This document shows, one piece after another, positions 1 through 62,050 of a DNA stretch of 62,050 nucleotides; positions within the stretch are counted from its first letter, which is position 1, and each line of letters starts with the position of its first letter. The DNA comes from Natronolimnohabitans innermongolicus JCM 12255. GTDB taxonomy: Archaea; Halobacteriota; Halobacteria; Halobacteriales; Natrialbaceae. The notes under the pieces are model-generated. The model was not told the DNA's origin, made no database searches, and was given only the letters and a program-made list of their open reading frames with translations. The position numbers and the translations under genes were made by a program. The stretch spans positions 1-62,050 of the forward strand of contig NZ_AOHZ01000009.1 in the NCBI RefSeq assembly GCF_000337215.1, given 5' to 3'.

Positions 1-29
1 TGGATCTCCTCGACTGTCTCGTCGATCAT
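1..29 (-). CDS. Possible 5' end of a gene running off the window
   Basis: An ATG at position 29 on the minus strand opens a reading frame of nine codons (MIDETVEEI) that leaves the window without a stop. The composition fits a haloarchaeal N-terminus, but nothing else supports it and no clear TATA box is visible upstream. The product cannot be guessed. Confidence 0.2.
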
Positions 30-112
30 ACGCGTACGGATTCCGGTCAGCGTCAAAGGTGTTCCGGGTGACTGCGTCGGGGTCAACTCGAGTCCGCGAG
101 TCTCGTTTCCGA

Positions 113-192
113 TAGTAGCCACTGAACGTCACTGCACATCTGATCGCAGTACGGCGTTGCGATCAGTGTGTACATCGTTTGAGTGGCTACGA
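113..192 (+). mobile_element. MITE copy A (80-bp palindromic element)
   Basis: This is the first of three copies in the window. It begins TAGTAGCCACTGAA and ends with the inverted form GAGTGGCTACGA, and it has an inner stem GATCGCA/TGCGATC, so the single strand could fold almost end to end. The terminal repeats are less perfect than in the other two copies (TAC-GA instead of TAC-TA at the right end) and no clean TA flank remains, so this looks like the oldest copy. It has no coding capacity and would need a transposase encoded elsewhere. Confidence 0.8.
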
Positions 193-551
193 TATTTCGC
201 AGCGGCCGGTGTCCCGTCGTTCCCACTGTGTCCAACGGTCGACGACGAGTGTACGCAACTACTGTATCCGTTCGTTGACCCTTTCACGTGACACTCAGGT
301 CCGATGATCGTTCCAAGGACGGAACTACCGTCAGTAGGTCGGTCGTGCACGAGGTGCAGTGTCTCGTTGGGGTGGCTGACGATCGACTCGCAATGAACGG
401 GAACGAATGGGGGTACTGACTGCTTTGCTACCCGCCAATTCTGGCTCAGTTGGATCTCATTACTTCGAATCACTGTCGTCTCGATAACTGTCACTCGCGA
501 GCTATTGACAGAATAACAAATGTGGTACTCGGCCCCACCACTGACGTACCG
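193..551. other. Intergenic stretch without a recognisable gene
   Basis: About 360 bp lie between the MITE and the first secreted protein. An open frame crosses it on the minus strand, but that frame continues through the MITE and into the antisense of the downstream gene and has no family features. I see no RNA gene or operator here. Confidence 0.5.
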
Positions 552-1814
552 ATGGATCGACGACGCTACCTCGCGACGGGACTTGCAGTCACGCTCGCTG
601 GCTGTATGGGTCTCAGTGGACAGGAGGATACGGACACTCAGGACGAATCGAACGGAACTGAGTCCGACGACAGTGACGATTCCGACGCTGATACGGAGAC
701 GACCGACACCGACCACGATCTGGTCGGGACGTTCGACGACTTCGAAGACCTCGACCTGTGGTTCGCGCACGAAGACTACGGGTCGGTGGAGGCAGATACG
801 GACCGATCGTCAGAGGGATCACAGTCGGCCGTCCTCGACCCCGAAGACGACGGCCAGGTTCGGATGCGACGGAGCCTGGACGAACCGATCGACGTCGAGG
901 ACGTCGTTCCTGGCATCGCGATGACCGGCGAAACCGGGAGTACGATTCTGATTCAACTACAGGACGAAAACGGCGACTACGCCGAGTTCAGCCAGCGCGT
1001 GGTCGAAAACGGACCCCTGACGCGACACAATTTCGGGCTCACTCGCATTCGCGGCGATCCCGACCTGAGCGAGGTTATCGTCCTGCAGGTCGTCTACTGG
1101 GCCGAAGACGCTCGGCTGTGGGTCGACGACTTCTACTTCACACCCCGTCCGGAACGGCCGGGGAAGGTCATGCTTCAGTTCCACGGCGGCCACGAAACCC
1201 ATTACACACAGGGGTTCTCGACCCTCGAGGAACACGGGCTGACGGGCGCCGCGTTCGTTCCGACGAACCGAATCGGTCCCGACGCGGCGGCTGCGGGTGA
1301 CTACCTTACCGAAGACCAGATCGGAGACCTCGCCGACGCCGGCTGGACGATCGGCAGCTACTCCGCACAGGGCTCCCAGCTCAGCGACGTCGACGCTCCC
1401 GGGGACGACCTCGAGGACAACATCACTGGCCCCATCGAGTGGCTCGAGGGCGAGGGTTACGAGGACGGCGCCCGCTGTTTCGCCTACCCGGGCGCGACGT
1501 ACACCGAAACGGCCTACGAAATCGTCCAGGAGAACTACGATATCGCGTTCGCGGGCGGGGCGCCCGCACAGGGCTACGCGGGGAACCCACATCTCTGCTC
1601 GATAACCAACTCGCCCGATCCCGGCGACGGCCCCGAACTGCTCGAGTGGACGGCCGAGTACGGCGGCATCACGGCGATTCCGTTCTACCAGCTCGAGGAA
1701 GACGACGCGATCGAAGCGCTCCAGGAGACGGCCGAGCGACTCGCCGACCTCGAGAGCGAGGGCGAACTCGAGGTGATCTCGCCCGTCGATATGGCCGACC
1801 AGTACGTGCTCTAG
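552..1814 (+). CDS. Secreted lipoprotein, NodB/polysaccharide-deacetylase-like, catalytic motifs degenerate
   Basis: The 420-residue protein starts at the ATG before a twin-arginine-type leader (MDRRRYLATG...) with a lipobox LAGC, Cys at about 18, so it should be exported and lipid-anchored. An upstream in-frame ATG at 450 would bury the leader and was rejected. Residues 25-65 are an Asp/Ser/Thr-rich linker. Residues about 70-195 look like a beta-sandwich carbohydrate-binding module. Residues about 198-345 follow the NodB fold order: KVMLQFHGGHETHY, a LTEDQI helix, WTIGSYSAQGSQLS and RCFAYPGA. Active NodB enzymes normally show a TFDDG-like motif and an HxxxH metal site; here these read FHGG and SYSAQGS. 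The fold assignment is fairly secure, but deacetylase activity is doubtful and a sugar-binding role is an alternative. Confidence 0.75.
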   Translation: MDRRRYLATGLAVTLAGCMGLSGQEDTDTQDESNGTESDDSDDSDADTETTDTDHDLVGTFDDFEDLDLWFAHEDYGSVEADTDRSSEGSQSAVLDPEDDGQVRMRRSLDEPIDVEDVVPGIAMTGETGSTILIQLQDENGDYAEFSQRVVENGPLTRHNFGLTRIRGDPDLSEVIVLQVVYWAEDARLWVDDFYFTPRPERPGKVMLQFHGGHETHYTQGFSTLEEHGLTGAAFVPTNRIGPDAAAAGDYLTEDQIGDLADAGWTIGSYSAQGSQLSDVDAPGDDLEDNITGPIEWLEGEGYEDGARCFAYPGATYTETAYEIVQENYDIAFAGGAPAQGYAGNPHLCSITNSPDPGDGPELLEWTAEYGGITAIPFYQLEEDDAIEALQETAERLADLESEGELEVISPVDMADQYVL

Positions 1815-1848
1815 ACGCTGCGAACGCGGCCGTGGCTCGCCGCCCGCG

Positions 1849-2181
1849 TCACTCGTCGGCGAATCCGAAGATTCGCCGGAGTTCGCGGTCGATCCGGTCG
1901 GTGAACTCCTCGAGGAGGGGCTCGAACTGGTCGTGGTCGGCCACGGCGCCGACGCGTTCGCCGGCGTCGTCGGGGAGTTCGACGCGGAACTCCCCGCTTC
2001 CCTCGTAGAACGGTTCGCTCTCGCTCAGTACCTTGCGGTCGATCGCTCGGAGGACCTTCGAGTCGTACCGGCCGTGAAGCTGGTCGTACGCGTTCGAGTA
2101 CGCTTCCTCGAGTTCGTCGAAGTAGTGGACGTACTTGTCTTCGAACTGCTCGGGGTCGAACTCGGCGCTGGAATCGGTCAT
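1849..2181 (-). CDS. Small conserved haloarchaeal protein (DUF5783-like)
   Basis: A 110-residue acidic soluble protein, convergent with the deacetylase-like gene. It has the pattern I associate with the haloarchaeal DUF5783 family: FDPEQFEDKYVHYFDELEEAY at the N-terminus, a central SEPFYEGSGEFRVELPDD segment, and a C-terminal RELRRIFGF helix. No catalytic residues are evident and no function is known to me. The family name is recalled by pattern, not searched. Confidence 0.7.
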   Translation of the reverse strand: MTDSSAEFDPEQFEDKYVHYFDELEEAYSNAYDQLHGRYDSKVLRAIDRKVLSESEPFYEGSGEFRVELPDDAGERVGAVADHDQFEPLLEEFTDRIDRELRRIFGFADE

Positions 2182-2319
2182 GGACGGGACTGGGCGCGCC
2201 GGCGGGTAAACGGTTTGGACCGCAAGGTGGGCGAACCGCCCGCACGGACCGACGACCGATGCGACGGCCCTCCGCTTGCGGCCGCAAGCTTACGTTCTCG
2301 AGTCCCCTATCCCCCGCTA

Positions 2320-2643
2320 ATGACCGTCACCGTTCGCTACACCTGTCCCCACTGCAACGCCGTCGTCAGCCTCGAGCGACCGCCGGATCTGGCGGATCGG
2401 TCGGTCACGAAAGTCCGCCAGCCGGGGTGGGAGTACGCGGAACCGGACGACCCCGACCGCGAGTCCGCCGACGGAATCGAGTTCGTCTGCGGCGAGGACG
2501 GACCGGTCACGGACCTCGAGGGCGATCCCGTCGAGGGCTGCGGTCGGCCGTACTACCTGAACTTCGTGCGTTACGAGCAGGGGGTCGAACTCGATCCGGA
2601 CCCGCCGACCTACGGCGGGCCGCGGTTCGACTTCAACGCGTGA
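2320..2643 (+). CDS. Small zinc-binding hypothetical protein
   Basis: 107 residues beginning MTVTVRYTCPHCNAVV. The CPHC pair near residue 9 and two later cysteines (VCGEDG about 59, EGCGRPYY about 76) could form one split zinc ribbon with an acidic insertion. The start is the ATG 30-odd nt after the divergent gene's promoter region; no in-frame start upstream gives a sensible extension. Function is not recognised; it may be a nucleic-acid or protein adaptor like other haloarchaeal CPxC proteins. Confidence 0.65.
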   Translation: MTVTVRYTCPHCNAVVSLERPPDLADRSVTKVRQPGWEYAEPDDPDRESADGIEFVCGEDGPVTDLEGDPVEGCGRPYYLNFVRYEQGVELDPDPPTYGGPRFDFNA

Positions 2644-2660
2644 GCGGGCTCCGGGAGGTC

Positions 2661-2740
2661 GATATTTTGCACGCGTTGTGCCCGGAGTGACCGGCACCTC
2701 GGTATTTTGCACGCGTTGCACCCGGAGTGACCGGCACCTC
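2661..2740. repeat. Two tandem 40-bp repeats
   Basis: Two back-to-back 40-bp units, 2661-2700 and 2701-2740, differ at only a few positions. Each contains TATTTTGCACGCGTTG and ends CCGGAGTGACCGGCACCTC. They start 18 bp after a stop codon and lie before a transposon-like region. They encode nothing obvious. They could be duplicated regulator sites or a replication-slippage scar. Confidence 0.85.
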
Positions 2741-2845
2741 GCAAATGAACTCGAGCCAGCGAGGCGACGGCAATCGTTCGAAGTGGCTTCGGCGCTTCTC
2801 GACAACCCGAAGAAAAACGGTTAGCTGAAAGAGAGGGCGCTAACC

Positions 2846-2888
2846 CCCCTTCCTCAGGGAGTGAACGTAGTGAGCGAGCAGGGAGGGG
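2846..2888 (+). repeat. Left hairpin of the tnpB element, or relic of another element's right end
   Basis: CCCCTTCCT (2846-2854) pairs with AGGGAGGGG (2880-2888) with one G-U pair. The stem sequence and the GTGAGCGAGC loop side resemble the right-end hairpin at 4327-4376. IS200/IS605-type elements carry subterminal hairpins at both ends, which this matches. In one frame it also reads like the end of a TnpB protein (TPLPQGVNVVSEQ), so a leftover right end of an older insertion is an alternative. Confidence 0.5.
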
Positions 2889-2966
2889 ATACAGCGCCTG
2901 CACGACTCACAACCAATTCTAATCAAAGTTCTTAACTAACACAATCCATAGACATCAGCAAGTCGT

Positions 2967-4109
2967 ATGGAGTACAGTCCACGATACCGACTCTTCCCAA
3001 CGACCGAGCAACGGGAGAGTCTCGACTGGACTCGTGACATCGTGCGACAAGTGTACAACCACGCGCTCCACGAATTCAACCAGATTCCAGAAGACGACGG
3101 AACGCTTCGACAGCGCGTCTGGCAAGTCCGAGACAACCTGCCACAGCTCAAGCAACAGTGGACTGACCTGAAACAGGTCTACTCCACCGTCTTGCAGAAA
3201 GCTGTCGAACGCATCCACACCAACATTACCAACCTCGGCAAGCTCAAAGCCAAGGGATACGCTGTTGGCTCGTTGAACTGGAAAGGACTGCGTGAGTATC
3301 GGAGTTTTACGTATCGGCAATCGGGCTTCGAACTCGACAAGAAGAGTGGCCCACGAGACCGAGCGATACTTCGACTCAAAAAAGTCCGCGGCGAAACGCT
3401 GGAAATTCCAATCCGACTCCACCGTGACCTGCCAGAGTACGCCGCTATCAAGGAAGTCACAGTGAAGAAAGAACCCACGGGAGCATGGGACGCCTCGTTC
3501 TGCATCAGAACTGAAGAGCCAGAAAAGCCAGTTGTAGACGACATCGACTCTGAAGATACCGTAGGGCTTGACCTCGGCGTACTCAACTTCATTCACGACT
3601 CGGACGGGCGGTCTATCGGTCGACTCGACTTAACTGCCGAGCGAGAGCGACTCGAACATGAGCAACGCTCACTCTCCCGCAAGCAACACGAGTCGAATAA
3701 CTGGGAGAAGCAACGCCGTCGCGTTGCCAAGGTCCATGCGAGAATGTCGAACAAGAAGCACGATTACAAGCACAAGCTCGCGCACTTCTACGCGAAAGAG
3801 TACGACGCTGTGTTTGTCGAGGACCTCAACGTGAAGTCGATGCTGGAAGCAGATGGCAACGCGCGGAACAAGGCCGAAGTTGGATGGAGTGATTTCAGGG
3901 CGATTCTCGAACATCACTGCGACAAGCACGGAACGCACTACGTCGAGGTGAATCCACGCGGAACGACGAAAGAGTGTGCTAAGTGTGGAGTGGAGACTGA
4001 AAAGCCGTTGTGGGTTCGGGAGCACTCGTGCCCGTCGTGTGGATTCGAGTTGGATAGAGATTGGAACGCAGCTCTCAATGTGAAATCGCGTGGTCTAGAG
4101 AAACTATAG
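2967..4109 (+). CDS. tnpB: TnpB, RNA-guided nuclease of an IS200/IS605-type element, C-terminal tail cut off
   Basis: 380 residues. The RuvC-like core is intact to the eye: VGLDLGVLNF (first Asp, about 200), VFVEDLNVKSM (Glu, about 283) and DRDWNAALN (last Asp, about 362), with a zinc finger CAKCG...CPSCG between about 337 and 357. Family members typically run some 30-50 residues further. Here the stop codon TAG (4107-4109) is contributed by the first bases of a MITE, and the missing tail is still readable beyond it. Codon use is less CTCGAG/GTC-biased than in the neighbours, as expected for a mobile gene. DNA cleavage would also need the guide RNA from the 3' end, which the MITE interrupts. 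Confidence 0.9.
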   Translation: MEYSPRYRLFPTTEQRESLDWTRDIVRQVYNHALHEFNQIPEDDGTLRQRVWQVRDNLPQLKQQWTDLKQVYSTVLQKAVERIHTNITNLGKLKAKGYAVGSLNWKGLREYRSFTYRQSGFELDKKSGPRDRAILRLKKVRGETLEIPIRLHRDLPEYAAIKEVTVKKEPTGAWDASFCIRTEEPEKPVVDDIDSEDTVGLDLGVLNFIHDSDGRSIGRLDLTAERERLEHEQRSLSRKQHESNNWEKQRRRVAKVHARMSNKKHDYKHKLAHFYAKEYDAVFVEDLNVKSMLEADGNARNKAEVGWSDFRAILEHHCDKHGTHYVEVNPRGTTKECAKCGVETEKPLWVREHSCPSCGFELDRDWNAALNVKSRGLEKL

Positions 4110-4186
4110 TAGTCAGTGAAAGTCAATGCACACCCGATCGCAGGACAGCATTGCGATCGGTGTGTAAATCGTTTCACTGACTACTA
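4107..4186 (+). mobile_element. MITE copy B, inserted in the 3' end of tnpB
   Basis: 80 bp bounded by perfect inverted ends (TAGTAGTCAGTGAAA and its complement) and flanked by TA on both sides (4105-4106, 4187-4188), as expected for a TA target duplication of the IS630/Tc1 type. Its interior, GATCGCAGGACAGCATTGCGATC, matches copies A and C. Removing 80 bp plus one TA restores the tnpB reading frame into GVVHSKVTPV. Confidence 0.9.
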
Positions 4187-4380
4187 TAGGAGTGGTTCAC
4201 TCCAAAGTAACGCCTGTGAAGACTGCGACCGCTGTGGACTCGTTTTCCGTGTCTGCAAGTCGCGTTCGTGAGATCATATCTCACGGGCTGTCAGACGTAG
4301 TCTGACAACGTCGTTGAAACAGGAAGCCCCTGCCTCAAGGAACGAACGGCGCAAGCCGTGAGTGAGTAGGCAGGGGTAGT
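4187..4380 (+). pseudogene. Severed C-terminal tail of TnpB plus element right end
   Basis: After the MITE the frame reads GVVHSKVTPVKTATAV and SFSVSASRV, then stops. A second frame supplies VETGSPCLKERTAQAVSE and a stop at the right-end hairpin. These are the usual closing sequences of haloarchaeal TnpB proteins. Between SASR and VETG lie two extra hairpins that shift the frame, so the tail carries two separate lesions or insertions. Confidence 0.75.
4267..4376 (+). ncRNA. Hairpin series in the tnpB right end (presumed omega-RNA scaffold region)
   Basis: Three stems follow each other: CGTGAGAT-CAT-ATCTCACG (4267-4285), TGTCAGAC-GTA-GTCTGACA (4289-4307), and a long right-end hairpin CCCCTGCCT/AGGCAGGGG (4327-4335 with 4368-4376) that holds an inner ACGGC-GCAA-GCCGT stem. 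TnpB guide RNAs, described as sense-overlapping transcripts of IS1341-type genes in Halobacterium, come from this part of the element. Whether it is still transcribed here is unknown. Confidence 0.5.
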
Positions 4381-4422
4381 TCACAACACAACCCTTTTCG
4401 ACCACGGGGCGTACCTACGGGC

Positions 4423-5496
4423 ATGGACGAAGACGCCGTTCGCGACCGCCTCCGGACGGTCGAGGATCCGGAACTGGGTGACGATATCATCTCGCTCGGA
4501 CTTGTCAACGACGTTACCGTCGACGGCGACCAGGTCGAGATCGATCTCGCGCTCGGGGCACCGTACTCGCCGACAGAAACCAACATCGCCGGCGAGATCC
4601 GCGAGCGCCTCCTCGAGGAGGGCGTCGACCCCGACCTCTCGGCGAGCGTTCCCGACCGCGACGACGTCGCCAGCGAGGATCAGGTCCTCCCCGGCGTCAA
4701 GAACGTCATCGCCGTCGCCTCCGGGAAGGGCGGCGTCGGCAAGTCGACCGTCTCGGTCAACCTCGCGGCTGGCCTCTCGCAGCTGGGCGCCAGCGTCGGG
4801 CTCTTCGACGCCGACGTTTACGGTCCGAACGTCCCCCGGATGTTCGAGGCCGACGAGCCGCCGATGACGACCGAAGAGGAGACGCTCGTTCCGCCGGAAA
4901 AACACGGCGTGAAGCTGATGAGCATGGCGTTCCTCACCGGCGAGGACGACCCCGTTATCTGGCGCGGTCCGATGGTCCACAAGGTCATCACACAGCTCAC
5001 CGAGGACGTCGAATGGGGCCACCTCGACTACCTCGTCGTCGACCTGCCGCCGGGGACCGGCGACACCCAGCTGACGATGCTTCAGACGATGCCCGTCACC
5101 GGCGCCGTCATCGTCACGACGCCCCAGGACGTCGCCCTGGACGACGCCCGGAAGGGCCTCGAGATGTTCGGCAAACACGACACCGTCGTCCTCGGCGTCG
5201 CCGAGAACATGGCGACCTTTGCCTGCCCCGACTGCGGCAGCGAACACGACATCTTCGGCGCCGGCGGCGGCCGGGAGTTCGCCGACCAACACGAGATGCC
5301 GTTTCTCGGTTCGATCCCGCTCGACCCCGCCGTCCGCGAGGGCGGCGACACCGGGAGGCCGACCGTCCTCGAGGACGACAGCGAGACCGCCGACGCGTTC
5401 CGGACGATCACCGAGAACGTCGCGAACAACACGGGTATCGTCCACCGACGCGGCGTCTCCCAGGGACGGCGGCGAAACGCTTCGACCGAACGATGA
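4423..5496 (+). CDS. Mrp/NBP35-type iron-sulfur cluster carrier ATPase
   Basis: 357 residues, cytosolic. Residues 1-80 are a DUF59/MIP18-like domain (VEDPELGDDIISLGLV). Residues about 95-340 are the ParA-type ATPase with deviant Walker A GKGGVGKST (about 102), LFDADVYGPNVPRM, and VDLPPGTGDTQL. CPDCG at about 268 supplies the conserved CxxC used to bridge a 4Fe-4S cluster in a dimer. The family assembles and delivers Fe-S clusters to apoproteins. It is translationally coupled (ATGA overlap) to the next gene. It starts directly after the tnpB element, so its native promoter may have been displaced or kept within the element's end. Confidence 0.95.
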   Translation: MDEDAVRDRLRTVEDPELGDDIISLGLVNDVTVDGDQVEIDLALGAPYSPTETNIAGEIRERLLEEGVDPDLSASVPDRDDVASEDQVLPGVKNVIAVASGKGGVGKSTVSVNLAAGLSQLGASVGLFDADVYGPNVPRMFEADEPPMTTEEETLVPPEKHGVKLMSMAFLTGEDDPVIWRGPMVHKVITQLTEDVEWGHLDYLVVDLPPGTGDTQLTMLQTMPVTGAVIVTTPQDVALDDARKGLEMFGKHDTVVLGVAENMATFACPDCGSEHDIFGAGGGREFADQHEMPFLGSIPLDPAVREGGDTGRPTVLEDDSETADAFRTITENVANNTGIVHRRGVSQGRRRNASTER

Positions 5497-5795
5497 CGAC
5501 GAACGGTGCGGACGACGGCGAGTCGGCGGACGGCGATGCGGCCGGTTCCGAACCGACCGATCCAACCGGTGTCGATCCGGAGACCCAGTTCGAACCCGAT
5601 CCCGAACGCGTCGCGACGCTGCGTGCGATCGGCGACGACGTCCGCGGCGAGACCAGCGAGAGCAAACAACTCGCGAACGTTCTGTACCGGACCAGCGACC
5701 TCTACGATCCCGACGAGGAGACCACGCCCGAGGAGATCGTCCGCAACGTGAAGTTCATCCTCGAGGTGAACGAACGCGGCGGTCTCGGGCGCTAA
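5493..5795 (+). CDS. Conserved hypothetical protein coupled to mrp
   Basis: 100 residues, start overlapping the mrp stop as ATGA. Residues 1-35 are a disordered Asp/Thr/Pro-rich stretch. Residues 36-100 are helical and conserved-looking (RVATLRAIGDDVRGE, SKQLANVLYRTSDLYD, TPEEIVRNVKFILEVNERGG). No cysteine or catalytic signature is present. The tight coupling suggests a role alongside Mrp, but the function is not recognised. Confidence 0.75.
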   Translation: MTTNGADDGESADGDAAGSEPTDPTGVDPETQFEPDPERVATLRAIGDDVRGETSESKQLANVLYRTSDLYDPDEETTPEEIVRNVKFILEVNERGGLGR

Positions 5796-5895
5796 GTCGG
5801 GACTCGAGTCGCGTCGTTTTGTCCGATCAAACAGCTTCGACCGAAACCAGCAGCTACAGTTACGGCTATCGTAGTTGGTTCTCTATGGTATCAAA

Positions 5896-5910
5896 TGGTT
5901 TCTAAAACCA
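5896..5910. promoter_or_regulatory. Palindrome TGGTTT-CTA-AAACCA upstream of the phasin-like gene
   Basis: A perfect 6-bp inverted repeat with a 3-bp spacer, 50 bp before the ATG at 5960. Its position in the promoter region suggests a repressor or activator site. No regulator is known. Confidence 0.45.
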
Positions 5911-5959
5911 CTTAGGGGTGCAGCTTATGTCGTCCGGTGCTGTTCGGTCGGACAGACTC

Positions 5960-6957
5960 ATGACCGAGACGACCACACCCCTCGAGGCCACGTTCGAACT
6001 GCAGCGCCAGTCGATCAAACAGAGCCAGCAGCTGTTCGAACAGGGGCTCGCGTTCCAGGAAAACGCCGCCGAGACGATGTTCCGAAACGGACTGGCGGCC
6101 CAGCGCAGCGCCCAGCGACAGGGGACCGAACTCGCTCGACAGCTGGTCGACGCCCAGCTCGAGGCCGTCGAGTCCGCCCTCGACGAGAGCGCCGCCGACG
6201 TTCGATCGACCGTTGGCGAGGGACTCGAGAACGGCACCGAACAGACACAGGAGCTGCTGAACCAGCAGCTCGAACAGGGGATGGAACAGACTCAACAGCT
6301 CGTCAACGAGCAGTTCGAGCAGAGTGCCGCGCTGTTCCAGCGGCTGCTCCACGTCCAGTTCGACGCCCTCGAGGCGGCGATGAACGGAACGGGCGACGGC
6401 GACGAACGAAGCGTCCGCTCGGCGATGGACGAGGGGTTCGACGAGTTCGAACGACGCCACGAGGAGACCTGGGACGAGTTCGAGGCGGCGTTTCTCGAGG
6501 CCGTCGACGACCTGACCGATCAACAGCGGACGCTGCTGGCCGAATCGACCGACGCCGTCCTCGAGGCCCACACGGAGACCGAGACGCAGACGATCGAAGG
6601 CGTCCACCGCGCCGAAGACGCCGCCGAAACCGTCCAGCAGCAGTCCGAGTTCGTCGCTCAGACGGCACAGCGAGAGGGCCAACAGCTGGCCGGCGAGGCC
6701 GCCGACGCGACCGAAGAAATTGCCATCGAGACGACCGACGCGATCGAAACCGCTACCGAAGAGGCCGTCGACGCGACCGCACGGAACCTGCAGGCCCTCG
6801 AGGGCGTCGGACAGACCTACGCGGACCGACTCGCGGAGGCGGGCATCGACACCGTCGCCGACCTCGCCGACGCACAGGCAGACTTGTCGCCGACGTCGCC
6901 GACATCACCGAGAAGCGCGCCTCCGAGTGGATCGAAGCGGCACGGTCACAGGCCTGA
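5960..6957 (+). pseudogene. Phasin-like coiled-coil protein with C-terminal helix-hairpin-helix, frameshifted
   Basis: From the ATG at 5960 the frame encodes about 300 residues of Gln/Glu/Ala-rich helix. The start, LEATFELQRQSIKQSQQLFE, resembles haloarchaeal PHA-granule phasins. It then enters a helix-hairpin-helix (LEGVGQTYADRLAEAGIDTVADLAD). At about 6881-6884 it shifts into a low-complexity tail that would run into the tRNA gene. The +1 frame supplies the natural end, VADVADITEKRASEWIEAAR, with a stop at 6955-6957. One missing base around 6883 explains everything. Without it the protein would be about 331 residues. It is either a recent mutation or a sequencing error. A granule or nucleoid-associated structural role is inference. 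Confidence 0.75.
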
Positions 6958-6996
6958 CTCGAGTCCGCTAGTCGCCGTTCTCGCTCGAGAAGTACA

Positions 6997-7070
6997 AGCC
7001 AGAGCGGGGATTTGAACCCCGGGAGTCTCGATTACAAGTCGAGTGCATGAACCGCCCATGCTCCTCTGGC
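6997..7070 (-). tRNA. tRNA-Thr (anticodon TGT)
   Basis: The minus strand folds as a cloverleaf. The acceptor is GCCAGAG/CTCTGGC with discriminator T. The D arm is GCAT...ATGC. The anticodon stem CTCGA/TCGAG holds the loop CTTGTAA. The T arm is CGGGG-TTCAAAT-CCCCG. CCA is not encoded. It decodes ACA. Confidence 0.95.
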
Positions 7071-7162
7071 ACGGGTTCGACTTGGCCGTCCTCCTTTGAA
7101 TGTGTATCGTTTTCGGACCGGGCGTCGGGTCCCGTCGAGTCGACGCCGGCGGCGCCCTCGAG

Positions 7163-7681
7163 TCAGGGATCGTGATCGCGTTCGTCGTCCTGACCGTCTT
7201 CGCCCTCGAGGTCACGCTCCATCGAGACCCGATACGCGTCGTAACCCTGGCGGTCGTAGAACCGCCGGGCGGCTTCGTTGTCGGCCATCACCTCGAGGAC
7301 GACGGCCTCGGCGCCACGCTCTTCGAGTTCGGCTTCGGCGGCCTCGAGTAAGGCGCCGCCCAGCCCCTGTCCGCGGTAGGCGGGCTCGACGTAGATATTC
7401 GAGAGCATCCCGCGGGTGGTGTCGAGGGCGAGCGAGCCGTGCTCGAGGTGAAAGGAGGCGAAGCCGACGATTCGGCCGGCGTCGCGGGCGACGAGCAGCC
7501 CGTCGTTGGCCTGGTGTGCCGCGAGGGTCTGGCGCATCGCCTCGCGGTTGGCGTCGGCGAGGACGGCGGAGTCGTGGCGTCGCTGGTCGCGGGCGAGGGC
7601 AACCCAGCGGTCGGCGACCGTCTCGAGGTCGCTCGGCGCGGCGCGTTCAATCGTCGGCGGGCTGTTGCTGTCTGGGACCAT
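7163..7681 (-). CDS. GNAT-family N-acetyltransferase
   Basis: 172 residues with the GNAT fold. Beta4 and the acetyl-CoA loop are at LSNIYVEPAYRGQGLGGALL (Q/R-x-x-G-x-G/A, about 103-114), followed by VLEVMADNEAARRFYDRQGYDAYR. It transfers acetyl from acetyl-CoA to an amine, substrate unknown. The last 15 residues are Asp/Glu-rich. Its start lies 35 bp inside the end of pgk on the same strand, so the two are co-transcribed. Confidence 0.9.
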   Translation of the reverse strand: MVPDSNSPPTIERAAPSDLETVADRWVALARDQRRHDSAVLADANREAMRQTLAAHQANDGLLVARDAGRIVGFASFHLEHGSLALDTTRGMLSNIYVEPAYRGQGLGGALLEAAEAELEERGAEAVVLEVMADNEAARRFYDRQGYDAYRVSMERDLEGEDGQDDERDHDP

Positions 7682-8873
7682 TCTCGAGTGCGGTCACGGC
7701 GGGCAGCGGCTCCGCGGTGAGCATCCGCAGGGCGGCGCCGCCGCCGGTGCTAACGTGCGAGAAGCCCTCGACGCCGAGTCGGCGCAGCGCGGAGGCGGTG
7801 TCGCCGCCGCCGACGATGCTCGTGTCGACGTCGGTCGCCATCCCGTAGAGCCGTCTCGTTCCCGTCTCGAAGGCGTCCTCCTCGAAGACGCCGGCGGGGC
7901 CGTTCAGGATGACCGTCCCCGCGCCCTCGAGCAGGCGCTCGTAGTACTCGAGCGTCGAGGAGCCGATATCCATGGCGGCCTCCTCGTTTTCCGGCGGCAA
8001 GGCGTTGATGCCGATCTCGTAGCGTTCGCCGTCGCGCTCGACGGCGACGTCTCGCGGAAGCGCGATGGAGTCGCCGTAGGCGTCGAGCAAGTCGCTGGCG
8101 CGGTCGATCTCGTCCCAGTAGCCCTGCTCGTAGATGAAATCCGAACTGGCGTCGCCTAAGTCGACGCCGTCGGCGATGAGGAAGACGTTGCCGACGACGC
8201 CCGCGGTGAGGACGTGATCGGCCAGCCCCTTCTCTAAGACGGACCAGGCGACGTCGATCGAGTCCGAGACCTTCGCGCCGCCGAGGACGTAGATCCGCGG
8301 TTCGGGCGTCTCCTCGATCGAGCCGAGGACGTCGAGTTCCGACTCCATCACGCGGCCGGCGTAGCCGGGCAGGACGGTCGGGAAGCCGACGAGCGAGGGC
8401 TGGGAGCGGTGGGCCGCCGCGAAGGCGTCGTTGACGTAGACGTCGAGCGACGGCGCGAGCCCCTGGACGAGGTGGGTCTCGGCGGCGCGCTCCGGTTCGA
8501 ACTCCATGTACTCCTCGCTGTAGAAGCGGGTGTTCTCGAGGACGACGCAGTCGCCGTTCTCGAGGGCGTCGACGGCCTCACGGGCGGCGACGCTGAAGTT
8601 CGCGTCGACGTAGTCGACCGGGCGGCCGAGCAGTTCGGCGAGGCGGTCGGCGTGGGACTCGAGAGAGACGAAATCGTCGCCGCCGGGTCGACCCTGGTGG
8701 GCGAGCACGGCGACTCGACCGCCGCGCTCGAGCAGTTCCGAGAGGGTATCGACGTGGGCCTGCAGTCGGGCGTCGTCGGCGAGGCCACCGTCGTCAGCGA
8801 TCGGGCTATTGATGTCGACGCGGATGCCGACGGTGGTCCCTTCGACGTCGAGGTCGTCGAGGGTATCGATCAT
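7647..8873 (-). CDS. pgk: Phosphoglycerate kinase
   Basis: 408 residues, cytosolic glycolysis/gluconeogenesis enzyme interconverting 1,3-bisphosphoglycerate and 3-phosphoglycerate with ADP/ATP. Visible landmarks are VGIRVDINSPI, LAHQGRPGGDDFVSL (substrate-binding His/Arg), FYSEEYMEF, AHRSQPSLVGFP, ILNGPAGVFEEDAFETGTRRL and VGGGDTASALRRLGVEGFSHVSTGGGAAL (nucleotide loop). The ATG at 8873 matches the family N-terminus; an ATG five codons upstream adds only MHLWI. It overlaps the downstream GNAT gene. Confidence 0.95.
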   Translation of the reverse strand: MIDTLDDLDVEGTTVGIRVDINSPIADDGGLADDARLQAHVDTLSELLERGGRVAVLAHQGRPGGDDFVSLESHADRLAELLGRPVDYVDANFSVAAREAVDALENGDCVVLENTRFYSEEYMEFEPERAAETHLVQGLAPSLDVYVNDAFAAAHRSQPSLVGFPTVLPGYAGRVMESELDVLGSIEETPEPRIYVLGGAKVSDSIDVAWSVLEKGLADHVLTAGVVGNVFLIADGVDLGDASSDFIYEQGYWDEIDRASDLLDAYGDSIALPRDVAVERDGERYEIGINALPPENEEAAMDIGSSTLEYYERLLEGAGTVILNGPAGVFEEDAFETGTRRLYGMATDVDTSIVGGGDTASALRRLGVEGFSHVSTGGGAALRMLTAEPLPAVTALENGPRQQQPADD

Positions 8874-9099
8874 TATCCACAGGTGCACCGCGGCACCCGA
8901 AAGGTCTTTCTATCGGAGAAATCGCTGTCGGGGACTGCTGTCAGCTCGGCGGCGTATCGGTCGTCGCGACCGCGAGTCCGACCGACCGGTCGTTCCGTAA
9001 GCGGCGCGGTGGGAGACGGCGAGAGTTCAGGGAGCAAAAGACGGAGAACGGAGGCGGTGTCGATTCGGTCTCTCACGTGCGTGTAATGCCATATCGGAC

Positions 9100-9729
9100 T
9101 CAGACCGTCCGGCAGTCCGTACAGATCAGCTGTCCGTTCGACTCCCAGAGCGAATCCGCGAGGGTTCCACAGGCCTCACAGACGCCCTGCGTCGAGTACT
9201 CGTCGCCGCCGTTCGGGAGCATCTGGAGGTCGGCGTCGGCCGAGTCGTCCGCGCTCGAGGCGGTGACCGATTGGGCGGCGCGGTCGTCGGCCGGCGCTGC
9301 CCCCTCGAGGGAATCCGCGCTCGAGCGGGGCGGCGTCATCGTCGCCTGGAACGAACCCGCGGCGGCGATGACGTCTCGCTGGGTCACGAGTCCGAGCACG
9401 CCGTCTTCGTTCTCGACGACGACGTTGCGGATGTTCTCGCGAGCCATCGCGCTGGCGGCGTCGGTGAGCGACCGGTCGGGCGCGAAGCTGATGACGGGGG
9501 TGGTCATCACGTCGCCGACGGCGGTCTCGTTCGGGTCGCCGTCGTCGGCGACGACGCCGAGGACGTCCCACTCGGTCATGATCCCGACCGGCTCCGAGCC
9601 ACGAACGACGAGCACGCAACTCGTGCGCTCCTCGCGCATCAGTTCGACGGCGCCGCGAACGGTATCGGATTCACTGACGCCGACGTATTCGGTCGTCAAA
9701 ACGTCTCTGACCGACAGTTCTGATTCCAT
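9100..9729 (-). CDS. Paired CBS-domain protein with C-terminal zinc ribbon
   Basis: 209 residues. Two CBS motifs occupy about 1-60 (VRDVLTTEYVGVSESDT...GIMTEWDVLG) and 70-125 (VGDVMTTPVISFAPDRS...GLVTQRDVIAAAG), together a Bateman module that binds adenosyl ligands. An acidic linker leads to a zinc ribbon CEACG...CTDC at the C-terminus (about 183-206). Such proteins act as energy-state sensors or regulators; the partner is unknown. Confidence 0.9.
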   Translation of the reverse strand: MESELSVRDVLTTEYVGVSESDTVRGAVELMREERTSCVLVVRGSEPVGIMTEWDVLGVVADDGDPNETAVGDVMTTPVISFAPDRSLTDAASAMARENIRNVVVENEDGVLGLVTQRDVIAAAGSFQATMTPPRSSADSLEGAAPADDRAAQSVTASSADDSADADLQMLPNGGDEYSTQGVCEACGTLADSLWESNGQLICTDCRTV

Positions 9730-9959
9730 GTGAGAACAGTGGTCGTGGCTGTGCTAAAAACTACCCCCGCCACACTTAAGCGAATCCGTGACGAAGATTC
9801 GTGATTCGGCGCCTCGAGACTCCTCGTGCCGGTTCGTCGCAATACGTCAACCGTCTAGTACTCGAGGGATCGACGGGCGAATCGCCCCTCGTTCGAGGCA
9901 TTTCGTGCCTCGAACATCGGCGTTCACGTAACGTGTGCGTGCGTGTCCGCCGTCGGGCG

Positions 9960-10721
9960 CTACCACTCGAGTTCGACGCGCGTGCCGTCCGCCCGGCAGG
10001 TCTCGAGGGCGTGTTTCGCGGCGAAGCCGGCGTCGTGGGCGCTCTCGCCGCGGCCGACGCCGACCTGCAGTTCGACGTCGACGGCCTCGGCGACGTGCTC
10101 GATCGCCTCCTCGTAGTCGGGTTCCTCGAGGTCGGGGCAGACGACGATGATGTTGTCGCCGCCGACGAAAAACGAGAGGCTGTCGTGGCTGTAGCGCATG
10201 TGGCGCATCAGTTCGGCGTACCCCTGCTCGATTTCGATGAAGGTGTCGAAAGCGTTGAGTTCGTCCGTGTAGTTGCCCGTCGCGTTGACGACGTCGAAGT
10301 GGGCGATCTGGACGTCGTCGTCGGTCCGGTGGACGTCGTCGATCGTCCGGCCCTCGAGACACTCGCGTCGGTTCTCGTCCTGTGCGCTGCCGGCGTCCTG
10401 GACGCGGGCGGTCGCGTCGGCGAGCGCCTGGACGGGGCTGGTGCCGGTCGCGACGCCGAGGCTCAGGGTTACGGGGTAGCGGTTGCCGACGGACTCCTGG
10501 AGGAGCGCGTGGTCCTCGCGGTCGAGGCCGTTCGTGACGGCGACCATGTTGTCGAAGCGCGTAAAGAAGGTGTAGCCGCCGCGGTTGCCGACGAACTGGG
10601 AGATGTCGGCGTAGAGTCGAGACTGCATGGTCTGGAGATCGGCCTCCCGTCGGGGCTCCGGCGTCACGGTCCACGGCCCGTAGTTGTCGATCTGGACGAG
10701 CGTAACCTGCGTATTAGTCAC
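9960..10721 (-). CDS. gch3: GTP cyclohydrolase IIa
   Basis: 253 residues matching the archaeal type IIa (GCH III) enzyme that hydrolyses GTP to 2-amino-5-formylamino-6-ribosylaminopyrimidinone phosphate, the first step toward riboflavin and coenzyme F420. Landmarks are TLVQIDNYGPWTVTPEPRRE, QFVGNRGGYTFFTRFDNM, SLGVATGTSPVQAL, and SFFVGGDNIIVVCPD in the second cyclase-like half. The ATG follows a clear promoter gap; no partner genes of the pathway are adjacent. Confidence 0.95.
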   Translation of the reverse strand: MTNTQVTLVQIDNYGPWTVTPEPRREADLQTMQSRLYADISQFVGNRGGYTFFTRFDNMVAVTNGLDREDHALLQESVGNRYPVTLSLGVATGTSPVQALADATARVQDAGSAQDENRRECLEGRTIDDVHRTDDDVQIAHFDVVNATGNYTDELNAFDTFIEIEQGYAELMRHMRYSHDSLSFFVGGDNIIVVCPDLEEPDYEEAIEHVAEAVDVELQVGVGRGESAHDAGFAAKHALETCRADGTRVELEW

Positions 10722-10828
10722 GGTGAGAGAGTCTTTCGAACGGCGTCGTATAAGTGATACGTAATCCAGATTCGTGATGGGGTCGAGTCGGGGGCTCGAG
10801 AACGGGAACTGAACGCTCGAGAACGGGT

Positions 10829-11155
10829 TCAGGCGTGTTTTATCTCGGGGTTGGCGCCCTTCGGGTGGTACTCCCAGAAGTCGCCGGCTCGCATGGCGGC
10901 GCCGACGCCCTTGTGCATCTCGAGGATGGTTTCGAACTCCGCTTCCTCGACGTACTCGAAGATTTCGCTCATCGGGACGACCTTGCGGTGGTTGATCCGG
11001 ATCGGGTAGTCGCCGTACTCGTCGACGAATTCGGCGACGTCCATCGGGAAGTCCTCCTCCTCGTCGACCTTGTCGGCGATGATTCGCATGTCGTACTTGC
11101 GCATGCCCTCGCTGCCTTCCTCGCCGTCGGGGTCGACTGGCCAGTCACTGCTCAT
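10829..11155 (-). CDS. Small conserved haloarchaeal protein (DUF5785-like)
   Basis: 108 residues starting MSSDWPVDPDGEEGSEGMRK, which fits the DUF5785 pattern (WPxDPDGEEGSEGMRKYDM, EFVDEYGDYPIRINHRKVV, FWEYHPKGANPEIKHA). A longer frame upstream adds 41 basic residues unlike the haloarchaeal proteome and was rejected. Function unknown; the family name is from memory of the pattern. Confidence 0.8.
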   Translation of the reverse strand: MSSDWPVDPDGEEGSEGMRKYDMRIIADKVDEEEDFPMDVAEFVDEYGDYPIRINHRKVVPMSEIFEYVEEAEFETILEMHKGVGAAMRAGDFWEYHPKGANPEIKHA

Positions 11156-11289
11156 ACTCCGACGTGTGCAGGGGTCCCGCAAAAGGATTACTGTTGGCGA
11201 CAGATCAGCGATCCGGAACGGGGTCGCTGCGCTCGGCGTGCAGTCCTCACGGCGTAGATAATGTCTCGTACAAGCCACAGACCGTACAG

Positions 11290-11520
11290 CAATGGGAGTT
11301 GCTCCCGGCGGATCGAGACCGATCTTGTCCGCCGTGCGACGTTATTTCACCCACCAATCGGTAGTTATAAGGAATTATAGGCCGACAATTAGGGCGGAAG
11401 CCGGTCTCCGTCGGGGGTACGGAAATGCCCCGGGTGATCATAGCACCCGAGACGCGGCTTCCAGCCGAGAGGCTTGAAGCCATGATTGCATACATTCTGT
11501 CGGGATATAAACGTCCCGAA
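11290..11520. other. Hairpin-rich non-coding block, possible IS200/IS605 remnant
   Basis: Five tight inverted repeats occur in 215 bp: CGGCGGA/TCCGCCG (11306-11312 with 11328-11334), CGGGTG/CACCCG (11431-11436 with 11444-11449), CGGCT-TCC-AGCCG (11455-11467), GGCTT-G-AAGCC (11471-11481) and CGGGA/TCCCG (11501-11505 with 11514-11518). No convincing coding frame is present. The arrangement resembles the structured right end of a tnpB element without its gene (PATE-like), but an ordinary structured RNA is equally possible. Confidence 0.4.
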
Positions 11521-11564
11521 CGACGGACGCACCGACACCACTACCGAGTAGCGACAGCCGGCGG

Positions 11565-11765
11565 GTGGTCGACGTGAGCCCGAACGGCGATCCCGAGGGC
11601 GGGAACGGCGCCCTCGCGGAGTCGGGCGAAGACTCGCGATCGTTCCCCGAGTGTCCGACCTGCGGACGGGCGATCGTCGCGACCGCCGTCTCCGAACCCG
11701 CGGTCGGAACGGCCGTTCCCTGCGGCTGTACGGTCGTGCCACCCGCACTCGAGTTCGACGAGTAG
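11565..11765 (+). CDS. Small CPxCG zinc-finger protein
   Basis: 66 residues from a GTG at 11565 (an alternative GTG lies at 11574). An acidic, flexible N-terminus precedes ECPTCGRAIVATA and PCGCTVVPP, giving a CPTC plus CGC four-cysteine zinc knuckle. Haloarchaea encode many such proteins below 70 residues, a few with roles in motility or stress. No specific function can be assigned. Confidence 0.6.
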   Translation: MVDVSPNGDPEGGNGALAESGEDSRSFPECPTCGRAIVATAVSEPAVGTAVPCGCTVVPPALEFDE

Positions 11766-11892
11766 GACGGTGGGACTCGAGTGGGGGCGGGGTGGCCGAC
11801 CGGAGTCTTCCCACTTCGCTCGGAGTGACACACCACCATTGCGGGGCTCCGGTTTGTGGCTTCGCTCAGCTATCGAAGGAGCGATGAATACG

Positions 11893-12111
11893 CTACTGCT
11901 TACTGCGAAACACCGCGTACGCGGGGAGTCCAATCAGTACGAGCACGATGACGACCAACAGCAGGTGAGACAGTGGTTCGAGTACACTCGGCGCAACAGC
12001 TCCAGTCCGACCACCGAAGGAGTTTGTCCCGTGTCCGATCGCGTACAGGTAAAACCCAATCGCTGCGAGGAGCCACGCGGTAACCGTCCGGTACAGTATA
12101 TCCTGTGTCAT
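11893..12111 (-). CDS. Small two-TM membrane protein
   Basis: 72 residues with hydrophobic helices at about 9-27 (TAWLLAAIGFYLYAIG) and 46-67 (LSHLLLVVIVLVLIGLPAYAV), joined by a Gly/Ser-rich loop and ending in RSKQ. The positive end suggests a cytosolic C-terminus. It sits before the McrBC locus in opposite orientation. Function unknown. Confidence 0.6.
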   Translation of the reverse strand: MTQDILYRTVTAWLLAAIGFYLYAIGHGTNSFGGRTGAVAPSVLEPLSHLLLVVIVLVLIGLPAYAVFRSKQ

Positions 12112-12265
12112 CTACTTGTATTGCTGAACGAATCGTGAATAATTAACCGCACGGAAACGGTATAGCTCAGCACCTCCTGGGCTGCCGGTCGGCCATTCAG
12201 TGCTTGATTCGGTCGATCGTGGTCGGTGTGGTCATCGATACCGGTGCGTCGATCGTGCAACAGGA

Positions 12266-12272
12266 TTTATAC
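12266..12272 (+). promoter_or_regulatory. TATA box of the McrBC operon
   Basis: TTTATAC centred 28 nt before the ATG at 12297, the spacing of a leaderless haloarchaeal transcript. This supports the ATG at 12297 over the upstream in-frame ATG at 12204. Confidence 0.6.
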
Positions 12273-12296
12273 GATGGTGCTGTCTCGAGGCAAGCA

Positions 12297-14996
12297 ATGA
12301 CGTCTGGGGAACGCGAGCCGTCCGCTGATGCTATCGCGCCTGATCCGACTATCTATCAGGTGCCAGTAAAAGCGTCGGCCGACGAGCCGATTCGATCGAA
12401 CTTCGAACGGACCGTCATCGACGGCGTTCGACGGGACCGACTTGAGGAGGTCTGCGAGGTTCCGGTCGAGCACGAGACGCTTCGAGTGTGGGGAAACACC
12501 GAGTCGGAGGCCGCCGAGACGGGAGAGTATCTGCTGTTCGCGGATCGCGACGGCCGCCGCGGCGGCGACTACACGCTGCTCGCTCGCATCGCTCACGCGA
12601 CGGTTCTGGATCCGGAGACCGCAGCCGCGTTCACCCAGACGATCGGATGGAGTGACGACCCCGACGACGCGTACCCGCACGTGATGTTTCTCGATCCGAT
12701 CTACGAGGCCCGACTCGACCGCGAAGCGTTCTGGGACACGCTCGGATTCAAGGGCTGGCCGAACGACACGTTTAGCGCCATTAACTTCGACCGCCGCGGG
12801 TCGACGTTCGTTACGGCGTACGACTCGATTCCGGAGTTTATCGAGGAGATCCGCGGCGAGAAAATCTACCCGAACGAGTCGAGTGAGGCGGACGGCCGAT
12901 CCGAGCCGGCCGACGACTATCAGACCCTCGAGGCCGCGATCACCGACGTTCGAGCCCGACTCGCGGCCGCCTCGAGAGATCCGGCGTGGCTCGAGCGTCG
13001 CCTCGGGAAAGTGCTCGTCGCCGAGTGGTCGCGGGCTCTCGAGGGGTTCGAACCATCCGGGACCGTCCCGGCGAGCACCGCCGCGACGTTCGACCAGCTT
13101 CGAGACGTCTACGAATCGCTCGAGCCCAAACTCGAAGAGATCGCCGCCGAGATCGGCGTGGGATCGCACGGCTCGTTCTCACCGACGGAAGTGCTCTTTC
13201 TGTGCTGGGTCCGACTCGTTCAGGCGGAGATCGGCGACGTTGGCGCGCCGTTGAGCCAGCCGCGACTGAACAGCATCCTCCGCGAAACGTACTCGATCGA
13301 GGGCGAAACGGACGGCGACCCGAGCCCCCATTCGCCGGACGTCATCCACCCGGTGCGCTCTCACATCCGAGAGACGGATCCGACCGTTTACGCCTTCGGT
13401 GCAACGCCTACCGACTGGCTCACGACACTCGAGTACGGTTCGGTGCCGTTCGACGAAGCACACCGTGATCGGTGGACGGCTCTCGAGGAGGGCGACGTTG
13501 CCGTGCTCCACACGCGAACGAACGACGAACGCCACGACCCGGCCTCGGCCGACGTTCTCGGTGTCGGCGTTCTCGGACAGACGTTCGAGAAAGACGAACC
13601 GTGGCGGCTGGACGAGCACGCAGGGGACGCGTCGTATCCCCTGGTTGCAACCCTCGACCGACTGTTTCTCTTGGGATCGATCGACGACGTCGATACGTCG
13701 CAACCGCTTCCCGAAAAGACGCCGGCGAAATACGAGGCGGAGATCGGGGCGCTGACCTCGGACACCCTCTCGGTCGAGGACGCGAACCGGATCTGTGCGG
13801 CGGCCGGCGAGACCGCGTTTCCGACCGAGTCGGTGTGCGCGCCGTTCCGATCTGACGACGGAAGCGTCGACCACGACGGGGCGATCGCGCTCGTCGGGGC
13901 GATGGCTGATTCGCTAACCGAAGCGTCGACGGTCAACGTCCACGAGTCCTATCAGGGGTCGATTCCCGCTGCGACGCTCGAGGGGCTGTACTTCCCCGAC
14001 GATCAGGGCGAACGCATCCTCGAGCAGATCGAGACGGCTCTCAGAACGGGAAAGCACGTTCTCCTGACGGGGCCGCCCGGAACCGGAAAGACGGAGATCG
14101 CGCGCCGAATCTGCGAACGGCTCGCGGCCGACTATCCGTACCTGTACTCGGGCTACGAGACGACGACGGCGACGGCCGACTGGTCGACGTTCGATACCGT
14201 CGGCGGCTACATGCCTAACGAATCGGCCGAGGATGGCGGTGACGAGCTCGCGTTCACGCCCGGAATCGTCCTCAATCGGCTCAAAGATTCGCAGACGGGG
14301 ACCCAGTCGAACGAACTGCTCGTCATCGACGAACTGAATCGCGCCGACATCGACAAGGCGTTCGGCCAGCTCTTTACGCTTCTCTCCGGACAGTCCGTTC
14401 AGCTTCCCTACAGCAAGAACGGACGCGAGGTCGAGCTCGCGACGACGGGCGACGTGACTGGACGGCCCGCAGACCACCAGTATCTCGTCCCCGACTCGTG
14501 GCGGATCTTCGCGACGATGAACACCTACGACAAGACGTCGCTCTACGAGATGAGCTACGCGTTCATGCGGCGCTTCGCGTTCGTTCGCGTGCCGGCGCCC
14601 GAGCTTCCGGAAGGGCAGACCGAGGACGCGGAGATCCGACTCGAGGAACTCGTCCACGAGTACGCGGACGCGTGGGGGCTCGACATCGACCGCGACGTGG
14701 CGATGGCCGTCGGTCGCGTCTGGCGGAAGACGAACCACGCCGTCGACGAGCGGGCGATCGGCCCGGCGATCATCGAGGATCTCCTCCGCTACGTGACCCA
14801 CCACCCCGAGTCGGACCTCGAGTACCACCTCACGCAGGCAGTTATCAGCTACGTGTTCCCACAACTCGAGGGCGTTCCGAAGCGCCGGACGATCGTCCGC
14901 GAGATCGCGGCTGTCGACGCCGTCGACTCGACGCTGCTCGAGCGAGCCGCGGCCGAGATGCTGCAGGTGACGCCGGCCGAGAGCGAGACGGTATGA
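12297..14996 (+). CDS. McrB-like AAA+ GTPase fused to EVE/PUA-like domains (modification-dependent restriction)
   Basis: 899 residues. Residues about 15-180 look like an EVE/PUA-type reader: EYLLFADRDGRRGGDYTLLARI, then PHVMFLDPIY and FDRRG. A helical region about 195-300 follows. A second EVE-like block lies at about 355-455 (VYAFGATPTDWL, ALEEGDVAVLH, VLGVGVLGQTF). The motor is at 560-860, with Walker A GPPGTGKTEIAR (about 592), Walker B LLVIDELNRADIDKAFGQL (about 673) and the McrB-type ATMNTYDKTSLYEM (about 741). EVE domains bind modified cytosines in DNA and McrB uses GTP to drive translocation, so this should recognise foreign modified DNA. It is coupled to the nuclease subunit by an ATGA overlap. 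The EVE assignment is by pattern and less certain than the motor. Confidence 0.85.
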   Translation: MTSGEREPSADAIAPDPTIYQVPVKASADEPIRSNFERTVIDGVRRDRLEEVCEVPVEHETLRVWGNTESEAAETGEYLLFADRDGRRGGDYTLLARIAHATVLDPETAAAFTQTIGWSDDPDDAYPHVMFLDPIYEARLDREAFWDTLGFKGWPNDTFSAINFDRRGSTFVTAYDSIPEFIEEIRGEKIYPNESSEADGRSEPADDYQTLEAAITDVRARLAAASRDPAWLERRLGKVLVAEWSRALEGFEPSGTVPASTAATFDQLRDVYESLEPKLEEIAAEIGVGSHGSFSPTEVLFLCWVRLVQAEIGDVGAPLSQPRLNSILRETYSIEGETDGDPSPHSPDVIHPVRSHIRETDPTVYAFGATPTDWLTTLEYGSVPFDEAHRDRWTALEEGDVAVLHTRTNDERHDPASADVLGVGVLGQTFEKDEPWRLDEHAGDASYPLVATLDRLFLLGSIDDVDTSQPLPEKTPAKYEAEIGALTSDTLSVEDANRICAAAGETAFPTESVCAPFRSDDGSVDHDGAIALVGAMADSLTEASTVNVHESYQGSIPAATLEGLYFPDDQGERILEQIETALRTGKHVLLTGPPGTGKTEIARRICERLAADYPYLYSGYETTTATADWSTFDTVGGYMPNESAEDGGDELAFTPGIVLNRLKDSQTGTQSNELLVIDELNRADIDKAFGQLFTLLSGQSVQLPYSKNGREVELATTGDVTGRPADHQYLVPDSWRIFATMNTYDKTSLYEMSYAFMRRFAFVRVPAPELPEGQTEDAEIRLEELVHEYADAWGLDIDRDVAMAVGRVWRKTNHAVDERAIGPAIIEDLLRYVTHHPESDLEYHLTQAVISYVFPQLEGVPKRRTIVREIAAVDAVDSTLLERAAAEMLQVTPAESETV

Positions 14997-16339
14997 ACAG
15001 GGACGAACTGCTCGAGCAGGTGACCGAGGATATCCTCGCGCACGTGATGAACGGCTCGTTCCCCGAACGCGAACTCGCCCAGTCGATCAAACCCGAACAA
15101 CTGGACGAGCGCTTCGAGGAGTACGAACTGCTGCTCGATCTGCACTTCGTGCTCAAATCCGACGTGGTCGACTTCGTCCGCGACCTCTCGGTGCACCTGC
15201 GAAGCCTCCGGACCGAAACCAGAACGACGTCGCGGACGCGACGCGGCGCGGTCGACGGCCGAATCGACTGGAACGAGACGATCAAGAAGCGGTATTCCGA
15301 GCACCCCCGCGACAGATCGATCTTCGTCTGCGACGATCGGACGGTCGAGTACGACATCCCGGAGAACATCGTTCTCAAGCGATTGATTTCGGTCATCCAC
15401 ACGGCGATCCGGGAGGCAGAGGAGTACCTCCGCGGCCACTACGACTGGGTTCGCGAGACGTGGAAGGGCAACGAGGATCTGATCGACGAACTCCAGCGGA
15501 TCGTCGAACGGAACGTTCACGTCCGTCGAATTCGCGACCCCGACACCTACGAACCGACCGAACGGATGCTCACGACCGCCGCCAGCTCTCGCCACGCGGT
15601 CTATCGGGAGGCCGCGTCGCTGCTGCGAACTCGAGAGCGACTGTTCGACGGCGATGCGGACGCGATCCGAACTCTCCTCGAGGAAACGGCGATCGCCCCC
15701 GACGATCAGGACTCGCTGTTCGAACTGTTCGTCCTCTTTCGGTTCGTCGCGACCCTCGAGCGAATGCGCGAGATGCAGCCGCAGTACAAGACAATCGCGA
15801 CGGGGAGACAGGAGGTGGCCCGATTCGAGGACGAGAAAGAGATCGTCCTCTACCACGATACCTCCGCGCGTGATCGTGATCTGTCGTTCGTCGCCGTCCC
15901 CGACGAGGACGCAGACTATCACTCGCGAACGGACAAAGTCCAACTCGAGGCCCAGGAGATCGCGGGCGACTACTTCGGCCGGGAGTTCACCAATCACACT
16001 GGTCGGCCGGACGTCATCGTTCTCGAGGTCGTCTCCGAGGCTGACACCCAACGCGAGTACCTGATCACGGAGGTCAAGAACAGCACTAACGTGGACACGA
16101 TCCGCCGCGGGATCAAGGAGACGCTGGAGTACCTCGCGTTTCTGCGGGTCAACGAGGAGTACGTCTTCGGCCCCGACGAGGACGACTACTTCGGTTCGGG
16201 CTGGAACGGCCTGCTGGTGACGCAGGATCTCGAAGACGAGACCGCCTCGCTCGAGGAGCAAACCGACAACCCGGTGACGATCCTGCAGGCGTCGGAACTC
16301 GAACGGGACCTCGAGCGGATATTGAGCGAGATTCTGTAG
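14993..16339 (+). CDS. McrC-like nuclease subunit
   Basis: 448 residues, translationally coupled to the McrB-like gene. The first about 300 residues are helical and highly charged, as in McrC adaptor regions. The C-terminal third carries a PD-(D/E)xK nuclease: GRPDVIVLEV (Asp about 341) and YLITEVKNS (E-x-K about 359-361), then LVTQDLEDE and a terminal helix ELERDLERILSEIL. With McrB it should cut DNA after GTP-driven assembly. No inner frameshift is visible. A MITE lies 38 bp after its stop. Confidence 0.85.
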   Translation: MNRDELLEQVTEDILAHVMNGSFPERELAQSIKPEQLDERFEEYELLLDLHFVLKSDVVDFVRDLSVHLRSLRTETRTTSRTRRGAVDGRIDWNETIKKRYSEHPRDRSIFVCDDRTVEYDIPENIVLKRLISVIHTAIREAEEYLRGHYDWVRETWKGNEDLIDELQRIVERNVHVRRIRDPDTYEPTERMLTTAASSRHAVYREAASLLRTRERLFDGDADAIRTLLEETAIAPDDQDSLFELFVLFRFVATLERMREMQPQYKTIATGRQEVARFEDEKEIVLYHDTSARDRDLSFVAVPDEDADYHSRTDKVQLEAQEIAGDYFGREFTNHTGRPDVIVLEVVSEADTQREYLITEVKNSTNVDTIRRGIKETLEYLAFLRVNEEYVFGPDEDDYFGSGWNGLLVTQDLEDETASLEEQTDNPVTILQASELERDLERILSEIL

Positions 16340-16377
16340 GCATTCTGCTTCCTCCCTCGACCGGGATATTCAACCTA

Positions 16378-16457
16378 TAGTAGCCACTGAAACGATTTAC
16401 ACACTGATCGCAACGCTGTACTGCGATCAGGTGTGCAGTGACTTTCAGTGGCTACTA
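16378..16457 (-). mobile_element. MITE copy C, between the McrC gene and the next gene
   Basis: 80 bp with perfect 15-bp inverted ends (TAGTAGCCACTGAAA) and TA on each side (16376-16377, 16458-16459). The interior is the reverse complement of copies A and B, so this copy lies in the opposite orientation. Including the TA flanks the inverted repeats extend to 18 bp. Ends as intact as these suggest a recent arrival. Confidence 0.9.
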
Positions 16458-16519
16458 TAGCATCACTGATCTCAACACCTATCACTCACCGGCGACAACA
16501 CGTCACCAGAGCGAGAAGA

Positions 16520-17083
16520 ATGGTTTCTAACGCACAAATTGGCGAACTCATCGTCGGCGCGTATCACAAGATCATCACCGACGCTGAAGTCGTGAGCTAC
16601 AACTCGAGATCCAAACGAGACGGCGCCCAGATGGAGATTGACGTCGTCGCAATCGACTCGAGCGACGGCACGCAGACCGTCTACGCCTGCGAGGTCATCA
16701 CCCACCTCAACGGCTCGGCGTACTCGGGGACCCCCGAGACCGACAAGTGGGACGATTACGGCAACGACAGCTACCAGTTCTCCCTCGAGAAACTCGAGTC
16801 CAAGTTCCGATCCGACTACGACTACGTCTCGAGAGTGTTCGACGACGCCGACGAGTACGTCCTTCAGCTCTGGGCGCCATCTCTCTCGGACGGCCATCTC
16901 ACGGACGGGCTCGCCCAACTCTCGAGCGAGTTCGAGGCCGAGTACGGACTCCCGATCGAACGCGTCGTCAACGAGACCTACACGGCCCGCGTCGAGGAAC
17001 TCCGGTCGCTCGCAGCCGAGGAGACGAAAGCGTACGGTGAGCCCGCGTTTCGGTTCCTGCAAATCCTCGAACAGTTGCGATAA
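16520..17083 (+). CDS. Small PD-(D/E)xK-like protein next to McrBC
   Basis: 187 residues from ATG 16520; an upstream in-frame ATG at 16448 would start inside the MITE and was rejected. The region MEIDVVAID...TVYACEVITHL (about 37-63) has the beta-hairpin order of a PD-(D/E)xK nuclease core (acidic residue, then E-V-x), but Ile/Thr occupy the place of the catalytic Lys. The rest is helical, with YVLQLWAPSLSDGHLTDGL and a C-terminal helix. It may be a third subunit of the defence locus, now separated by the MITE, or an independent nuclease-like protein. No close family is recognised. Confidence 0.65.
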   Translation: MVSNAQIGELIVGAYHKIITDAEVVSYNSRSKRDGAQMEIDVVAIDSSDGTQTVYACEVITHLNGSAYSGTPETDKWDDYGNDSYQFSLEKLESKFRSDYDYVSRVFDDADEYVLQLWAPSLSDGHLTDGLAQLSSEFEAEYGLPIERVVNETYTARVEELRSLAAEETKAYGEPAFRFLQILEQLR

Positions 17084-17102
17084 GCACCGACCTCGAGTCC
17101 GT

Positions 17103-17225
17103 CTCCTTCTGCTGAGGGTCGAGGAGTCGGGCTTCGCCACCGACGAAGACGGTTACGTCGACTTAGGCTGGAACGGCCCGCTGGTGTCGTGAAACCTCGA
17201 GCGGGTCTTGCGAGACGTACTCTGA
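17103..17225 (+). pseudogene. Relic of a second McrC C-terminus
   Basis: The frame LLLLRVEESGFATDEDG, then VDLGWNGPLVS, a TGA at 17190-17192, and NLERVLRDVL with a stop at 17225 aligns with the end of the McrC-like protein (AFLRVNEEYVFGPDED, GSGWNGLLVTQDL, and DLERILSEIL). About 28 residues between the two parts are missing. No start codon or upstream nuclease core remains. It records a lost paralogue at this site. Confidence 0.65.
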
Positions 17226-17302
17226 GCCGCGCCATATCTCGAAGTCGGTCTGCCGCCCGGGAACCATTTCCGACGGAGGCGAAACACCGAAGCGGAGAGC
17301 AC

Positions 17303-17320
17303 GTATACAACGATGTATAC
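17303..17320. promoter_or_regulatory. Palindromic operator GTATAC-N6-GTATAC before vapB
   Basis: Two GTATAC hexamers, each itself palindromic, are spaced by 6 bp and abut the ATG at 17321. VapB-type antitoxins repress their own operon at inverted repeats in this position, so it is the likely autoregulatory site. The A/T-rich arms may also overlap the initiation region. Confidence 0.65.
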
Positions 17321-17533
17321 ATGGGCGACAAAACGATTCGCGTCTCCGAACGAACGTGGCGAAAGCTCCGAGCGCGCAAACGGGGGTCCGAGAGCTTTGA
17401 CGACGTCATCGAGCGCGAACTCGAGGATGACGAGCCACTCGCCGGATTCGGCGCGTGGAGCGAGACGGAGATCGACGAGGCCGTCGACGACGTAAAACGG
17501 GAACTGGACGACGATTTCGACGCCGGTCCATGA
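17321..17533 (+). CDS. vapB: VapB-family antitoxin
   Basis: 70 residues. The N-terminal KTIRVSERTWRKLRARKRGSE is the ribbon-helix and dimerisation pattern of haloarchaeal VapB proteins. The C-terminal half is acidic (ERELEDDEPL, DDVKRELDDD) and would mask the PIN active site. The ATG at 17321 follows the palindrome directly, whereas the longer frame upstream has no domain sense. It is coupled to vapC by an ATGA overlap. Confidence 0.85.
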   Translation: MGDKTIRVSERTWRKLRARKRGSESFDDVIERELEDDEPLAGFGAWSETEIDEAVDDVKRELDDDFDAGP

Positions 17534-17919
17534 AGGTTCTCGACAGCAGTTTCTGCGCCGACTTTCTCCGCGGCCGTGATCACGCCAAGCAGTACCGACT
17601 CGCCCATCGAAACGAGAGTTTTGCCCTCTCGGAGATCGGCTTTTACGAGTTGTATCACGGCGCCGTGAAAGTCGGTCGCGATCCCGTCGCCGTCGACCGA
17701 GATCTGCCGTGGGTGGACCGTCTCGACTACACGCCGGCTCACAGCCGTGAGAGCGCACGGATCCGCGCCGAGTTAGCGGAACAGGGACAACGCATTCAAC
17801 ACCCCGACATGATGATCGCTGGCGTTGCACGGTCGCTCGACGCACCGCTCGTCACCTCGGATACCGACGTCGATTGTATCGACGACCTTACCGTCGAGAA
17901 CCCCCACAAAATGTACTGA
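17530..17919 (+). CDS. vapC: VapC-family PIN-domain toxin
   Basis: 129 residues with the PIN nuclease layout: MKVLDSSFCADFLRG (first Asp about 5), LSEIGFYELYHGA (Glu about 45), QHPDMMIAGVARS (Asp about 94) and PLVTSDTDVDCI (Asp about 112). VapC toxins cleave tRNA or rRNA when the antitoxin is lost. It ends close to the methylaspartate cluster on the other strand. It marks the right edge of the accessory island. Confidence 0.9.
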   Translation: MKVLDSSFCADFLRGRDHAKQYRLAHRNESFALSEIGFYELYHGAVKVGRDPVAVDRDLPWVDRLDYTPAHSRESARIRAELAEQGQRIQHPDMMIAGVARSLDAPLVTSDTDVDCIDDLTVENPHKMY

Positions 17920-18102
17920 TACGGGCACTCCGTCGGTTCTAGCACAGTTTCGATCCGGTCAGCGACTGTGTCGAGATGGGAGGACAGCAGTTCGTCCGAA
18001 GGAAGTGACCGCATCGAAACGATTCGCTCGCGCTCGCTGTCGACGAGCGTCCCTGTGAGCGGAACCGCCGCTCGAGGGTCAAAGATCGAAAGCCGTCAGT
18101 CG

Positions 18103-19281
18103 TTAGTCGTCGGCCGTCGTCTCCGCTTCGGCCTGCTCGCCCAGAATCTCCTCGCGGTGTTCGTCGAGCAGCGGCGCCCGCCCGCGGGGCTGGGGCGTCG
18201 TCTCGCTCATCTTGATCGGGTTACCCGCGATCTCGACCTCGCGGTCCGCACCGGGCTGTTCGACGGGCACGAGCATGTCCCGGGCGTGGACGTGGTCGTC
18301 AGCGAAGATTTCCTCGGTGGTCTGGACCTTGGCGGCCGGGACGCGGCCCTCGAGTTTGCCCACCAGTTCCTCGTTGGTCTGTTCGACGGTCCAGTCGGCG
18401 ATCTCCTCGCGGAGCGTCTCGCGGTGCTCGAGGCGCTCGGGGGTCGTGGGATACTCCTCGGCGAGATCCTCGCGGCCCATCACGTCGCAGAGTTCGGCCC
18501 AGTGGTTGTTGTTGAACGCGGCGATGACGGCGTAGCCGTCGTCGGTCTCGAAGGCGTTGTAGGGAAACAGCGTGGGGTGGGAGTTCCCCCGACGGGACGG
18601 GGCCTCGCCGGTGTAGGACTGCTGGTAGATGGCGCGTTCGGTGAAGCTGATCATCGAGTCGTACATGCCGGTGTCGACGTACTGACCCTCGCCGGTCTGT
18701 TCGCGGTGGTTGACGGCGGCCAGGATCCCGATACAGTTCAGCGTCGCGGTAAAGAGGTCGCCGACGCCGGGGCCGGTCTTCGTCGGCGGGCCGTCGGACT
18801 GGCCGGTGGTCTCCATGACGCCGCCAAGCGCCTGTGCGATGAGGTCGAAAGAGGGTTGCCCCTGGCGTTCGGTTTCACCCGTACGCGGGTCGCCGAAGCC
18901 GCGGATCGAGGAGTAGATGAGATCCTCGTTGTACTCCGTGAGCGTCTCGTAGCCCAGATCGTATTTCTCCATCGTGCCCGCGCGGTAGTTCTCGACGACG
19001 ATGTCGGCTTCCTCGACGAGCGAGAGGAAGTCCGCGCGGTCGTCCTCGTCACCGAGGTTCAGCTCGATGCTCTTCTTGCCCCGGTTGACGCTCTGGAAGT
19101 AGCCGCCGTAGGCCTCTTCCTCGGGGTCGTCGACGAACGGCGGGTTCGATCGGATCATGTCGCCGCCCGGCCGTTCGATTTTGACGACGTCCGCGCCCAT
19201 GTCCGCGAGCAACATCGTACAGTACGGCCCAGCCAGCACCTGGGTCAGATCGAGCACACGCAGGTTCGAAAGCGCTCCCAT
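18103..19281 (-). CDS. mct: Family III CoA transferase, probably succinyl-CoA:mesaconate CoA-transferase
   Basis: 392 residues of the CaiB/BaiF family: LRVLDLTQVLAGPYCTMLLADMGADVVKIERPGGD, NRGKKSIELNL, ADIVVENYRAGTMEKYDLGY and a likely nucleophilic Asp in GVGDLFTATLNCIG. Family III enzymes move CoA between organic acids through an aspartyl-CoA intermediate. The placement, divergent from glutamate mutase and next to mesaconyl-CoA hydratase, indicates that it activates mesaconate with succinyl-CoA in the methylaspartate cycle. The exact substrate rests on context. Confidence 0.85.
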   Translation of the reverse strand: MGALSNLRVLDLTQVLAGPYCTMLLADMGADVVKIERPGGDMIRSNPPFVDDPEEEAYGGYFQSVNRGKKSIELNLGDEDDRADFLSLVEEADIVVENYRAGTMEKYDLGYETLTEYNEDLIYSSIRGFGDPRTGETERQGQPSFDLIAQALGGVMETTGQSDGPPTKTGPGVGDLFTATLNCIGILAAVNHREQTGEGQYVDTGMYDSMISFTERAIYQQSYTGEAPSRRGNSHPTLFPYNAFETDDGYAVIAAFNNNHWAELCDVMGREDLAEEYPTTPERLEHRETLREEIADWTVEQTNEELVGKLEGRVPAAKVQTTEEIFADDHVHARDMLVPVEQPGADREVEIAGNPIKMSETTPQPRGRAPLLDEHREEILGEQAEAETTADD

Positions 19282-19361
19282 GTACGCCGTAGTTTTTCAG
19301 GGCAGTGCCAAAACCCTTACCATCGATCATGTACATTGTCACACCATCCCATAGGGACGCT

Positions 19362-19409
19362 CTTAGGATCCTTAAGGAGTATTATCATGGAAGATCATTA
19401 GGTTTATAG
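19362..19409 (+). promoter_or_regulatory. Divergent control region: near-palindrome plus TATA box
   Basis: CTTAGGATCCTTAAG (19362-19376) is an inverted repeat centred on GGATCC with one extra base. A TATA-like TTTATAG follows at 19403-19409. The TATA lies about 30 nt before the ATG at 19436, favouring that start for the mutase S subunit and a leaderless mRNA. The palindrome sits between the divergent mct and glmS promoters and could switch both. Confidence 0.5.
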
Positions 19410-19435
19410 GGTGGTTCCTCATGGTTCTCAATACG

Positions 19436-19876
19436 ATGTCCCAAACGGTCGTCCTCGGCGTGATTGGCTCCGACGCCCACGTCGTTGGAATCACAATCCT
19501 AGAGCAGGCCTTCAGCGCAGCGGGCTTCGACGTCATCAACCTCGGCGTGCAAACGTCACAGGAAGAGTTCGCCGAATCCGCCGTAGAACACGACGCTGAG
19601 GCCGTACTGGTTTCTTCGCTCTACGGCCACGCCGAGCAAGACTGTCAGGGATTCCACGAGGTCCTCGCGGAGGCAGACGTCGAGGCAGTCACCTACATCG
19701 GTGGCAACCTCGCGGTCGGGCAAGACGACTTCGAGCAGACCCGACGGACGTTCCGGGAGCTCGGCTTCGATCGGGTGTTCGACTCCGAGACCGATCCCGA
19801 AGACGCGATCGAAGCGCTGCGAGAGGACCTGCAGATCAAACCGACCGAGTCGGAACGTGCGACTATCAGTTCCTAG
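19436..19876 (+). CDS. glmS: Glutamate (methylaspartate) mutase, small B12-binding subunit S
   Basis: 146 residues. The cobalamin-binding signature D13-x-H15-x-x-G18 (GSDAHVVG) is present, with the later VSSLYGHAE and YIGGNLAVG loops of the Rossmann-like B12 fold. Together with subunit E it rearranges glutamate to threo-3-methylaspartate with adenosylcobalamin. The ATG at 19436 was chosen over 19421 because of the TATA spacing. Its stop directly touches the E subunit start, so the two are coupled. This S subunit is unrelated to glucosamine-phosphate synthase, which shares the symbol. Confidence 0.95.
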   Translation: MSQTVVLGVIGSDAHVVGITILEQAFSAAGFDVINLGVQTSQEEFAESAVEHDAEAVLVSSLYGHAEQDCQGFHEVLAEADVEAVTYIGGNLAVGQDDFEQTRRTFRELGFDRVFDSETDPEDAIEALREDLQIKPTESERATISS

Positions 19877-21316
19877 ATGATACGAGACGAACGTATTCCA
19901 TCCGACGAGCTACGGCGTATCGACGAGGAGATTCGCTCGAACTGGCCGACGGGCGCAGACGTCGACTTCGAGGACGCTATCGAGTACCACGAATCGCTGC
20001 CCGACCACAAGCGATTCGCGGACGTCCTCGAGTCGGCCGACAAGCCCCTCCTCCAGCCCCGGGCCGGCGTGCCCCGGCTGGACGACCAGATCGAGCTCCT
20101 GCAGTATCTCCACGAGGAGGGCCAGGCCGATCTCCTGCCGACCACGATCGACTCCTACACGCGTGACAACGAGTACGAGAAGGCCCAGCAGGGCCTCGAG
20201 AAAGCCCGCGAGACGGGCGACGACACGCTGAACGGCTTTCCCGCCGTCAACCACGGCGTCGACGGCTGCCGGGAGCTGATCGACGAGGTCGACGCCCCCA
20301 TCGAAGTTCGCCACGGCACGCCCGACGCCCGGCTGCTGGCGGCGATTACCTTCGCCGGCGGCTTCCAGAGCTTCGAGGGCGGCCCGATCTCCTACAACAT
20401 CCCCTACACGAAACGCCACGGGCTCGAGGAGACCATCGAGCGCTGGCAGTTCGTCGACCGACTGGCGGGGGCCTACACCGAACGCGGCATCCGCATCAAC
20501 CGCGAGCCGTTCGGGCCGCTTACCGGCACCCTGGTGCCGCCGTCGATCGCCATCGCGATCATGCTGGTCGAGGGGAAACTCGCGGCCACGCAGGGCGTGC
20601 GGTCGATCACGCTCGGCTACGGGCAGGTCGGCAACGTCGTGCAAGACGTCGCCGCCCTGAACGCCCTCAAAAAGCTCGGCAACGAGTACCTCCCTGACGA
20701 GGTCGTCGTCACCACTGTCTTCCACGAGTGGATGGGCGGCTTCCCGCCGGACGAGGCGCGGGCCAACGGCGTGATCAGCTTCGGCGGCATGACCGCCGCA
20801 ATCGCCCAGCCCGATAAGGTCATCACGAAGTCCCCACAGGAGTTCCAGGGGGTTCCGACCAAGGAGGCCAACGCCTCCGGCCTGCGCACCACCCGCCAGG
20901 TCATCGACATGGCGATCGAGCAGCAGATCGACATCGACGGCATCGAGGAGGAACAGGACTTGATCGAGCGCGAGACGCGGTGTCTGATGGACACCATCTT
21001 CGAACACGGCGACGGCGACGTCGTCCAGGGGACGCTCAAGGCGTTCGACTCCGGCGCGCTCGACGTTCCCTTCGCCCCCAGTGACAGCGCGAAGGGTGCC
21101 GTCCTCCCCGCTCGAGACGACGACGGTCGCGTCCGCATCTTCGAGTGGGCCGACCTCGAGATGGACGACGACATCAAGGAGATCCACAAGGCCCGGCTGT
21201 CCCAGCGGGCGGACACCGAGGGCCGCGAACAGTCGTTCCGCATGGTCGCGGACGACGTCGACGCGATCAGCGACGGGAAACTCATCGGCCGACCACAGGG
21301 TGAGGTCAAGCTATGA
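19877..21316 (+). CDS. glmE: Methylaspartate mutase, catalytic subunit E
   Basis: 479 residues, the usual length for the TIM-barrel subunit that forms the radical active site with the B12 subunit. Recognisable stretches are LLQPRAGVPRLDDQIELLQY, GFPAVNHGVDGCRELID, EVRHGTPDARLLAAITFAGG, FEGGPISYNIPYTKR, SITLGYGQVGNVVQDVAAL, and FHEWMGGFPPDEARANGVIS. It begins immediately after glmS and overlaps the lyase gene by ATGA, so stoichiometric expression is expected. Confidence 0.95.
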   Translation: MIRDERIPSDELRRIDEEIRSNWPTGADVDFEDAIEYHESLPDHKRFADVLESADKPLLQPRAGVPRLDDQIELLQYLHEEGQADLLPTTIDSYTRDNEYEKAQQGLEKARETGDDTLNGFPAVNHGVDGCRELIDEVDAPIEVRHGTPDARLLAAITFAGGFQSFEGGPISYNIPYTKRHGLEETIERWQFVDRLAGAYTERGIRINREPFGPLTGTLVPPSIAIAIMLVEGKLAATQGVRSITLGYGQVGNVVQDVAALNALKKLGNEYLPDEVVVTTVFHEWMGGFPPDEARANGVISFGGMTAAIAQPDKVITKSPQEFQGVPTKEANASGLRTTRQVIDMAIEQQIDIDGIEEEQDLIERETRCLMDTIFEHGDGDVVQGTLKAFDSGALDVPFAPSDSAKGAVLPARDDDGRVRIFEWADLEMDDDIKEIHKARLSQRADTEGREQSFRMVADDVDAISDGKLIGRPQGEVKL

Positions 21317-22587
21317 ATATTACAGGTGTGTACGCAACGCCCGGATTCTCCGGGTTCTTCTTCGACGACCAGCGCGCGATCAAGCAGGGTGCAACGCAGG
21401 ACGGCTTCACGTACGACGGCGAGCCCGTCACCGACGGCTTCGACGAGATTCGCCAGGCCGGCGAGACGATCATCGTCGACATCGAACTCGCGGACGGCAC
21501 CGTCGTTCGCGGCGACTGCGCCGCCGTTCAGTACTCCGGCGCCGGCGGGCGCGACCCGCTGTTCAAAGCCGAGGCGTACGCTCCCGTCATCGAGGGCCCC
21601 GTCGCCGACGAACTCGAGGGACGGGACGCCACCGAGTTCCTCGATAACGCCGAGTTGCTCGAGGAGATGCAGGTCGACGGCGACCGCCTGCACACGGCGA
21701 TCCGTTACGGCGTCTCGCAGGCCCTGCTCGCCGCAGCCGCCGAAGCCGAAAACACCACGCGCACGGACGTCATGGCCGACGCGATGGGCACCGAGCCCGC
21801 AACGGAGCCGGTGCCGGTCTTCGGTCAGTCCGGCGACGACCGCTACAACAACACCGAGAAGATGTTCGTCAAGGGCGTTCCCGTCCTCCCCCACGCGCTG
21901 ATCAACAGCGTCGAGAAGATCGGCGAGAACGGTGAAACGCTCCTCGAGTACGTCGAGTGGCTTACGGAGCGATCCCAGGAACTGGGGCCCGACGGCTACG
22001 ACCCTCGGTTCCACATCGACGTCTACGGCATGATCGGCGAGGTCTTCGGTGCGCCCTACGACCGCGACGAGGTCGTCGACTACTTCGCCGCCCTCGAGGA
22101 GGCGGCCGCGCCGTACCCGATCCAGATCGAGGGGCCGATGGACGTCGGCGACCGCGCTGACCAGATCGAGGCGATGGTCGAGCTCCGCGACGGGCTCAAC
22201 GCGGCCGGCGTCGACGTCGACATCGTCGCCGACGAGTGGTGTAACACCTTCGAGGACGTCCAGGCATTCGTCGACGCCGGGGCGGCCGACCTCGTGCAGA
22301 TCAAGACGCCCGATCTGGGCGGGATTCACCGCAGCGCGCAGGCGGTCCGCTACTGCGAGGGGACCGAAACCCGCGCCTATCTGGGCGGGACTTGCAACGA
22401 GACGGAGACGTCCGCCCGCGCTTGCGCCCACGTCGCGCTCGCGACCAACGCGGCGCAAGTGCTTGCAAAGCCCGGGATGGGCTTCGACGAGGGCTACATG
22501 ATCGTCGAAAACGAGATGCGACGGACCATCGCCCGACGGAACCGCGAGCAGACCACCGAGACCGACGAAATTACCGCAGATGACTGA
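21313..22587 (+). CDS. mal: Methylaspartate ammonia-lyase
   Basis: 424 residues, enolase superfamily. It removes ammonia from 3-methylaspartate to give mesaconate. Visible family stretches are the N-terminal GVYATPGFSGFFFDDQRAIK, a metal-site ligand candidate in HIDVYG, the following QIEGPMD and DIVADEW segments, DLVQIKTPDLGGI with the likely catalytic Lys, and GGTCNETETSARACAHVALA. Start and stop overlap both neighbours (ATGA upstream, 8 bp downstream), placing it in one operon with glmS, glmE and mch. Confidence 0.95.
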   Translation: MNITGVYATPGFSGFFFDDQRAIKQGATQDGFTYDGEPVTDGFDEIRQAGETIIVDIELADGTVVRGDCAAVQYSGAGGRDPLFKAEAYAPVIEGPVADELEGRDATEFLDNAELLEEMQVDGDRLHTAIRYGVSQALLAAAAEAENTTRTDVMADAMGTEPATEPVPVFGQSGDDRYNNTEKMFVKGVPVLPHALINSVEKIGENGETLLEYVEWLTERSQELGPDGYDPRFHIDVYGMIGEVFGAPYDRDEVVDYFAALEEAAAPYPIQIEGPMDVGDRADQIEAMVELRDGLNAAGVDVDIVADEWCNTFEDVQAFVDAGAADLVQIKTPDLGGIHRSAQAVRYCEGTETRAYLGGTCNETETSARACAHVALATNAAQVLAKPGMGFDEGYMIVENEMRRTIARRNREQTTETDEITADD

Positions 22588-23644
22588 TTGGACAGATCCC
22601 GATACGTTCGCACAGGCGCTCGAACAGGTCGAAACCAAAGAGAAGGGCAACTGCTTCGAGGACTTCGAGGAGGGAGACCTCATCGAGCACGACCCCGGGC
22701 TCACCCTCACCCAGTTCGGCAACGAACAGTGGATGAGCCAGACGCTCAACCACGACCCCGCCTACTGGCGGGCCGACGCCGCTGCGGAACGCGGCTTCGA
22801 GGAACCGCCGGTGCACCCGGACTACCTCACCGCCGCGACGCTCGGTATCACCGTCGAAGACCTCAGTGAGAAGGGTGGCTACTTCCTCGGCCGGACCGAC
22901 GTTCGGTTCCCTGGCACGCCCGTCTACACGGGCACCGAACTCCACGTCGAGAGCGAGGTCGTCAACACGGCCACCTCGAGTTCCCGACCGGAGTACGGCA
23001 TCGTCTCCTGGCGCACCCGCGGCAAGGACGCCGAAACTGGCGACGTCCTCTGTTCGTACGAGCGCACGAACATGATCCCGCGCCGAGAGCCCGTTGCGAC
23101 CGACGGGAGCGGGGCTGCGGCCGCCGAAGCGGAAGACGCCGAGCCGGAATTCCCCGAGGAGTTTATCGCGCCCGAAGGCGGCTACTTCGAGGACTTCGCC
23201 GAGGCGCTCGAGGACGCCGACGACGAGAACGCGGCGGTCGCCTACCGCCACGAGCGCGGCCGCACGCAGGACGACGTCACCGTCGCCCAGTTGCCGCTGT
23301 CGACGCTGAACACGGCCAAACAGCACCACAACGTCGACGTGATGAGTGACTCCCCGTCGGGCGACATCGTCACCTACGGCGACGTCACTCGCTCGACCGC
23401 GCTGGGACACGCCCGCTCGGACGAGCGGACCTGGCGCGAGGTCGGCTTCGACGACGAATCGTTCCACACGTTCGTCGCCGTCGGCGACACCGTCTACGCG
23501 TTCACGCGCGTGATCGAAGCCGAGGAGACAGCCTCGAGCGACGAGGCTGGTACCGTCACCTTCCAGCACATCGCGTTCAACCAGGACGACGAACCCGTCT
23601 ACTCCGGGACGCGAACGGCGGAAATTCGAAAGCGTTCTAACTAA
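22580..23644 (+). CDS. mch: Mesaconyl-CoA hydratase (double hot-dog)
   Basis: 354 residues, two MaoC-like hot-dog halves (about 20-165 and 205-350) joined by an acidic Ala/Glu linker (AAAAEAEDAEPEFPEEF). The enzyme hydrates mesaconyl-CoA to beta-methylmalyl-CoA. First half: GDLIEHDPGLTLTQFGNEQW and PPVHPDYLTAATLG. Second half: GDIVTYGDVTRSTALGHARS. It starts inside the last codons of mal. A gap of about 75 bp then leads to the lyase gene. Confidence 0.9.
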   Translation: MTDWTDPDTFAQALEQVETKEKGNCFEDFEEGDLIEHDPGLTLTQFGNEQWMSQTLNHDPAYWRADAAAERGFEEPPVHPDYLTAATLGITVEDLSEKGGYFLGRTDVRFPGTPVYTGTELHVESEVVNTATSSSRPEYGIVSWRTRGKDAETGDVLCSYERTNMIPRREPVATDGSGAAAAEAEDAEPEFPEEFIAPEGGYFEDFAEALEDADDENAAVAYRHERGRTQDDVTVAQLPLSTLNTAKQHHNVDVMSDSPSGDIVTYGDVTRSTALGHARSDERTWREVGFDDESFHTFVAVGDTVYAFTRVIEAEETASSDEAGTVTFQHIAFNQDDEPVYSGTRTAEIRKRSN

Positions 23645-23718
23645 CACGATCGAGCGTTACAAACGACTGCTGACACAGCGATTCGACACGCGAGACACCA
23701 CCAGACCACATCATACAC

Positions 23719-24762
23719 ATGACCGACGATATCCGACTCTGTCGAACCTTCCAGACCGCACCGGCCGCCGTTCCCAAAGACGACTCGGCGAAGTACCTTC
23801 GCTCCGGCCTCGAGGCCGAGGGCTTCCAGGCCCCCGACTGGCTCGTCCCCGACATGGAAGACGGCACCGCGCCAAACATGAAAGACGAGGGCTTAGAGAA
23901 CACGATCGACCTCGTCCCCGAGTACGATTTCGCCGGCGAGATCTGGCCCCGTGTCGAGTGGAGCTACGAGGACGCCTCCTTCCGCGACCGCGGCCGCGAG
24001 CAGATCGACCAGCTCGTCGGCGAGATCGGCGACGAACTCGAGGGCGTCGTCGTCCCCAAGGTCGGTCGCGTCGAGGACGTGAAACGCGCCGCCGAGGCCG
24101 TCGCAGAGGCCGAGGCCGAACACGGTTACGCCGACGGCTCGATCAAGCTCTCGATCATCGTCGAGACCGGCCGCGCCCGTTCTGATCTGCGCGAAATCTC
24201 CAAATTCGGCGAGGAGTCTCGGCTCACCGCCCTGGTCTTCGGCCCCGTCGACTACGCGGCCGAACTCGGCGCTCGCGACCTCGGCGACGGTCGCCCGCGC
24301 TGGGACGGTCTCCTTGAGACGCTCTCGAACGAGGCCAGCGCCGCGGACCTGCTCTGTATCGGCGGTCCGTTCGACGACCTCTTCAAGGAACGCGCCGGGC
24401 TGACCTACTACAACGCCGACGCCTACGCGGATCAGGTCGAACACGAGGCCCACCTCGGACTCGACGGCTCCTGGTCGCTCTACCCGAAGCAGACGATTCA
24501 GGCCAACACCGTCCACATGCCGACGCCCGACGAACTCGAACGCGACGTGAGCAAGATCGAACGGTTCAACGAGGCCAAGGCGGAGGGCACCGGCGCCGTC
24601 ACGCTCGACGGCCAGATGGTCGACGAAGCCACGTTCAAGGTCTTCCGTAACACGGTCCAGCAGGTCCGTGCGATCGACGAGACCCGACCCGCCCAGACTG
24701 AGGAGTACTACGACGAGGACCTCCTCGAGCGCGCTCGCAACCTCGAACTCTCCTACCAGTAG
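23719..24762 (+). CDS. HpcH/CitE-family lyase, probably beta-methylmalyl-CoA/malyl-CoA lyase
   Basis: 347 residues of the CitE-like TIM barrel: LCRTFQTAPAAVPKDDSAK, PDWLVPDMEDGTAPNMKDEG, GVVVPKVGRVEDVKRAAEAV, IIVETGRARSDLREI (Mg/substrate Glu), FGPVDYAAELG and LYPKQTIQANTV. It splits beta-methylmalyl-CoA into glyoxylate and propionyl-CoA; a companion activity yields malyl-CoA from glyoxylate and acetyl-CoA. It is the last gene of the cluster, with its own short leader. It closes the route from glutamate back toward malate. Confidence 0.9.
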   Translation: MTDDIRLCRTFQTAPAAVPKDDSAKYLRSGLEAEGFQAPDWLVPDMEDGTAPNMKDEGLENTIDLVPEYDFAGEIWPRVEWSYEDASFRDRGREQIDQLVGEIGDELEGVVVPKVGRVEDVKRAAEAVAEAEAEHGYADGSIKLSIIVETGRARSDLREISKFGEESRLTALVFGPVDYAAELGARDLGDGRPRWDGLLETLSNEASAADLLCIGGPFDDLFKERAGLTYYNADAYADQVEHEAHLGLDGSWSLYPKQTIQANTVHMPTPDELERDVSKIERFNEAKAEGTGAVTLDGQMVDEATFKVFRNTVQQVRAIDETRPAQTEEYYDEDLLERARNLELSYQ

Positions 24763-25116
24763 GCGACGCGACCGACGCACCGAGGGGCGACCGATCGCGA
24801 CGCTGGCCGATTTTCACCGACTCGACGAAGCTCCGTGTCGGTCCGGATCGAATCAGTGACCGGGACCGATACGTCACCGCCACCGATCGTCACGCTCCAT
24901 CACACAACGACTTTACGCATTGACTGACTAGTCAGTCAGTCAGTATGTGGCGATCGAGTATCTCTCTCTCTCCGCCGTAGTCGGATTCCGTTCGCACTCG
25001 AGACCGAAACGAACGGACCGACGACAGCCAGTGCAGACGCGAGGACGACCGAGACGGCGACCATTGTCTCGGCGGGCCGTGGGGACGCTTGCGAACGACC
25101 GACCGACGGGTGAACG
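24763..25116. other. Intergenic region with an orphan operator
   Basis: About 350 bp separate the lyase from the MATE gene. The first 140 bp show nothing. A TetR-style palindrome lies at 24921-24938. The ATG at 24945 gives only an 11-codon frame. The remaining 140 bp show no family features. A regulator gene that once stood here may have been lost. Confidence 0.5.
24921..24938. promoter_or_regulatory. Perfect 18-bp palindrome, TetR-type operator
   Basis: TGACTGACTAGTCAGTCA is a perfect palindrome, and further GTCA units follow to 24944. Such TGAC-TGAC / GTCA-GTCA arms are the hallmark of TetR/AcrR self-operators, which often sit beside efflux genes. The next gene is a MATE exporter 180 bp away. 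No TetR gene is nearby. Confidence 0.7.
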
Positions 25117-26583
25117 ATGAGCACCGCCGGCGGTGATCGATCCGTCGACGTCACCGACGGCGAGTTGTTGAAGCCGATTCTCTTTCTGGCGATTCCGCTC
25201 GTTCTCACGCAGTTGCTGCAGGTCGCGTACAACGTCGCGGACACGTTCTGGGTCGGTCGGGTCGGCGCCGACGCCGTCGCGGCGATCTCCTTTGCGTTCC
25301 CGATCATCTTCCTCGTCATCAGCGTCGGCGGCGGATTCACCGTCGCCGGGACGATCCTGATCGCCCAGCACAAAGGTGCCGGCAACGACGAGAAGGTCGA
25401 TCACGTCGTCGGACAGACGATGTCCTTCGTGTTGCTCGTCTCCATCGCGGCGTCGATCGTCGGTTACGTCTTCACGCCGCAGTTGCTCACGCTCGTCGGC
25501 GCGGAAGCCGGGAGCGACGTCCACGCAATGGCCGTCGCCTACACGCGGACCTGGTTCGTCGGAACGGTGACCGTTTTCGCTTTCTTCATGTTTCAGGCGC
25601 TGTTGCGCGGCTGGGGCGACACCCGGACGCCGCTGTACCTGATGACGATCAGCGTCGTGCTCAACATCGTTCTCGACCCGTTTCTCATCCTCGGCTTCGA
25701 GAACAACCCGGTCTTTTCGGTGCTCGGCCTGGGCGCCCTCGAGTCGACGCTCTACTCGCTGACCGGCTTTACCGGCCTCGACGTTCAGGGCGCTGCGATC
25801 GCGACGGTCTTCAGCCGAGCAGTCGGCGCCGCGGTCGGTATCTGGCTGCTCTTCTCGGGCGGGTTGGGCATCACGCCGTCGCTCTCGGCGTTTCGCCTCG
25901 AACTCGAGACCGTCCGGGAGATCGTCCACCTCGGCATTCCGGCGGGGATCGAACAGAGCACGCGCGCGCTGGGGCTGACGGTGCTGACGGCGCTCGTCGC
26001 CCTCGCCGGCTCGGACGCCGTCGCGGCCTTCGGCGTCGGCAGTCGCGTCTACGCCGTCTTCACCATGCTTTCACTCGGCATCGCCCAGGCGACGGAGGTG
26101 GTCGTCGGCCAGAATCTGGGCGCCGAGCAGACCACTCGTGCCCGCCGGGGGGTCCTGTTGAACGCGGGCATCATCGGCGGCGCGTTCGCCGCGATGAGCG
26201 TCGTCGTCTACGCGTTCGCACCGGAGATCATCGACGTCTTCCTCGCCGGCGAGGAGTCCCAGCACGTCATCGATATGGGCGCCGAGTTCCTGATGATCGT
26301 CGGCCCGACGTTTGCCTTCCTCGGGGTCTTCCAGATCCTGATGGGGGCGTTCCGCGGTAGCGGCAGCACGCGGATCGCGATGGCGTTCTCGATCCTCTCG
26401 CTGTGGCTCCTCCAGATTCCGGTCGCCTACGGCCTCATCGAGTGGGCCGGCATCGGCGAGACCGGCGTCTGGTACGCGATGGCGTTTTCGAACGTCGTGA
26501 GCGTCGTCATCGCCGGGTTCTGGTTCCTTCGGGGGACCTGGGCACGCGGCGTGGTCGAGCCAAACGCAACCCCGGCAGACTGA
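25117..26583 (+). CDS. MATE-family efflux transporter
   Basis: 488 residues with about 12 membrane segments in two homologous halves. MATE marks are PLVLTQLLQVAYNVADTFWVGRVGADAVAAIS in the first half (residues about 25-55) and HLGIPAGIEQSTRALGLTVLTAL with FGVGSRVYAVFTMLSLGIAQATEVVVGQNLGA in the second. It exports drugs or metabolites in exchange for Na+ or H+ across the cell membrane. Control by a TetR-type repressor at the upstream palindrome is inferred. Confidence 0.9.
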   Translation: MSTAGGDRSVDVTDGELLKPILFLAIPLVLTQLLQVAYNVADTFWVGRVGADAVAAISFAFPIIFLVISVGGGFTVAGTILIAQHKGAGNDEKVDHVVGQTMSFVLLVSIAASIVGYVFTPQLLTLVGAEAGSDVHAMAVAYTRTWFVGTVTVFAFFMFQALLRGWGDTRTPLYLMTISVVLNIVLDPFLILGFENNPVFSVLGLGALESTLYSLTGFTGLDVQGAAIATVFSRAVGAAVGIWLLFSGGLGITPSLSAFRLELETVREIVHLGIPAGIEQSTRALGLTVLTALVALAGSDAVAAFGVGSRVYAVFTMLSLGIAQATEVVVGQNLGAEQTTRARRGVLLNAGIIGGAFAAMSVVVYAFAPEIIDVFLAGEESQHVIDMGAEFLMIVGPTFAFLGVFQILMGAFRGSGSTRIAMAFSILSLWLLQIPVAYGLIEWAGIGETGVWYAMAFSNVVSVVIAGFWFLRGTWARGVVEPNATPAD

Positions 26584-26748
26584 CTCGTTCGGCCCGGACG
26601 TTTTGCTCGAGCGTCCGATGCCGACGGCGTTCGAGCGCTCGCTGGAGTTCGTTGCGCTCGACCTTGCTGGCGCTCTCGGGCTTGCTCGCGAAAGCACGTC
26701 AACCCCATCAGATCCGCGTTGCTCCTCACGTATTGTTCGTCGCAAAAA

Positions 26749-26832
26749 CGGTGGGGAGGGGATTCGAACCCCTGAGGCTTGACAGCCACCTGCTCTCAAG
26801 GCAGGCGCGTTGGGCCGCTTCGCTACCCCACC
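26749..26832 (-). tRNA. tRNA-Ser (anticodon TGA)
   Basis: Minus strand, class II tRNA with a long variable arm. The acceptor is GGTGGGG/CCCCACC with discriminator G. The D arm is GCG...CGC. The anticodon stem CCTGC/GCAGG holds the loop CTTGAGA. The variable arm is TGGCTGTCAAGCCTC. The T arm is AGGGG-TTCGAAT-CCCCT. It decodes TCA. CCA is not encoded. Confidence 0.95.
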
Positions 26833-26888
26833 GCATCACTCTCTTTTCCGTCCGTTCAAAAAGGGTTATCGGTCTGTCTCGGAGTGCG

Positions 26889-27680
26889 TTATGCTCGCTC
26901 GAGCGAGCCGTCTGGACCGACGCTGAGTCCCAGGTCGTCGATCACCGCAGCCGTGGCCTCGCCGCCCGGCGTTTCGGCGGCCGCTCGCGCCTCGAGCATC
27001 GCGATCGTTGCCCGAAACCCGGCAGGGGTTTCGATCGACGGCATCATCGGGGCGAAGCCGGTCCCCAGCTCCGCCTCGGCCGCGCGGTCAGCCAGCGTGG
27101 CCACACGGGGCGTCGTGTACGCGTCCGTGAAGTCGACGGGCGCTGCAAAGCCCGCGAGGTAGGTTTCCCCCTCCGTCGACGGTCCGAGTACCACGTCGTT
27201 GCGCCGAAGGGACATCGCGGCGCCGTCGATTTCGGTGCGTCGGACCAGCGGCGCCGTCGGCTCGAGGACGCCGACGCTGGTCGCGTCTTCGCGCTCGAGC
27301 AGGTGGGTGACGGTGTTTCCCACCCGCGCGGAGCGCGTCGAACCGACCTGTCGTTCGAACCGGACGCCGTCGCCGTCGGCGCCGCCTTCGCCGTCGCTTT
27401 CGGCACTGACCTCGGTGATTTTCCCGAGCGCGTCGACGGCCAGCGAGCGGATTTCGGCCTCCGGATCCGCACCGCCGTCGACGTACTCGTCCGGCACCGT
27501 CTCCCCGTCGCGGTAGTTGATCAGCAGGTCGCCGCCGCTCGAGGCGACGGCTCGGAGCACGTCGGCGACGGCGGCCTCGTAGAGGGAGACGGCCTCCGCG
27601 GGCGAGAGCGACGATTCGTCGACGAGCGACGGCAACACGAGCCCCTCGCGGGGCGGATCGACCGGAACGACGACGATCAT
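26889..27680 (-). CDS. DUF2064-like protein (GT-A fold)
   Basis: 263 residues from ATG 27680. The start MIVVVPVDPPREGLVLPSL and the segments LYEAAVADVLRAV, SGGDLLINYRDGE and DATSVGVLEPTAPLV match the DUF2064 group, which shares the nucleotide-diphospho-sugar transferase fold. The longer open frame upstream (to 28049) is antisense of the next gene and was trimmed. Substrate unknown; a nucleotidyl or glycosyl transferase role is possible. Confidence 0.65.
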   Translation of the reverse strand: MIVVVPVDPPREGLVLPSLVDESSLSPAEAVSLYEAAVADVLRAVASSGGDLLINYRDGETVPDEYVDGGADPEAEIRSLAVDALGKITEVSAESDGEGGADGDGVRFERQVGSTRSARVGNTVTHLLEREDATSVGVLEPTAPLVRRTEIDGAAMSLRRNDVVLGPSTEGETYLAGFAAPVDFTDAYTTPRVATLADRAAEAELGTGFAPMMPSIETPAGFRATIAMLEARAAAETPGGEATAAVIDDLGLSVGPDGSLERA

Positions 27681-27786
27681 ACCAGTACTCGGCCGGCACG
27701 GTCCTTGAACGCGGCGCTTTCGGCAGTCGATTCGAACGCCGACGCGACTCGGGTGAATTATAGTGATGGAACGTACAGGACGGAGT

Positions 27787-28023
27787 ATGGACGAACAAAC
27801 CGTCTCGCGATCGGTTCCCGGTTCGGTGGGACTGCTCGGCGTGTTGAGTATCGTCGCCCTCGCGGTTCTCGGTCTGTGGGCGGCCGTCGACGGCTTCGCC
27901 GGCGACGGGTCGGAGTACCTCGCGCCGTCGCTCGGCGTCTTCGCCGTGACGGCCGTCGTCGTCGTCGCGCTCGCGGCCTCGGGCGCCCGCTCCAAGCAAT
28001 GGCGTGAGGGGCCGTACTGGTAA
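27787..28023 (+). CDS. Small two-TM membrane protein
   Basis: 78 residues with helices at about 13-35 (GSVGLLGVLSIVALAVLGLWAAV) and 45-65 (PSLGVFAVTAVVVVALAA), then RSKQWREGPYW. A TATA-like AATTATAG at about 27756-27763 lies some 28 nt before this ATG, fitting a leaderless start here rather than eight codons upstream. No function recognised. Confidence 0.65.
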   Translation: MDEQTVSRSVPGSVGLLGVLSIVALAVLGLWAAVDGFAGDGSEYLAPSLGVFAVTAVVVVALAASGARSKQWREGPYW

Positions 28024-28059
28024 CCACGGCGGCTACGCCGCGACAGCACCGACGTTCAG

Positions 28060-28734
28060 CTACCGTTCCTGGCGCCCCTTCGTCTGTCGATAGTCCGACG
28101 CCATCAGATCGACGAACGCCTCGAGCCACGCCTGGGTCTGATCGTCGGTCTGCTCGCGCGGGTCGATCATCGGCACGAGTTCGAAGCCGCGGCCCCGGAT
28201 CCGCCGGCCGTGGTCGGCCGGCAACGAGAGCTCCTCGGCCGGCGTCGTCGTGTACTCGACGCCGAGTTCGGACAGCGCCCGCTCGCCGACCGGAATCAGG
28301 ATTTCGGGGTTGATCATCCGGATCTCGGCGTTGAGATAGGGCTCGCAGTTGCCGATCTCCTCGTCGGTCGGTCGCCGAACGGGGTCGCGACACCGCGTGA
28401 GGTTCGTCAGGTAGACGTTCTCGACGGCGGGTTCGTCAGCCGGCGACGTCGAATCGCAAAGCCCCAGTCGCTCGAGGATGCGCCGGAGCGTGGTTCCCGA
28501 CTCCGGCTCTGACTCTGACTCTGACTCCGATTCCGTCTCCGTCTTCGGTGCCGCGAAGGGAACTCCACGCTCGTCCGCGCTCGGCGTCGGTCGCTCGCCG
28601 ACGAACAGGAAGTCGGCGGCGACGTCTCCGTAGCCGTGGACCACCTGCGTGCGCGTCTCACAGAGCGCCGGGCAGTTCCGACACGCCTCGTCCATCCCGT
28701 ACGGGTTCGATCGCGATCGCTGATTCGCGTCCAC
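28060..28734 (-). CDS. Uracil-DNA glycosylase superfamily protein
   Basis: 224 residues. It has an N-terminal MDEACRNCPALCETR cluster whose cysteines fit the 4Fe-4S site of family 4/5 glycosylases, the FLFVGERPTPSADERGVPFA motif, YLTNLTRCRDPVRRPTDEEIGNCEPYL, and ILIPVGERALSEL. The role is excision of uracil or related damage from DNA. Between the first motif and TLRRILERLG lies a Glu/Ser repeat (SESESESEPES), unusual in an enzyme core but suited to a flexible loop in high salt. Confidence 0.85.
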   Translation of the reverse strand: MDANQRSRSNPYGMDEACRNCPALCETRTQVVHGYGDVAADFLFVGERPTPSADERGVPFAAPKTETESESESESEPESGTTLRRILERLGLCDSTSPADEPAVENVYLTNLTRCRDPVRRPTDEEIGNCEPYLNAEIRMINPEILIPVGERALSELGVEYTTTPAEELSLPADHGRRIRGRGFELVPMIDPREQTDDQTQAWLEAFVDLMASDYRQTKGRQER

Positions 28735-29157
28735 ACTCGAGTCTCGCGGTAGACGGGGAAAAACGCCGCGGCTACGAGCGGCGGCTGATCGGTGCGGCTA
28801 CAAGCGGTGGTAAGCAATTCGCTCAGCTCGTACGGGGATCAGAAACGACGCGGACCGACGGGGAACGGTTAAAAGTCAGCCGAAAAGGCCGACGTTGGAA
28901 CGACGAGGGTTGCTGTCTCAGAGCCGGAACCCCCCTCTGGCAACGACTGGTGTTCCACCCTCGTCATCGAAGAGAACGTCGGTTATTCTGAAAGCTCTAC
29001 TCCCCAAGTATGTTGGGTTTGAGTACTGCTAACAGCACACTCTCACCGCCGATCTGCGCTCGAGCGCTCGAGACTCACCGCCAAAAAACGGGTGCAGTCA
29101 GATCGGCCGGACCGGATCGGGTCGACTCGACTCGAGGCGTCCGGGCGGTCGAGTCAG
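28735..29157. other. Intergenic region containing a long hairpin (possible ncRNA)
   Basis: In about 420 bp without a gene one strong fold stands out. GACGAGGGT (28902-28910) is complementary to ACCCTCGTC (28957-28965), and inside lie TTGC/GCAA (28910-28913 with 28940-28943) and CAGAG/CTCTG (28919-28923 with 28935-28939). The rest shows neither coding features nor repeats. A structured RNA or a bidirectional terminator are both possible. Confidence 0.4.
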
Positions 29158-30540
29158 TCAGTTGTGACAGCCGCAGTCGTCGGCAGTCTCGTTTCCGCTT
29201 CGAGTCGATGTTCCGTTCTGAGTCGGTTTCTCGCTCCGGTCCGCGTTCCCGTCTCGGTTCGGCTTCCCGTTCTGATTCGACTTCTTGTCTCGAACCGGCT
29301 TCCCGTTCGGATCTGGTTTTTCGTCTCGAGTCGGTTTTGGCTCGGGCTCCTCCTTTACGTCCGGCTCGTCGGGCTCGGGGTCCGGCTCCACGCCCGGATC
29401 GTCCGGTGCCGGTTCGTCGTCGCGGAAGCTGATATCGTCGTCGTCGACATCGGGGGCGTCGAGTTCGGGATCGTCGATGATCCAGACGCTATCGCTCGTA
29501 AACGTTCCGTCGCCGGTGATCACCCAGGGGACGATCGCGCAGGTGTGACAGAGTCCGCCGTCGACCGAGAGCGTCGCGGTATCCGACGCGCCGGCGACGT
29601 CGCTCACGCCGAGGATGACGTCCGCCTGCGTGAGCCACCAGACGACGCGATCGAGGTTCCCGTCGGGATCGGTGACGTCGATCTCGAGGTCGAGCGACGC
29701 GTCGGTGCCGACCTCGAGGACGCCCGGGGCCGGGCGGGCGGCGTCGATGACGGGATCGGCGAGCCCGCCGGCCTCGACGGTTACGGTCCAGCTCGTGCGG
29801 TACTGCTCGTCGTCGACGGTGACGCCGGCGACGACCTCGTAGGTGCCCGGTTCCGCGAACGTCTCCTGCCAGTAGTGGGCGTTTTGCTCGGCGTAGTACT
29901 CGCCTTGCCACGGGGTGAGCGAGTCGCCGACGAACTCGCCGTCGACCCACCAGGCCGTCTCCTGGAAGATGTCGGGATCGGGGTCGATGGCGCCGACCTC
30001 GAAATGAACCGTGGTGTCGGGTTCGACGGTGAGTTGCGGGTCGGGAAACGTCAGTTCCGGATCGATCTCCTCGGCCGGAAGCACCGTCACCGTCGCCGTA
30101 TCGGCGTCCGTCTCGGTTTCCGCGCGAAGCTCGAGCGTCTCTTCCGTCGCGACCGGTTCGGTTCGACGCCCGCTCGCGAACGGCTGTTCCGACTCACCGG
30201 GCTCGAGTGTCACCGTGACGGCGCCGGCCGGCTCGCCGTCGACGGTGTACTCGACCGTCGTCGTAATTGTTTCGTCGGTGTCGTTCGTCAACTCGACGGT
30301 CCATTGGAGGAGTGCGCCACCGACGACCGTCTCCGGGACGTCGACGATTTCGACGGTGGCACCGGCGCCGTCGCCGGCATCCGCGCCAGCGTCGTCAGCT
30401 GTCTGTGCGTCGGCGGGCGTCTCTTGCCGACGCGTCGATCCGACCGCGGTTCCGGCTGCCGTCGCCGGGACGATACTACCGATTGCGACCCCTCGAAGAA
30501 GTGTGCGCCTGTTCACGTGTCGTTCACTCGTAACGGTCAC
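29158..30540 (-). CDS. Tat-exported beta-sandwich surface protein
   Basis: 460 residues. The leader NRRTLLRGVAIGSIVPATAA is a Tat signal. Residues about 60-150 form a CARDB-like domain (VEIVDVPETVVGGALLQWTVELTNDTDE). Residues 155-260 and 265-370 are two more Ig/PKD-like blocks with WWVDGEFVGDSL and VVWWLTQADVI. A disordered tail follows: first Asp/Pro/Glu-rich, then switching abruptly to Lys/Asn/Gly/Arg-rich (GKPVRDKKSNQNGKPNRDGN), ending DDCGCHN. The basic tail is odd in a halophile and may contact acidic cell-surface glycans or DNA. Adhesive or cell-wall function is inference. Confidence 0.7.
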   Translation of the reverse strand: MTVTSERHVNRRTLLRGVAIGSIVPATAAGTAVGSTRRQETPADAQTADDAGADAGDGAGATVEIVDVPETVVGGALLQWTVELTNDTDETITTTVEYTVDGEPAGAVTVTLEPGESEQPFASGRRTEPVATEETLELRAETETDADTATVTVLPAEEIDPELTFPDPQLTVEPDTTVHFEVGAIDPDPDIFQETAWWVDGEFVGDSLTPWQGEYYAEQNAHYWQETFAEPGTYEVVAGVTVDDEQYRTSWTVTVEAGGLADPVIDAARPAPGVLEVGTDASLDLEIDVTDPDGNLDRVVWWLTQADVILGVSDVAGASDTATLSVDGGLCHTCAIVPWVITGDGTFTSDSVWIIDDPELDAPDVDDDDISFRDDEPAPDDPGVEPDPEPDEPDVKEEPEPKPTRDEKPDPNGKPVRDKKSNQNGKPNRDGNADRSEKPTQNGTSTRSGNETADDCGCHN

Positions 30541-30777
30541 TGCGGCGAAATCGATGAAAAGTCCGCCCTACCGTTGTTCTCACAAATTAGCTATTGTGAA
30601 TACATGAGCACTCCGGCAGATCGGATGGTGGAGACTACAGGACTGTTGGCTCCGGTTAACACGGCTAAATCGAACCGAAAGACGGCGCCGCCGACCGTCA
30701 CTACTCCGAGGCTACACGTCGGGAATCCGACCGGCACCGAACTGATACTGTCTCCGTCACCGACGGGACGGCGACGC

Positions 30778-31401
30778 TCACTCGTTCCGTCTCGCAATTC
30801 TGGCGTCTCCGGTCAACGCGTCGACGTGGACGTGAACGTCGGCCGCGTCGAGTTCGAGGGGGACGATCCAGGAAGCGCTGGTTCGATGTGGTGCGTCGAT
30901 GAGAACGGGGTCGTCGGGCTCGAGTCCCTCGTCTGCGGCGAGGGCTTCTCGAGCGATGCGTTCGGCCTCGTCGGCGTCTTCGATGCGGACGTCTTCGCTG
31001 AGGCGGACGGTGACCACGGGAACGTCGGCCATCCGAACGATCCGTTCCGTGACGCTCCCGACGAGCACGCGATCGAGACCCGTCCGGCCCTGCGTTCCCA
31101 TGACGATCATATCGATATCGTACTCGTCGGCGTAGGCGATGATTTCTTCGTGGGGAACGCCCGTTTCGACCGTCGTTTGCACGGGAACGCCCGCCCGAAC
31201 GGCTTCGGTTTCGACGCGCGTGACCGCACGGTCCGCGACGTCGATCGCGGCGTCGCTCTGGAGCGTTCCGAGCGGCCCCTCGGGAACGACCGACAGCGCG
31301 TGAACGGTCCCGCCGAACTGCTCGGCGATCGTCAGACCGTGGGTGATCGACTGTCGGGTCCCGTCGCTTCCGTCCGTCGGAACGAGTACGTCCTGGTACA
31401 T
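30778..31401 (-). CDS. Universal stress protein (UspA) with C-terminal extension
   Basis: 207 residues. Residues 1-140 are a classic UspA domain: MYQDVLVPTDGSDGTRQSI and the ATP-binding MIVMGTQGRTGLDRVLVGSVTERI (G-2x-G-9x-G-S/T). About 65 extra residues follow (ADEAERIAREALAADEGLEP, then ASWIVPLELDAADVHVHVDA) ending RIARR, which form a small alpha/beta appendage not found in minimal Usp proteins. ATP-linked stress response, cytosolic. Confidence 0.85.
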   Translation of the reverse strand: MYQDVLVPTDGSDGTRQSITHGLTIAEQFGGTVHALSVVPEGPLGTLQSDAAIDVADRAVTRVETEAVRAGVPVQTTVETGVPHEEIIAYADEYDIDMIVMGTQGRTGLDRVLVGSVTERIVRMADVPVVTVRLSEDVRIEDADEAERIAREALAADEGLEPDDPVLIDAPHRTSASWIVPLELDAADVHVHVDALTGDARIARRNE

Positions 31402-31551
31402 CCTAGCGGTCGTTAGGAGTGCGAACTCATATATCCTGAGCCAACAGTTGGGTGGCCGGGACGGACGGCGCGGTTGCTCGGGGTGTGGCCGTCGCTCGGG
31501 CCGACCGCGACCGAGGGAACGCTTTATCCGCGTCGGATCGAATCCGTTCGT

Positions 31552-31929
31552 ATGGACGTCCAGCACACCGCGATTCGAGTCTCGGATCTCGAAGCGACCC
31601 GCGAGTTCTACGAGGAGGGCCTCGGCCTCGAGTACAGTCAGGATTTTCAGACTGAATCGGGGGTCCACAACTACTACGTGACTGGCGACGATCTCGATAC
31701 CGAGTTGCAGTTCGTCTCCGACCCCGACGCCGACGACGTCGATCCTGCGGGAATCGTTCACCTCGCCATCCGTGTCGACGATGTCGACGAAACGTTCGAC
31801 GCGCTCGTCGAAGCGGTCGATCCGTCGGTCGCCGGCGAGCCGACGACGATCGAACCCGCGAACGCCCGCGCCGCGTTCGTCGAGGATCCGGACGGGTACG
31901 AAGTGGAGCTATTCTCGCCGCTCGAGTGA
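31552..31929 (+). CDS. VOC-family (glyoxalase I-like) protein
   Basis: 125 residues. Metal ligands typical of glyoxalase I-like folds are present: H6 in VQHTAIRVSDLE, the Glu in DTELQFV, His in IVHLAIRVDD and Glu near the end in EVELFSP. It could detoxify methylglyoxal or act on a related substrate. A TATA-like CTTTATC at 31522 is about 27 nt before the ATG, supporting the start at 31552. Confidence 0.85.
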   Translation: MDVQHTAIRVSDLEATREFYEEGLGLEYSQDFQTESGVHNYYVTGDDLDTELQFVSDPDADDVDPAGIVHLAIRVDDVDETFDALVEAVDPSVAGEPTTIEPANARAAFVEDPDGYEVELFSPLE

Positions 31930-32120
31930 AACGGTCGGCTGTACCGACGTCCGACGTGACGTCCCGGTGCAGCTGCAGGCTGGGACCGCCGGACCGAGAG
32001 AGTCGTTACAGCGACGCGACCAGGCTCGGAGGGGCCTCGACGACGACGGCCCGAAAATCGGCAGCCGGCTCGGTCTTTGACAATCTTTTTTACGGTACAC
32101 GCAAACATATCGCACGGAGT

Positions 32121-33704
32121 ATGACAAATCTTGTCACAAATCTCGCGGCCGCCGTTGAGGAATACGGCGAGAATACCGCGATCGGATATCAGGGATCCGA
32201 AACGAGCTACGAGGAGTTCTGGGGACAGACGGGTGCGTTCGCCGCCGCACTCGAGGAACGCGGTGTGGGTGCCGACGATCGGGTAGCGATCTATCTCCCG
32301 AACGTCCCGCCGTTTCTGATCGCCTTCCACGGGACGCTTCGCGTCGGTGGGGTCGTCGTCCCGATGAACCCGCAGTACAAGGCCCGCGAGATCGGGCACC
32401 TGCTCTCCGACAGCGAGGCGAAGGTGGTCGTCACGCTGTCCGATCTCGTTCCGTTCGTCACGGAAGTACAGGACGAGACGAGCGTCGAACACGTCGTCAG
32501 CGTCGATGGGGACGCCGACGGCGCCACCGCGCTCGAGGAGTTCCTCGAGCCGGCCGATCCGGACGTCGTCGATCGAGCGGACGACGACATCGCCGTCCAG
32601 CCCTACACGTCCGGGACGACCGGACAGCCAAAGGGCGTCCAGTTGACCCACGGGAACCTCGCGTCGAACGCGAACGCGGCGTCGAAGCTGATTCCGGACG
32701 GAATCCGACCCGACGACAAATCGCTCGGCGTGCTCCCGCTGTTTCACATCTACGGGATGACAGTCGTGATGAACGCCTCGCTGTTCAACGGCGGCGCGTT
32801 CTATCCGCTGCCGGAGTGGGACGCCCAGCAGGCGGTCTCGCTCATCGAAGACGAGGAGTTGACCATCATGCACGGCGTGCCGGCGATGTACAACGACGTG
32901 ATCAACCAGCCGAACGCCGAGGAGTTCGACCTCTCGTCGGTCCGGCTCTGTGGCGTCGGCGGCTCTGGCATTCCGGTCGAAGTCCTGCGCAAGTTCGAGG
33001 AGCTGTACGAACCGAAGGTCTACGAAGGATACGGGCTGACTGAAACGAGCCCGATCACGCACTTCAACAGCCCGATCGAGGGCCGGCGCGTCGGCAGCAT
33101 CGGCAAGACCGTTCCCGGCGTCGAGTCGAAGGTCGTCACGGAGGAGTTCGAGGCGGTCGACCCGATCGAGGAAGGCCCCATCGACGAGGAGGAAGCGGAT
33201 CTCCACGACATTACCGGCGAAATCGTCGTCTCCGGCCCGAACGTGATGACGGGGTACTACGGACTGCCCGAGGCCAACGAGGAGGCCTTCACCGAGGAAG
33301 ACGGCACGCGCTGGTTCCACACCGGCGACATCGGCTACCGCGACGAGGACGGCTTCTTCTACGTCGTCGACCGCGAGAAGCACATGATCGTCACCGGCGG
33401 CTACAACGTCTACCCGCGTGAAGTCGAGGAGTTGCTCTTCGAACACGAGGCCGTCGCCGACGCCGCCGTCGCGGGCATTCCCGACGAACGCCGCGGCGAG
33501 ACCGTCAAGGCGTTCATCGTCCCCACGCCGGACGCCGACGTCACCGAAGACGAGATCAAGGAGTACTGCCTGACCAACCTCGCGGAGTACAAACATCCCC
33601 GCGAGGTCGAGTTCGTCGAGGAACTGCCACGCACGACGACGGGCAAGGTCCAGAAGTTCAAGCTCCGCGAGGGCGATGACGACGACTCGGAGGTGGCCGA
33701 ATAA
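32121..33704 (+). CDS. AMP-dependent acyl-CoA synthetase (fatty-acid CoA ligase)
   Basis: 527 residues of the adenylate-forming family. P-loop-like YTSGTTGQPKGVQLTHGNL (about 165-182), YEGYGLTETSP (A5), GYYGLPEANEE, WFHTGDIGYRDEDGFFYVVDREKHMIVTGGYNVYPREVEE (A7-A8 hinge) and the catalytic lysine in RTTTGKVQKFKL (A10) are all present. It activates a carboxylic acid, probably a medium or long fatty acid, to acyl-CoA. It is followed without gap by an enoyl-CoA hydratase gene, so a beta-oxidation role is likely. Confidence 0.95.
   Translation: MTNLVTNLAAAVEEYGENTAIGYQGSETSYEEFWGQTGAFAAALEERGVGADDRVAIYLPNVPPFLIAFHGTLRVGGVVVPMNPQYKAREIGHLLSDSEAKVVVTLSDLVPFVTEVQDETSVEHVVSVDGDADGATALEEFLEPADPDVVDRADDDIAVQPYTSGTTGQPKGVQLTHGNLASNANAASKLIPDGIRPDDKSLGVLPLFHIYGMTVVMNASLFNGGAFYPLPEWDAQQAVSLIEDEELTIMHGVPAMYNDVINQPNAEEFDLSSVRLCGVGGSGIPVEVLRKFEELYEPKVYEGYGLTETSPITHFNSPIEGRRVGSIGKTVPGVESKVVTEEFEAVDPIEEGPIDEEEADLHDITGEIVVSGPNVMTGYYGLPEANEEAFTEEDGTRWFHTGDIGYRDEDGFFYVVDREKHMIVTGGYNVYPREVEELLFEHEAVADAAVAGIPDERRGETVKAFIVPTPDADVTEDEIKEYCLTNLAEYKHPREVEFVEELPRTTTGKVQKFKLREGDDDDSEVAE
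32122..32136. promoter_or_regulatory. Palindrome TGACAA-ATC-TTGTCA across the acyl-CoA ligase start
   Basis: Six-base inverted arms separated by three bases begin one base into the ATG. A related TTGACAA half lies at 32078. If the message is leaderless, a protein bound here would block initiation. It may be the operator of a fatty-acid regulator. Confidence 0.5.
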
Positions 33705-34504
33705 TGGCCCTCGGCGACGCCGTCCTCCTCGAGATCGAAGCGGACGGCCCGGCGACGATCACGCTCAACCAACCCGACCGGCGAAACGCCCTCTCCGCGG
33801 AAATCAGTGCGGGTATCACCGAAGCGTTAGACGAGATCGAGGGCAGCGACGCCCGCTGCGTCGTCATCGAGGGCTCCGGCGGATCGTTCTCGGCCGGCGG
33901 CGACATCGAGCGGATGATCGAGGCCATCGAAGACGACGTTCCCGCCGACGAACGGGTTCGCCGCCTCGAGCGCTCGACGAACGAATTGATGACCCGACTG
34001 GTCGATTTCCCGATTCCGACGATCGCGGCGATCGACGGCCCTGCCGTCGGCGCGGGTGCGAACCTCGCGATCGCCTGTGACGTCCAGCTGGCCAGCGAGT
34101 CGGCTGCCTTCGGCTTCGTCTTCCGACAGGTCGGCCTGAGCGTCGACGCCGGCACCTCCTACCTGCTGCCCCGGATCGTCGGCGAAAACGTCGCCAAAGA
34201 ACTCGTCCTGACCGGCGAGATCTTCGGCACCGACCGCGCGACGGAACTCGGCCTGGTCAACCACGTCTACGACGACGACGAGTTCGACGAGAAGGTCGAC
34301 GAGTTCGTCGAGACGGTCGTCTCCGGCCCGCCGATCGCGCTGCGCCACGCCAACCGGCTGGTCGGCGAAGGCCTCGACAAATCCCTCGAGCAGGCCCTGA
34401 CCGACGAGGCGGTCGCCCAGGGGATCGTCTTCGAGACCGCAGACCACGCGGAGGGCGTCAACGCCTTCCTCGAGGACCGCGATCCCGAGTTCGACGGTCG
34501 GTAA
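33704..34504 (+). CDS. Enoyl-CoA hydratase/isomerase family protein
   Basis: 266 residues of the crotonase fold: ITLNQPDRRNALSAEI, the first oxyanion-hole stretch GSGGSFSAGGDIERM, and AAIDGPAVGAGANLAIACDVQLASE with FGFVFRQVGLSVDAGTSYLLPR. The usual catalytic Glu positions fall near the second oxyanion stretch but cannot be fixed by eye. It shares one base with the ligase stop (TAATG), so translation is coupled. Hydration of trans-2-enoyl-CoA is the probable role. Confidence 0.9.
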   Translation: MALGDAVLLEIEADGPATITLNQPDRRNALSAEISAGITEALDEIEGSDARCVVIEGSGGSFSAGGDIERMIEAIEDDVPADERVRRLERSTNELMTRLVDFPIPTIAAIDGPAVGAGANLAIACDVQLASESAAFGFVFRQVGLSVDAGTSYLLPRIVGENVAKELVLTGEIFGTDRATELGLVNHVYDDDEFDEKVDEFVETVVSGPPIALRHANRLVGEGLDKSLEQALTDEAVAQGIVFETADHAEGVNAFLEDRDPEFDGR

Positions 34505-34636
34505 GCGGTCCGCTCACTCGGATCGAACCGATCGTTTCCGGACTGTCATCGACGTTAGCGCTATACTACAATTCGAACAGTCCCGTTTTGAATCGATGCC
34601 GGCCGCTTAAATCGCCCCCACGAGAGAGTACTGACA

Positions 34637-35485
34637 ATGGATTCACGTGAGGAGGAGATCGTTCGGTTGCTCACCGACGCGACCAATCGAGCGATCCTCA
34701 CCGTCCTCGAAGATTCGACCCACGGACTCCTCGTCGAAGAGCTCGCAGAACGACTCGTTTCACGGGACGACGGCAGCCTGGGAGTTACCGCCGGCGACGA
34801 CTCCCTCGAGCGGGTGATCATATCGCTGCATCACAAACACCTCCCGAAACTCGATGAAGTCGACCTGCTCGAGTACGATCGCACCGAAAACGTCGTTCGC
34901 CGCGGCGGGCGGACGACGGTCGACGCCGACTGGGTGGACGTCGACGCCCTCGGCGACCTGCTCGCCCGGTTTCAAAACCGCGGTCGGTCAGCCGACGATC
35001 CGATTCAGCTCGTAGAGGGCCGCGAACAGGCCTACGAGTACGGGCGCGAGCTGGCTGACGACGCCGACGACGAGCTCTTCCTGATCTACGCCTCTTCGGA
35101 TTTGCTCGACGATGCCTGCTTGCCACACGCCGAACACGCCATCGACCGCGGCGTCGAGTTCTACGCCGGAACGAAGAGCAAGGACGCGCGGACGTTCTTC
35201 CGGGAGGAGCTTCCGAGGGCGACGGTCTGGGACCCGCAGTTCGACTGGCTGTACCCGCAGTCGGAGTATCCGAAAGTGAGTCGACTCATCGTCGCCGACC
35301 GCGAGAAGGCCCTCGTCGGCCTCTGGGACGAGGATCGAGACGGATCACGGACCGAGGTCGCGATGGTCGGCGAGGGCGCGGCTAATCCGCTGGTCGTCCT
35401 CGTCCGCGAGCTGCTGGGACCACGGCTCGACCACCTCGATTACCAGAGCGACGAGTTTCTCGACGACCTCCCCTTCGAGGGATAA
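34637..35485 (+). CDS. Winged-helix regulator with C-terminal effector domain
   Basis: 282 residues. Residues 1-95 resemble the haloarchaeal DUF7344 winged helix (LTDATNRAILTVLEDSTHGLLVEELAERLV, LHHKHLPKLDEVDLLEYDR). Residues about 125-275 look like a phospholipase-D/TrmB-type ligand domain (DDELFLIYASSDLLDDACLPHAEHAIDRGVEFYAGTKSKD). A TATA-like CTTAAATC at about 34607 lies 28 nt before the ATG. It probably regulates transcription in response to a small molecule; its target could be the acyl-CoA genes just upstream. Confidence 0.7.
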   Translation: MDSREEEIVRLLTDATNRAILTVLEDSTHGLLVEELAERLVSRDDGSLGVTAGDDSLERVIISLHHKHLPKLDEVDLLEYDRTENVVRRGGRTTVDADWVDVDALGDLLARFQNRGRSADDPIQLVEGREQAYEYGRELADDADDELFLIYASSDLLDDACLPHAEHAIDRGVEFYAGTKSKDARTFFREELPRATVWDPQFDWLYPQSEYPKVSRLIVADREKALVGLWDEDRDGSRTEVAMVGEGAANPLVVLVRELLGPRLDHLDYQSDEFLDDLPFEG

Positions 35486-35656
35486 TCCTCGCTCGAGAGG
35501 GTCGTTCCGAAGTGACGAACGCCTCTATCATACGAGCCACGACCCCGAATCTATAGAGAACTATCGAATATCACGTACGACTGGCGAAGAAATTACGCTT
35601 CGTCGGACGAGAGAACGCTTGGTTCGGGCGTCAACCGTCGACCGCCGACGGCTCGA

Positions 35657-36133
35657 TCAACTATCCGGCGGGTGGGCCGATCCGTGCTGTGACGAGCCAT
35701 CCGGCGGCGAAACCAGCGTCGAGACGCGCGCGTTTTCCTTGAGCCGAAGTCCGCCGTCGGCGACCGATAGCGGAATCAACGGCAGATGTGACGCGACCAT
35801 CAGCGAGGGGTGAGAGCCGCCTCGGGCGAGCAGTTCGTTTCGAGGCTGTAGCCGAATCGGCTCCGCGGGATCCGTCAGAAACTCGTTGTGCTGGAGGACG
35901 TACTGGCCGCCCTCGAGGTCCCACCAGCCGTACTCGTCGTCTGGGTTCCGGAGTTCGGTCGCCACCGGCTCGAGGTCGGCGTCCTCGAGTTCGTCACCGC
36001 CGAAGTCGAGCCGACCGGGGCCGGCAACCTCGTAGACCGCGCTGACGGTGAGATCGATCCCGTGTTCGTGGACCTGTACCGGTTCGTACACGAGGTTGTC
36101 GACCACCTCGGCGAGCGGATTCGTGGCGGACAT
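35657..36133 (-). CDS. dCTP deaminase/dUTPase-like protein
   Basis: 158 residues. DNLVYEPVQVHEHGIDLTVSAVY, GRLDFGGDELEDADLEPVATELRNPDDEYGWWDLEGGQYVL and the final LPLIPLSVADGGLRLKENARVSTL are typical of the trimeric dUTPase-fold proteins that haloarchaea annotate as dCTP deaminase. Some of these lack the deaminase residues, so the catalytic role is uncertain. The ATG at 36133 begins at the family N-terminus. An upstream continuation is basic and was rejected. Confidence 0.75.
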   Translation of the reverse strand: MSATNPLAEVVDNLVYEPVQVHEHGIDLTVSAVYEVAGPGRLDFGGDELEDADLEPVATELRNPDDEYGWWDLEGGQYVLQHNEFLTDPAEPIRLQPRNELLARGGSHPSLMVASHLPLIPLSVADGGLRLKENARVSTLVSPPDGSSQHGSAHPPDS

Positions 36134-36168
36134 TTCGGTCCAACTGACGGTTTCGAGGAGCAAAAAAC

Positions 36169-36585
36169 GTGTCCTCGAGCGTCCGACTGAGCGATTCGTA
36201 CGGAGTGTCGTCTCTCTCTCTCGCGTCGTTCCCGTCCGAGACGCAACTGCTCCGGTGTTTGCCGCTGTCCCCCGAAGGGCCCGCCCTCGAGCCGGTGGCG
36301 ACTGTGTCTGCGGTTCCGGCTCGGCAACCGATCGACTACCGCCGGCTCCGACCGATTCGAGCCGAATACCAGCGCATTGACGACAGATCACGTGAACTCG
36401 AATCGAAGCTCGACGACACACTCGAGCGCGTCGACGACCTCGAGACGCTCGACGCCGAACCCGATCGATCGACGCTCACCGCGCCCGTCGCCGGCGGAAC
36501 GCTCGTATTGGCCGGCGAGGTGGCAATCGGCGCGGCTGCGGTGGTGTGCGGACTCCTCTTGCTCGCCGTCGCCGTCAGTCGATGA
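36169..36585 (+). CDS. Hypothetical protein with coiled coil and C-terminal TM helix
   Basis: 138 residues from a GTG, divergent from the dUTPase-like gene. Residues about 1-60 have no clear domain. Residues 60-95 form a coiled coil (ERVDDLETLDAEPD preceded by RSRELESKLDD). Residues 108-137 are a membrane helix (TLVLAGEVAIGAAAVVCGLLLLAVAVSR). The start is uncertain and a later start cannot be excluded. It may be a tail-anchored protein. Confidence 0.5.
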   Translation: MSSSVRLSDSYGVSSLSLASFPSETQLLRCLPLSPEGPALEPVATVSAVPARQPIDYRRLRPIRAEYQRIDDRSRELESKLDDTLERVDDLETLDAEPDRSTLTAPVAGGTLVLAGEVAIGAAAVVCGLLLLAVAVSR

Positions 36586-36603
36586 TGGCCGGGACCCGAC
36601 CGC

Positions 36604-36975
36604 TTACGTTTCGTCCTGCCGAATCCCGTCGTCTTTGACGTTCGGTGCGCCGACGACCAGAACGCGGCTCTCCTCGACGGCCCGAAGCTGGCGCCACGAC
36701 TCCGGCGGCACCACGAGGACGTCCCCGCGAGTGAGTTCGACGACGTCGCGCTCGTTCTCGCGTTCGACGGTCACGTCGACGGTACCCTCGAGGACGACGT
36801 ACAGTTCCTCCTGTTCGCCCTGGCGGTGGTAGGCGTTTTCCTCGCCCTTCGCGTACTCCCAGACGCTCGGGCGCATCTCGTCGGGCTGAAGTTCCAGTCC
36901 GATCGGGAGCAGCGTCGGCGCTTCGTCCTCGAGTTCGCGCGGCTCGACGGCGTCGATATCGGTCAGCGAGTACAT
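36604..36975 (-). CDS. Cupin-domain protein
   Basis: 123 residues. The cupin core reads MRPSVWEYAKGEENAYHRQGEQEELYVVLEG and GDVLVVPPESWRQLRAVEES. His and Glu residues of motif 1 (H, EE) are present, while motif 2 shows PPESWRQ without a clear His, so metal binding may be weak. It could isomerise or bind a small metabolite. The ATG at 36975 was preferred over 37002 because MYSLTDIDAVEPRE is the conserved-looking start. Confidence 0.8.
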   Translation of the reverse strand: MYSLTDIDAVEPRELEDEAPTLLPIGLELQPDEMRPSVWEYAKGEENAYHRQGEQEELYVVLEGTVDVTVERENERDVVELTRGDVLVVPPESWRQLRAVEESRVLVVGAPNVKDDGIRQDET

Positions 36976-37049
36976 ACGCCGGGGTTCAACGAACGGCGGC
37001 AAAAAACCGAGGTCGTCGCTCGCAGTGGTGGCCCGTACTCCGTCGCTCG

Positions 37050-37181
37050 CTACCCGTGAATCGGCTCGACGTTGCGCATCTCGCCCCCGCAGCGCCGGCA
37101 GGTACCGACCATCGCGTCCATGACCGTCTCCCGGTGATCACAGGTGACGCATTCGTACTCGAGTGGCTCGGCAAGTGTCAT
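37050..37181 (-). CDS. 43-residue rubrerythrin-like zinc ribbon
   Basis: A short gene reading MTLAEPLEYECVTCDHRE, then DAMVGTCRRCGGEMRNVEP and a stop at 37050. The CVTC...CRRC pairs form a rubredoxin-like knuckle; haloarchaea have many copies of this small family, some beside metal and stress genes. It lies between the cupin and MFS genes on the same strand. Its role is unknown, though rubredoxin-type electron transfer or protein binding is plausible. Confidence 0.8.
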   Translation of the reverse strand: MTLAEPLEYECVTCDHRETVMDAMVGTCRRCGGEMRNVEPIHG

Positions 37182-37244
37182 ATGTCATCATCATACTTGA
37201 TGCGTGTTAACTCTTTCCGCGGTAAACGGTTCGGCGCTGCGCGT

Positions 37245-38465
37245 TCACTCGACGAGCCGAAGGACGACGCCCAGCGCGGTCGCGGCGACGATCGACGCCG
37301 CGAGCAAGCCGAACGCGGGTCGGAAGCCGACGATTTCAGAGAGGGTTCCGACGATGGCGGGGGCGACCGCGCCCGCGCCCATCAGCAGCGTTCGAACGAC
37401 GCCGAGTCCGCCGCCGGTGACGTCGTCGGGAATCGCCGACGCCAGGTAGGCGCCTCTGACCGGTCGAAAGCCGTGGGCGCCGATCCCGACGGCGACCAGC
37501 GCGGCGCCGAGGGTGATCGGGCCGGCTGTTCCGGTCAGCGCGACGAACGAGATCAGGGCGACCGACGCGAGGCCGAGCGTTCCGACGACCAGCGTCAGGC
37601 GACCGACCCGATCGCTGAGGTCGCCGGTTACGAGCTGGACCAGACTCGCGAGAAAGAGCGCGCTGTAGAGCAAGCCGGCGGTGGCGTCGGTCAACCCGGC
37701 TTCCTGGGTGAGATACAGCGGAGCGAACGCGACGAACCCGTTGTAGGTGAACGAAAACAGCACCGTCAGGAGCGCGAAGAGGGCGAACCGACGGTCGCGA
37801 AACAGCGTCGCGTACTGTGCGATGCCGGCGGCGGATGCGGCGCCGGTGGCGGCGTCACCGGTCGTCTCGTCGGGAACGCGTCGGGGAACCAGCAGTCGGA
37901 ACGCGACGGCGAGGACGATCGCCACCGCGCCGGCGACGAGAAAGATGAGCCGCCAGCTCGCGCCGAAAGCGTAGGAGACCCCGGCGACGGCGACGATCGC
38001 GGCCGGTGCGACCACGCCGCCGAAGGCGCCGAAGGTGTCGAGGACGCCGAGCGCTCGCCCCGTCCGCGAGGGGTACGCTCGAGAGAGCAGTCGCACGGCG
38101 ACGGTCTTGTGCGCGCCGGTGCCAGCGCCCATGACGAGCATCGCGGCGACGAGGACGGGAAACGGCGAGTCGACGACGAGCGCGAGCGCGGCCACGCCCG
38201 CAACGAGCGCGCCGGCGGTGACGACGACGACCGATCCGAACCGATCCGCGAGCACGCCGGAGGGAAACTGCATCGCCGCGTAGACGAGCATGAACCCGGT
38301 AAACGCCGCCCCGAGCGCGGCGTTGGAGACGCCGTAGCTCGTCTGAAAGGCGTCGAACAGCGGCGGAAACGCGTACCGAAGGAACTTCGCCAGAAACCAG
38401 ATCGCCGCCGTCACGAGGAGCACGTCGTACCGGACGAGCCGACCGGGCATCTCTCGAGTGGACAT
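37245..38465 (-). CDS. MFS transporter
   Basis: 406 residues, about 12 membrane segments. It has the MFS signature PSGVLADRFGSVVVVTAGALVAG in loop 2-3 (about 60-75) and a second in LSDRVGRLTLVVG. The start MSTREMPGRLVRYDVLLVTA was chosen; a further 25 basic upstream residues look non-coding. The substrate is unknown. The surrounding small zinc-ribbon genes do not identify it. Confidence 0.9.
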   Translation of the reverse strand: MSTREMPGRLVRYDVLLVTAAIWFLAKFLRYAFPPLFDAFQTSYGVSNAALGAAFTGFMLVYAAMQFPSGVLADRFGSVVVVTAGALVAGVAALALVVDSPFPVLVAAMLVMGAGTGAHKTVAVRLLSRAYPSRTGRALGVLDTFGAFGGVVAPAAIVAVAGVSYAFGASWRLIFLVAGAVAIVLAVAFRLLVPRRVPDETTGDAATGAASAAGIAQYATLFRDRRFALFALLTVLFSFTYNGFVAFAPLYLTQEAGLTDATAGLLYSALFLASLVQLVTGDLSDRVGRLTLVVGTLGLASVALISFVALTGTAGPITLGAALVAVGIGAHGFRPVRGAYLASAIPDDVTGGGLGVVRTLLMGAGAVAPAIVGTLSEIVGFRPAFGLLAASIVAATALGVVLRLVE

Positions 38466-38694
38466 CTCGAACCGTCGAGTGGTACGCGACCGAACGGCGG
38501 AATAGCCACCGATTCGGCCGTCGATGACCTCGCGTTTCATCTCTCGTATCCCGCTCCGTCACGGTGTAGTGCGATCTCGCGTTGCGTCTCGAGCGCGTCG
38601 TCAGCGCGTAACTGTGTGGTTATACCACATACTAATTATAATAGATCTTAACCGGTTAAACCTATATGATCGTTCCTGATAGATCTGGGCACGA

Positions 38695-38877
38695 ATGGCA
38701 GTCAATACGACGACAAACTGGTCCGACCCGATCACGTGTCCGTTCTGTGGCGACGAACTCGACTCACCGGGTGCCGGGTTCGTCGACCACATCGACGACA
38801 ACGCCGACTGCGAGGCCGGCTTCGAACAGTGGCGACAGAATATCGCCGGCGACATCACCGGCGAGTGGGCGGGCTGA
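38695..38877 (+). CDS. Small zinc-finger protein (DUF7501-like)
   Basis: 60 residues: a TTNWSDPITCPFCGDELDSP knuckle followed by GFVDHIDDNADCEAGF with a His and a Cys that complete a CCHC zinc site, and a helical tail. The upstream AT-rich stretch with CCTATATG at about 38659-38666 is placed for a leaderless start. The DUF name comes from pattern memory. Possibly a nucleic-acid binding module. Confidence 0.75.
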   Translation: MAVNTTTNWSDPITCPFCGDELDSPGAGFVDHIDDNADCEAGFEQWRQNIAGDITGEWAG

Positions 38878-38967
38878 GCGGCGTTCCTCGAGTTCGATCG
38901 ATTCGGATTCGCTCATCGCGTCTTCGTTGCGTCGTTTTCACCGCTCGAGAGCCGGTCGTTTTCCAGC

Positions 38968-39104
38968 AGTTGCTGGGACGAACGGCCGTCGCGTTCGTAC
39001 TACGAGTGTCACGACTGCGGTCATCGGGAGACGAACGAGACACTCTCGTCGTGTCCGAACTGTGGCGGGCGGGTACGTGTAACATCGTGGCCGCCAGAGA
39101 ATAG
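38968..39104 (+). pseudogene. Decayed rubrerythrin-like zinc-ribbon gene
   Basis: In one frame RSYYECHDCGHRETNETL and SSCPNCGGRV follow the small zinc-ribbon family pattern; the neighbouring frame supplies the customary ending CNIVAARE and a stop (39102-39104). A shift of about two bases after GGRV, near 39078, would join them. No start codon is found upstream in that frame. It is a relative of the intact gene at 37050-37181. Confidence 0.6.
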
Positions 39105-39130
39105 GGAGATGCGGACAGCGTCGCTCGCGG

Positions 39131-39595
39131 TCAGTCGAAATCCGGCAGATCCTCCGGCGGTTCGTACTCGGCCTCCCAGTCGATATACTCGTCTTTGAGG
39201 ACGACCGAGACGACCTGTCCGAACTCCGTGAGTTCGGCGTTGATCGAGGACACGGTTCCCCAGGTGTCCAATCCGGGGTGGTACTCCCGTTCCTGCCAGT
39301 CTTCCGGAATTCCCGGCGCGTGATAGCCGACTCTGTCGGCGAAATCGTCCCAGAAGAAGTCGAAGCCGGCGAAGAGATCGAGATCGCGGGTGATCTCGTA
39401 CTCTCGCTCCTCGAGATCGGTGTCCGCCCGCCACTCCTCGAACGCCTCCTCCCAGGCGCCTTCCTCGAGGAACGCCTGTAACTCCTCGCGACGGTAGTCG
39501 ACGTCGCCCTCGGCGCTGATCGTCGCGTCGTCGTACTCGTTCGGGTCGACGAAGTCCAGTTCCGGCGGCTCGGGGGGTTCGACCTCGAGTGTCAT
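39131..39595 (-). CDS. Acidic conserved hypothetical protein
   Basis: 154 residues, strongly acidic. It starts MTLEVEPPEPPELDFVDPNEYDDATIS and ends YEPPEDLPDFD. An internal segment EREYEITRDLDLFAGFDFFWDDFADRVGYHAP looks structured. No motif recognised. The ATG at 39595 was preferred over the longer frame (39634), which reaches into the region before the M20 gene. Confidence 0.6.
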   Translation of the reverse strand: MTLEVEPPEPPELDFVDPNEYDDATISAEGDVDYRREELQAFLEEGAWEEAFEEWRADTDLEEREYEITRDLDLFAGFDFFWDDFADRVGYHAPGIPEDWQEREYHPGLDTWGTVSSINAELTEFGQVVSVVLKDEYIDWEAEYEPPEDLPDFD

Positions 39596-39698
39596 GGACG
39601 AACGTAGGGCAGGTCGGCGGATAAGAATTCCCACCTCGGGATCGCCGGTGGTCGACCGTCGCTGTCGGTCGTGCCCGTCCCCTGACTCCCGCCTCCCG

Positions 39699-40967
39699 TC
39701 AGTCGCCCCGGATGCGATCGACCACGAACGGAAGCCGAGCGTAGATCAGGGCGTTTTGCACGAGTTTGTCGACGGTCGTGTACTCGTCGATCGCGTGGGC
39801 CGTTCCCGTCCCCGTCGCGAACTCGACGGTCGGGACGCCGGCCGCTCGGAACACCTGCGCGTCGCTGCTGCCCGTCGCGAACCGCCGATAGACCGGCGTC
39901 GGTACGACGTCGTCGACGACGGTGCTCATCGCGCGGACGATCGTCGTCTCCGGCTCCGTGTACGACCCCTCGTTCCACGAGATATCGGTCAGCGTCGCGC
40001 TCTCCTGGGCGCCGAGACAGTCGCGAAGCCGCGCGACGAGCCGTTCGGGATCGACCGAGGGCAGAACGCGGACGTCGAGTTCGGCTCGCGCGCTCGAGGG
40101 AACGGTGTTGACCGCGTCGCCGCCGCTGAATCGTCCGAGGTTGACCGTCGGCGAGTGAAACAGCGCCGCGGCCGCCTCCTCGTCCAGGTGGTGGGCGTAG
40201 TAGGCGACGCTCTCGTCAAGGACCGCGTCGTCGATCTCGGCGGTCGGCACGTCGAACTCGCGGAGGCTGCGGCGACACGCCCGCAGCGCCTCGTAGAGCC
40301 CGTCGATCGCGTTCTCGCCGAGCATCGGCCGCGATCCGTGGGCGGCCCGGCCCGCGTACTCCATCACGGGCCAGACGTAGGTTCGATCGCCGACCGCGAT
40401 CGAGTTGACGTCGGGCCGTCCGGTCGCCTCGCCGACGACGCAGGCGTCGGGATCCAGACGGTCGCCCTCCAGTCGCTCGCTCAGTCCGATCTCCCCCCAG
40501 ACTTCTTCGTCGCTCACCAGCGCAAACTGGAGCGTCACCGGGGGCTCGGTTCCGGTACGGGCGTACGCGCGAGCGGCCTGGACCATCGCGCCGATGGCGC
40601 CTTTCATGTCCGTCGCGCCGCGGCCGTAGAGGCGATCGTCGACGACCTCGCCGAGCGGATCGTACGTCCACTGGGTGGCGTCGAACGGGACCGTATCCAC
40701 GTGTCCGTTGTAGAGGAGCGTGAAGTCGCTGGCTCCCGGCAGCGTCGCGACGAGGTTCGGTTTCATCGGATCGACGGCGAAGCGCTCGCAGTCGAATCCG
40801 AGCGACGCGAGCTCGTCTGCGAGTCGGTCGATCAGCACCCGCGTGTTCCCGGGCGGGTTTCGTGTGTCCGCGGCCAGAATCCGCCGCGTCGTCTCGAGTA
40901 ATTCTCGCGGGTCGGATTGCAGAGACGACAGTACCGGATCGACCGACGCCGATTCGCGGGCGTCCAT
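39699..40967 (-). CDS. M20-family peptidase/deacylase (ArgE/DapE/ACY1-like)
   Basis: 422 residues. Dinuclear zinc enzyme marks: YNGHVDTVPF (His and Asp), YGRGATDMKGAIGAM, LVSDEEVWGEIG (Glu-Glu replaced by Asp-Glu), and the later GTGTAHAIDEYTTVDKL. A lid/dimer domain spans about 190-310. It removes N-acyl groups or cleaves dipeptides; the substrate (acetylornithine, succinyl-DAP or another) cannot be set from sequence alone. It stands alone, divergent from the HAD gene. Confidence 0.85.
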   Translation of the reverse strand: MDARESASVDPVLSSLQSDPRELLETTRRILAADTRNPPGNTRVLIDRLADELASLGFDCERFAVDPMKPNLVATLPGASDFTLLYNGHVDTVPFDATQWTYDPLGEVVDDRLYGRGATDMKGAIGAMVQAARAYARTGTEPPVTLQFALVSDEEVWGEIGLSERLEGDRLDPDACVVGEATGRPDVNSIAVGDRTYVWPVMEYAGRAAHGSRPMLGENAIDGLYEALRACRRSLREFDVPTAEIDDAVLDESVAYYAHHLDEEAAAALFHSPTVNLGRFSGGDAVNTVPSSARAELDVRVLPSVDPERLVARLRDCLGAQESATLTDISWNEGSYTEPETTIVRAMSTVVDDVVPTPVYRRFATGSSDAQVFRAAGVPTVEFATGTGTAHAIDEYTTVDKLVQNALIYARLPFVVDRIRGD

Positions 40968-41109
40968 ATGTGACTCGTCGAGCGCCAGTCGGATGGGGGT
41001 TCGGCCGGCAGAAGAACACCCCGCGGGACCGGTACGGAACCCGAAACCGAAGCTGAGGCCGAAGTCTGGGACCCCAACACTGAATCTTCGGCCGCCCCTA
41101 CCGCCGGTG

Positions 41110-41889
41110 ATGACCGACTACGAGGCGGCGATCCTCGACGTCGACGGGACGATCGTCCGCGGCGAGGAACTGCTTCCGAACGTGACCGACGGTCTCCACG
41201 CCCTCGAGGACGCCGGTATCGACCGACTGCTGTTTTCGAACAATCCGACGCGGGGCAGCGACCACTACGGGACGAAACTCGAGCCCTACGGAATCGACGT
41301 CGACCCTGCCACCGTTCTCACCTCGGCGACGGTTTCGGCGGAGTACCTCGCGACGACCCACCCCGACGAGAGGGTCTATCTCGTCGGAAGCGACCGCCTC
41401 GAGGCGATTCTCGAGGAGGCGACCGTCGAGTTGACCGCCGATCCGGCCGCCGCCGACGTGGTCCTCGGCTCGTTCGACCGGGAGTTCTCCTACGGTTCGC
41501 TCTGGGGAGCGCTCCGGGCCCTCGAGGACGGGACGCCGTTCTACGGAACCGATCCCGACACGACGATCCCGATCGACGGCGGGTTGATTCCGGGCTCCGG
41601 AGCGATCCTCGCCGCCATGGAGGCCGTCGCGGGGCGAGAACCCGACGCGATCCTCGGCAAACCCTCCTCGGTCGCCGCCGCCGCGGCGACGAACCGCCTC
41701 GAGAGCGACCCCGAACGGACGCTCGTCGTCGGCGACCGGTTGAACACCGATATCGCGCTGGGTGAACGGGCCGGCATGGAGACCGCGCTCGTCCTGACCG
41801 GCGTGATGGACCGCGACGACGTCGACGACGCCGCCGTCCAGCCGGATCACGTCCTCGAGTCGCTGGCCGAGGTCGACACCCTGCTGTAG
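41110..41889 (+). CDS. HAD-family hydrolase (NagD-type)
   Basis: 259 residues. Motif I is ILDVDGTIVRGEELLPN (DxD). Motif II is LLFSNNPTRGSDHYGTKL. Motif III/IV is LGKPSSVAAAAATN and TLVVGDRLNTDIALGERAGMETALVLTGV. The C2 cap of NagD-type enzymes lies at about 85-180. It hydrolyses a phosphate ester; sugar phosphate, glycerol phosphate and nucleotide substrates are all known for this group. Confidence 0.9.
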   Translation: MTDYEAAILDVDGTIVRGEELLPNVTDGLHALEDAGIDRLLFSNNPTRGSDHYGTKLEPYGIDVDPATVLTSATVSAEYLATTHPDERVYLVGSDRLEAILEEATVELTADPAAADVVLGSFDREFSYGSLWGALRALEDGTPFYGTDPDTTIPIDGGLIPGSGAILAAMEAVAGREPDAILGKPSSVAAAAATNRLESDPERTLVVGDRLNTDIALGERAGMETALVLTGVMDRDDVDDAAVQPDHVLESLAEVDTLL

Positions 41890-41958
41890 CGCGGGACCGG
41901 GCTGCACCGCGTGCGTCCGACACACATATTTATCACCGATACTCACGAGTGTCGATAC

Positions 41959-42195
41959 ATGAAAGCACGCATCAAGCACGTCCTGCGTCGGGCCCGCTAC
42001 GCCGCGATCGGCGCGGCGGTCGGGGCCGCGGTCGGATCGGTCTTCAGTCGCAACGCAGCGAGTACCGGCGGCGCGATCGGCGCGATGGTCGGCGCGACCG
42101 TCGCGGACACGCAAGACACGGCGACGACTTACCTCGACGAGGCCCGGGAATCGGAGTTCGGTCCGTTCTCGAGCGACCAGTCGAACAACAACTGA
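41959..42195 (+). CDS. Small glycine-zipper protein
   Basis: 78 residues. A basic N-terminus (MKARIKHVLRRARY) precedes AAIGAAVGAAVGSVFSRNAAS and GGAIGAMVGATVADTQDT, two GxxxG/Ala-Gly zippers that could pair in a membrane or form an amphipathic hairpin. The acidic C-terminus ends SDQSNNN. The start at 41959 follows a TATA-like ATATTTAT at 41928, about 28 nt upstream. Unknown function. Confidence 0.7.
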   Translation: MKARIKHVLRRARYAAIGAAVGAAVGSVFSRNAASTGGAIGAMVGATVADTQDTATTYLDEARESEFGPFSSDQSNNN

Positions 42196-42269
42196 CGCTC
42201 GGCTTCGATTTTCGCCGCGTTCGCTGGGGGTACCCGAACGCATATGACAGTTGGCGATCGTGTCGGCGT

Positions 42270-43322
42270 ATGGACGACTTCGTCACGCCGCCGCCGCTCG
42301 AGCGCGGCGATCGAATCGCGGTCGTCGCGCCGGCGTCGAACCGCGCGACCGATTTTCCGCACGTCTACGAACTCGGGCTGAAACGCCTTCGAGCGGCGTT
42401 CGACCTCGAACCGATCGAGTTCCCCACGGCGTCGAAAAGCGGCGCGTACCTCGCGGAACACCCCGAGGAGCGGGCCGAGGACGTGATGGACGCGTTCGCC
42501 GACCCCGACGTTCGCGGCGTGATCAGCACCATCGGCGGCAACGACCAGATTCGGATCCTGGAGCACCTCGACCGCGAGGTTCTGCGCGAGAATCCGACCC
42601 GCTTCTACGGCTACAGCGACAACACCCAGCTCGCGCTCACGCTGTGGAATCTCGGCATCGTCTCCTTCTACGGACCGAGCGTACTCGTCGAACTCGGCAT
42701 GGACGGCGATCTGTTCGACCACACGATCGAGTACACCACCCGCGCGTTCTTCGAGGAGTCGGTCGGCAAACTCGAGCCCGCCCCTGCGTTCACCGACGAA
42801 CCCGGCGACTGGGCGGATCCTGACTCGCTCGAGACGCCCCGCGGGACGGAACCGAATCCTGGCTGGACGTGGGCCGGGAGCGACGAGCGGGTGAGCGGCC
42901 GCGTCTGGGGCGGCTGCCTCGAGAGCCTCAGTCAGCGGTTCCTCGTCGGTCGGGATCTGCCCGATCCGGACGCGCTCGACGGGGCGATTCTCGCCCTCGA
43001 GACGTCCGAAGAGCTGCCGGCACACACCTGGGTCGCGGGTGTACTTCGCGCGTTCGGCGAACGCGGACTGCTCGAGCGATTCGACGGCGTGCTCGTCGGC
43101 CGGCCGGCGGCGCGGTCCCACCTCGAGAACCGGTCGTCGGACGAGCGCGAACGCTACCGGGACCGACAGCGCGACGCGATCGAGCAGGTCGTGGGACGGT
43201 ACAACCCCGACGCACCGATCGTCTTCGGCGTCGACTTCGGTCACACGTGGCCGACGACGCCGATTCCGATCGGCGGTCGCGTCGAACTCGATCCGACGAG
43301 CGAGGCGGTCCGATTCGAGTGA
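42270..43322 (+). CDS. S66-family peptidase (LD-carboxypeptidase / MccF-like)
   Basis: 350 residues. RIAVVAPASNRATDFPHVYELGLKRL and VRGVISTIGGNDQIRILEHLD (with the family's Gly-Asn neighbourhood), YGYSDNTQLALTLWNLGI, a Trp-rich loop NPGWTWAGSDERVSGRVWGGCLESL (Glu of the triad nearby) and FGVDFGHTWPTTPIPIG (His). The nucleophilic Ser position is expected in FYGYSDNT. As archaea lack murein, MccF-like cleavage of microcin-type or acyl-amidate substrates is more likely than cell-wall recycling. Confidence 0.85.
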   Translation: MDDFVTPPPLERGDRIAVVAPASNRATDFPHVYELGLKRLRAAFDLEPIEFPTASKSGAYLAEHPEERAEDVMDAFADPDVRGVISTIGGNDQIRILEHLDREVLRENPTRFYGYSDNTQLALTLWNLGIVSFYGPSVLVELGMDGDLFDHTIEYTTRAFFEESVGKLEPAPAFTDEPGDWADPDSLETPRGTEPNPGWTWAGSDERVSGRVWGGCLESLSQRFLVGRDLPDPDALDGAILALETSEELPAHTWVAGVLRAFGERGLLERFDGVLVGRPAARSHLENRSSDERERYRDRQRDAIEQVVGRYNPDAPIVFGVDFGHTWPTTPIPIGGRVELDPTSEAVRFE

Positions 43323-43346
43323 CCGGATCGCTCTCGTCTTCCGCCG

Positions 43347-43793
43347 TCACGCGACCGTCGATTCGTTCTCGAGGGCCGCCTGGCGGAGTTCTTCGCCCGT
43401 CTCGCTGCCGACCGTCAGTTCGGGCACCGACGTCGGCTGATTTTCGTCGTCGATCGCGACGTAGACGAAGTACGATTCCGTGGTTCGTTCGCGCTCTCGT
43501 GTCCGCAGATCCTCGCGCTCGGTGATCAGCCGCACCTTCACGCTCGAGGCGCCGGCGTCGTAAACGTAGGCTGTGATGTAGGCGGTATCGCCCACGTGGA
43601 TCGGCCGCTGGAAGTTCATCCGGTTGACGCGGGCGGTCACGCAGGTTTCGCCGGAGAACAACATGGCGGACATCGCCCCGACCTCGTCCATCCACTTCAT
43701 CACGTTGCCCCCGTGGGCCGTCTCGAGCATGTTCGCGTGGTTCGGCTGCACCATCTCGCGGTTTTCGACCAGCGTCTCCATGAGATCGGTCAT
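43347..43793 (-). CDS. Acyl-CoA thioesterase (hot-dog fold)
   Basis: 148 residues. The sequence REMVQPNHANMLETAHGGNVMKWMDEVG holds the active-site Asn/Asp region of the YciA/acyl-CoA hydrolase group, then RVNRMNFQRPIHVGD and TTESYFVYVAIDDENQPTSVP. It hydrolyses acyl-CoAs to free acid and CoA in the cytosol. The ATG at 43793 precedes the family core; the longer frame to 43961 adds unrelated residues. A relic paralogue lies 1.2 kb away. Confidence 0.9.
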   Translation of the reverse strand: MTDLMETLVENREMVQPNHANMLETAHGGNVMKWMDEVGAMSAMLFSGETCVTARVNRMNFQRPIHVGDTAYITAYVYDAGASSVKVRLITEREDLRTRERERTTESYFVYVAIDDENQPTSVPELTVGSETGEELRQAALENESTVA

Positions 43794-44164
43794 CGATCGC
43801 TCTTGTCCGCTGACTGCAATTACTCTGTCGTCGCTCGAGCGGTGGTCGGATTCGGTCGACGCTACCGCGTCCGTCACTCGAGTGAACGTGATCTGAGGCG
43901 AGTCGGGAACGAAGCACTTCGGCAACGTTCCAGTTCGTAGATGCCATTCTACGCTATACACTCTGTCCGGGGGGTAGTTCGCAGAACCGGATACCGCAAC
44001 TGACCGTTCTCTATCGTTCAGCGCCGAGAGAGAGGATCGACCATATGTTGTCTGCTATTAGGTATCTCCAACCAGTCATAATTAGTTCCAGTATAATCTA
44101 GTAATATTTCCACTAGTAAACTCATAAGAGTGATGTTGTGATAGTTTTCTACGCTAAATAGAGA
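43794..44164. other. AT-rich intergenic region
   Basis: About 370 bp. The first half continues the thioesterase frame antisense, but no gene features are visible. From 44050 to 44164 the sequence is clearly AT-rich (AATTAGTTCCAGTATAATC, then ATATTTCCACTAG and ACTCATAAG), a likely promoter for the HTH gene at 44165. No RNA gene is seen. Confidence 0.5.
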
Positions 44165-44818
44165 ATGACCTCCAAATCAGATTCTCAGTCTCGCTTTTTC
44201 GTCGAGCCGGGAGTCGACGAACGGTCTGACAATTCTCACGGGCTCGATCAGAGCGAAATCTTTCACATTCTCCAGACGAACCGCCGACGAGACGTGATCG
44301 CCTACCTGTTAAACGAGGACGGTCCGGTCAAGATGCGAGATATTGCCGAAATTATCGCGGCGGATGAACACGACACGACCGTCGGCGAGCTGACCTCCGT
44401 CCAGCGCCAGCGCGTCTACATTCCGCTGTATCAGACCCACCTCCCGAAACTCGATACGAAGCGGATTATCGAATACGACAAGGCCCGCGGAATCGTCCGT
44501 CCGGCCGAGCGGCTGGAGACGTTTCGACCGTATCTCGACGTCGCGAAGTCGAGGGGCGACCGCGGGTCTCCGAAACGCAGTTCGGATCGATCCCATTTCG
44601 CGGACGCGTTCAACAGGTATTATGTCGCTGCGACGGCAGCGAACACGGGTCTGATAGTTACTTCTGCGGCCGGGTTGCTCTCGCTTCCCGGAACGACGCT
44701 CGCTGCGATCACTACGTCGCTGTTCGTACTCGCCGTCGGCGCGACGGCTATCGCCGACTCGTCCGCACGGGAAGCGACCGAAGACGGTTCGGCCACGACA
44801 CTACGCTACCGGGAGTGA
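44165..44818 (+). CDS. DUF7344-type winged-helix protein with C-terminal membrane helices
   Basis: 217 residues. Residues 25-110 read LDQSEIFHILQTNRRRDVIAYLLNEDGPVKMRDIAEII and VYIPLYQTHLPKLDTKRIIEYDKARGIV, the haloarchaeal winged-helix family seen also at 34637. Two membrane helices follow (TAANTGLIVTSAAGLLSLPG and LAAITTSLFVLAVGATAIA). Such membrane-anchored HTH proteins probably link an envelope signal to transcription. The target is unknown. Confidence 0.75.
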   Translation: MTSKSDSQSRFFVEPGVDERSDNSHGLDQSEIFHILQTNRRRDVIAYLLNEDGPVKMRDIAEIIAADEHDTTVGELTSVQRQRVYIPLYQTHLPKLDTKRIIEYDKARGIVRPAERLETFRPYLDVAKSRGDRGSPKRSSDRSHFADAFNRYYVAATAANTGLIVTSAAGLLSLPGTTLAAITTSLFVLAVGATAIADSSAREATEDGSATTLRYRE

Positions 44819-44947
44819 CCGGTGGCAAAGCCCGGTGTCCCCGATAGCCGGGAGCGAGTTTGCGGACCGGCCGGTTCCCACGTAGACCGGGGCTGAACTC
44901 CAGTCGTCCGGGTCACGACTCAGTCCGCGCCGGTTTCTCCGCCGGCG

Positions 44948-45129
44948 CTTCCCGAACAATTCTTCTCCCAATTCGCCGTTCACGGTCAGTTCTGGCACCG
45001 GCGCGGGCCGATTCTCGTCGCCGGTCGCGGCGTCGACGGCGATGACGCTGTAGTCTGCTCGCGCCCTCGAGTCTGCCGGTCTTCGTACTCGGCAATCGAG
45101 GACCGCCACGCTCGGGCGACGATATATAC
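44948..45129 (-). pseudogene. Relic of a second acyl-CoA thioesterase C-terminus
   Basis: In one frame EYEDRQTRGREQTTAS matches REDLRTRERERTTES of the intact enzyme; in the next frame DYSVIAVDAATGDENRPAP and VPELTVNGELGEELF match its closing YVAIDDENQPTSVPEL and TVGSETGEEL. The two frames meet near 45055. No N-terminal half remains. This is a truncated and frameshifted paralogue. Confidence 0.65.
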
Positions 45130-45204
45130 AAGGCCAAATGGAGGGAATTTGGTATTTATCTGCGCTTCGATACTGGTAAAAGTCGTCACCGAGTTAAGCC
45201 GCTA

Positions 45205-46971
45205 ATGAGCGATGCAGGCGACGCCGACGTGCCGGATCCGCCCGAGCCCCCGGTCGACGAGCAGGGCTCCGTGCACGTCCTCGGGACGGCTCACGTCTCG
45301 CAGGCGAGCGTCGACGAAGTCCACGAAACGATCGATCGCGAGCAGCCCGACGTCGTCGCGGTTGAACTCGACGAGAACAGATACCGGCAGATGCAAGGCG
45401 GCGCCCCGGACGATATCGAGGCCAAGGACCTCCTCTCGGGAAACACCGTCTTCCAGTTTCTGGCCTACTGGATGCTCTCGTACGTCCAGTCGCGTCTCGG
45501 CGAGCGCTTCGATATCGAACCCGGCGCGGACATGCGCGCCGCCATCGAGGCCGCCGAACGCAACGGCAGCGGGGTCGCTCTCGTCGACCGCGACATCCAG
45601 ATCACGATTCAGCGGTTCTGGAGCCGACTCTCGTTTACCGAGAAGTTGAAGATGGTCGGCGGGCTCGCGCTCGGCGTCACCGACCCGCGGACCATCGGCC
45701 TCACCCTCGGCGCCGTCGCCGGGATGTTTCTTGGATTCACCGTCGCCGCCTTCATCGCTCCGCTGTTCGGGTTGGGCGACCTCCTGTTGCTTGGTGTCAC
45801 CGGCTCGTCGGCGCTACAGTACGCCGGCGCCGTCACCGTCGGCGCCATCGCCGGCGCGATCATCGGACTGATCTTCCTCCCCTCTCTCGGTTCCGCCGGC
45901 GACTCGAGCGGGCCGCTCAGCGGCTTTTCGATACGTCTCCTCTCGGGCGTCGTGATCGGGATCGCCGCCTGTCTCGCGCTCGTCGCGACCGAGACGTTCG
46001 TCGGTCCCTTCTCCGCAGGAGGCTTCGAGAGTGCGGGAACCTACGCCATCCGCGGCTCCGTCGGGGTCGTCGCCGGGCTCGGCATCGGCGTCCTCGTCGG
46101 CGCACTCCTCGGACTCTTCCTCACCACCGCCAGCGGCGACGTCGAGGACATCGACGAGGTCGACATCGAGGAGATGACCGACGGCGACGTCGTCGCCGCG
46201 ATGATGGAGGAGTTCCGCCAGTTCAGTCCCCGCGGGGCGAACGCGTTAATCGACGAGCGCGACGCCTACATCGCCAACCACCTCCACCAGCTTCGAATGC
46301 AGGGCTACGACGTGCTCGCGGTCGTCGGTGCCGGCCACAAGGCCGGCATCGAACGCCACCTCGAGAACCCCGCCGAGATCCCCTCCCTCGAGTCGATCTC
46401 CGGTACCGCTTCGAAGCGCCGGTTCTCGCCGGTAAAGATCGTCGGCTATCTCGTCATGATCGCCTTCCTCGGCTTTTTCTTCCTGCTGATCATGGCCGGC
46501 GTCCAGGATACGTTCCTCCTGCAGCTGTTTGGCGCCTGGTTCCTCTTTAACGGGATCTTCGCGTTTACGCTGGCGCGACTGGCCGGCGCCCACTGGACGA
46601 GCGCCGGCGTCGGCGGCTCGGTCGCGTGGTTGACCAGCATCAACCCGCTGCTGGCGCCGGGCTGGTTCGCCGGCTACGTCGAACTCAAACACCGCCCGGT
46701 CAACGTCCGCGATATCCAGCAGCTAAACGAGATCGTCGGCGATACCGAGCGGCCGGTCGACGAGGCGTTCTCGGAGATGTTCGACGTGCCGCTGTTCCGG
46801 CTCATCATGATCGTCGCGCTGACGAACATCGGGAGCATGATCGCGACGTTCCTGTTCTTCATCGTCGTCGTGCCGTGGCTGGCACCCGAGATCGGGGGCG
46901 TCGACGCCCTGTTCAACGAGCTCTGGCGCGGCGCCGAGAACACGCTCGACCTGCTTCGGGGGCTCGTATGA
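45205..46971 (+). CDS. TraB/PrgY-family membrane protein
   Basis: 588 residues. The N-terminal TraB domain shows VHVLGTAHVSQASVDEVHETIDREQPDVVAVELDENRYRQM (His and Glu of the putative metallo-active site), then LVDRDIQITIQRFW. The HVSQ and VELDE residues resemble the erythromycin-esterase/TiKi-like protease fold. At least seven membrane segments follow, first at about 150-280 and then 410-590. A soluble loop (DEVDIEEMTDGDVVAAMMEE, GYDVLAVVGAGHKAGIERHLEN) lies between. It is coupled to an M50 peptidase by ATGA, so both may act on one membrane substrate. Confidence 0.85.
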   Translation: MSDAGDADVPDPPEPPVDEQGSVHVLGTAHVSQASVDEVHETIDREQPDVVAVELDENRYRQMQGGAPDDIEAKDLLSGNTVFQFLAYWMLSYVQSRLGERFDIEPGADMRAAIEAAERNGSGVALVDRDIQITIQRFWSRLSFTEKLKMVGGLALGVTDPRTIGLTLGAVAGMFLGFTVAAFIAPLFGLGDLLLLGVTGSSALQYAGAVTVGAIAGAIIGLIFLPSLGSAGDSSGPLSGFSIRLLSGVVIGIAACLALVATETFVGPFSAGGFESAGTYAIRGSVGVVAGLGIGVLVGALLGLFLTTASGDVEDIDEVDIEEMTDGDVVAAMMEEFRQFSPRGANALIDERDAYIANHLHQLRMQGYDVLAVVGAGHKAGIERHLENPAEIPSLESISGTASKRRFSPVKIVGYLVMIAFLGFFFLLIMAGVQDTFLLQLFGAWFLFNGIFAFTLARLAGAHWTSAGVGGSVAWLTSINPLLAPGWFAGYVELKHRPVNVRDIQQLNEIVGDTERPVDEAFSEMFDVPLFRLIMIVALTNIGSMIATFLFFIVVVPWLAPEIGGVDALFNELWRGAENTLDLLRGLV

Positions 46972-47597
46972 GCACGCGACGCAGCCGCCGTTCGGAGCCG
47001 GAGCTCTCCTTTAGCGACAAGGAGTTGTTCGACCTCGCGCTGGCGTGGATCACCCTCTCGGTCGCGTTCGCGTTGATCCTCGCACCGATTCATCTCGGAG
47101 CGACTCCCGCGACGTTCGGCATAATGGTCGCGCTGAGCTTCGTCACCGTCGGCGTGGCCTTCCTCTTGCACGAACTCGCCCACAAGGTCGTCGCCATCGA
47201 GTACGGCCAGGTCGCCGAGTTCCGGGCCGACTACCAGATGCTCTTTCTCGCCGTCATGAGCGCGCTCATCGGCTTCCTGTTCGCCGCGCCGGGGGCCGTC
47301 TACCACCGCGGGCGGATCACCAAACGCGAGAACGCGATGGTCGCCGTCGCCGGTCCGGTGACGAACCACCTGCTCGCGCTGTTTTTCCTCCCGCTCATGC
47401 TCTTTCCGGGCCTTCTCGGTCTGATCGGGCACATGGGGGTCCTGATCAACCTCTTCCTCGCGGCGTTCAACATGATCCCCTTCGGCCCGCTCGACGGAAA
47501 GACGGTCTACGACTGGAACAAGGCGGTCTTCGGCGCCGTCTTCGGACTGAGCATCGCCGCGCTCGTCGGCTTCATGCTCGTGTTCGGCTGGTTCTGA
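46968..47597 (+). CDS. M50-family (site-2-protease-like) membrane metallopeptidase
   Basis: 209 residues. HELAHK (about 66-71) is the HExxH zinc motif inside a membrane helix. A second catalytic site, FNMIPFGPLDGKTVYDW, supplies the Asp ligand (NxxPxxxxDG) at about 165-175. Six helices are visible, the first about 25-45. Intramembrane proteolysis is the family role. Translational coupling to the TraB gene suggests a shared pathway. Confidence 0.9.
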   Translation: MSTRRSRRSEPELSFSDKELFDLALAWITLSVAFALILAPIHLGATPATFGIMVALSFVTVGVAFLLHELAHKVVAIEYGQVAEFRADYQMLFLAVMSALIGFLFAAPGAVYHRGRITKRENAMVAVAGPVTNHLLALFFLPLMLFPGLLGLIGHMGVLINLFLAAFNMIPFGPLDGKTVYDWNKAVFGAVFGLSIAALVGFMLVFGWF

Positions 47598-47912
47598 CCG
47601 TCCGGTTTCGTCGCCGTTCTCGCTCGCGAGCCCGACGTTCTCGTTCGGTCCGTCTCCGAAGACCGTTCGGTTCCCGTTCGACGATTCGGCGTCGTTCACT
47701 GGTTGTCGAAGCGGCGTCCGCGTGTTGCGGTCGGAATCGTTCCAGAGCCTCGTCCCGGGCGGATTCGGTTTACTATTTAAATATTTTGCTACTTTGCGCT
47801 ATAGAGTAATCTAATGGGCAAGGTTTTTATTCTTGTAAACTGTCCGTCAGAACGATCCAACAGCGCTGGCGACCGGCGACCCAGACGGGATCTGAAAGCG
47901 AGGTGGGACGAT
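47598..47912. other. Intergenic region with the ABC operon promoter
   Basis: About 315 bp. The first 160 bp show nothing. A clear AT-rich core, TATTTAAATATTTTGC at 47774-47789, is followed by an SD-like GAGGTGGG 7-8 nt before the ATG at 47913. An upstream in-frame ATG at 47814 was not adopted because its extra residues lack sense. Confidence 0.55.
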
Positions 47913-48755
47913 ATGACCGAGACACGACGATCGGTTCCCTGGACCAGACAAACGCGAGCGTTCACCCGGCGTCACGTACAGCAACTGCGCCGAAACAAGC
48001 TGCTGGTCGTCCTTGCGGTCGGCTGGCCTGTCCTGTGGTATTTCTTGACGATGGCGTTTTTCATCGAGGACGTTCCGGCCGGCGATCTGCAGTACGTCAA
48101 GGCCGCCAACGGGATCAGCTACGGGCTGTTCGGTGCTTTCACCGTCACCGTGGCGGTCTTCGCCGGCGAGTTCGCCCGGGACCTCGAGAGCGACCGGTAC
48201 CGAAAGCTACGCGCGATGCCGGTCTCGCCGACGGCGGATCTGACCGGTCGATTCGTCGCCGGGATGGCCCTCGGTGCGATTTCGTATCTCGTGACGATAC
48301 TCGCGGCCGTGGCTCACGGCGGCAGATTCGACTTGCTGGCGATGGACGCGACGGCGGTCGCGGCGCTGGTCGCGGTCCTCGTCGCGACGTTCGTGTTATT
48401 CTGTGTGATCGCGATGGCGCTCGCTATGCTGTTGGCGCTCGTGATCACCAAGCCCGAACACATGACAACCATCGCGGTCGTCGTCGTCCTGATGGCGTTC
48501 TACCTGACGGGGTTCAACGGCGTCACGCCGGGCATGATCGCCGACGATCCGACGTTTATCAACTACGTCCCGAACTCGCTGGCGACGCGGATGCAACTCG
48601 CCGCCTGGGCGGGAGCGGACGACGTCGCGTTCATGACGCCACCGGCGGTGCCACTGTCGTTCGAGTACGGCGGCCTGTTGGTCGGGTACACCGTCGGGTT
48701 GGCCGCCGTCGCCGTCGGAATCATGCGACGATTCGCCTACGGAGGTGACCCGTAG
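47913..48755 (+). CDS. ABC-2-type exporter permease
   Basis: 280 residues. It has a basic N-terminus (RQTRAFTRRHVQQLRRNKLL), then six membrane helices: VVLAVGWPVLWYFLTMAFFI, NGISYGLFGAFTVTVAVFAG, a cytosolic loop with RDLESDRYRKLRAMPVSPTAD, GMALGAISYLVTILAAVAHG, ATAVAALVAVLVATFVLFCV, and further ones near the end. The ABC-2 loop before TM3-4 fits an interface with the ATPase next door. It is the first gene of a four-gene operon. Confidence 0.85.
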   Translation: MTETRRSVPWTRQTRAFTRRHVQQLRRNKLLVVLAVGWPVLWYFLTMAFFIEDVPAGDLQYVKAANGISYGLFGAFTVTVAVFAGEFARDLESDRYRKLRAMPVSPTADLTGRFVAGMALGAISYLVTILAAVAHGGRFDLLAMDATAVAALVAVLVATFVLFCVIAMALAMLLALVITKPEHMTTIAVVVVLMAFYLTGFNGVTPGMIADDPTFINYVPNSLATRMQLAAWAGADDVAFMTPPAVPLSFEYGGLLVGYTVGLAAVAVGIMRRFAYGGDP

Positions 48756-49733
48756 ATGACTACCGAAACCACGACCGAGGCCGAAAACGGGACCGAACGC
48801 GAACAGTCACGGCAGCCGATACTCGAGGCTCGCGACGTCGAAAAAGGATTCGGGAACGGGAACGTTCTCGAGGGGCTCGATCTGACGGTCGAGGCCGGCG
48901 AACTCCTCACCGTGATGGGACCGAACGGCGTCGGCAAGTCGGTGTTTCTCTCCTGTCTGGCCGGCAGCACCGACCCGGCGGTCGGCTCGATCGAACTGTT
49001 CGATGGTCGGTCGCCGACCGAGGCGCAGTCGATGACGAGCGTCATGCTCCAGGGTCGGTCGATCGATCCGGATCTGACCGGTCGGGAGAACCTGCAGTTC
49101 TACGGTGATCTCCACCCGCGTGCGACCGAAGACTGGCGGGAAATCGCTACTCGACTCGAGTTGGAGGACGATCTCGATCGCCCGGCTCGAGAGTACTCCG
49201 GCGGGATGGCGCGCAAACTCGAGTTGACGATCGCCCTCTCCGTCGACGCCGAACTGTACTTGCTAGACGAGCCGACCGCGGAACTGGATCTCACGACGAT
49301 CCAGACGGTCCACGATCTACTGTTCGAGTACCGTCGGGCGGGGAAGACGATCCTCCTCACGAGTCACGCGCCCCTCGACGCCCGCATCGCCGATCGGATC
49401 GCGTTCGTCCGCGACGGTCGACTCGTCGCGACGGCACCGCCACAGACGCTGCTCGATGACCTCCCACCGGTCGTTCGGATCCGGGGCGACGTCCCCCCCG
49501 AGTCGGCGTTTCTCGGTGCTCGAGTGTTCCAGCGCGGCGACGAGATCCGCGGGTTCCTTCGTGGCGCCGACGAACTCGAGACGGTCAGGGAGACCGTCGA
49601 ACGGGACCGCGACCACGACCGCGGCCGCGAGCGGAAGCGCGCGACCGTCGAGCTGGATTCGCCGTCGTACACGGACCTGTTCAATTACTACACCGCCGTA
49701 CAGACGGCTCGAGACGACTCGGAGGGGTCGTAA
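48756..49733 (+). CDS. ABC transporter ATP-binding protein
   Basis: 325 residues. Walker A is VMGPNGVGKSVFLSCLAG (about 51). The signature is REYSGGMARKLELTIALS (about 145). Walker B is ELYLLDEPTAELDLTTIQ (about 168). The H-loop is ILLTSHAPLDARI. A C-terminal about 100-residue extension (LVATAPPQTLLDDLPPVVRIRGDVPPE) is typical of exporter subunits of the DrrA/CcmA kind. The start follows the permease stop directly and is preceded by its coding end, implying coupling. Confidence 0.95.
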   Translation: MTTETTTEAENGTEREQSRQPILEARDVEKGFGNGNVLEGLDLTVEAGELLTVMGPNGVGKSVFLSCLAGSTDPAVGSIELFDGRSPTEAQSMTSVMLQGRSIDPDLTGRENLQFYGDLHPRATEDWREIATRLELEDDLDRPAREYSGGMARKLELTIALSVDAELYLLDEPTAELDLTTIQTVHDLLFEYRRAGKTILLTSHAPLDARIADRIAFVRDGRLVATAPPQTLLDDLPPVVRIRGDVPPESAFLGARVFQRGDEIRGFLRGADELETVRETVERDRDHDRGRERKRATVELDSPSYTDLFNYYTAVQTARDDSEGS

Positions 49734-50405
49734 ATGACGGATAACGTCGATCGAACGGACGAGTCGACGACCGACGGGGAGCCGGACGTCGACGCGCTCC
49801 GCACCGACCTCGAGCAGATCAAATCGGCGATGGCGATCGAGGACAGATATCCCGGGCAGCGACGACTGTGGCTCGTCCACGGGATCATCGTCGGTTTCGC
49901 CGGTGTCCTGACCAACGTCATGTTCGTCTATCCGTGGCCCGAGTTCGTCTACATTCTGGTCTGGACGGCCGTCTTCGTGCTGATCGGCTACACGCAGTGG
50001 CAGACGTCCGTTCGCACCGCAACGACGGTCGACGATCCGGAACCGAAACCGAGCTGGACGGTCGTGTTCGGAACGCTCGTTGCCGGTCTGTTCGTCCTGA
50101 CCGCGATCGTCGATCCGATCTTCGCTGACGTCGAAAGCGTTCTACAGGGAGCGTTTTTCTTCAGCGTCGCGTTTACCGTTCTCGGAATGGGATATCTGCT
50201 AGCGGGAACGATCCTGCACGCGTACCGAATTCGGGCGTCAGACCGCTATCCGTTCTACGTCAACGGCATCTGGATCCTCGCGTTCGCGTTCGTCATGCCC
50301 TTCGTCGAGTGGCTCCAGTACGTCGGTTACGCGCTGTTCGGAATTCTCTTCTTCCTTCACGGCGCAGTCACGTACTACCTGCTGACCTACCGCCTGTCCG
50401 GCTGA
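49734..50405 (+). CDS. Six-helix membrane protein of the ABC operon
   Basis: 223 residues. The acidic N-terminus (about 1-35) precedes about six helices: LWLVHGIIVGFAGVLTNVMF, FVYILVWTAVFVLIGYT, WTVVFGTLVAGLFVLTAIVD, GAFFFSVAFTVLGMGYLLAG, YVNGIWILAFAFVMPFVEW, and YALFGILFFLHGAVTYYLLT. No ATPase or peptidase motif is present. Directly placed between the ATPase and the regulator, it may be an accessory exporter subunit or the immunity/sensor part of the system. Confidence 0.75.
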   Translation: MTDNVDRTDESTTDGEPDVDALRTDLEQIKSAMAIEDRYPGQRRLWLVHGIIVGFAGVLTNVMFVYPWPEFVYILVWTAVFVLIGYTQWQTSVRTATTVDDPEPKPSWTVVFGTLVAGLFVLTAIVDPIFADVESVLQGAFFFSVAFTVLGMGYLLAGTILHAYRIRASDRYPFYVNGIWILAFAFVMPFVEWLQYVGYALFGILFFLHGAVTYYLLTYRLSG

Positions 50406-50421
50406 GCGCTGACTCGCTACC

Positions 50422-50739
50422 ATGGAGTTCGATAAACTCGTCCACCAGCCGACTCGATTACAGATCTTCGCCTACCTCTATCGCCACGAGCAGGCGACCT
50501 TCTCGGAGCTTCAGAGCGAACTCGAGATCACCGACGGCAACCTCTCGGCTCACGTCCAGCGCATGGAAGACGCCGACGCCGCGACCGTCGAGAAGCGATT
50601 CGTCGATCGGCGACCGCAGACGACCTACGAACTCACCGACGAGGGGCGGACGCTCTTCGAATCGCACGTCGACACCCTCGAGACGTTGCTCGATCAACTC
50701 GAGCACGACGGCACCGGTGCCGGCGACGAAACCGACTGA
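50422..50739 (+). CDS. Winged-helix transcriptional regulator (MarR/ArsR-like)
   Basis: 105 residues: FDKLVHQPTRLQIFAYLYRHEQATFSELQSELEITDGNLSAHVQRMEDADAATVEKRFVDRRPQTTYELTDEGRTLFESHV. This is the winged-helix DNA-binding layout (recognition helix DGNLSAHVQRME) and a wing with RRPQTTYEL. It follows the ABC genes in the same direction with a 16-bp gap, so it likely controls this operon. Its ligand may be the exported substrate. Confidence 0.9.
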   Translation: MEFDKLVHQPTRLQIFAYLYRHEQATFSELQSELEITDGNLSAHVQRMEDADAATVEKRFVDRRPQTTYELTDEGRTLFESHVDTLETLLDQLEHDGTGAGDETD

Positions 50740-50805
50740 CTGGTCCCCTCGACCGACCGCCCCGGGACCGGTGACCTTTTGCTCACCCCGGGAGGTCGTT
50801 CAGAC

Positions 50806-51798
50806 ATGAGCGACCCTGCAGAGGAACCCGACGAGGAACGGCTCACCTACGCCGAGACCGGCGTCGACATCGAGGCCAGCGAGGACGCGACTGCAGCCTT
50901 GCTCGAGGCCTTCGGTAGCGACCTCCGAACCGAATACGCGGGCCTGATCGACATCGGCGACCGCTACCTCGCGCTGGCGACCGACGGCGTCGGCACGAAA
51001 CTCATGGTGGCCGAGGCGATCGAGGACTTCTCGACGATCGGCATCGACTGCATCGCGATGAACGTCAACGACCTCGTCGCCGCGGGCGTCGAACCCGTCG
51101 CCTTCGTCGATTACCTCGCGATCGACGAGCCAGACGAGGAGTTGACGAACCAGATCGGCGAGGGGCTCGCCGTCGGCCTCGAGAACGCCGATCTGACGAT
51201 GCTCGGCGGCGAGACGGCCGTCATGCCCGAGGTCGTGAAGGGATTCGACCTCGCGGGCACCTGCGTCGGTCTCGCCGACAAGGACGACGTCTTCGAGGGC
51301 GAGGCTCAGGTCGGCGACGCGCTCGTCGGCTTTGCCTCCGACGGCATCCACTCCAACGGGCTGACGCTGGCCCGCGAGGCCGTCACCCGCAACCACGAGT
51401 ACACCGACCCGTTCCCCCACGACGAGTCCCGCTCGATCGGCGAGGAACTGCTCCGGCCGACCCGGATCTACACGGATCTGCTCGAGCCGATGCACGAACA
51501 GGGCGTCCGCGCGGCGGCCCACGTCACCGGCGGCGGCTGGACGAATCTGCTTCGAATGGGCGAGAACGAGTACGTGATCGACGACCCGTTCCCGGCCCAG
51601 CCGATCTTCGAGTTCGTCCAGCAGGAGGGGAACGTGACCGACGAGGAGATGCACCGCACGTTCAACATGGGCACCGGCTTCGTCGTCGCCGTTCCCGAAG
51701 ACCGCGCCGAGGCCCTCGTCGAGGCGACCGACGGGCGGATCATCGGCCGCGTCGAAGACGGTTCCACCGTGGAGATTCGCGGCCTCTCCCTGGAGTAA
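50806..51798 (+). CDS. purM: Phosphoribosylformylglycinamidine cyclo-ligase
   Basis: 330 residues. It makes 5-aminoimidazole ribotide from FGAM and ATP in purine synthesis. Typical PurM blocks are TYAETGVDIEASEDATAAL, LATDGVGTKLMVAEAI, IDCIAMNVNDLVAAGVEPVAFVDYLA, MLGGETAVMPEVV, VGFASDGIHSNGLTLAR and AAAHVTGGGWTNLLRM. The ATG at 50806 fits the family N-terminus, nine codons after an in-frame ATG. It stands as a single gene. Confidence 0.95.
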   Translation: MSDPAEEPDEERLTYAETGVDIEASEDATAALLEAFGSDLRTEYAGLIDIGDRYLALATDGVGTKLMVAEAIEDFSTIGIDCIAMNVNDLVAAGVEPVAFVDYLAIDEPDEELTNQIGEGLAVGLENADLTMLGGETAVMPEVVKGFDLAGTCVGLADKDDVFEGEAQVGDALVGFASDGIHSNGLTLAREAVTRNHEYTDPFPHDESRSIGEELLRPTRIYTDLLEPMHEQGVRAAAHVTGGGWTNLLRMGENEYVIDDPFPAQPIFEFVQQEGNVTDEEMHRTFNMGTGFVVAVPEDRAEALVEATDGRIIGRVEDGSTVEIRGLSLE

Positions 51799-51914
51799 GC
51801 CCGGCTTCGCTCGAGGAAATTTCGTCCTCCTCTCTCGATTCTATCGCATTTTCAGTTGTTGAAACAGCCCGAATACATCAAAATATTAAACTATTGGCGG
51901 CGACGAGCAGTTGC

Positions 51915-52301
51915 ATGGATCGACGACGATTCATTGCGACCGGAGCGGCGACGGCGACCGTCACGCTTGCCGGGTGCGTGTTCGGAGGAAGCGAGGAACT
52001 GGACGCGGAACTCGAGGACGAGGAAACGGCGTCCTTCGAAGCCGACGAGGGCGACGAGTTCGAGGTGACCGTCGAGGCCGAAGCCGACGAGGTCGACGTG
52101 GAGATCCACTACGATCTCGAGGCGAGTGCGGAGGACGCCGACGACGAAGAAGACGTCGAATCGGCGCTCGAGGGGGCCTACTCCGGACCCGTCCTCTCGG
52201 AGACCGTCGACGGCGAGGAAACGTTCGAAATCGAGGTCGATGCGGACGGTCACTACGACGTCGAGGTACGCGGCGGAACGGCGCAGGTGACGATCGACTA
52301 G
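51915..52301 (+). CDS. Small lipoprotein
   Basis: 128 residues. It has a twin-arginine leader (MDRRRFIATGAATATVTLAGC) with lipobox LAGC and Cys at about 21, then a long acidic mature part (about 35% Asp/Glu) with beta-rich repeats such as EFEVTVEAEADEVDVEIHYD and a final VRGGTAQVTID. The ATG at 51915 was chosen because it starts the twin-arginine leader. No further domain is recognised. Confidence 0.75.
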   Translation: MDRRRFIATGAATATVTLAGCVFGGSEELDAELEDEETASFEADEGDEFEVTVEAEADEVDVEIHYDLEASAEDADDEEDVESALEGAYSGPVLSETVDGEETFEIEVDADGHYDVEVRGGTAQVTID

Positions 52302-52356
52302 CGTCGGGTTTTCTCTTTCTCGAGTCACCCGATCGCGTACGTACGCCTACAGCGGC

Positions 52357-52827
52357 CTACAGCGTCGTCACCGGCGTCGTCGTGTTGTGGGCGACCGATT
52401 CGGGGACGCTTCGGAAGAGGGGACGGAACGCCGTCGACGGGTGGTCGGCGACCACGATTCGGTCGACGCCGTGTTCGTCGGCGTAGTCGACGATCTCCCG
52501 AGCGGCGCCGCCGGAGCGAACGACGAGGTCGACCTCCCTGTCGTAGCGCTGTGCGAACTCGTAGGCGCGGGCGAGAACGCGCTCCGCGCGCTGTCGCTGG
52601 GCCTGCGTAAATCGATCCGGCGCCGGGAGGAGGTCGGCGCTCTCGCCGATGGCTTCAGGAATAACGTAGTCGCACGGATCGCGACCGCCGAACAGTCGGA
52701 ACGGGCCGCTCGAGACGGTCACGTGAACGACGGAGATCCGCGCTTCCGGATACTCCTCGAACGCGTACTCGAGCGCCGACTCCGACGCGTCGGTTCGGCC
52801 GATCGCAACCAGTACGTGTCGCCCCAT
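52357..52827 (-). CDS. Universal stress protein (UspA-like)
   Basis: 156 residues. HVLVAIGRTDASESALEYAF and the closing VPESVAHNTTTPVTTL fit the Usp fold, but the nucleotide loop reads IVVADHPSTAFRPLFRSVPESV rather than the usual G-2x-G-9x-G-S/T, so ATP binding may be lost. A GTG two codons upstream is possible. It is the second Usp in the window and divergent from nothing obvious. Confidence 0.8.
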   Translation of the reverse strand: MGRHVLVAIGRTDASESALEYAFEEYPEARISVVHVTVSSGPFRLFGGRDPCDYVIPEAIGESADLLPAPDRFTQAQRQRAERVLARAYEFAQRYDREVDLVVRSGGAAREIVDYADEHGVDRIVVADHPSTAFRPLFRSVPESVAHNTTTPVTTL

Positions 52828-53034
52828 ATTCACGGATATAGAGACGCACGGTAAATACTTTCCCGATCATGTAAGCTGTCGTATACACTCGTGCTGTCGA
52901 AAACAGTGACGCCCACGCTCGCGTGGTCCGTCTGCAATCGAGACGAGCGACCGTTGAACCGTTCCGACGGGGCGAGTATCCGGTTTCGAGACGCGTACCG
53001 TCGCTCTCGGACTCGATTCGGCGAAACTCCGTTG

Positions 53035-53532
53035 TCACGCGTCGGCGACCGACCGAACCGTCTCGACTTCCTCGTTGCTGTAGGCGATAAACCGGACGTC
53101 CTCGAGCGTCTCGGGGTCGTACTCGCGGATCTCCTCGGCGATGATTGCCGCGCCGTCCTCGAGGTCGAAGCCGGCGACGCCACAGCCAAGCGCCGGGAGG
53201 ACGACCGATCGACAGTCGCGCTCGTCGGCCGCCTCGAGCGCGTTTCGGGTCGCGTCTCGGATGCTCTCCGCGGTCGCTTCCCCGTCGCCGTAGTGTGGCA
53301 TCGCCGCGGCGTGGACGACGTACTCGGCGTCCAGTTCGTAGGCGTCGGTAACCGCGACTGCACCAAGGTCGACGGGGCCCTGTTCCATGGCCACCTCGTT
53401 GATCGCGTCGCCCGCTTCCCGCCTGAGCGCGCCGGCGACGCCCGATCCCATTCGCAGACTCGTGCCGGCGGCGTTGACGAGCGCGTCTGCGGACTGTGCG
53501 GCGATGTCGCCCTGAACGACGTCGAACTCCAT
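53035..53532 (-). CDS. Macro-domain protein (ADP-ribose binding)
   Basis: 165 residues. The macro fold is clear: FDVVQGDIAAQSADALVNAAGTSLRMGSGVAGALRREAG (ADP-ribose phosphate loop), VHAAAMPHYGDG and SVVLPALGCGVAGFDLE (second loop), LEDVRFIAYSNEE. It binds or hydrolyses ADP-ribose derivatives such as O-acetyl-ADP-ribose or ADP-ribosylated protein. Its start is divergent from the iron-box gene at 53651 and shares the intergenic region. Confidence 0.9.
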   Translation of the reverse strand: MEFDVVQGDIAAQSADALVNAAGTSLRMGSGVAGALRREAGDAINEVAMEQGPVDLGAVAVTDAYELDAEYVVHAAAMPHYGDGEATAESIRDATRNALEAADERDCRSVVLPALGCGVAGFDLEDGAAIIAEEIREYDPETLEDVRFIAYSNEEVETVRSVADA

Positions 53533-53601
53533 GCGTGGTAGTACGAGTGCAAGCGAGTTGAAGGTGATCCCGATCGGCGAGACAGTCAAGTTCTCGACGC
53601 C

Positions 53602-53641
53602 TTAGGCTGACCAAAACCTTTTTAGAATTAGGCTCACCTAA
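53602..53641. promoter_or_regulatory. Two DtxR/IdeR-like iron boxes flanking a TATA box
   Basis: TTAGG-CTCA-CCTAA (53628-53641) is a perfect inverted repeat matching the DtxR-family pattern TTAGGTTAGCCTAA in its arms. A second partial box, TTAGGCTGACC (53602-53612), lies 26 bp upstream. The TATA-like TTTTTAGA (53618-53625) sits between them, so a bound repressor would cover both the TATA and the start site of the gene at 53651. Confidence 0.75.
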
Positions 53642-53650
53642 CTTCACGTG

Positions 53651-53830
53651 ATGACCGTACCCGCCCGCAGGCAGGATTCCGACGTCGACGCCGCCTCCCG
53701 GGAGTCACCCGAGGAGCCGTCGGTGATCGTGAGTGCCCACGAAACTCGCCCCGGTAAAGTCGTGTTCACCGAACGCGGCAACACCGACGGCTGGATCGCC
53801 ACCGATCTGGCCGTCTCGCTCGAGCGCTGA
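53651..53830 (+). CDS. 59-residue haloarchaeal protein (DUF7331-like) under iron boxes
   Basis: Reads MTVPARRQDSDVDAASRESP, then VIVSAHETRPGKVVFTERGN and DGWIATDLAVSLER. The VVFxxxxNxxxWI-ATxxLxL pattern resembles the small haloarchaeal DUF7331 family. The ATG at 53651 follows a GTG one codon upstream; leaderless placement behind the TATA fits either. No metal motif is visible, but the promoter suggests iron-dependent expression. Confidence 0.7.
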   Translation: MTVPARRQDSDVDAASRESPEEPSVIVSAHETRPGKVVFTERGNTDGWIATDLAVSLER

Positions 53831-54048
53831 GTCGGCTTTCTCGGCCTCCCGATCCTGGCGTTGTGCCACCGGCGAAACGTCGCCGAGTGAACGCTCCGTT
53901 CGAACCTGCAGCCCCGCCTCGCCTCCGAGAGTCGATTTCGATTCTGGTCGTCCGAGCCGACGACGTCAGCCCCTCGTGGATCCGTCAGATCACCGGTTCG
54001 GAACGTATTCCCGTCAGGGCCGGCTACGCTCGTGGTGAGTACCCGACG

Positions 54049-54441
54049 ATGCAGTATCCTCGAGACGCGCTGATAAAAGGTGGGCTCGCCGCCGTCGGTT
54101 TTCTCCTGTTTACCGGCGTCGTCACCGGACTGGTACCCACGCCGCTGTTCGAGCGGATGGTACCGCGAACGCCGCTCGATTTCGCGTTTTTGTTCCTGAC
54201 AGCGCTGCTTGCGGGCGCGTACGTGGCTCAGCGAGCGACGCTCGCCGACTGCGGGGGCGACGGCTGCGCCTACGGCGGTGCGGTCGGCGGCTTTCTCGCC
54301 GTCGCCTGCCCACATTGTAACGCGGTGTTGGTCGCGCTGTTCAGTTCCTCGTGGCTCGCGACCTACGTCGATCCGCTTCGCCCGCTGCTCGGCGTCCTCG
54401 CGATCGCTCTTTTCGCCGGAATCATCTATCGCCGACGCTAA
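54049..54441 (+). CDS. Four-helix membrane protein with CPHC motif
   Basis: 130 residues with helices at about 9-30 (GGLAAVGFLLFTGVVTGLV), 43-62 (FAFLFLTALLAGAYVAQ), 74-98 (GAVGGFLAVACPHCNAVLVALF) and 105-128 (LLGVLAIALFAGIIYRRR). Cysteines occur in DCGGDGCAYG and ACPHCNAVL, within or next to the third helix; such a pair could bind a thiophilic metal or be redox active. Longer upstream frames are not supported. Function unknown. Confidence 0.7.
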   Translation: MQYPRDALIKGGLAAVGFLLFTGVVTGLVPTPLFERMVPRTPLDFAFLFLTALLAGAYVAQRATLADCGGDGCAYGGAVGGFLAVACPHCNAVLVALFSSSWLATYVDPLRPLLGVLAIALFAGIIYRRR

Positions 54442-54542
54442 CGCGGCGGCTCGCGGGCAGAGTTCGATGTCCGCGGTCGAAAATTGATACCGATACTGCC
54501 GTTTCGCGTCCGGACGGCCGATCGTCGTCGCTGTCGGTAGCG

Positions 54543-55088
54543 TTACTTCGTCGCCTCTTCGAGCACGAGGGTGTCGTCCTCGAGGTAGTGCTCGAAGTGG
54601 TGTCCGTCTTCCTCGAGCGTGACGAGGATTTCACGAAGGATGTCGGCGGTGGCGTAGTCGCCTAAGTTCTCGGCGAGTTCGATGCTGTCGCGCATCGATT
54701 CGATCATATCGCCGTACATCTCGAGGTCGTTCTGGAACATCGTTCGGACGTCGTAGACGTCTTCGCCTTCGAACTCGACGGTTGCGCGCTCTTCCTGGTT
54801 CGACGGCCCCGAGACGGGGACGCCGCCGAGGGCCTGGGCTCGCTCGGCGATGATGTCTGCGCCTTCCTCGACGTTTATGTAGGCCTCTTCCAGGAACTCG
54901 TGGAGCGGCAGGAACTCCGCGCCCTCGACGACCCAGTGGTGTTTCTTGAGCTGGTGATACAGGACGTAGGCGTTCGCAAGCTCCGTGTTGAGCGCCTCGA
55001 CGATCTGTTCTGCCTTCTCCTTCTCGAGGCGAAGTTCGTTCTCCTCGACGGCGTCGGCACGTTGACGGACGGTCTTCTGGGTGCTCAT
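54543..55088 (-). CDS. dpsA: DpsA, ferritin-like DNA-protection protein
   Basis: 181 residues. HQLKKHHWVVEGAEFLPLHEFLEEAYINVEEGADIIAERAQALGG carries the Dps ferroxidase ligands (His-His-Trp and the Glu of EEGADIIAER). The rest is the four-helix bundle, with a C-terminal LVTLEEDGHHFEHYLE. The dodecamer stores and oxidises iron and shields DNA. The ATG at 55088 follows a TATA-like CTTTAAGT (minus strand, about 55115-55122) 27-34 nt upstream. It lies 0.7 kb from iron boxes, suggesting an iron-response neighbourhood. Confidence 0.95.
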   Translation of the reverse strand: MSTQKTVRQRADAVEENELRLEKEKAEQIVEALNTELANAYVLYHQLKKHHWVVEGAEFLPLHEFLEEAYINVEEGADIIAERAQALGGVPVSGPSNQEERATVEFEGEDVYDVRTMFQNDLEMYGDMIESMRDSIELAENLGDYATADILREILVTLEEDGHHFEHYLEDDTLVLEEATK

Positions 55089-55141
55089 CGTAGTCGTACG
55101 TACACTCGCAACCCACTTAAAGCTTCCCCATGACAAAATAA

Positions 55142-55155
55142 TTTTTCCGGAAAAA
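55142..55155. promoter_or_regulatory. Perfect 14-bp palindrome TTTTTCCGGAAAAA
   Basis: It lies in the shared promoter region between dpsA (minus) and the aldehyde dehydrogenase (plus), about 20 bp beyond the dpsA TATA element. An A/T-armed palindrome in that position is a candidate operator for dpsA regulation. No known haloarchaeal consensus is claimed. Confidence 0.45.
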
Positions 55156-55287
55156 GAAACACCCCTTTCCAAACAGCCCGTTATATTTTGGGTTCAGGGA
55201 GGGATCGCTCTCAACGACCCTTTCCAGAACCATGTGTTATTTCGAGAGTGAGTAAACATTTTCAAGGAGGAGTGCTAATGGACGACT

Positions 55288-56757
55288 ATGGAAACGAGAG
55301 CCGCACAGCGAAGAGAGCGGATGTACGTCGACGGCGAGTGGCTCGCGACCGAGAGTTCGATTCCGGTCTCGGATCTCGCTGACGGCGGCACCTTCGGGCA
55401 GGTCGCCGCCGCCGATCCGGCCGCGGCCCAGACCGCGCTCGAGGCCGCCCACGAGATCAAACCGCGGATGCGCGAGACGACGGTCGTCGAACGCGCCGAG
55501 TGGTGCGAGACGATCGCCGAGGGGCTGCGCGAGCGCGAGGAGGAACTCGCGGAGGTTATCGTCCGCGAGGCCGGCAAGCCGATCTCCTCGGCCCGCGGCG
55601 AAGTCGAGCAGGCGGCGACGCGGTTCGATCGCGCGGCCGAGGAAGCCCGCAACGTCGTCAGCAAGGGCGAGTTCCGCGAGGGCTCGACCGAGGGCCACGA
55701 GGGCTGGCAGGCGATCGTCAAACACGAACCGATCGGCGCGGTGCTGTGTATCACGCCCTACAACTACCCGCTGGCCACGACGGCATTACAGGTTGCCCCT
55801 GCACTCGCTGCGGGCAACAGCGTGCTGCTCAAACCCGCCAGCAAGACGCCGATTTCGGCGGCGATCCTCGCGGACGTCATCAGCGGTGTCGACGGCATCC
55901 CGGACGGAGCGTTCAACTTCGTGCCGGGCGAGGCGAGCGAGATCGGCGACGTCCTCGCGGGCGACGACCGCGTCAACGCCATCGCGATGACCGGGTCCTC
56001 GGGCGCGGGCAAACATATCGCGCGCGAGAGCGGGATGGTCAACCTCCACATGGAACTGGGCGGGAACGCGCCGGCGATCGTCTTCGAGGACGCAGACCTC
56101 GAAGACGTCGCGGGCAACTGCGCCAAGGGATCGTTCAAGTACGCCGGACAGCGCTGTTCGGCCGTCTCTCGCGTGCTCGCTCACGAGTCGGTCCACGACG
56201 ACCTCGTCGACCTGATCGACGGACAGATGGACGCCTGGCAGCCCGGCGATCTCTTCGCGGAGGACACCACCGTCGGCCCGCTCATCAGCGAAGAACAGGC
56301 CGACTGGGTCGAAACCCTCGTCGAGGACGCCCTCGAGAAGGGGGCAACTCTCGTCCGCGGGGGCGAGCGACGCGCGCCCGAAGGCGTGCCGGACGAACTC
56401 GGCGCCCAGTTCTTCGAACCGACGCTGCTCGCGAACGTTCCCCACGACGCTCGGATTATCGACGAAGAGCAGTTCGGACCGATCGCCGCCGTCACGACGT
56501 TCGCGGACGAGGAAGAGGCGCTCGAGATCGCCAACGGCTCCGACCTGGCGCTCGACGCCGCCGTCTTCACGAACGACTACAAGCGCGCGATGGCCGTCGC
56601 CGAACGCGTCGACGCCGGCGCAGTCCGGATCAACGGCGCGCCGAGCCACGGCCTCGGTGACGTTCCCTTCGGCGGCAACAAGGACTCGGGAATCGGTCGC
56701 GAGGGGCTCGACGCCTCGATTCACGAGATGATGCGCAAGAAGAGCATCGTGCTCTGA
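55288..56757 (+). CDS. NAD(P)-dependent aldehyde dehydrogenase
   Basis: 489 residues of the ALDH superfamily. CITPYNYPLATTALQVAPALAAGNSVLLKPASKTP (cofactor site; Asn in PYNYP), AIAMTGSSGAGKHIA, LHMELGGNAPAIVFEDADLE (Glu) and FKYAGQRCSAVSRV (catalytic Cys) are intact, as is FGPIAAVTTF. It oxidises an aldehyde to the acid; glyceraldehyde-3-phosphate (GAPN-type) or lactaldehyde are candidates. A strong SD (AAGGAGG, 55264-55270) is best spaced for an out-of-frame ATG at 55278, so translation initiation here may be less direct. Confidence 0.9.
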   Translation: METRAAQRRERMYVDGEWLATESSIPVSDLADGGTFGQVAAADPAAAQTALEAAHEIKPRMRETTVVERAEWCETIAEGLREREEELAEVIVREAGKPISSARGEVEQAATRFDRAAEEARNVVSKGEFREGSTEGHEGWQAIVKHEPIGAVLCITPYNYPLATTALQVAPALAAGNSVLLKPASKTPISAAILADVISGVDGIPDGAFNFVPGEASEIGDVLAGDDRVNAIAMTGSSGAGKHIARESGMVNLHMELGGNAPAIVFEDADLEDVAGNCAKGSFKYAGQRCSAVSRVLAHESVHDDLVDLIDGQMDAWQPGDLFAEDTTVGPLISEEQADWVETLVEDALEKGATLVRGGERRAPEGVPDELGAQFFEPTLLANVPHDARIIDEEQFGPIAAVTTFADEEEALEIANGSDLALDAAVFTNDYKRAMAVAERVDAGAVRINGAPSHGLGDVPFGGNKDSGIGREGLDASIHEMMRKKSIVL

Positions 56758-56779
56758 TCGGCGACCGCCCCCCAGTCGC

Positions 56780-57775
56780 TCACCAGTTTCGGAGATCGAA
56801 CCGTTCGGTCTCGACCGCGAAGCTCACGACGACCGCTCGGTCGTCGGCGTCGACCGACGTCTCGTCGTACTCCGACGACGGTTGCTCGCCCTCGAGGTCG
56901 CTTTCGATACGCTCGACGACGTCCTCGGTGGGTCCGTCGTCGTAGAAGAAGACGTAGCGAACCACCGTCCGTTCCGCCCCCAAATCGAGCGAGACACCGA
57001 ACCCGTTCTCACCGTACTGTCCCGTCGGCGCCAGCTCACCGAAAACGACCGCGCCGTCGAGGGAGCCGACGAACGCCTCGAGCGTCGCGTACTCCGCGAC
57101 CTCGCTCGTCGCTTGGCCGGAGTCGAACCCCTCGAGAAGGGTCTCGACCTCGTCTGCGTCGACGTCCCCCTCGATGTCGAGAACGAGTTCCGATCCGAGA
57201 GCCGTCAGCCAGCTGGTCCGTCCAGTCGACGAGGTTTCCGTATAGAGGTCGAACCCGGCAACCGTTCGGCGGGTGATCTGGTCATCGTCGACGTCGATTT
57301 CCGAGCGTACCGAGGCGACGTCGAACGATCCCAGAAGTCCCTCACAGCGCATCCGTCCGTGACTTTCGTACGAGTTCGGAACCTCGAACGCGAACGTCGT
57401 CTCGACGTTTTCCGCACCGAGTAACTCGTCGGCACCCGACACGAGGTCGAACGCCTCCCCTCGAAGTTCGTCGCCGGCCCCGTCCGGCAGCGATCGGGAG
57501 ACCGCGTCGATCGCCGTGAGATCGAACGCCTCGAACTCGAGTTTCGTCGCGTCGAAATCACCCCACGCCGCGGTCTCGAGGAGGACGTCCTGCGCCGTCA
57601 GGTGAGCGGCTTCATCGTCGGCTCCGTTTCCAGTTTCGTCGCCGTCGGCATCGTTTCCGTTCCCGGTATCGTCGTCGCTCGCCGCGTCACTATCGCTGAG
57701 ACAGCCCGCCGTTAGCGCCAGTCCAAGCCCCGTCGATACACACAGCACCTCTCGTCGCGTTCGTCCCGCACACAT
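56780..57775 (-). CDS. Secreted lipoprotein of unknown function
   Basis: 331 residues. The leader RTRREVLCVSTGLGLALTAGC ends in a lipobox (TAGC, Cys at about 24). An Asp/Gly/Asn-rich linker follows. The mature part, about 60-330, is a mixed alpha/beta fold with many Thr/Ser strands (VETTFAFEVPNSYESHGRMRCEGLLG, VVRYVFFYDDGPTEDVVERIESDLEG). A GTG two codons upstream is an alternative start. Convergent with the aldehyde dehydrogenase. No family recognised. Confidence 0.7.
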   Translation of the reverse strand: MCAGRTRREVLCVSTGLGLALTAGCLSDSDAASDDDTGNGNDADGDETGNGADDEAAHLTAQDVLLETAAWGDFDATKLEFEAFDLTAIDAVSRSLPDGAGDELRGEAFDLVSGADELLGAENVETTFAFEVPNSYESHGRMRCEGLLGSFDVASVRSEIDVDDDQITRRTVAGFDLYTETSSTGRTSWLTALGSELVLDIEGDVDADEVETLLEGFDSGQATSEVAEYATLEAFVGSLDGAVVFGELAPTGQYGENGFGVSLDLGAERTVVRYVFFYDDGPTEDVVERIESDLEGEQPSSEYDETSVDADDRAVVVSFAVETERFDLRNW

Positions 57776-57932
57776 TGTCACTGATACTCATCAATCACGA
57801 TATATTGAGTATTGTGGCCGCTGGGCGTTTTCGCGGTGGTATTCGAGGACTTTGCGGCATCTCACAAAGAGCGGACGTGCGTGGTCGGAGAGCCACGAAC
57901 CTATTACTTCGAGACGCTCGAACACCGATCCG

Positions 57933-58982
57933 ATGGACCGGAACGTACTCGTCGCCGGCGAGACTCTGGTGGACTTCCTCCCCGAGCGCTCGGGCTCGCT
58001 CGAGGACGTCGACAGCTTCGAACGACGGCCCGGCGGCGCGCCGGCAAACGTCGCCATCGGGCTCGCCCGCCTCGAGCACGCGCCGCTGTTCTGGACCCGC
58101 GTCGGCGACGATCCGTTCGGACGCTCTCTCGAGTCGACGCTGGCCGACGCCGGCATCCCCGACCGCTTCGTCGAGCGCGATCCCGAAGCGAAGACGACGC
58201 TGGCGTTCGTGAGCCACGACGAGGTCGGCGACCGCGAGTTCTCGTTCTACCGCGAGGACACCGCCGATACCCGGCTCGAGGCCGGCCGGATCGACGACGA
58301 AACGCTCGCGGCCCTCGAGTGGGTGCACGTCGGCGGGGTCACCCTCGCGAGCGGGCCGTCCCGAGCGGCGACGATCGGCCTGCTCGAGCGGGCGTCCGAG
58401 GCGGGCTGTACGACCTCGTTCGATCCGAACTTCCGACCGGAGCTGTGGCCCGACCGCGAGGCGTTCGAGCGCGTCGGACGCGAGGCGCTCGCACACGTCG
58501 ACGTCTGCAAGGCGACAGTCGGGGAACTCGAGCGCCTCGGCGTCGGTTCCGAAGCGACCGCGATCGAGGGGCCGTCGACCGATGCGAACGCGGCGTCGCT
58601 CGCTCGAGGCGTTCTCGAGACCGATCACGACGGTAGCAGCGGCCCGCACACCGTCTTCGTCACGCGCGGGGACGCGGGTGCGATCGCCACGGCGTTGGCA
58701 CGAGCTCCGTGGCCCGACGTCGGCGAACCGGGCGACGGTTCGGGCGTCGTCACCGCCGAGCACCCCGGATTCGACGTCGACGCCGTCGACGCGACCGGCG
58801 CCGGGGACGCGTTCGTTGCGGGCGTGATCGCCGCCGCACGAGACGGGCGCTCGCTCGAGTCGACGCTCCGATTTGCGAACGCGGCCGGCGCGGTGGCGAC
58901 GACCGACGCCGGAGCGATGACGGCGTTGCCGGATCGAGACGCCGTGGCTGCGGTGCTCGAGAGAGACCGTAATCGGGCGTAG
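57933..58982 (+). CDS. PfkB-family sugar kinase
   Basis: 349 residues. The N-terminal VLVAGETLVDFLPE and RRPGGAPANVAIGLARL (PfkB signature 1), SFDPNFRPELWPDREAF, and DATGAGDAFVAGVIAAARD with the catalytic Asp (signature 2) are intact. Fructose, 2-keto-3-deoxygluconate, ribose and nucleosides are known substrates of the family; fructokinase or KDG kinase is plausible. The start at 57933 begins at the family N-terminus. Confidence 0.9.
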   Translation: MDRNVLVAGETLVDFLPERSGSLEDVDSFERRPGGAPANVAIGLARLEHAPLFWTRVGDDPFGRSLESTLADAGIPDRFVERDPEAKTTLAFVSHDEVGDREFSFYREDTADTRLEAGRIDDETLAALEWVHVGGVTLASGPSRAATIGLLERASEAGCTTSFDPNFRPELWPDREAFERVGREALAHVDVCKATVGELERLGVGSEATAIEGPSTDANAASLARGVLETDHDGSSGPHTVFVTRGDAGAIATALARAPWPDVGEPGDGSGVVTAEHPGFDVDAVDATGAGDAFVAGVIAAARDGRSLESTLRFANAAGAVATTDAGAMTALPDRDAVAAVLERDRNRA

Positions 58983-59168
58983 ATCCGGAATCGAACCGCG
59001 AGCGAAACCGTCGTCTCAGTCGACGAGAGCTGCGATCTCACTCCCGACGTGGCGCCGGTCGATCCCGGGTGTCGGGAACTGACGTTCTGCCGTTTCTCTC
59101 GGAGCTCTCAAAGGCGAACGATCGCTGCAAGCCGCTGGATTTTCGTCGCTCGCGGCGCTTGTTTCCCT

Positions 59169-60371
59169 ATGTCCAGCGTCGCCCGCGACGGGATCGCGTT
59201 CGGAAAGGCTGTCGTCGACGGTATCTCGGAGAAGAACGTGCCGTTCATGGCCGCGAGCATCGCCTATCAGGCCTTCATCTCCCTGTTACCGCTGCTCGTG
59301 CTCGTTTTCTTCTTCGTCACGATCGTCGGCGACGAGCAGTTCGCCCAGCAGGTGACGGAGACGACGGAGGGTGCGCTTCCCGAGAGCGGCCAGTTGCTGG
59401 TCGAAGAGTCGCTCGAGGACTCACCCGCGACCGCGGGCTCGACGATCATCGGGATCGTCGTCCTGATCTGGGGGTCGCTGAAGATCTTCCGCGGACTCGA
59501 TACCGCGTTCTCGGAGATTTACGGCACGACGAACGTCGCCTCGTTCGTCGACCAGATCCGCGACGCGCTGATCGTCTTCGGCGCGATCGGCGGTGCGCTG
59601 TTGGCCGCAGCCGGGATGGGGGTCCTCTTCGCGTTTCTGCCGAATATCCCCGGCTTCGGCCTCCTGCAGTCGCTGTTGCTCGTCGTCCTGCTCACGCTCG
59701 CGTTCTATCCGATGTACTACTACTTTCCCGACGTCGACGCGACCAAGCGCGAGGTCATTCCGGGCGTCCTCCTCGCCGCAGTCGGGTGGATGGCGTTGCA
59801 GTCGCTGTTTCGCGTCTACGTGTCCTTCGCCGCCGAGGAGGGCGGTGGGGCGGTCGGCGCGATCATCCTGTTGCTCACGTGGCTCTACTTCGGCGGGCTC
59901 ATCCTGCTGTCGGGTGCCGTCGTCAACGCGATCGGCACGGGCTACCTCGAGCCCGGCGACGACGAAAGCGAGGACGCCGACGGCGAGGAAACCCGACCCC
60001 GACCGCGCGAGCCGATGGCCGACTCGATCACCGCGACCGGCCGCGAGCCGTTCGTCGACGGCGCCGCGCGCGAACACCGGCGGCTTCGCCAGCGCGCGGA
60101 AACGCTCGAGCGCGAGCGCGATCAGTACCGCAACGACCTACTGGCCCAGCGAAGCCGGCGCTACCGCCTCGAGGACCGCGTCGACGACCTCGAGGCGTCG
60201 ATTCGCGACCTCGAGGCCGAAAACGAGCGGCTGCGACGCGACCTCGCGGAACACGAACGGCGAGAGGAGCGCCGCCGCGCGGACGAACCTGAGTGGAAGC
60301 GCGCGGGGAGAGCGCTTCTGGGCTCCGTCCAAGAGGTCAACGTCGGAACGATCGAACGGCGCGAGAAGTAG
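59169..60371 (+). CDS. YihY/BrkB-family membrane protein with coiled-coil tail
   Basis: 400 residues. YihY marks are EKNVPFMAASIAYQAFISLLPLLVLVFFFV (TM1), IGIVVLIWGSLKIFRGLDTAFSEIYGT, an ALLAAAGMGVLFAFLPNIPG helix and FYPMYYYFPD. Six helices end at about 275. An acidic linker and a coiled coil of about 90 residues (RAETLERERDQYRN, DDLEASIRDLEAENERLRRDLAEHERRE) form a cytosolic tail not present in short family members. Function of the family is unclear. The tail suggests assembly or a scaffolding role. Confidence 0.85.
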   Translation: MSSVARDGIAFGKAVVDGISEKNVPFMAASIAYQAFISLLPLLVLVFFFVTIVGDEQFAQQVTETTEGALPESGQLLVEESLEDSPATAGSTIIGIVVLIWGSLKIFRGLDTAFSEIYGTTNVASFVDQIRDALIVFGAIGGALLAAAGMGVLFAFLPNIPGFGLLQSLLLVVLLTLAFYPMYYYFPDVDATKREVIPGVLLAAVGWMALQSLFRVYVSFAAEEGGGAVGAIILLLTWLYFGGLILLSGAVVNAIGTGYLEPGDDESEDADGEETRPRPREPMADSITATGREPFVDGAAREHRRLRQRAETLERERDQYRNDLLAQRSRRYRLEDRVDDLEASIRDLEAENERLRRDLAEHERREERRRADEPEWKRAGRALLGSVQEVNVGTIERREK

Positions 60372-60479
60372 CCGGGCGGGCGTCTCCGTCGGTTCCACGG
60401 CCCGTGTCGGTCCGGGAGCAACCGAAAGCCACGCACGAGAGTCGAGAGTACTTAGTGACTCCCCGTCGCACTCTCTGCC

Positions 60480-60902
60480 GTGTCGCACCCGGTACGCGAG
60501 GTCCGGCGTCGGATTCAGACCGAACACGTCCCGATCGTCGAGGGCATCGACGAGTGTGCCGACCGGATCGCCGACCCGTGGGACACGTCCCGAACCACCG
60601 ATCGCGACGCCGTCGTCGAAGGGCTGGGCGCGGAACTCGAGTCGGCCGGGCTACTCGAGCAACTGCCGGTGGTGCTCGCCGACGCCGTCGCGGCGACGGG
60701 GTGTGAACTCCCCGCACAGCCGGTCGCGGCGCCGCCGTACGTCGTCGTCACCAGCCGGGGGCCGGTGTTGCGAGCGACGATCGATCCCGGACGGCTGGTG
60801 ATCAGGTTCGACGTGTTCGACGTCGTCCGAGACGAGTCCTCGCGGTGTCCGCCGGCGTACCGGCGACGCAACGGCGTCGCAATTACGGTCTCGCTCGAGT
60901 GA
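60480..60902 (+). CDS. Conserved haloarchaeal hypothetical protein
   Basis: 140 residues from a GTG. MSHPVREVRRRIQTEHVPIVEGIDECADRIADPW begins it, and the middle PPYVVVTSRGPVLRATIDPGRLVIRFDVFDV looks like a beta-rich core. The tail is CPPAYRRRNGVAITVSLE. No catalytic motif recognised. The frame has normal codon bias throughout and stands alone. Confidence 0.65.
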   Translation: MSHPVREVRRRIQTEHVPIVEGIDECADRIADPWDTSRTTDRDAVVEGLGAELESAGLLEQLPVVLADAVAATGCELPAQPVAAPPYVVVTSRGPVLRATIDPGRLVIRFDVFDVVRDESSRCPPAYRRRNGVAITVSLE

Positions 60903-61035
60903 ACTGTGGACACGACTCGCGGACGATTTCTGCGATCTAGAGAGACGCGATCCCCGGTGACGAAGTCCGGCCGAAATCAGGAGTACGTGCGCTCTCGAGG
61001 ACGTTTCAATTCGTCCTGCTATTCATGCATCCACA

Positions 61036-61051
61036 ATTAACGCTAGTTAAT
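61036..61051. promoter_or_regulatory. Inverted repeat ATTAAC-GCTA-GTTAAT before the His-rich lipoprotein
   Basis: A perfect 6-bp inverted repeat with a 4-bp spacer lies about 55 bp before the ATG at 61104. The same ATTAAC word occurs at 61886-61891, about 52 bp before the next lipoprotein gene. A shared metal regulator is possible, though the second copy has no inverted arm. Confidence 0.45.
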
Positions 61052-61103
61052 AACATCGCCATATTCATTACTAAGTAGTTGCAACTGGTGGTTGAGATAT
61101 ACC

Positions 61104-61751
61104 ATGACTGTGAATCCACGCTCGTCGACCCGTCGCAAACTCCTCGCAACGTCCGGTGCGGTCGCCGCACTCGGTCTCGCCGGCTGCCTCGGCGGCGACG
61201 ACGATGACGACGAAAACGGCGATGAGAATGGGGACGAAAACGGGGACGAAAACGGCGATGAGAACGGTCACGAACACGGCGAACTCCACATCGAGGAGTT
61301 CGAAGTTATCGACCGAGACCTCGAGGAGGTCGTCGTCTACATCCACGGCGATCACTGGCACGGCGATCCGCTGTACGTTCCGGAAGGAGACAACCTCTCG
61401 GTCGAGGCCCACGTCGAGGACGAGGACGGCGAAGAAATCGAACTCGGCGACGACCACGACTATACGCTGAACGCCACCGTCGCAGACGGCGCCGACGAAC
61501 TCGTCGACCTCGAGTCACACGGCGACCACCTCCACATTACCGGCGAAGAGACAGGAATTACGGATATCGTCTTCCAGCTCTGGCACGACGACCACTCCGA
61601 CTGGGACGCCCCGGAGCTCGAAGTGGAGGTCGTCGACGACTTCGACCTCGAGGACAACGTCGACGACGACCACGGCCACGACGACCACGGCCACGACGAC
61701 GACCACGGCCACGACGATGATCACGGCCACGACGACGACCACGATCACTGA
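61104..61751 (+). CDS. Lipoprotein with acidic repeats and His-rich metal-binding tail
   Basis: 215 residues. Leader RSSTRRKLLATSGAVAALG and lipobox LAGC, Cys at about 28. Residues 30-55 are tandem GDEN repeats ending in GHEHGE. The middle (about 58-180) is beta-rich with HWHGDPLYV and HGDHLHITG, like a cupredoxin/ZinT-type metal site. The tail is a repeat of HGHDDD units ending DHDH, a classic zinc-chelating string. It probably scavenges Zn2+ (or Cu/Ni) on the outer face for a transporter. The next gene is another lipoprotein. The ATG at 61104 was preferred over 61092. Confidence 0.8.
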   Translation: MTVNPRSSTRRKLLATSGAVAALGLAGCLGGDDDDDENGDENGDENGDENGDENGHEHGELHIEEFEVIDRDLEEVVVYIHGDHWHGDPLYVPEGDNLSVEAHVEDEDGEEIELGDDHDYTLNATVADGADELVDLESHGDHLHITGEETGITDIVFQLWHDDHSDWDAPELEVEVVDDFDLEDNVDDDHGHDDHGHDDDHGHDDDHGHDDDHDH

Positions 61752-61771
61752 TCGCCGTCTCTCGCTCGCCA

Positions 61772-61811
61772 AATAACTGTCCGCACCGCTGATCCGCCGA
61801 ATAACTGTCCG
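61772..61811. repeat. Direct repeat AATAACTGTCCG x2
   Basis: AATAACTGTCCG occurs at 61772-61783 and 61800-61811, 28 bp apart, in the intergenic region between the two lipoproteins. It may be two binding sites on one helix face, or the outcome of an imperfect duplication of about 28 bp. Confidence 0.6.
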
Positions 61812-61942
61812 TGCCTTTCGGTCGCCGGGCGTACTCGGCTACCGGCGACTTATTGCTAACCAGGTACAATACGCTGGCACTGATTATTAACAACTCTATT
61901 TACGATAATAACCCTTTTATTCCCCGACTGGCTTGTCCCGAT

Positions 61943-62050
61943 ATGGACTTCACACGCCGTTCGGTGCTCCAGTCGGGGACTGGAGCGCTCGCACTCGGCG
62001 CGCTCGCCGGCTGTCTCAGTAGTCCCGATGGCGGTGATACCGACGGCGGG
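61943..62050 (+). CDS. N-terminus of a secreted lipoprotein, cut by the window end
   Basis: 36 codons are visible. MDFTRRSVLQSGTGALALGA continues into a lipobox LAGC (Cys about 24), then Ser/Asp/Gly-rich linker. This is a typical haloarchaeal Tat lipoprotein such as an ABC-transporter substrate-binding protein. Its place after the His-rich lipoprotein would suit a zinc-binding ZnuA-like component, which cannot be checked here. A TATA-like CTTTTATT at 61914-61921 is about 25 nt upstream of the ATG. Confidence 0.7.
   Translation, partial: MDFTRRSVLQSGTGALALGALAGCLSSPDGGDTDGG

Follow-up and report, generated by a model that had tools for sequence, protein, structure and literature searches.

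A haloarchaeal McrBC-like operon with two reader-like blocks before its motor, and a 187-residue neighbour at a shared defence site

The locus described here is very probably a two-gene Type IV (McrBC-like), modification-dependent restriction operon, and the adjoining gene for a 187-residue protein (the 187-aa gene) stands outside the system. The operon lies in a 62,050-nucleotide stretch of DNA from Natronolimnohabitans innermongolicus JCM 12255, the whole of which is referred to as the window (Table 1); among named organisms, the nearest matches come from Natrialbaceae such as Natrinema. The direct basis for this reading consists of the gene order together with the 4-bp overlap of mcrB and mcrC, the intact motor and nuclease motifs, the kinship of one block, block A, to a solved archaeal McrB reader, and the near-perfect linkage of McrB to McrC. 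The original prediction had combined a McrBC defence operon, its McrB bearing two reader-like blocks, with a third component in a new layout; the operon and its blocks are retained here, whereas the third component and the new layout are not.

A defence function of the mcrBC operon is presumed. In such a system, McrB would oligomerise via its GTP-driven AAA+ motor, block A, and probably also block B, would bind modified bases of incoming DNA, and the motor would then switch on the McrC nuclease, by which the DNA would be cut. The cutting step is modelled on characterised McrBC systems, and the modified base that is read may be 6mA-like.

Table 1. Features of the operon and its surroundings (window coordinates)
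Feature	Position	Strand	Basis or remarks
mcrB-like gene, 899 aa	12297..14996	+	ATG at 12297; block A, helical linker, block B, AAA+ GTPase motor
Block A, aa 15-195, EVE/YTH-like reader	12339..12881	+	Profile against TgMcrB N-domain; AF2 strand order
Helical linker, aa 205-340	12909..13316	+	AF2 helices 211-329
Block B, aa 351-464, probable second PUA/EVE-superfamily domain	13347..13688	+	AF2 and Foldseek
AAA+ GTPase motor, aa 561-790	13977..14666	+	Walker A GPPGTGKT 592, VIDELNR Asp678, MNTYDKT 741
mcrC-like gene, 448 aa	14993..16339	+	PD-(D/E)xK residues D340, E360, K362
84-bp palindromic dispersed repeat	16376..16459	.	Between mcrC and the 187-aa gene
187-aa PD-(D/E)xK-like protein gene	16520..17083	+	ExK lysine missing
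VapB (PF02697) and VapC (PIN, PF01850) toxin-antitoxin pair	17322-17919		Pfam
CoA-transferase family III gene, then gene cluster	18103-23644		Fixed flank of defence site

McrB carries all three motor elements, namely Walker A, Walker B and a signature of the NxxD type, which is the usual one in McrB proteins (PMC7680126, PMC11090510); in the window the signature reads MNTYDKT, with DKT replacing DRS. The protein matches AAA_5 and also the PRK11331 McrB model, the latter under its curated cut-off, and residues 561-774 match the McrB structures of E. coli and Thermococcus.

The McrC of the window obtained no family match of its own in Pfam and other family searches, and the matches of its homologues are sub-threshold only, one to PF10117 (McrBC, E=0.022) and one to DUF2357 (E=0.053). 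For this reason, the identity of McrC is based mainly on linkage and, in addition, on length and motif. Of the 56 McrC places found in 194 genomes, 55 have a McrB match no more than 1 kb away, and in the remaining place it is 1.5 kb off. In the motif, RPD(340)...E(360)VK(362), the PD-(D/E)xK nuclease residues D340, E360 and K362 are invariant in 16 homologues with identities down to 24%.

Two EVE/PUA-like blocks had been predicted before the motor, with profile searches of residues 15-180 and 355-455 against EVE/PUA as the proposed check. The positions found are nearly those predicted, and the two blocks fared differently: block A could be linked to the N-terminal domain of Thermococcus gammatolerans McrB (TgMcrB), whereas block B gave no significant match and is supported at the level of fold. 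For block A, the profile matches the TgMcrB domain in PDB 6p0f/6p0g (E=1e-4) and 6ut5 (E=9e-4) over 68 profile positions, which establishes sequence kinship to a solved EVE/YTH reader. The TgMcrB domain has a YTH fold and targets 6mA DNA (PMC7680126). When all block A members were scanned with Pfam EVE, the cut-off was not reached, and a single sub-threshold match was obtained.

Sequence comparison did not relate block B to EVE/PUA. Its profile gives nothing significant against EVE/PUA, YTH-like sets or block A, a Pfam EVE scan of all block B members gives zero matches, and hhalign comparisons of A with B, and of each with locally built EVE and YTH-like sets, give nothing convincing; the segment with the GD motif aligns weakly to 6p0f (E=1.5). 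The evidence on fold comes from an AlphaFold model of McrB residues 1-570 built from 16 sequences, in which block B has a pLDDT of about 80-92 over residues 361-460, except for a dip to 64 at 411-420. The order of strands and helices runs parallel in A and B and is PUA-like in B. According to our reading of the DSSP output, the paired elements are 19-24/364-369, 34-39/371-380, 61-67/382-385, 78-83/401-406 (the GD/GE turn), 92-103/419-431, 106-116/438-442 and 128-140/449-458. A Foldseek search with the same model has PH1033/MJECL36 as its top three PDB matches (E 4e-4 to 8e-4, prob 1.00), the only ones below 0.001, followed by YTH and ASCH. Since the query holds both blocks, the output does not tell A from B, and the alignment lengths suggest that the matches cover both. 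PH1033 and MJECL36 are EVE-type proteins. Judged from the model, block B is probably a reader of the PUA/EVE type.

The original prediction also regarded two reader blocks as unusual, which turned out otherwise among the haloarchaeal proteins examined. We scanned 40 haloarchaeal McrB proteins, a non-random set picked by similarity to the window McrB, with locally built module profiles. The combination of A and B is present in 16 of the 40, the window included (one of these matches is weak), and a YTH-like module together with EVE in another arrangement of stacked readers in 8 of the 40; tandem EVE domains before one motor occur in two proteins (L152 and L155). Two stacked reader-like modules are thus ordinary for the haloarchaeal McrB proteins of this set. 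Additional modules in other relatives include MrcB_N, winged-helix and MTaX1, along with one sub-threshold SRA match, and the helical linker is missing from some relatives (L133, L136). A clade of haloarchaeal McrBC systems with swappable readers stacked before one motor makes specificity testable by module exchange.

Several individual loci deserve mention here. In L152:369-4049 and L155:2871-6308, several PUA/EVE-like modules, the tandem EVE included, are stacked ahead of one motor, and in the former (genome G206) two matches above the Pfam EVE cut-off lie within one frame. In L211:5345-7950, the McrB of G495 is matched in two overlapping frames, which fits a frameshift.

The window operon shares with the McrBC of Thermococcus gammatolerans (PDB 6p0f, 6ut5) its archaeal origin, an EVE/YTH-like first domain, to which block A corresponds, an AAA+ GTPase motor and a separate McrC gene. 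However, the window McrB has an extra helical linker and block B before the motor, and the window McrC is too diverged for Pfam. With the EVE-McrB class of Type IV systems (Bell et al. 2020, PMC7641849), it shares an EVE-superfamily domain fused to a McrB-like motor and an adjoining McrC, although neither window block passes the Pfam EVE cut-off. Proteins of this class often carry additional domains (Bell et al. 2020, PMC7641849), and the fusion classes given in a figure legend have EVE in either of two positions, not in both (PMC7641849). Among the papers covered by a text search, none on two EVE domains together with McrB was found. The McrBC of Escherichia coli K-12 has the same two-gene layout and the same motor and nuclease motifs, but its McrB reads methylcytosine via DUF3578/MrcB_N, a domain that only some of the window relatives possess (L132, L136).

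The protein encoded by the 187-aa gene does have the predicted PD-(D/E)xK outline without the lysine, and the motif reads E39-x-D41...E58-V-I-T-H, with Ile at the expected Lys. It thus retains E39, D41 and E58 of a D...ExK catalytic motif and lacks the lysine. The lysine position of ExK is occupied by I, V, T or A in 26 of 26 aligned members, and because the lysine is missing throughout, its loss is a trait of the family rather than a sequence error. In an alignment of 17 members, the invariant positions include G8-E9, Y27, Q37, E39, D41, C57-E58-V59, T61-H62 and K95; from the sequence, K95 could be a migrated catalytic lysine, or the protein may be inactive as a nuclease. UPF0102/YraN, NERD and other small PD-(D/E)xK proteins have the same leading helix with a conserved Glu, the same E-x-D strand and a strand that the CEVxTH strand of the family resembles (ExK), but they differ from the family at the lysine, and no significant family match connects them to it. 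Family and profile searches with the 187-aa protein gave no family or PDB match; a profile match to UDP-galactopyranose mutase in the PDB (E=0.03) was judged to be chance. A single-sequence AF2 model has a pLDDT of 43.5, too poor for reading the fold, and no relatives were found in the viral contigs searched.

Synteny of the 187-aa gene in other genomes had been named as a check on the new three-component layout with its two nuclease folds, and it contradicts that layout. Among 194 genomes of the class, the 187-aa family is present in 27 and McrC in 58; of the 29 places where the family occurs, one, the window itself, has McrC nearby, and outside the window the family is never near McrBC. Both are present in 3 of the 194 genomes against 8.1 expected (hypergeometric P(<=3)=0.015, a statistic that ignores phylogeny). 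Within the Natrialbaceae (125 genomes searched), 17 genomes have the 187-aa gene and 43 have McrC of the clade. Three share the two (G000, G470 and G495), and linkage is confined to G000, the window genome; in G470 and G495 a single contig carries both genes at a distance of about 1 Mb. In the other genome available from the genus of the window, the 187-aa gene is present (65%) and McrC of the clade is missing. No 187-aa gene is nearby in any of 20 fetched McrBC loci or of 19 loci from an independent genome scan.

At the chromosomal site in the window, a DUF5785 gene and the CoA-transferase gene flank mcrBC, the 187-aa gene and a VapBC pair. The cluster behind the CoA-transferase gene has the appearance of methylaspartate-pathway genes. 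In nine genomes (L123-L127, L209-L212), mcrBC is next to the same CoA-transferase gene and the 187-aa gene is absent; in two of these (L124, L126), the convergent CoA-transferase gene follows about 85 bp after mcrC. Two named records (L169, L170) apparently represent strains already counted among the nine. Conversely, in two genomes the site holds the 187-aa gene and lacks mcrBC: in G105 (L103) the gene is accompanied by a Type IIG gene at the same CoA-transferase gene, and in G471 (L202) the space from DUF5785 to CoA-transferase contains it alongside the remnant of a Type IIG gene. Because each occurs there without the other, the presence of mcrBC at this hot spot varies independently of that of the 187-aa gene. 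More generally, mcrBC, the Type IIG gene, VapBC and the 187-aa gene exchange independently at this site, which thereby documents different restriction genes replacing each other. Because the crude gene caller sometimes errs on strand (mcrC was called minus), Pfam, PADLOC or tblastn was used to check the neighbouring genes named in this account. The 187-aa homologue next to the short Type IIG remnant in G471 (L202:5558-6543) is interrupted by one in-frame TGA, which suggests decay.

The 187-aa gene is accordingly an independent resident of a shared defence hot spot and not a McrBC component. A three-component system, in which the 187-aa protein would join McrBC as a second nuclease subunit or as a non-catalytic one, is suggested by the short distance (the gene begins 180 bp downstream of mcrC on the same strand) and by the PD-(D/E)xK outline, but the linkage and genome-sharing counts given above, the presence of mcrBC at the same site without the 187-aa gene in all other genomes examined, and the palindromic repeat between mcrC and the 187-aa gene make it highly improbable. 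Adjacency in one genome is not enough to name a third McrBC subunit. Another explanation is that the partners of the 187-aa gene are other restriction systems (GmrSD, Type IIG) and that its placement by mcrBC is an accident of the defence island. Within the class sample, its four nearest relatives lie by Type IIG genes (L103, L104), by an HNH gene followed by GmrSD (L105), or share a 4-bp overlap with GmrSD (L106), and the pair of GmrSD and a 187-aa-family gene recurs in a second family (L204), the GmrSD proteins being 84% identical. Many more distant relatives, however, sit among housekeeping genes, and on balance we consider this explanation plausible, though somewhat short of an even chance; the link to GmrSD and Type IIG is a lead. 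In L106:5992-8678 and L204:6001-8678, which come from two different families, a GmrSD-type gene is followed by a 187-aa-family gene.

As for block B, it may instead be a structural adaptor that stays constant and connects swappable reader modules to the motor, in which case it would not be a reader and the rest of the McrBC interpretation would be unchanged. Its position argues for this: it directly precedes the motor in 22 of 22 McrB proteins of the clade while the modules upstream of it vary (A, MrcB_N+A, a winged helix plus a possible SRA-like part plus A, MTaX1, and others). Nevertheless, among close relatives block B is less conserved than block A (identities of about 48-58%, against 55-76% for block A in the five closest relatives), which is not suggestive of a passive adaptor, its strand order is PUA-like in the AF2 model, and in other McrB proteins of haloarchaea the corresponding place is taken by genuine EVE domains. 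We therefore regard the adaptor as a real possibility that is open to doubt, and retain block B as a probable reader. A more far-reaching proposal is that McrB has two different modified-base readers in series (A being conserved and B fast-changing), which together check the DNA before the motor is set off, and that members of the 187-aa family roam as lysine-less PD-(D/E)xK partners of unrelated restriction enzymes (Type IIG, GmrSD). Taken together, these two parts appear unlikely.

The gap between mcrC and the 187-aa gene holds a perfect 17-bp inverted repeat and one copy of an 84-bp palindromic repeat (TATAGTAGCCACTGAAA...). A further window copy lies at 112-194, and the genome has 37 copies. 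This repeat is MITE- or REP-like, a neighbouring insertion and no part of McrBC. It is present in 19 of 41 genomes searched, all of the same family, at times in adjacent pairs, and it folds far better than shuffled sequences (z=-8.7).
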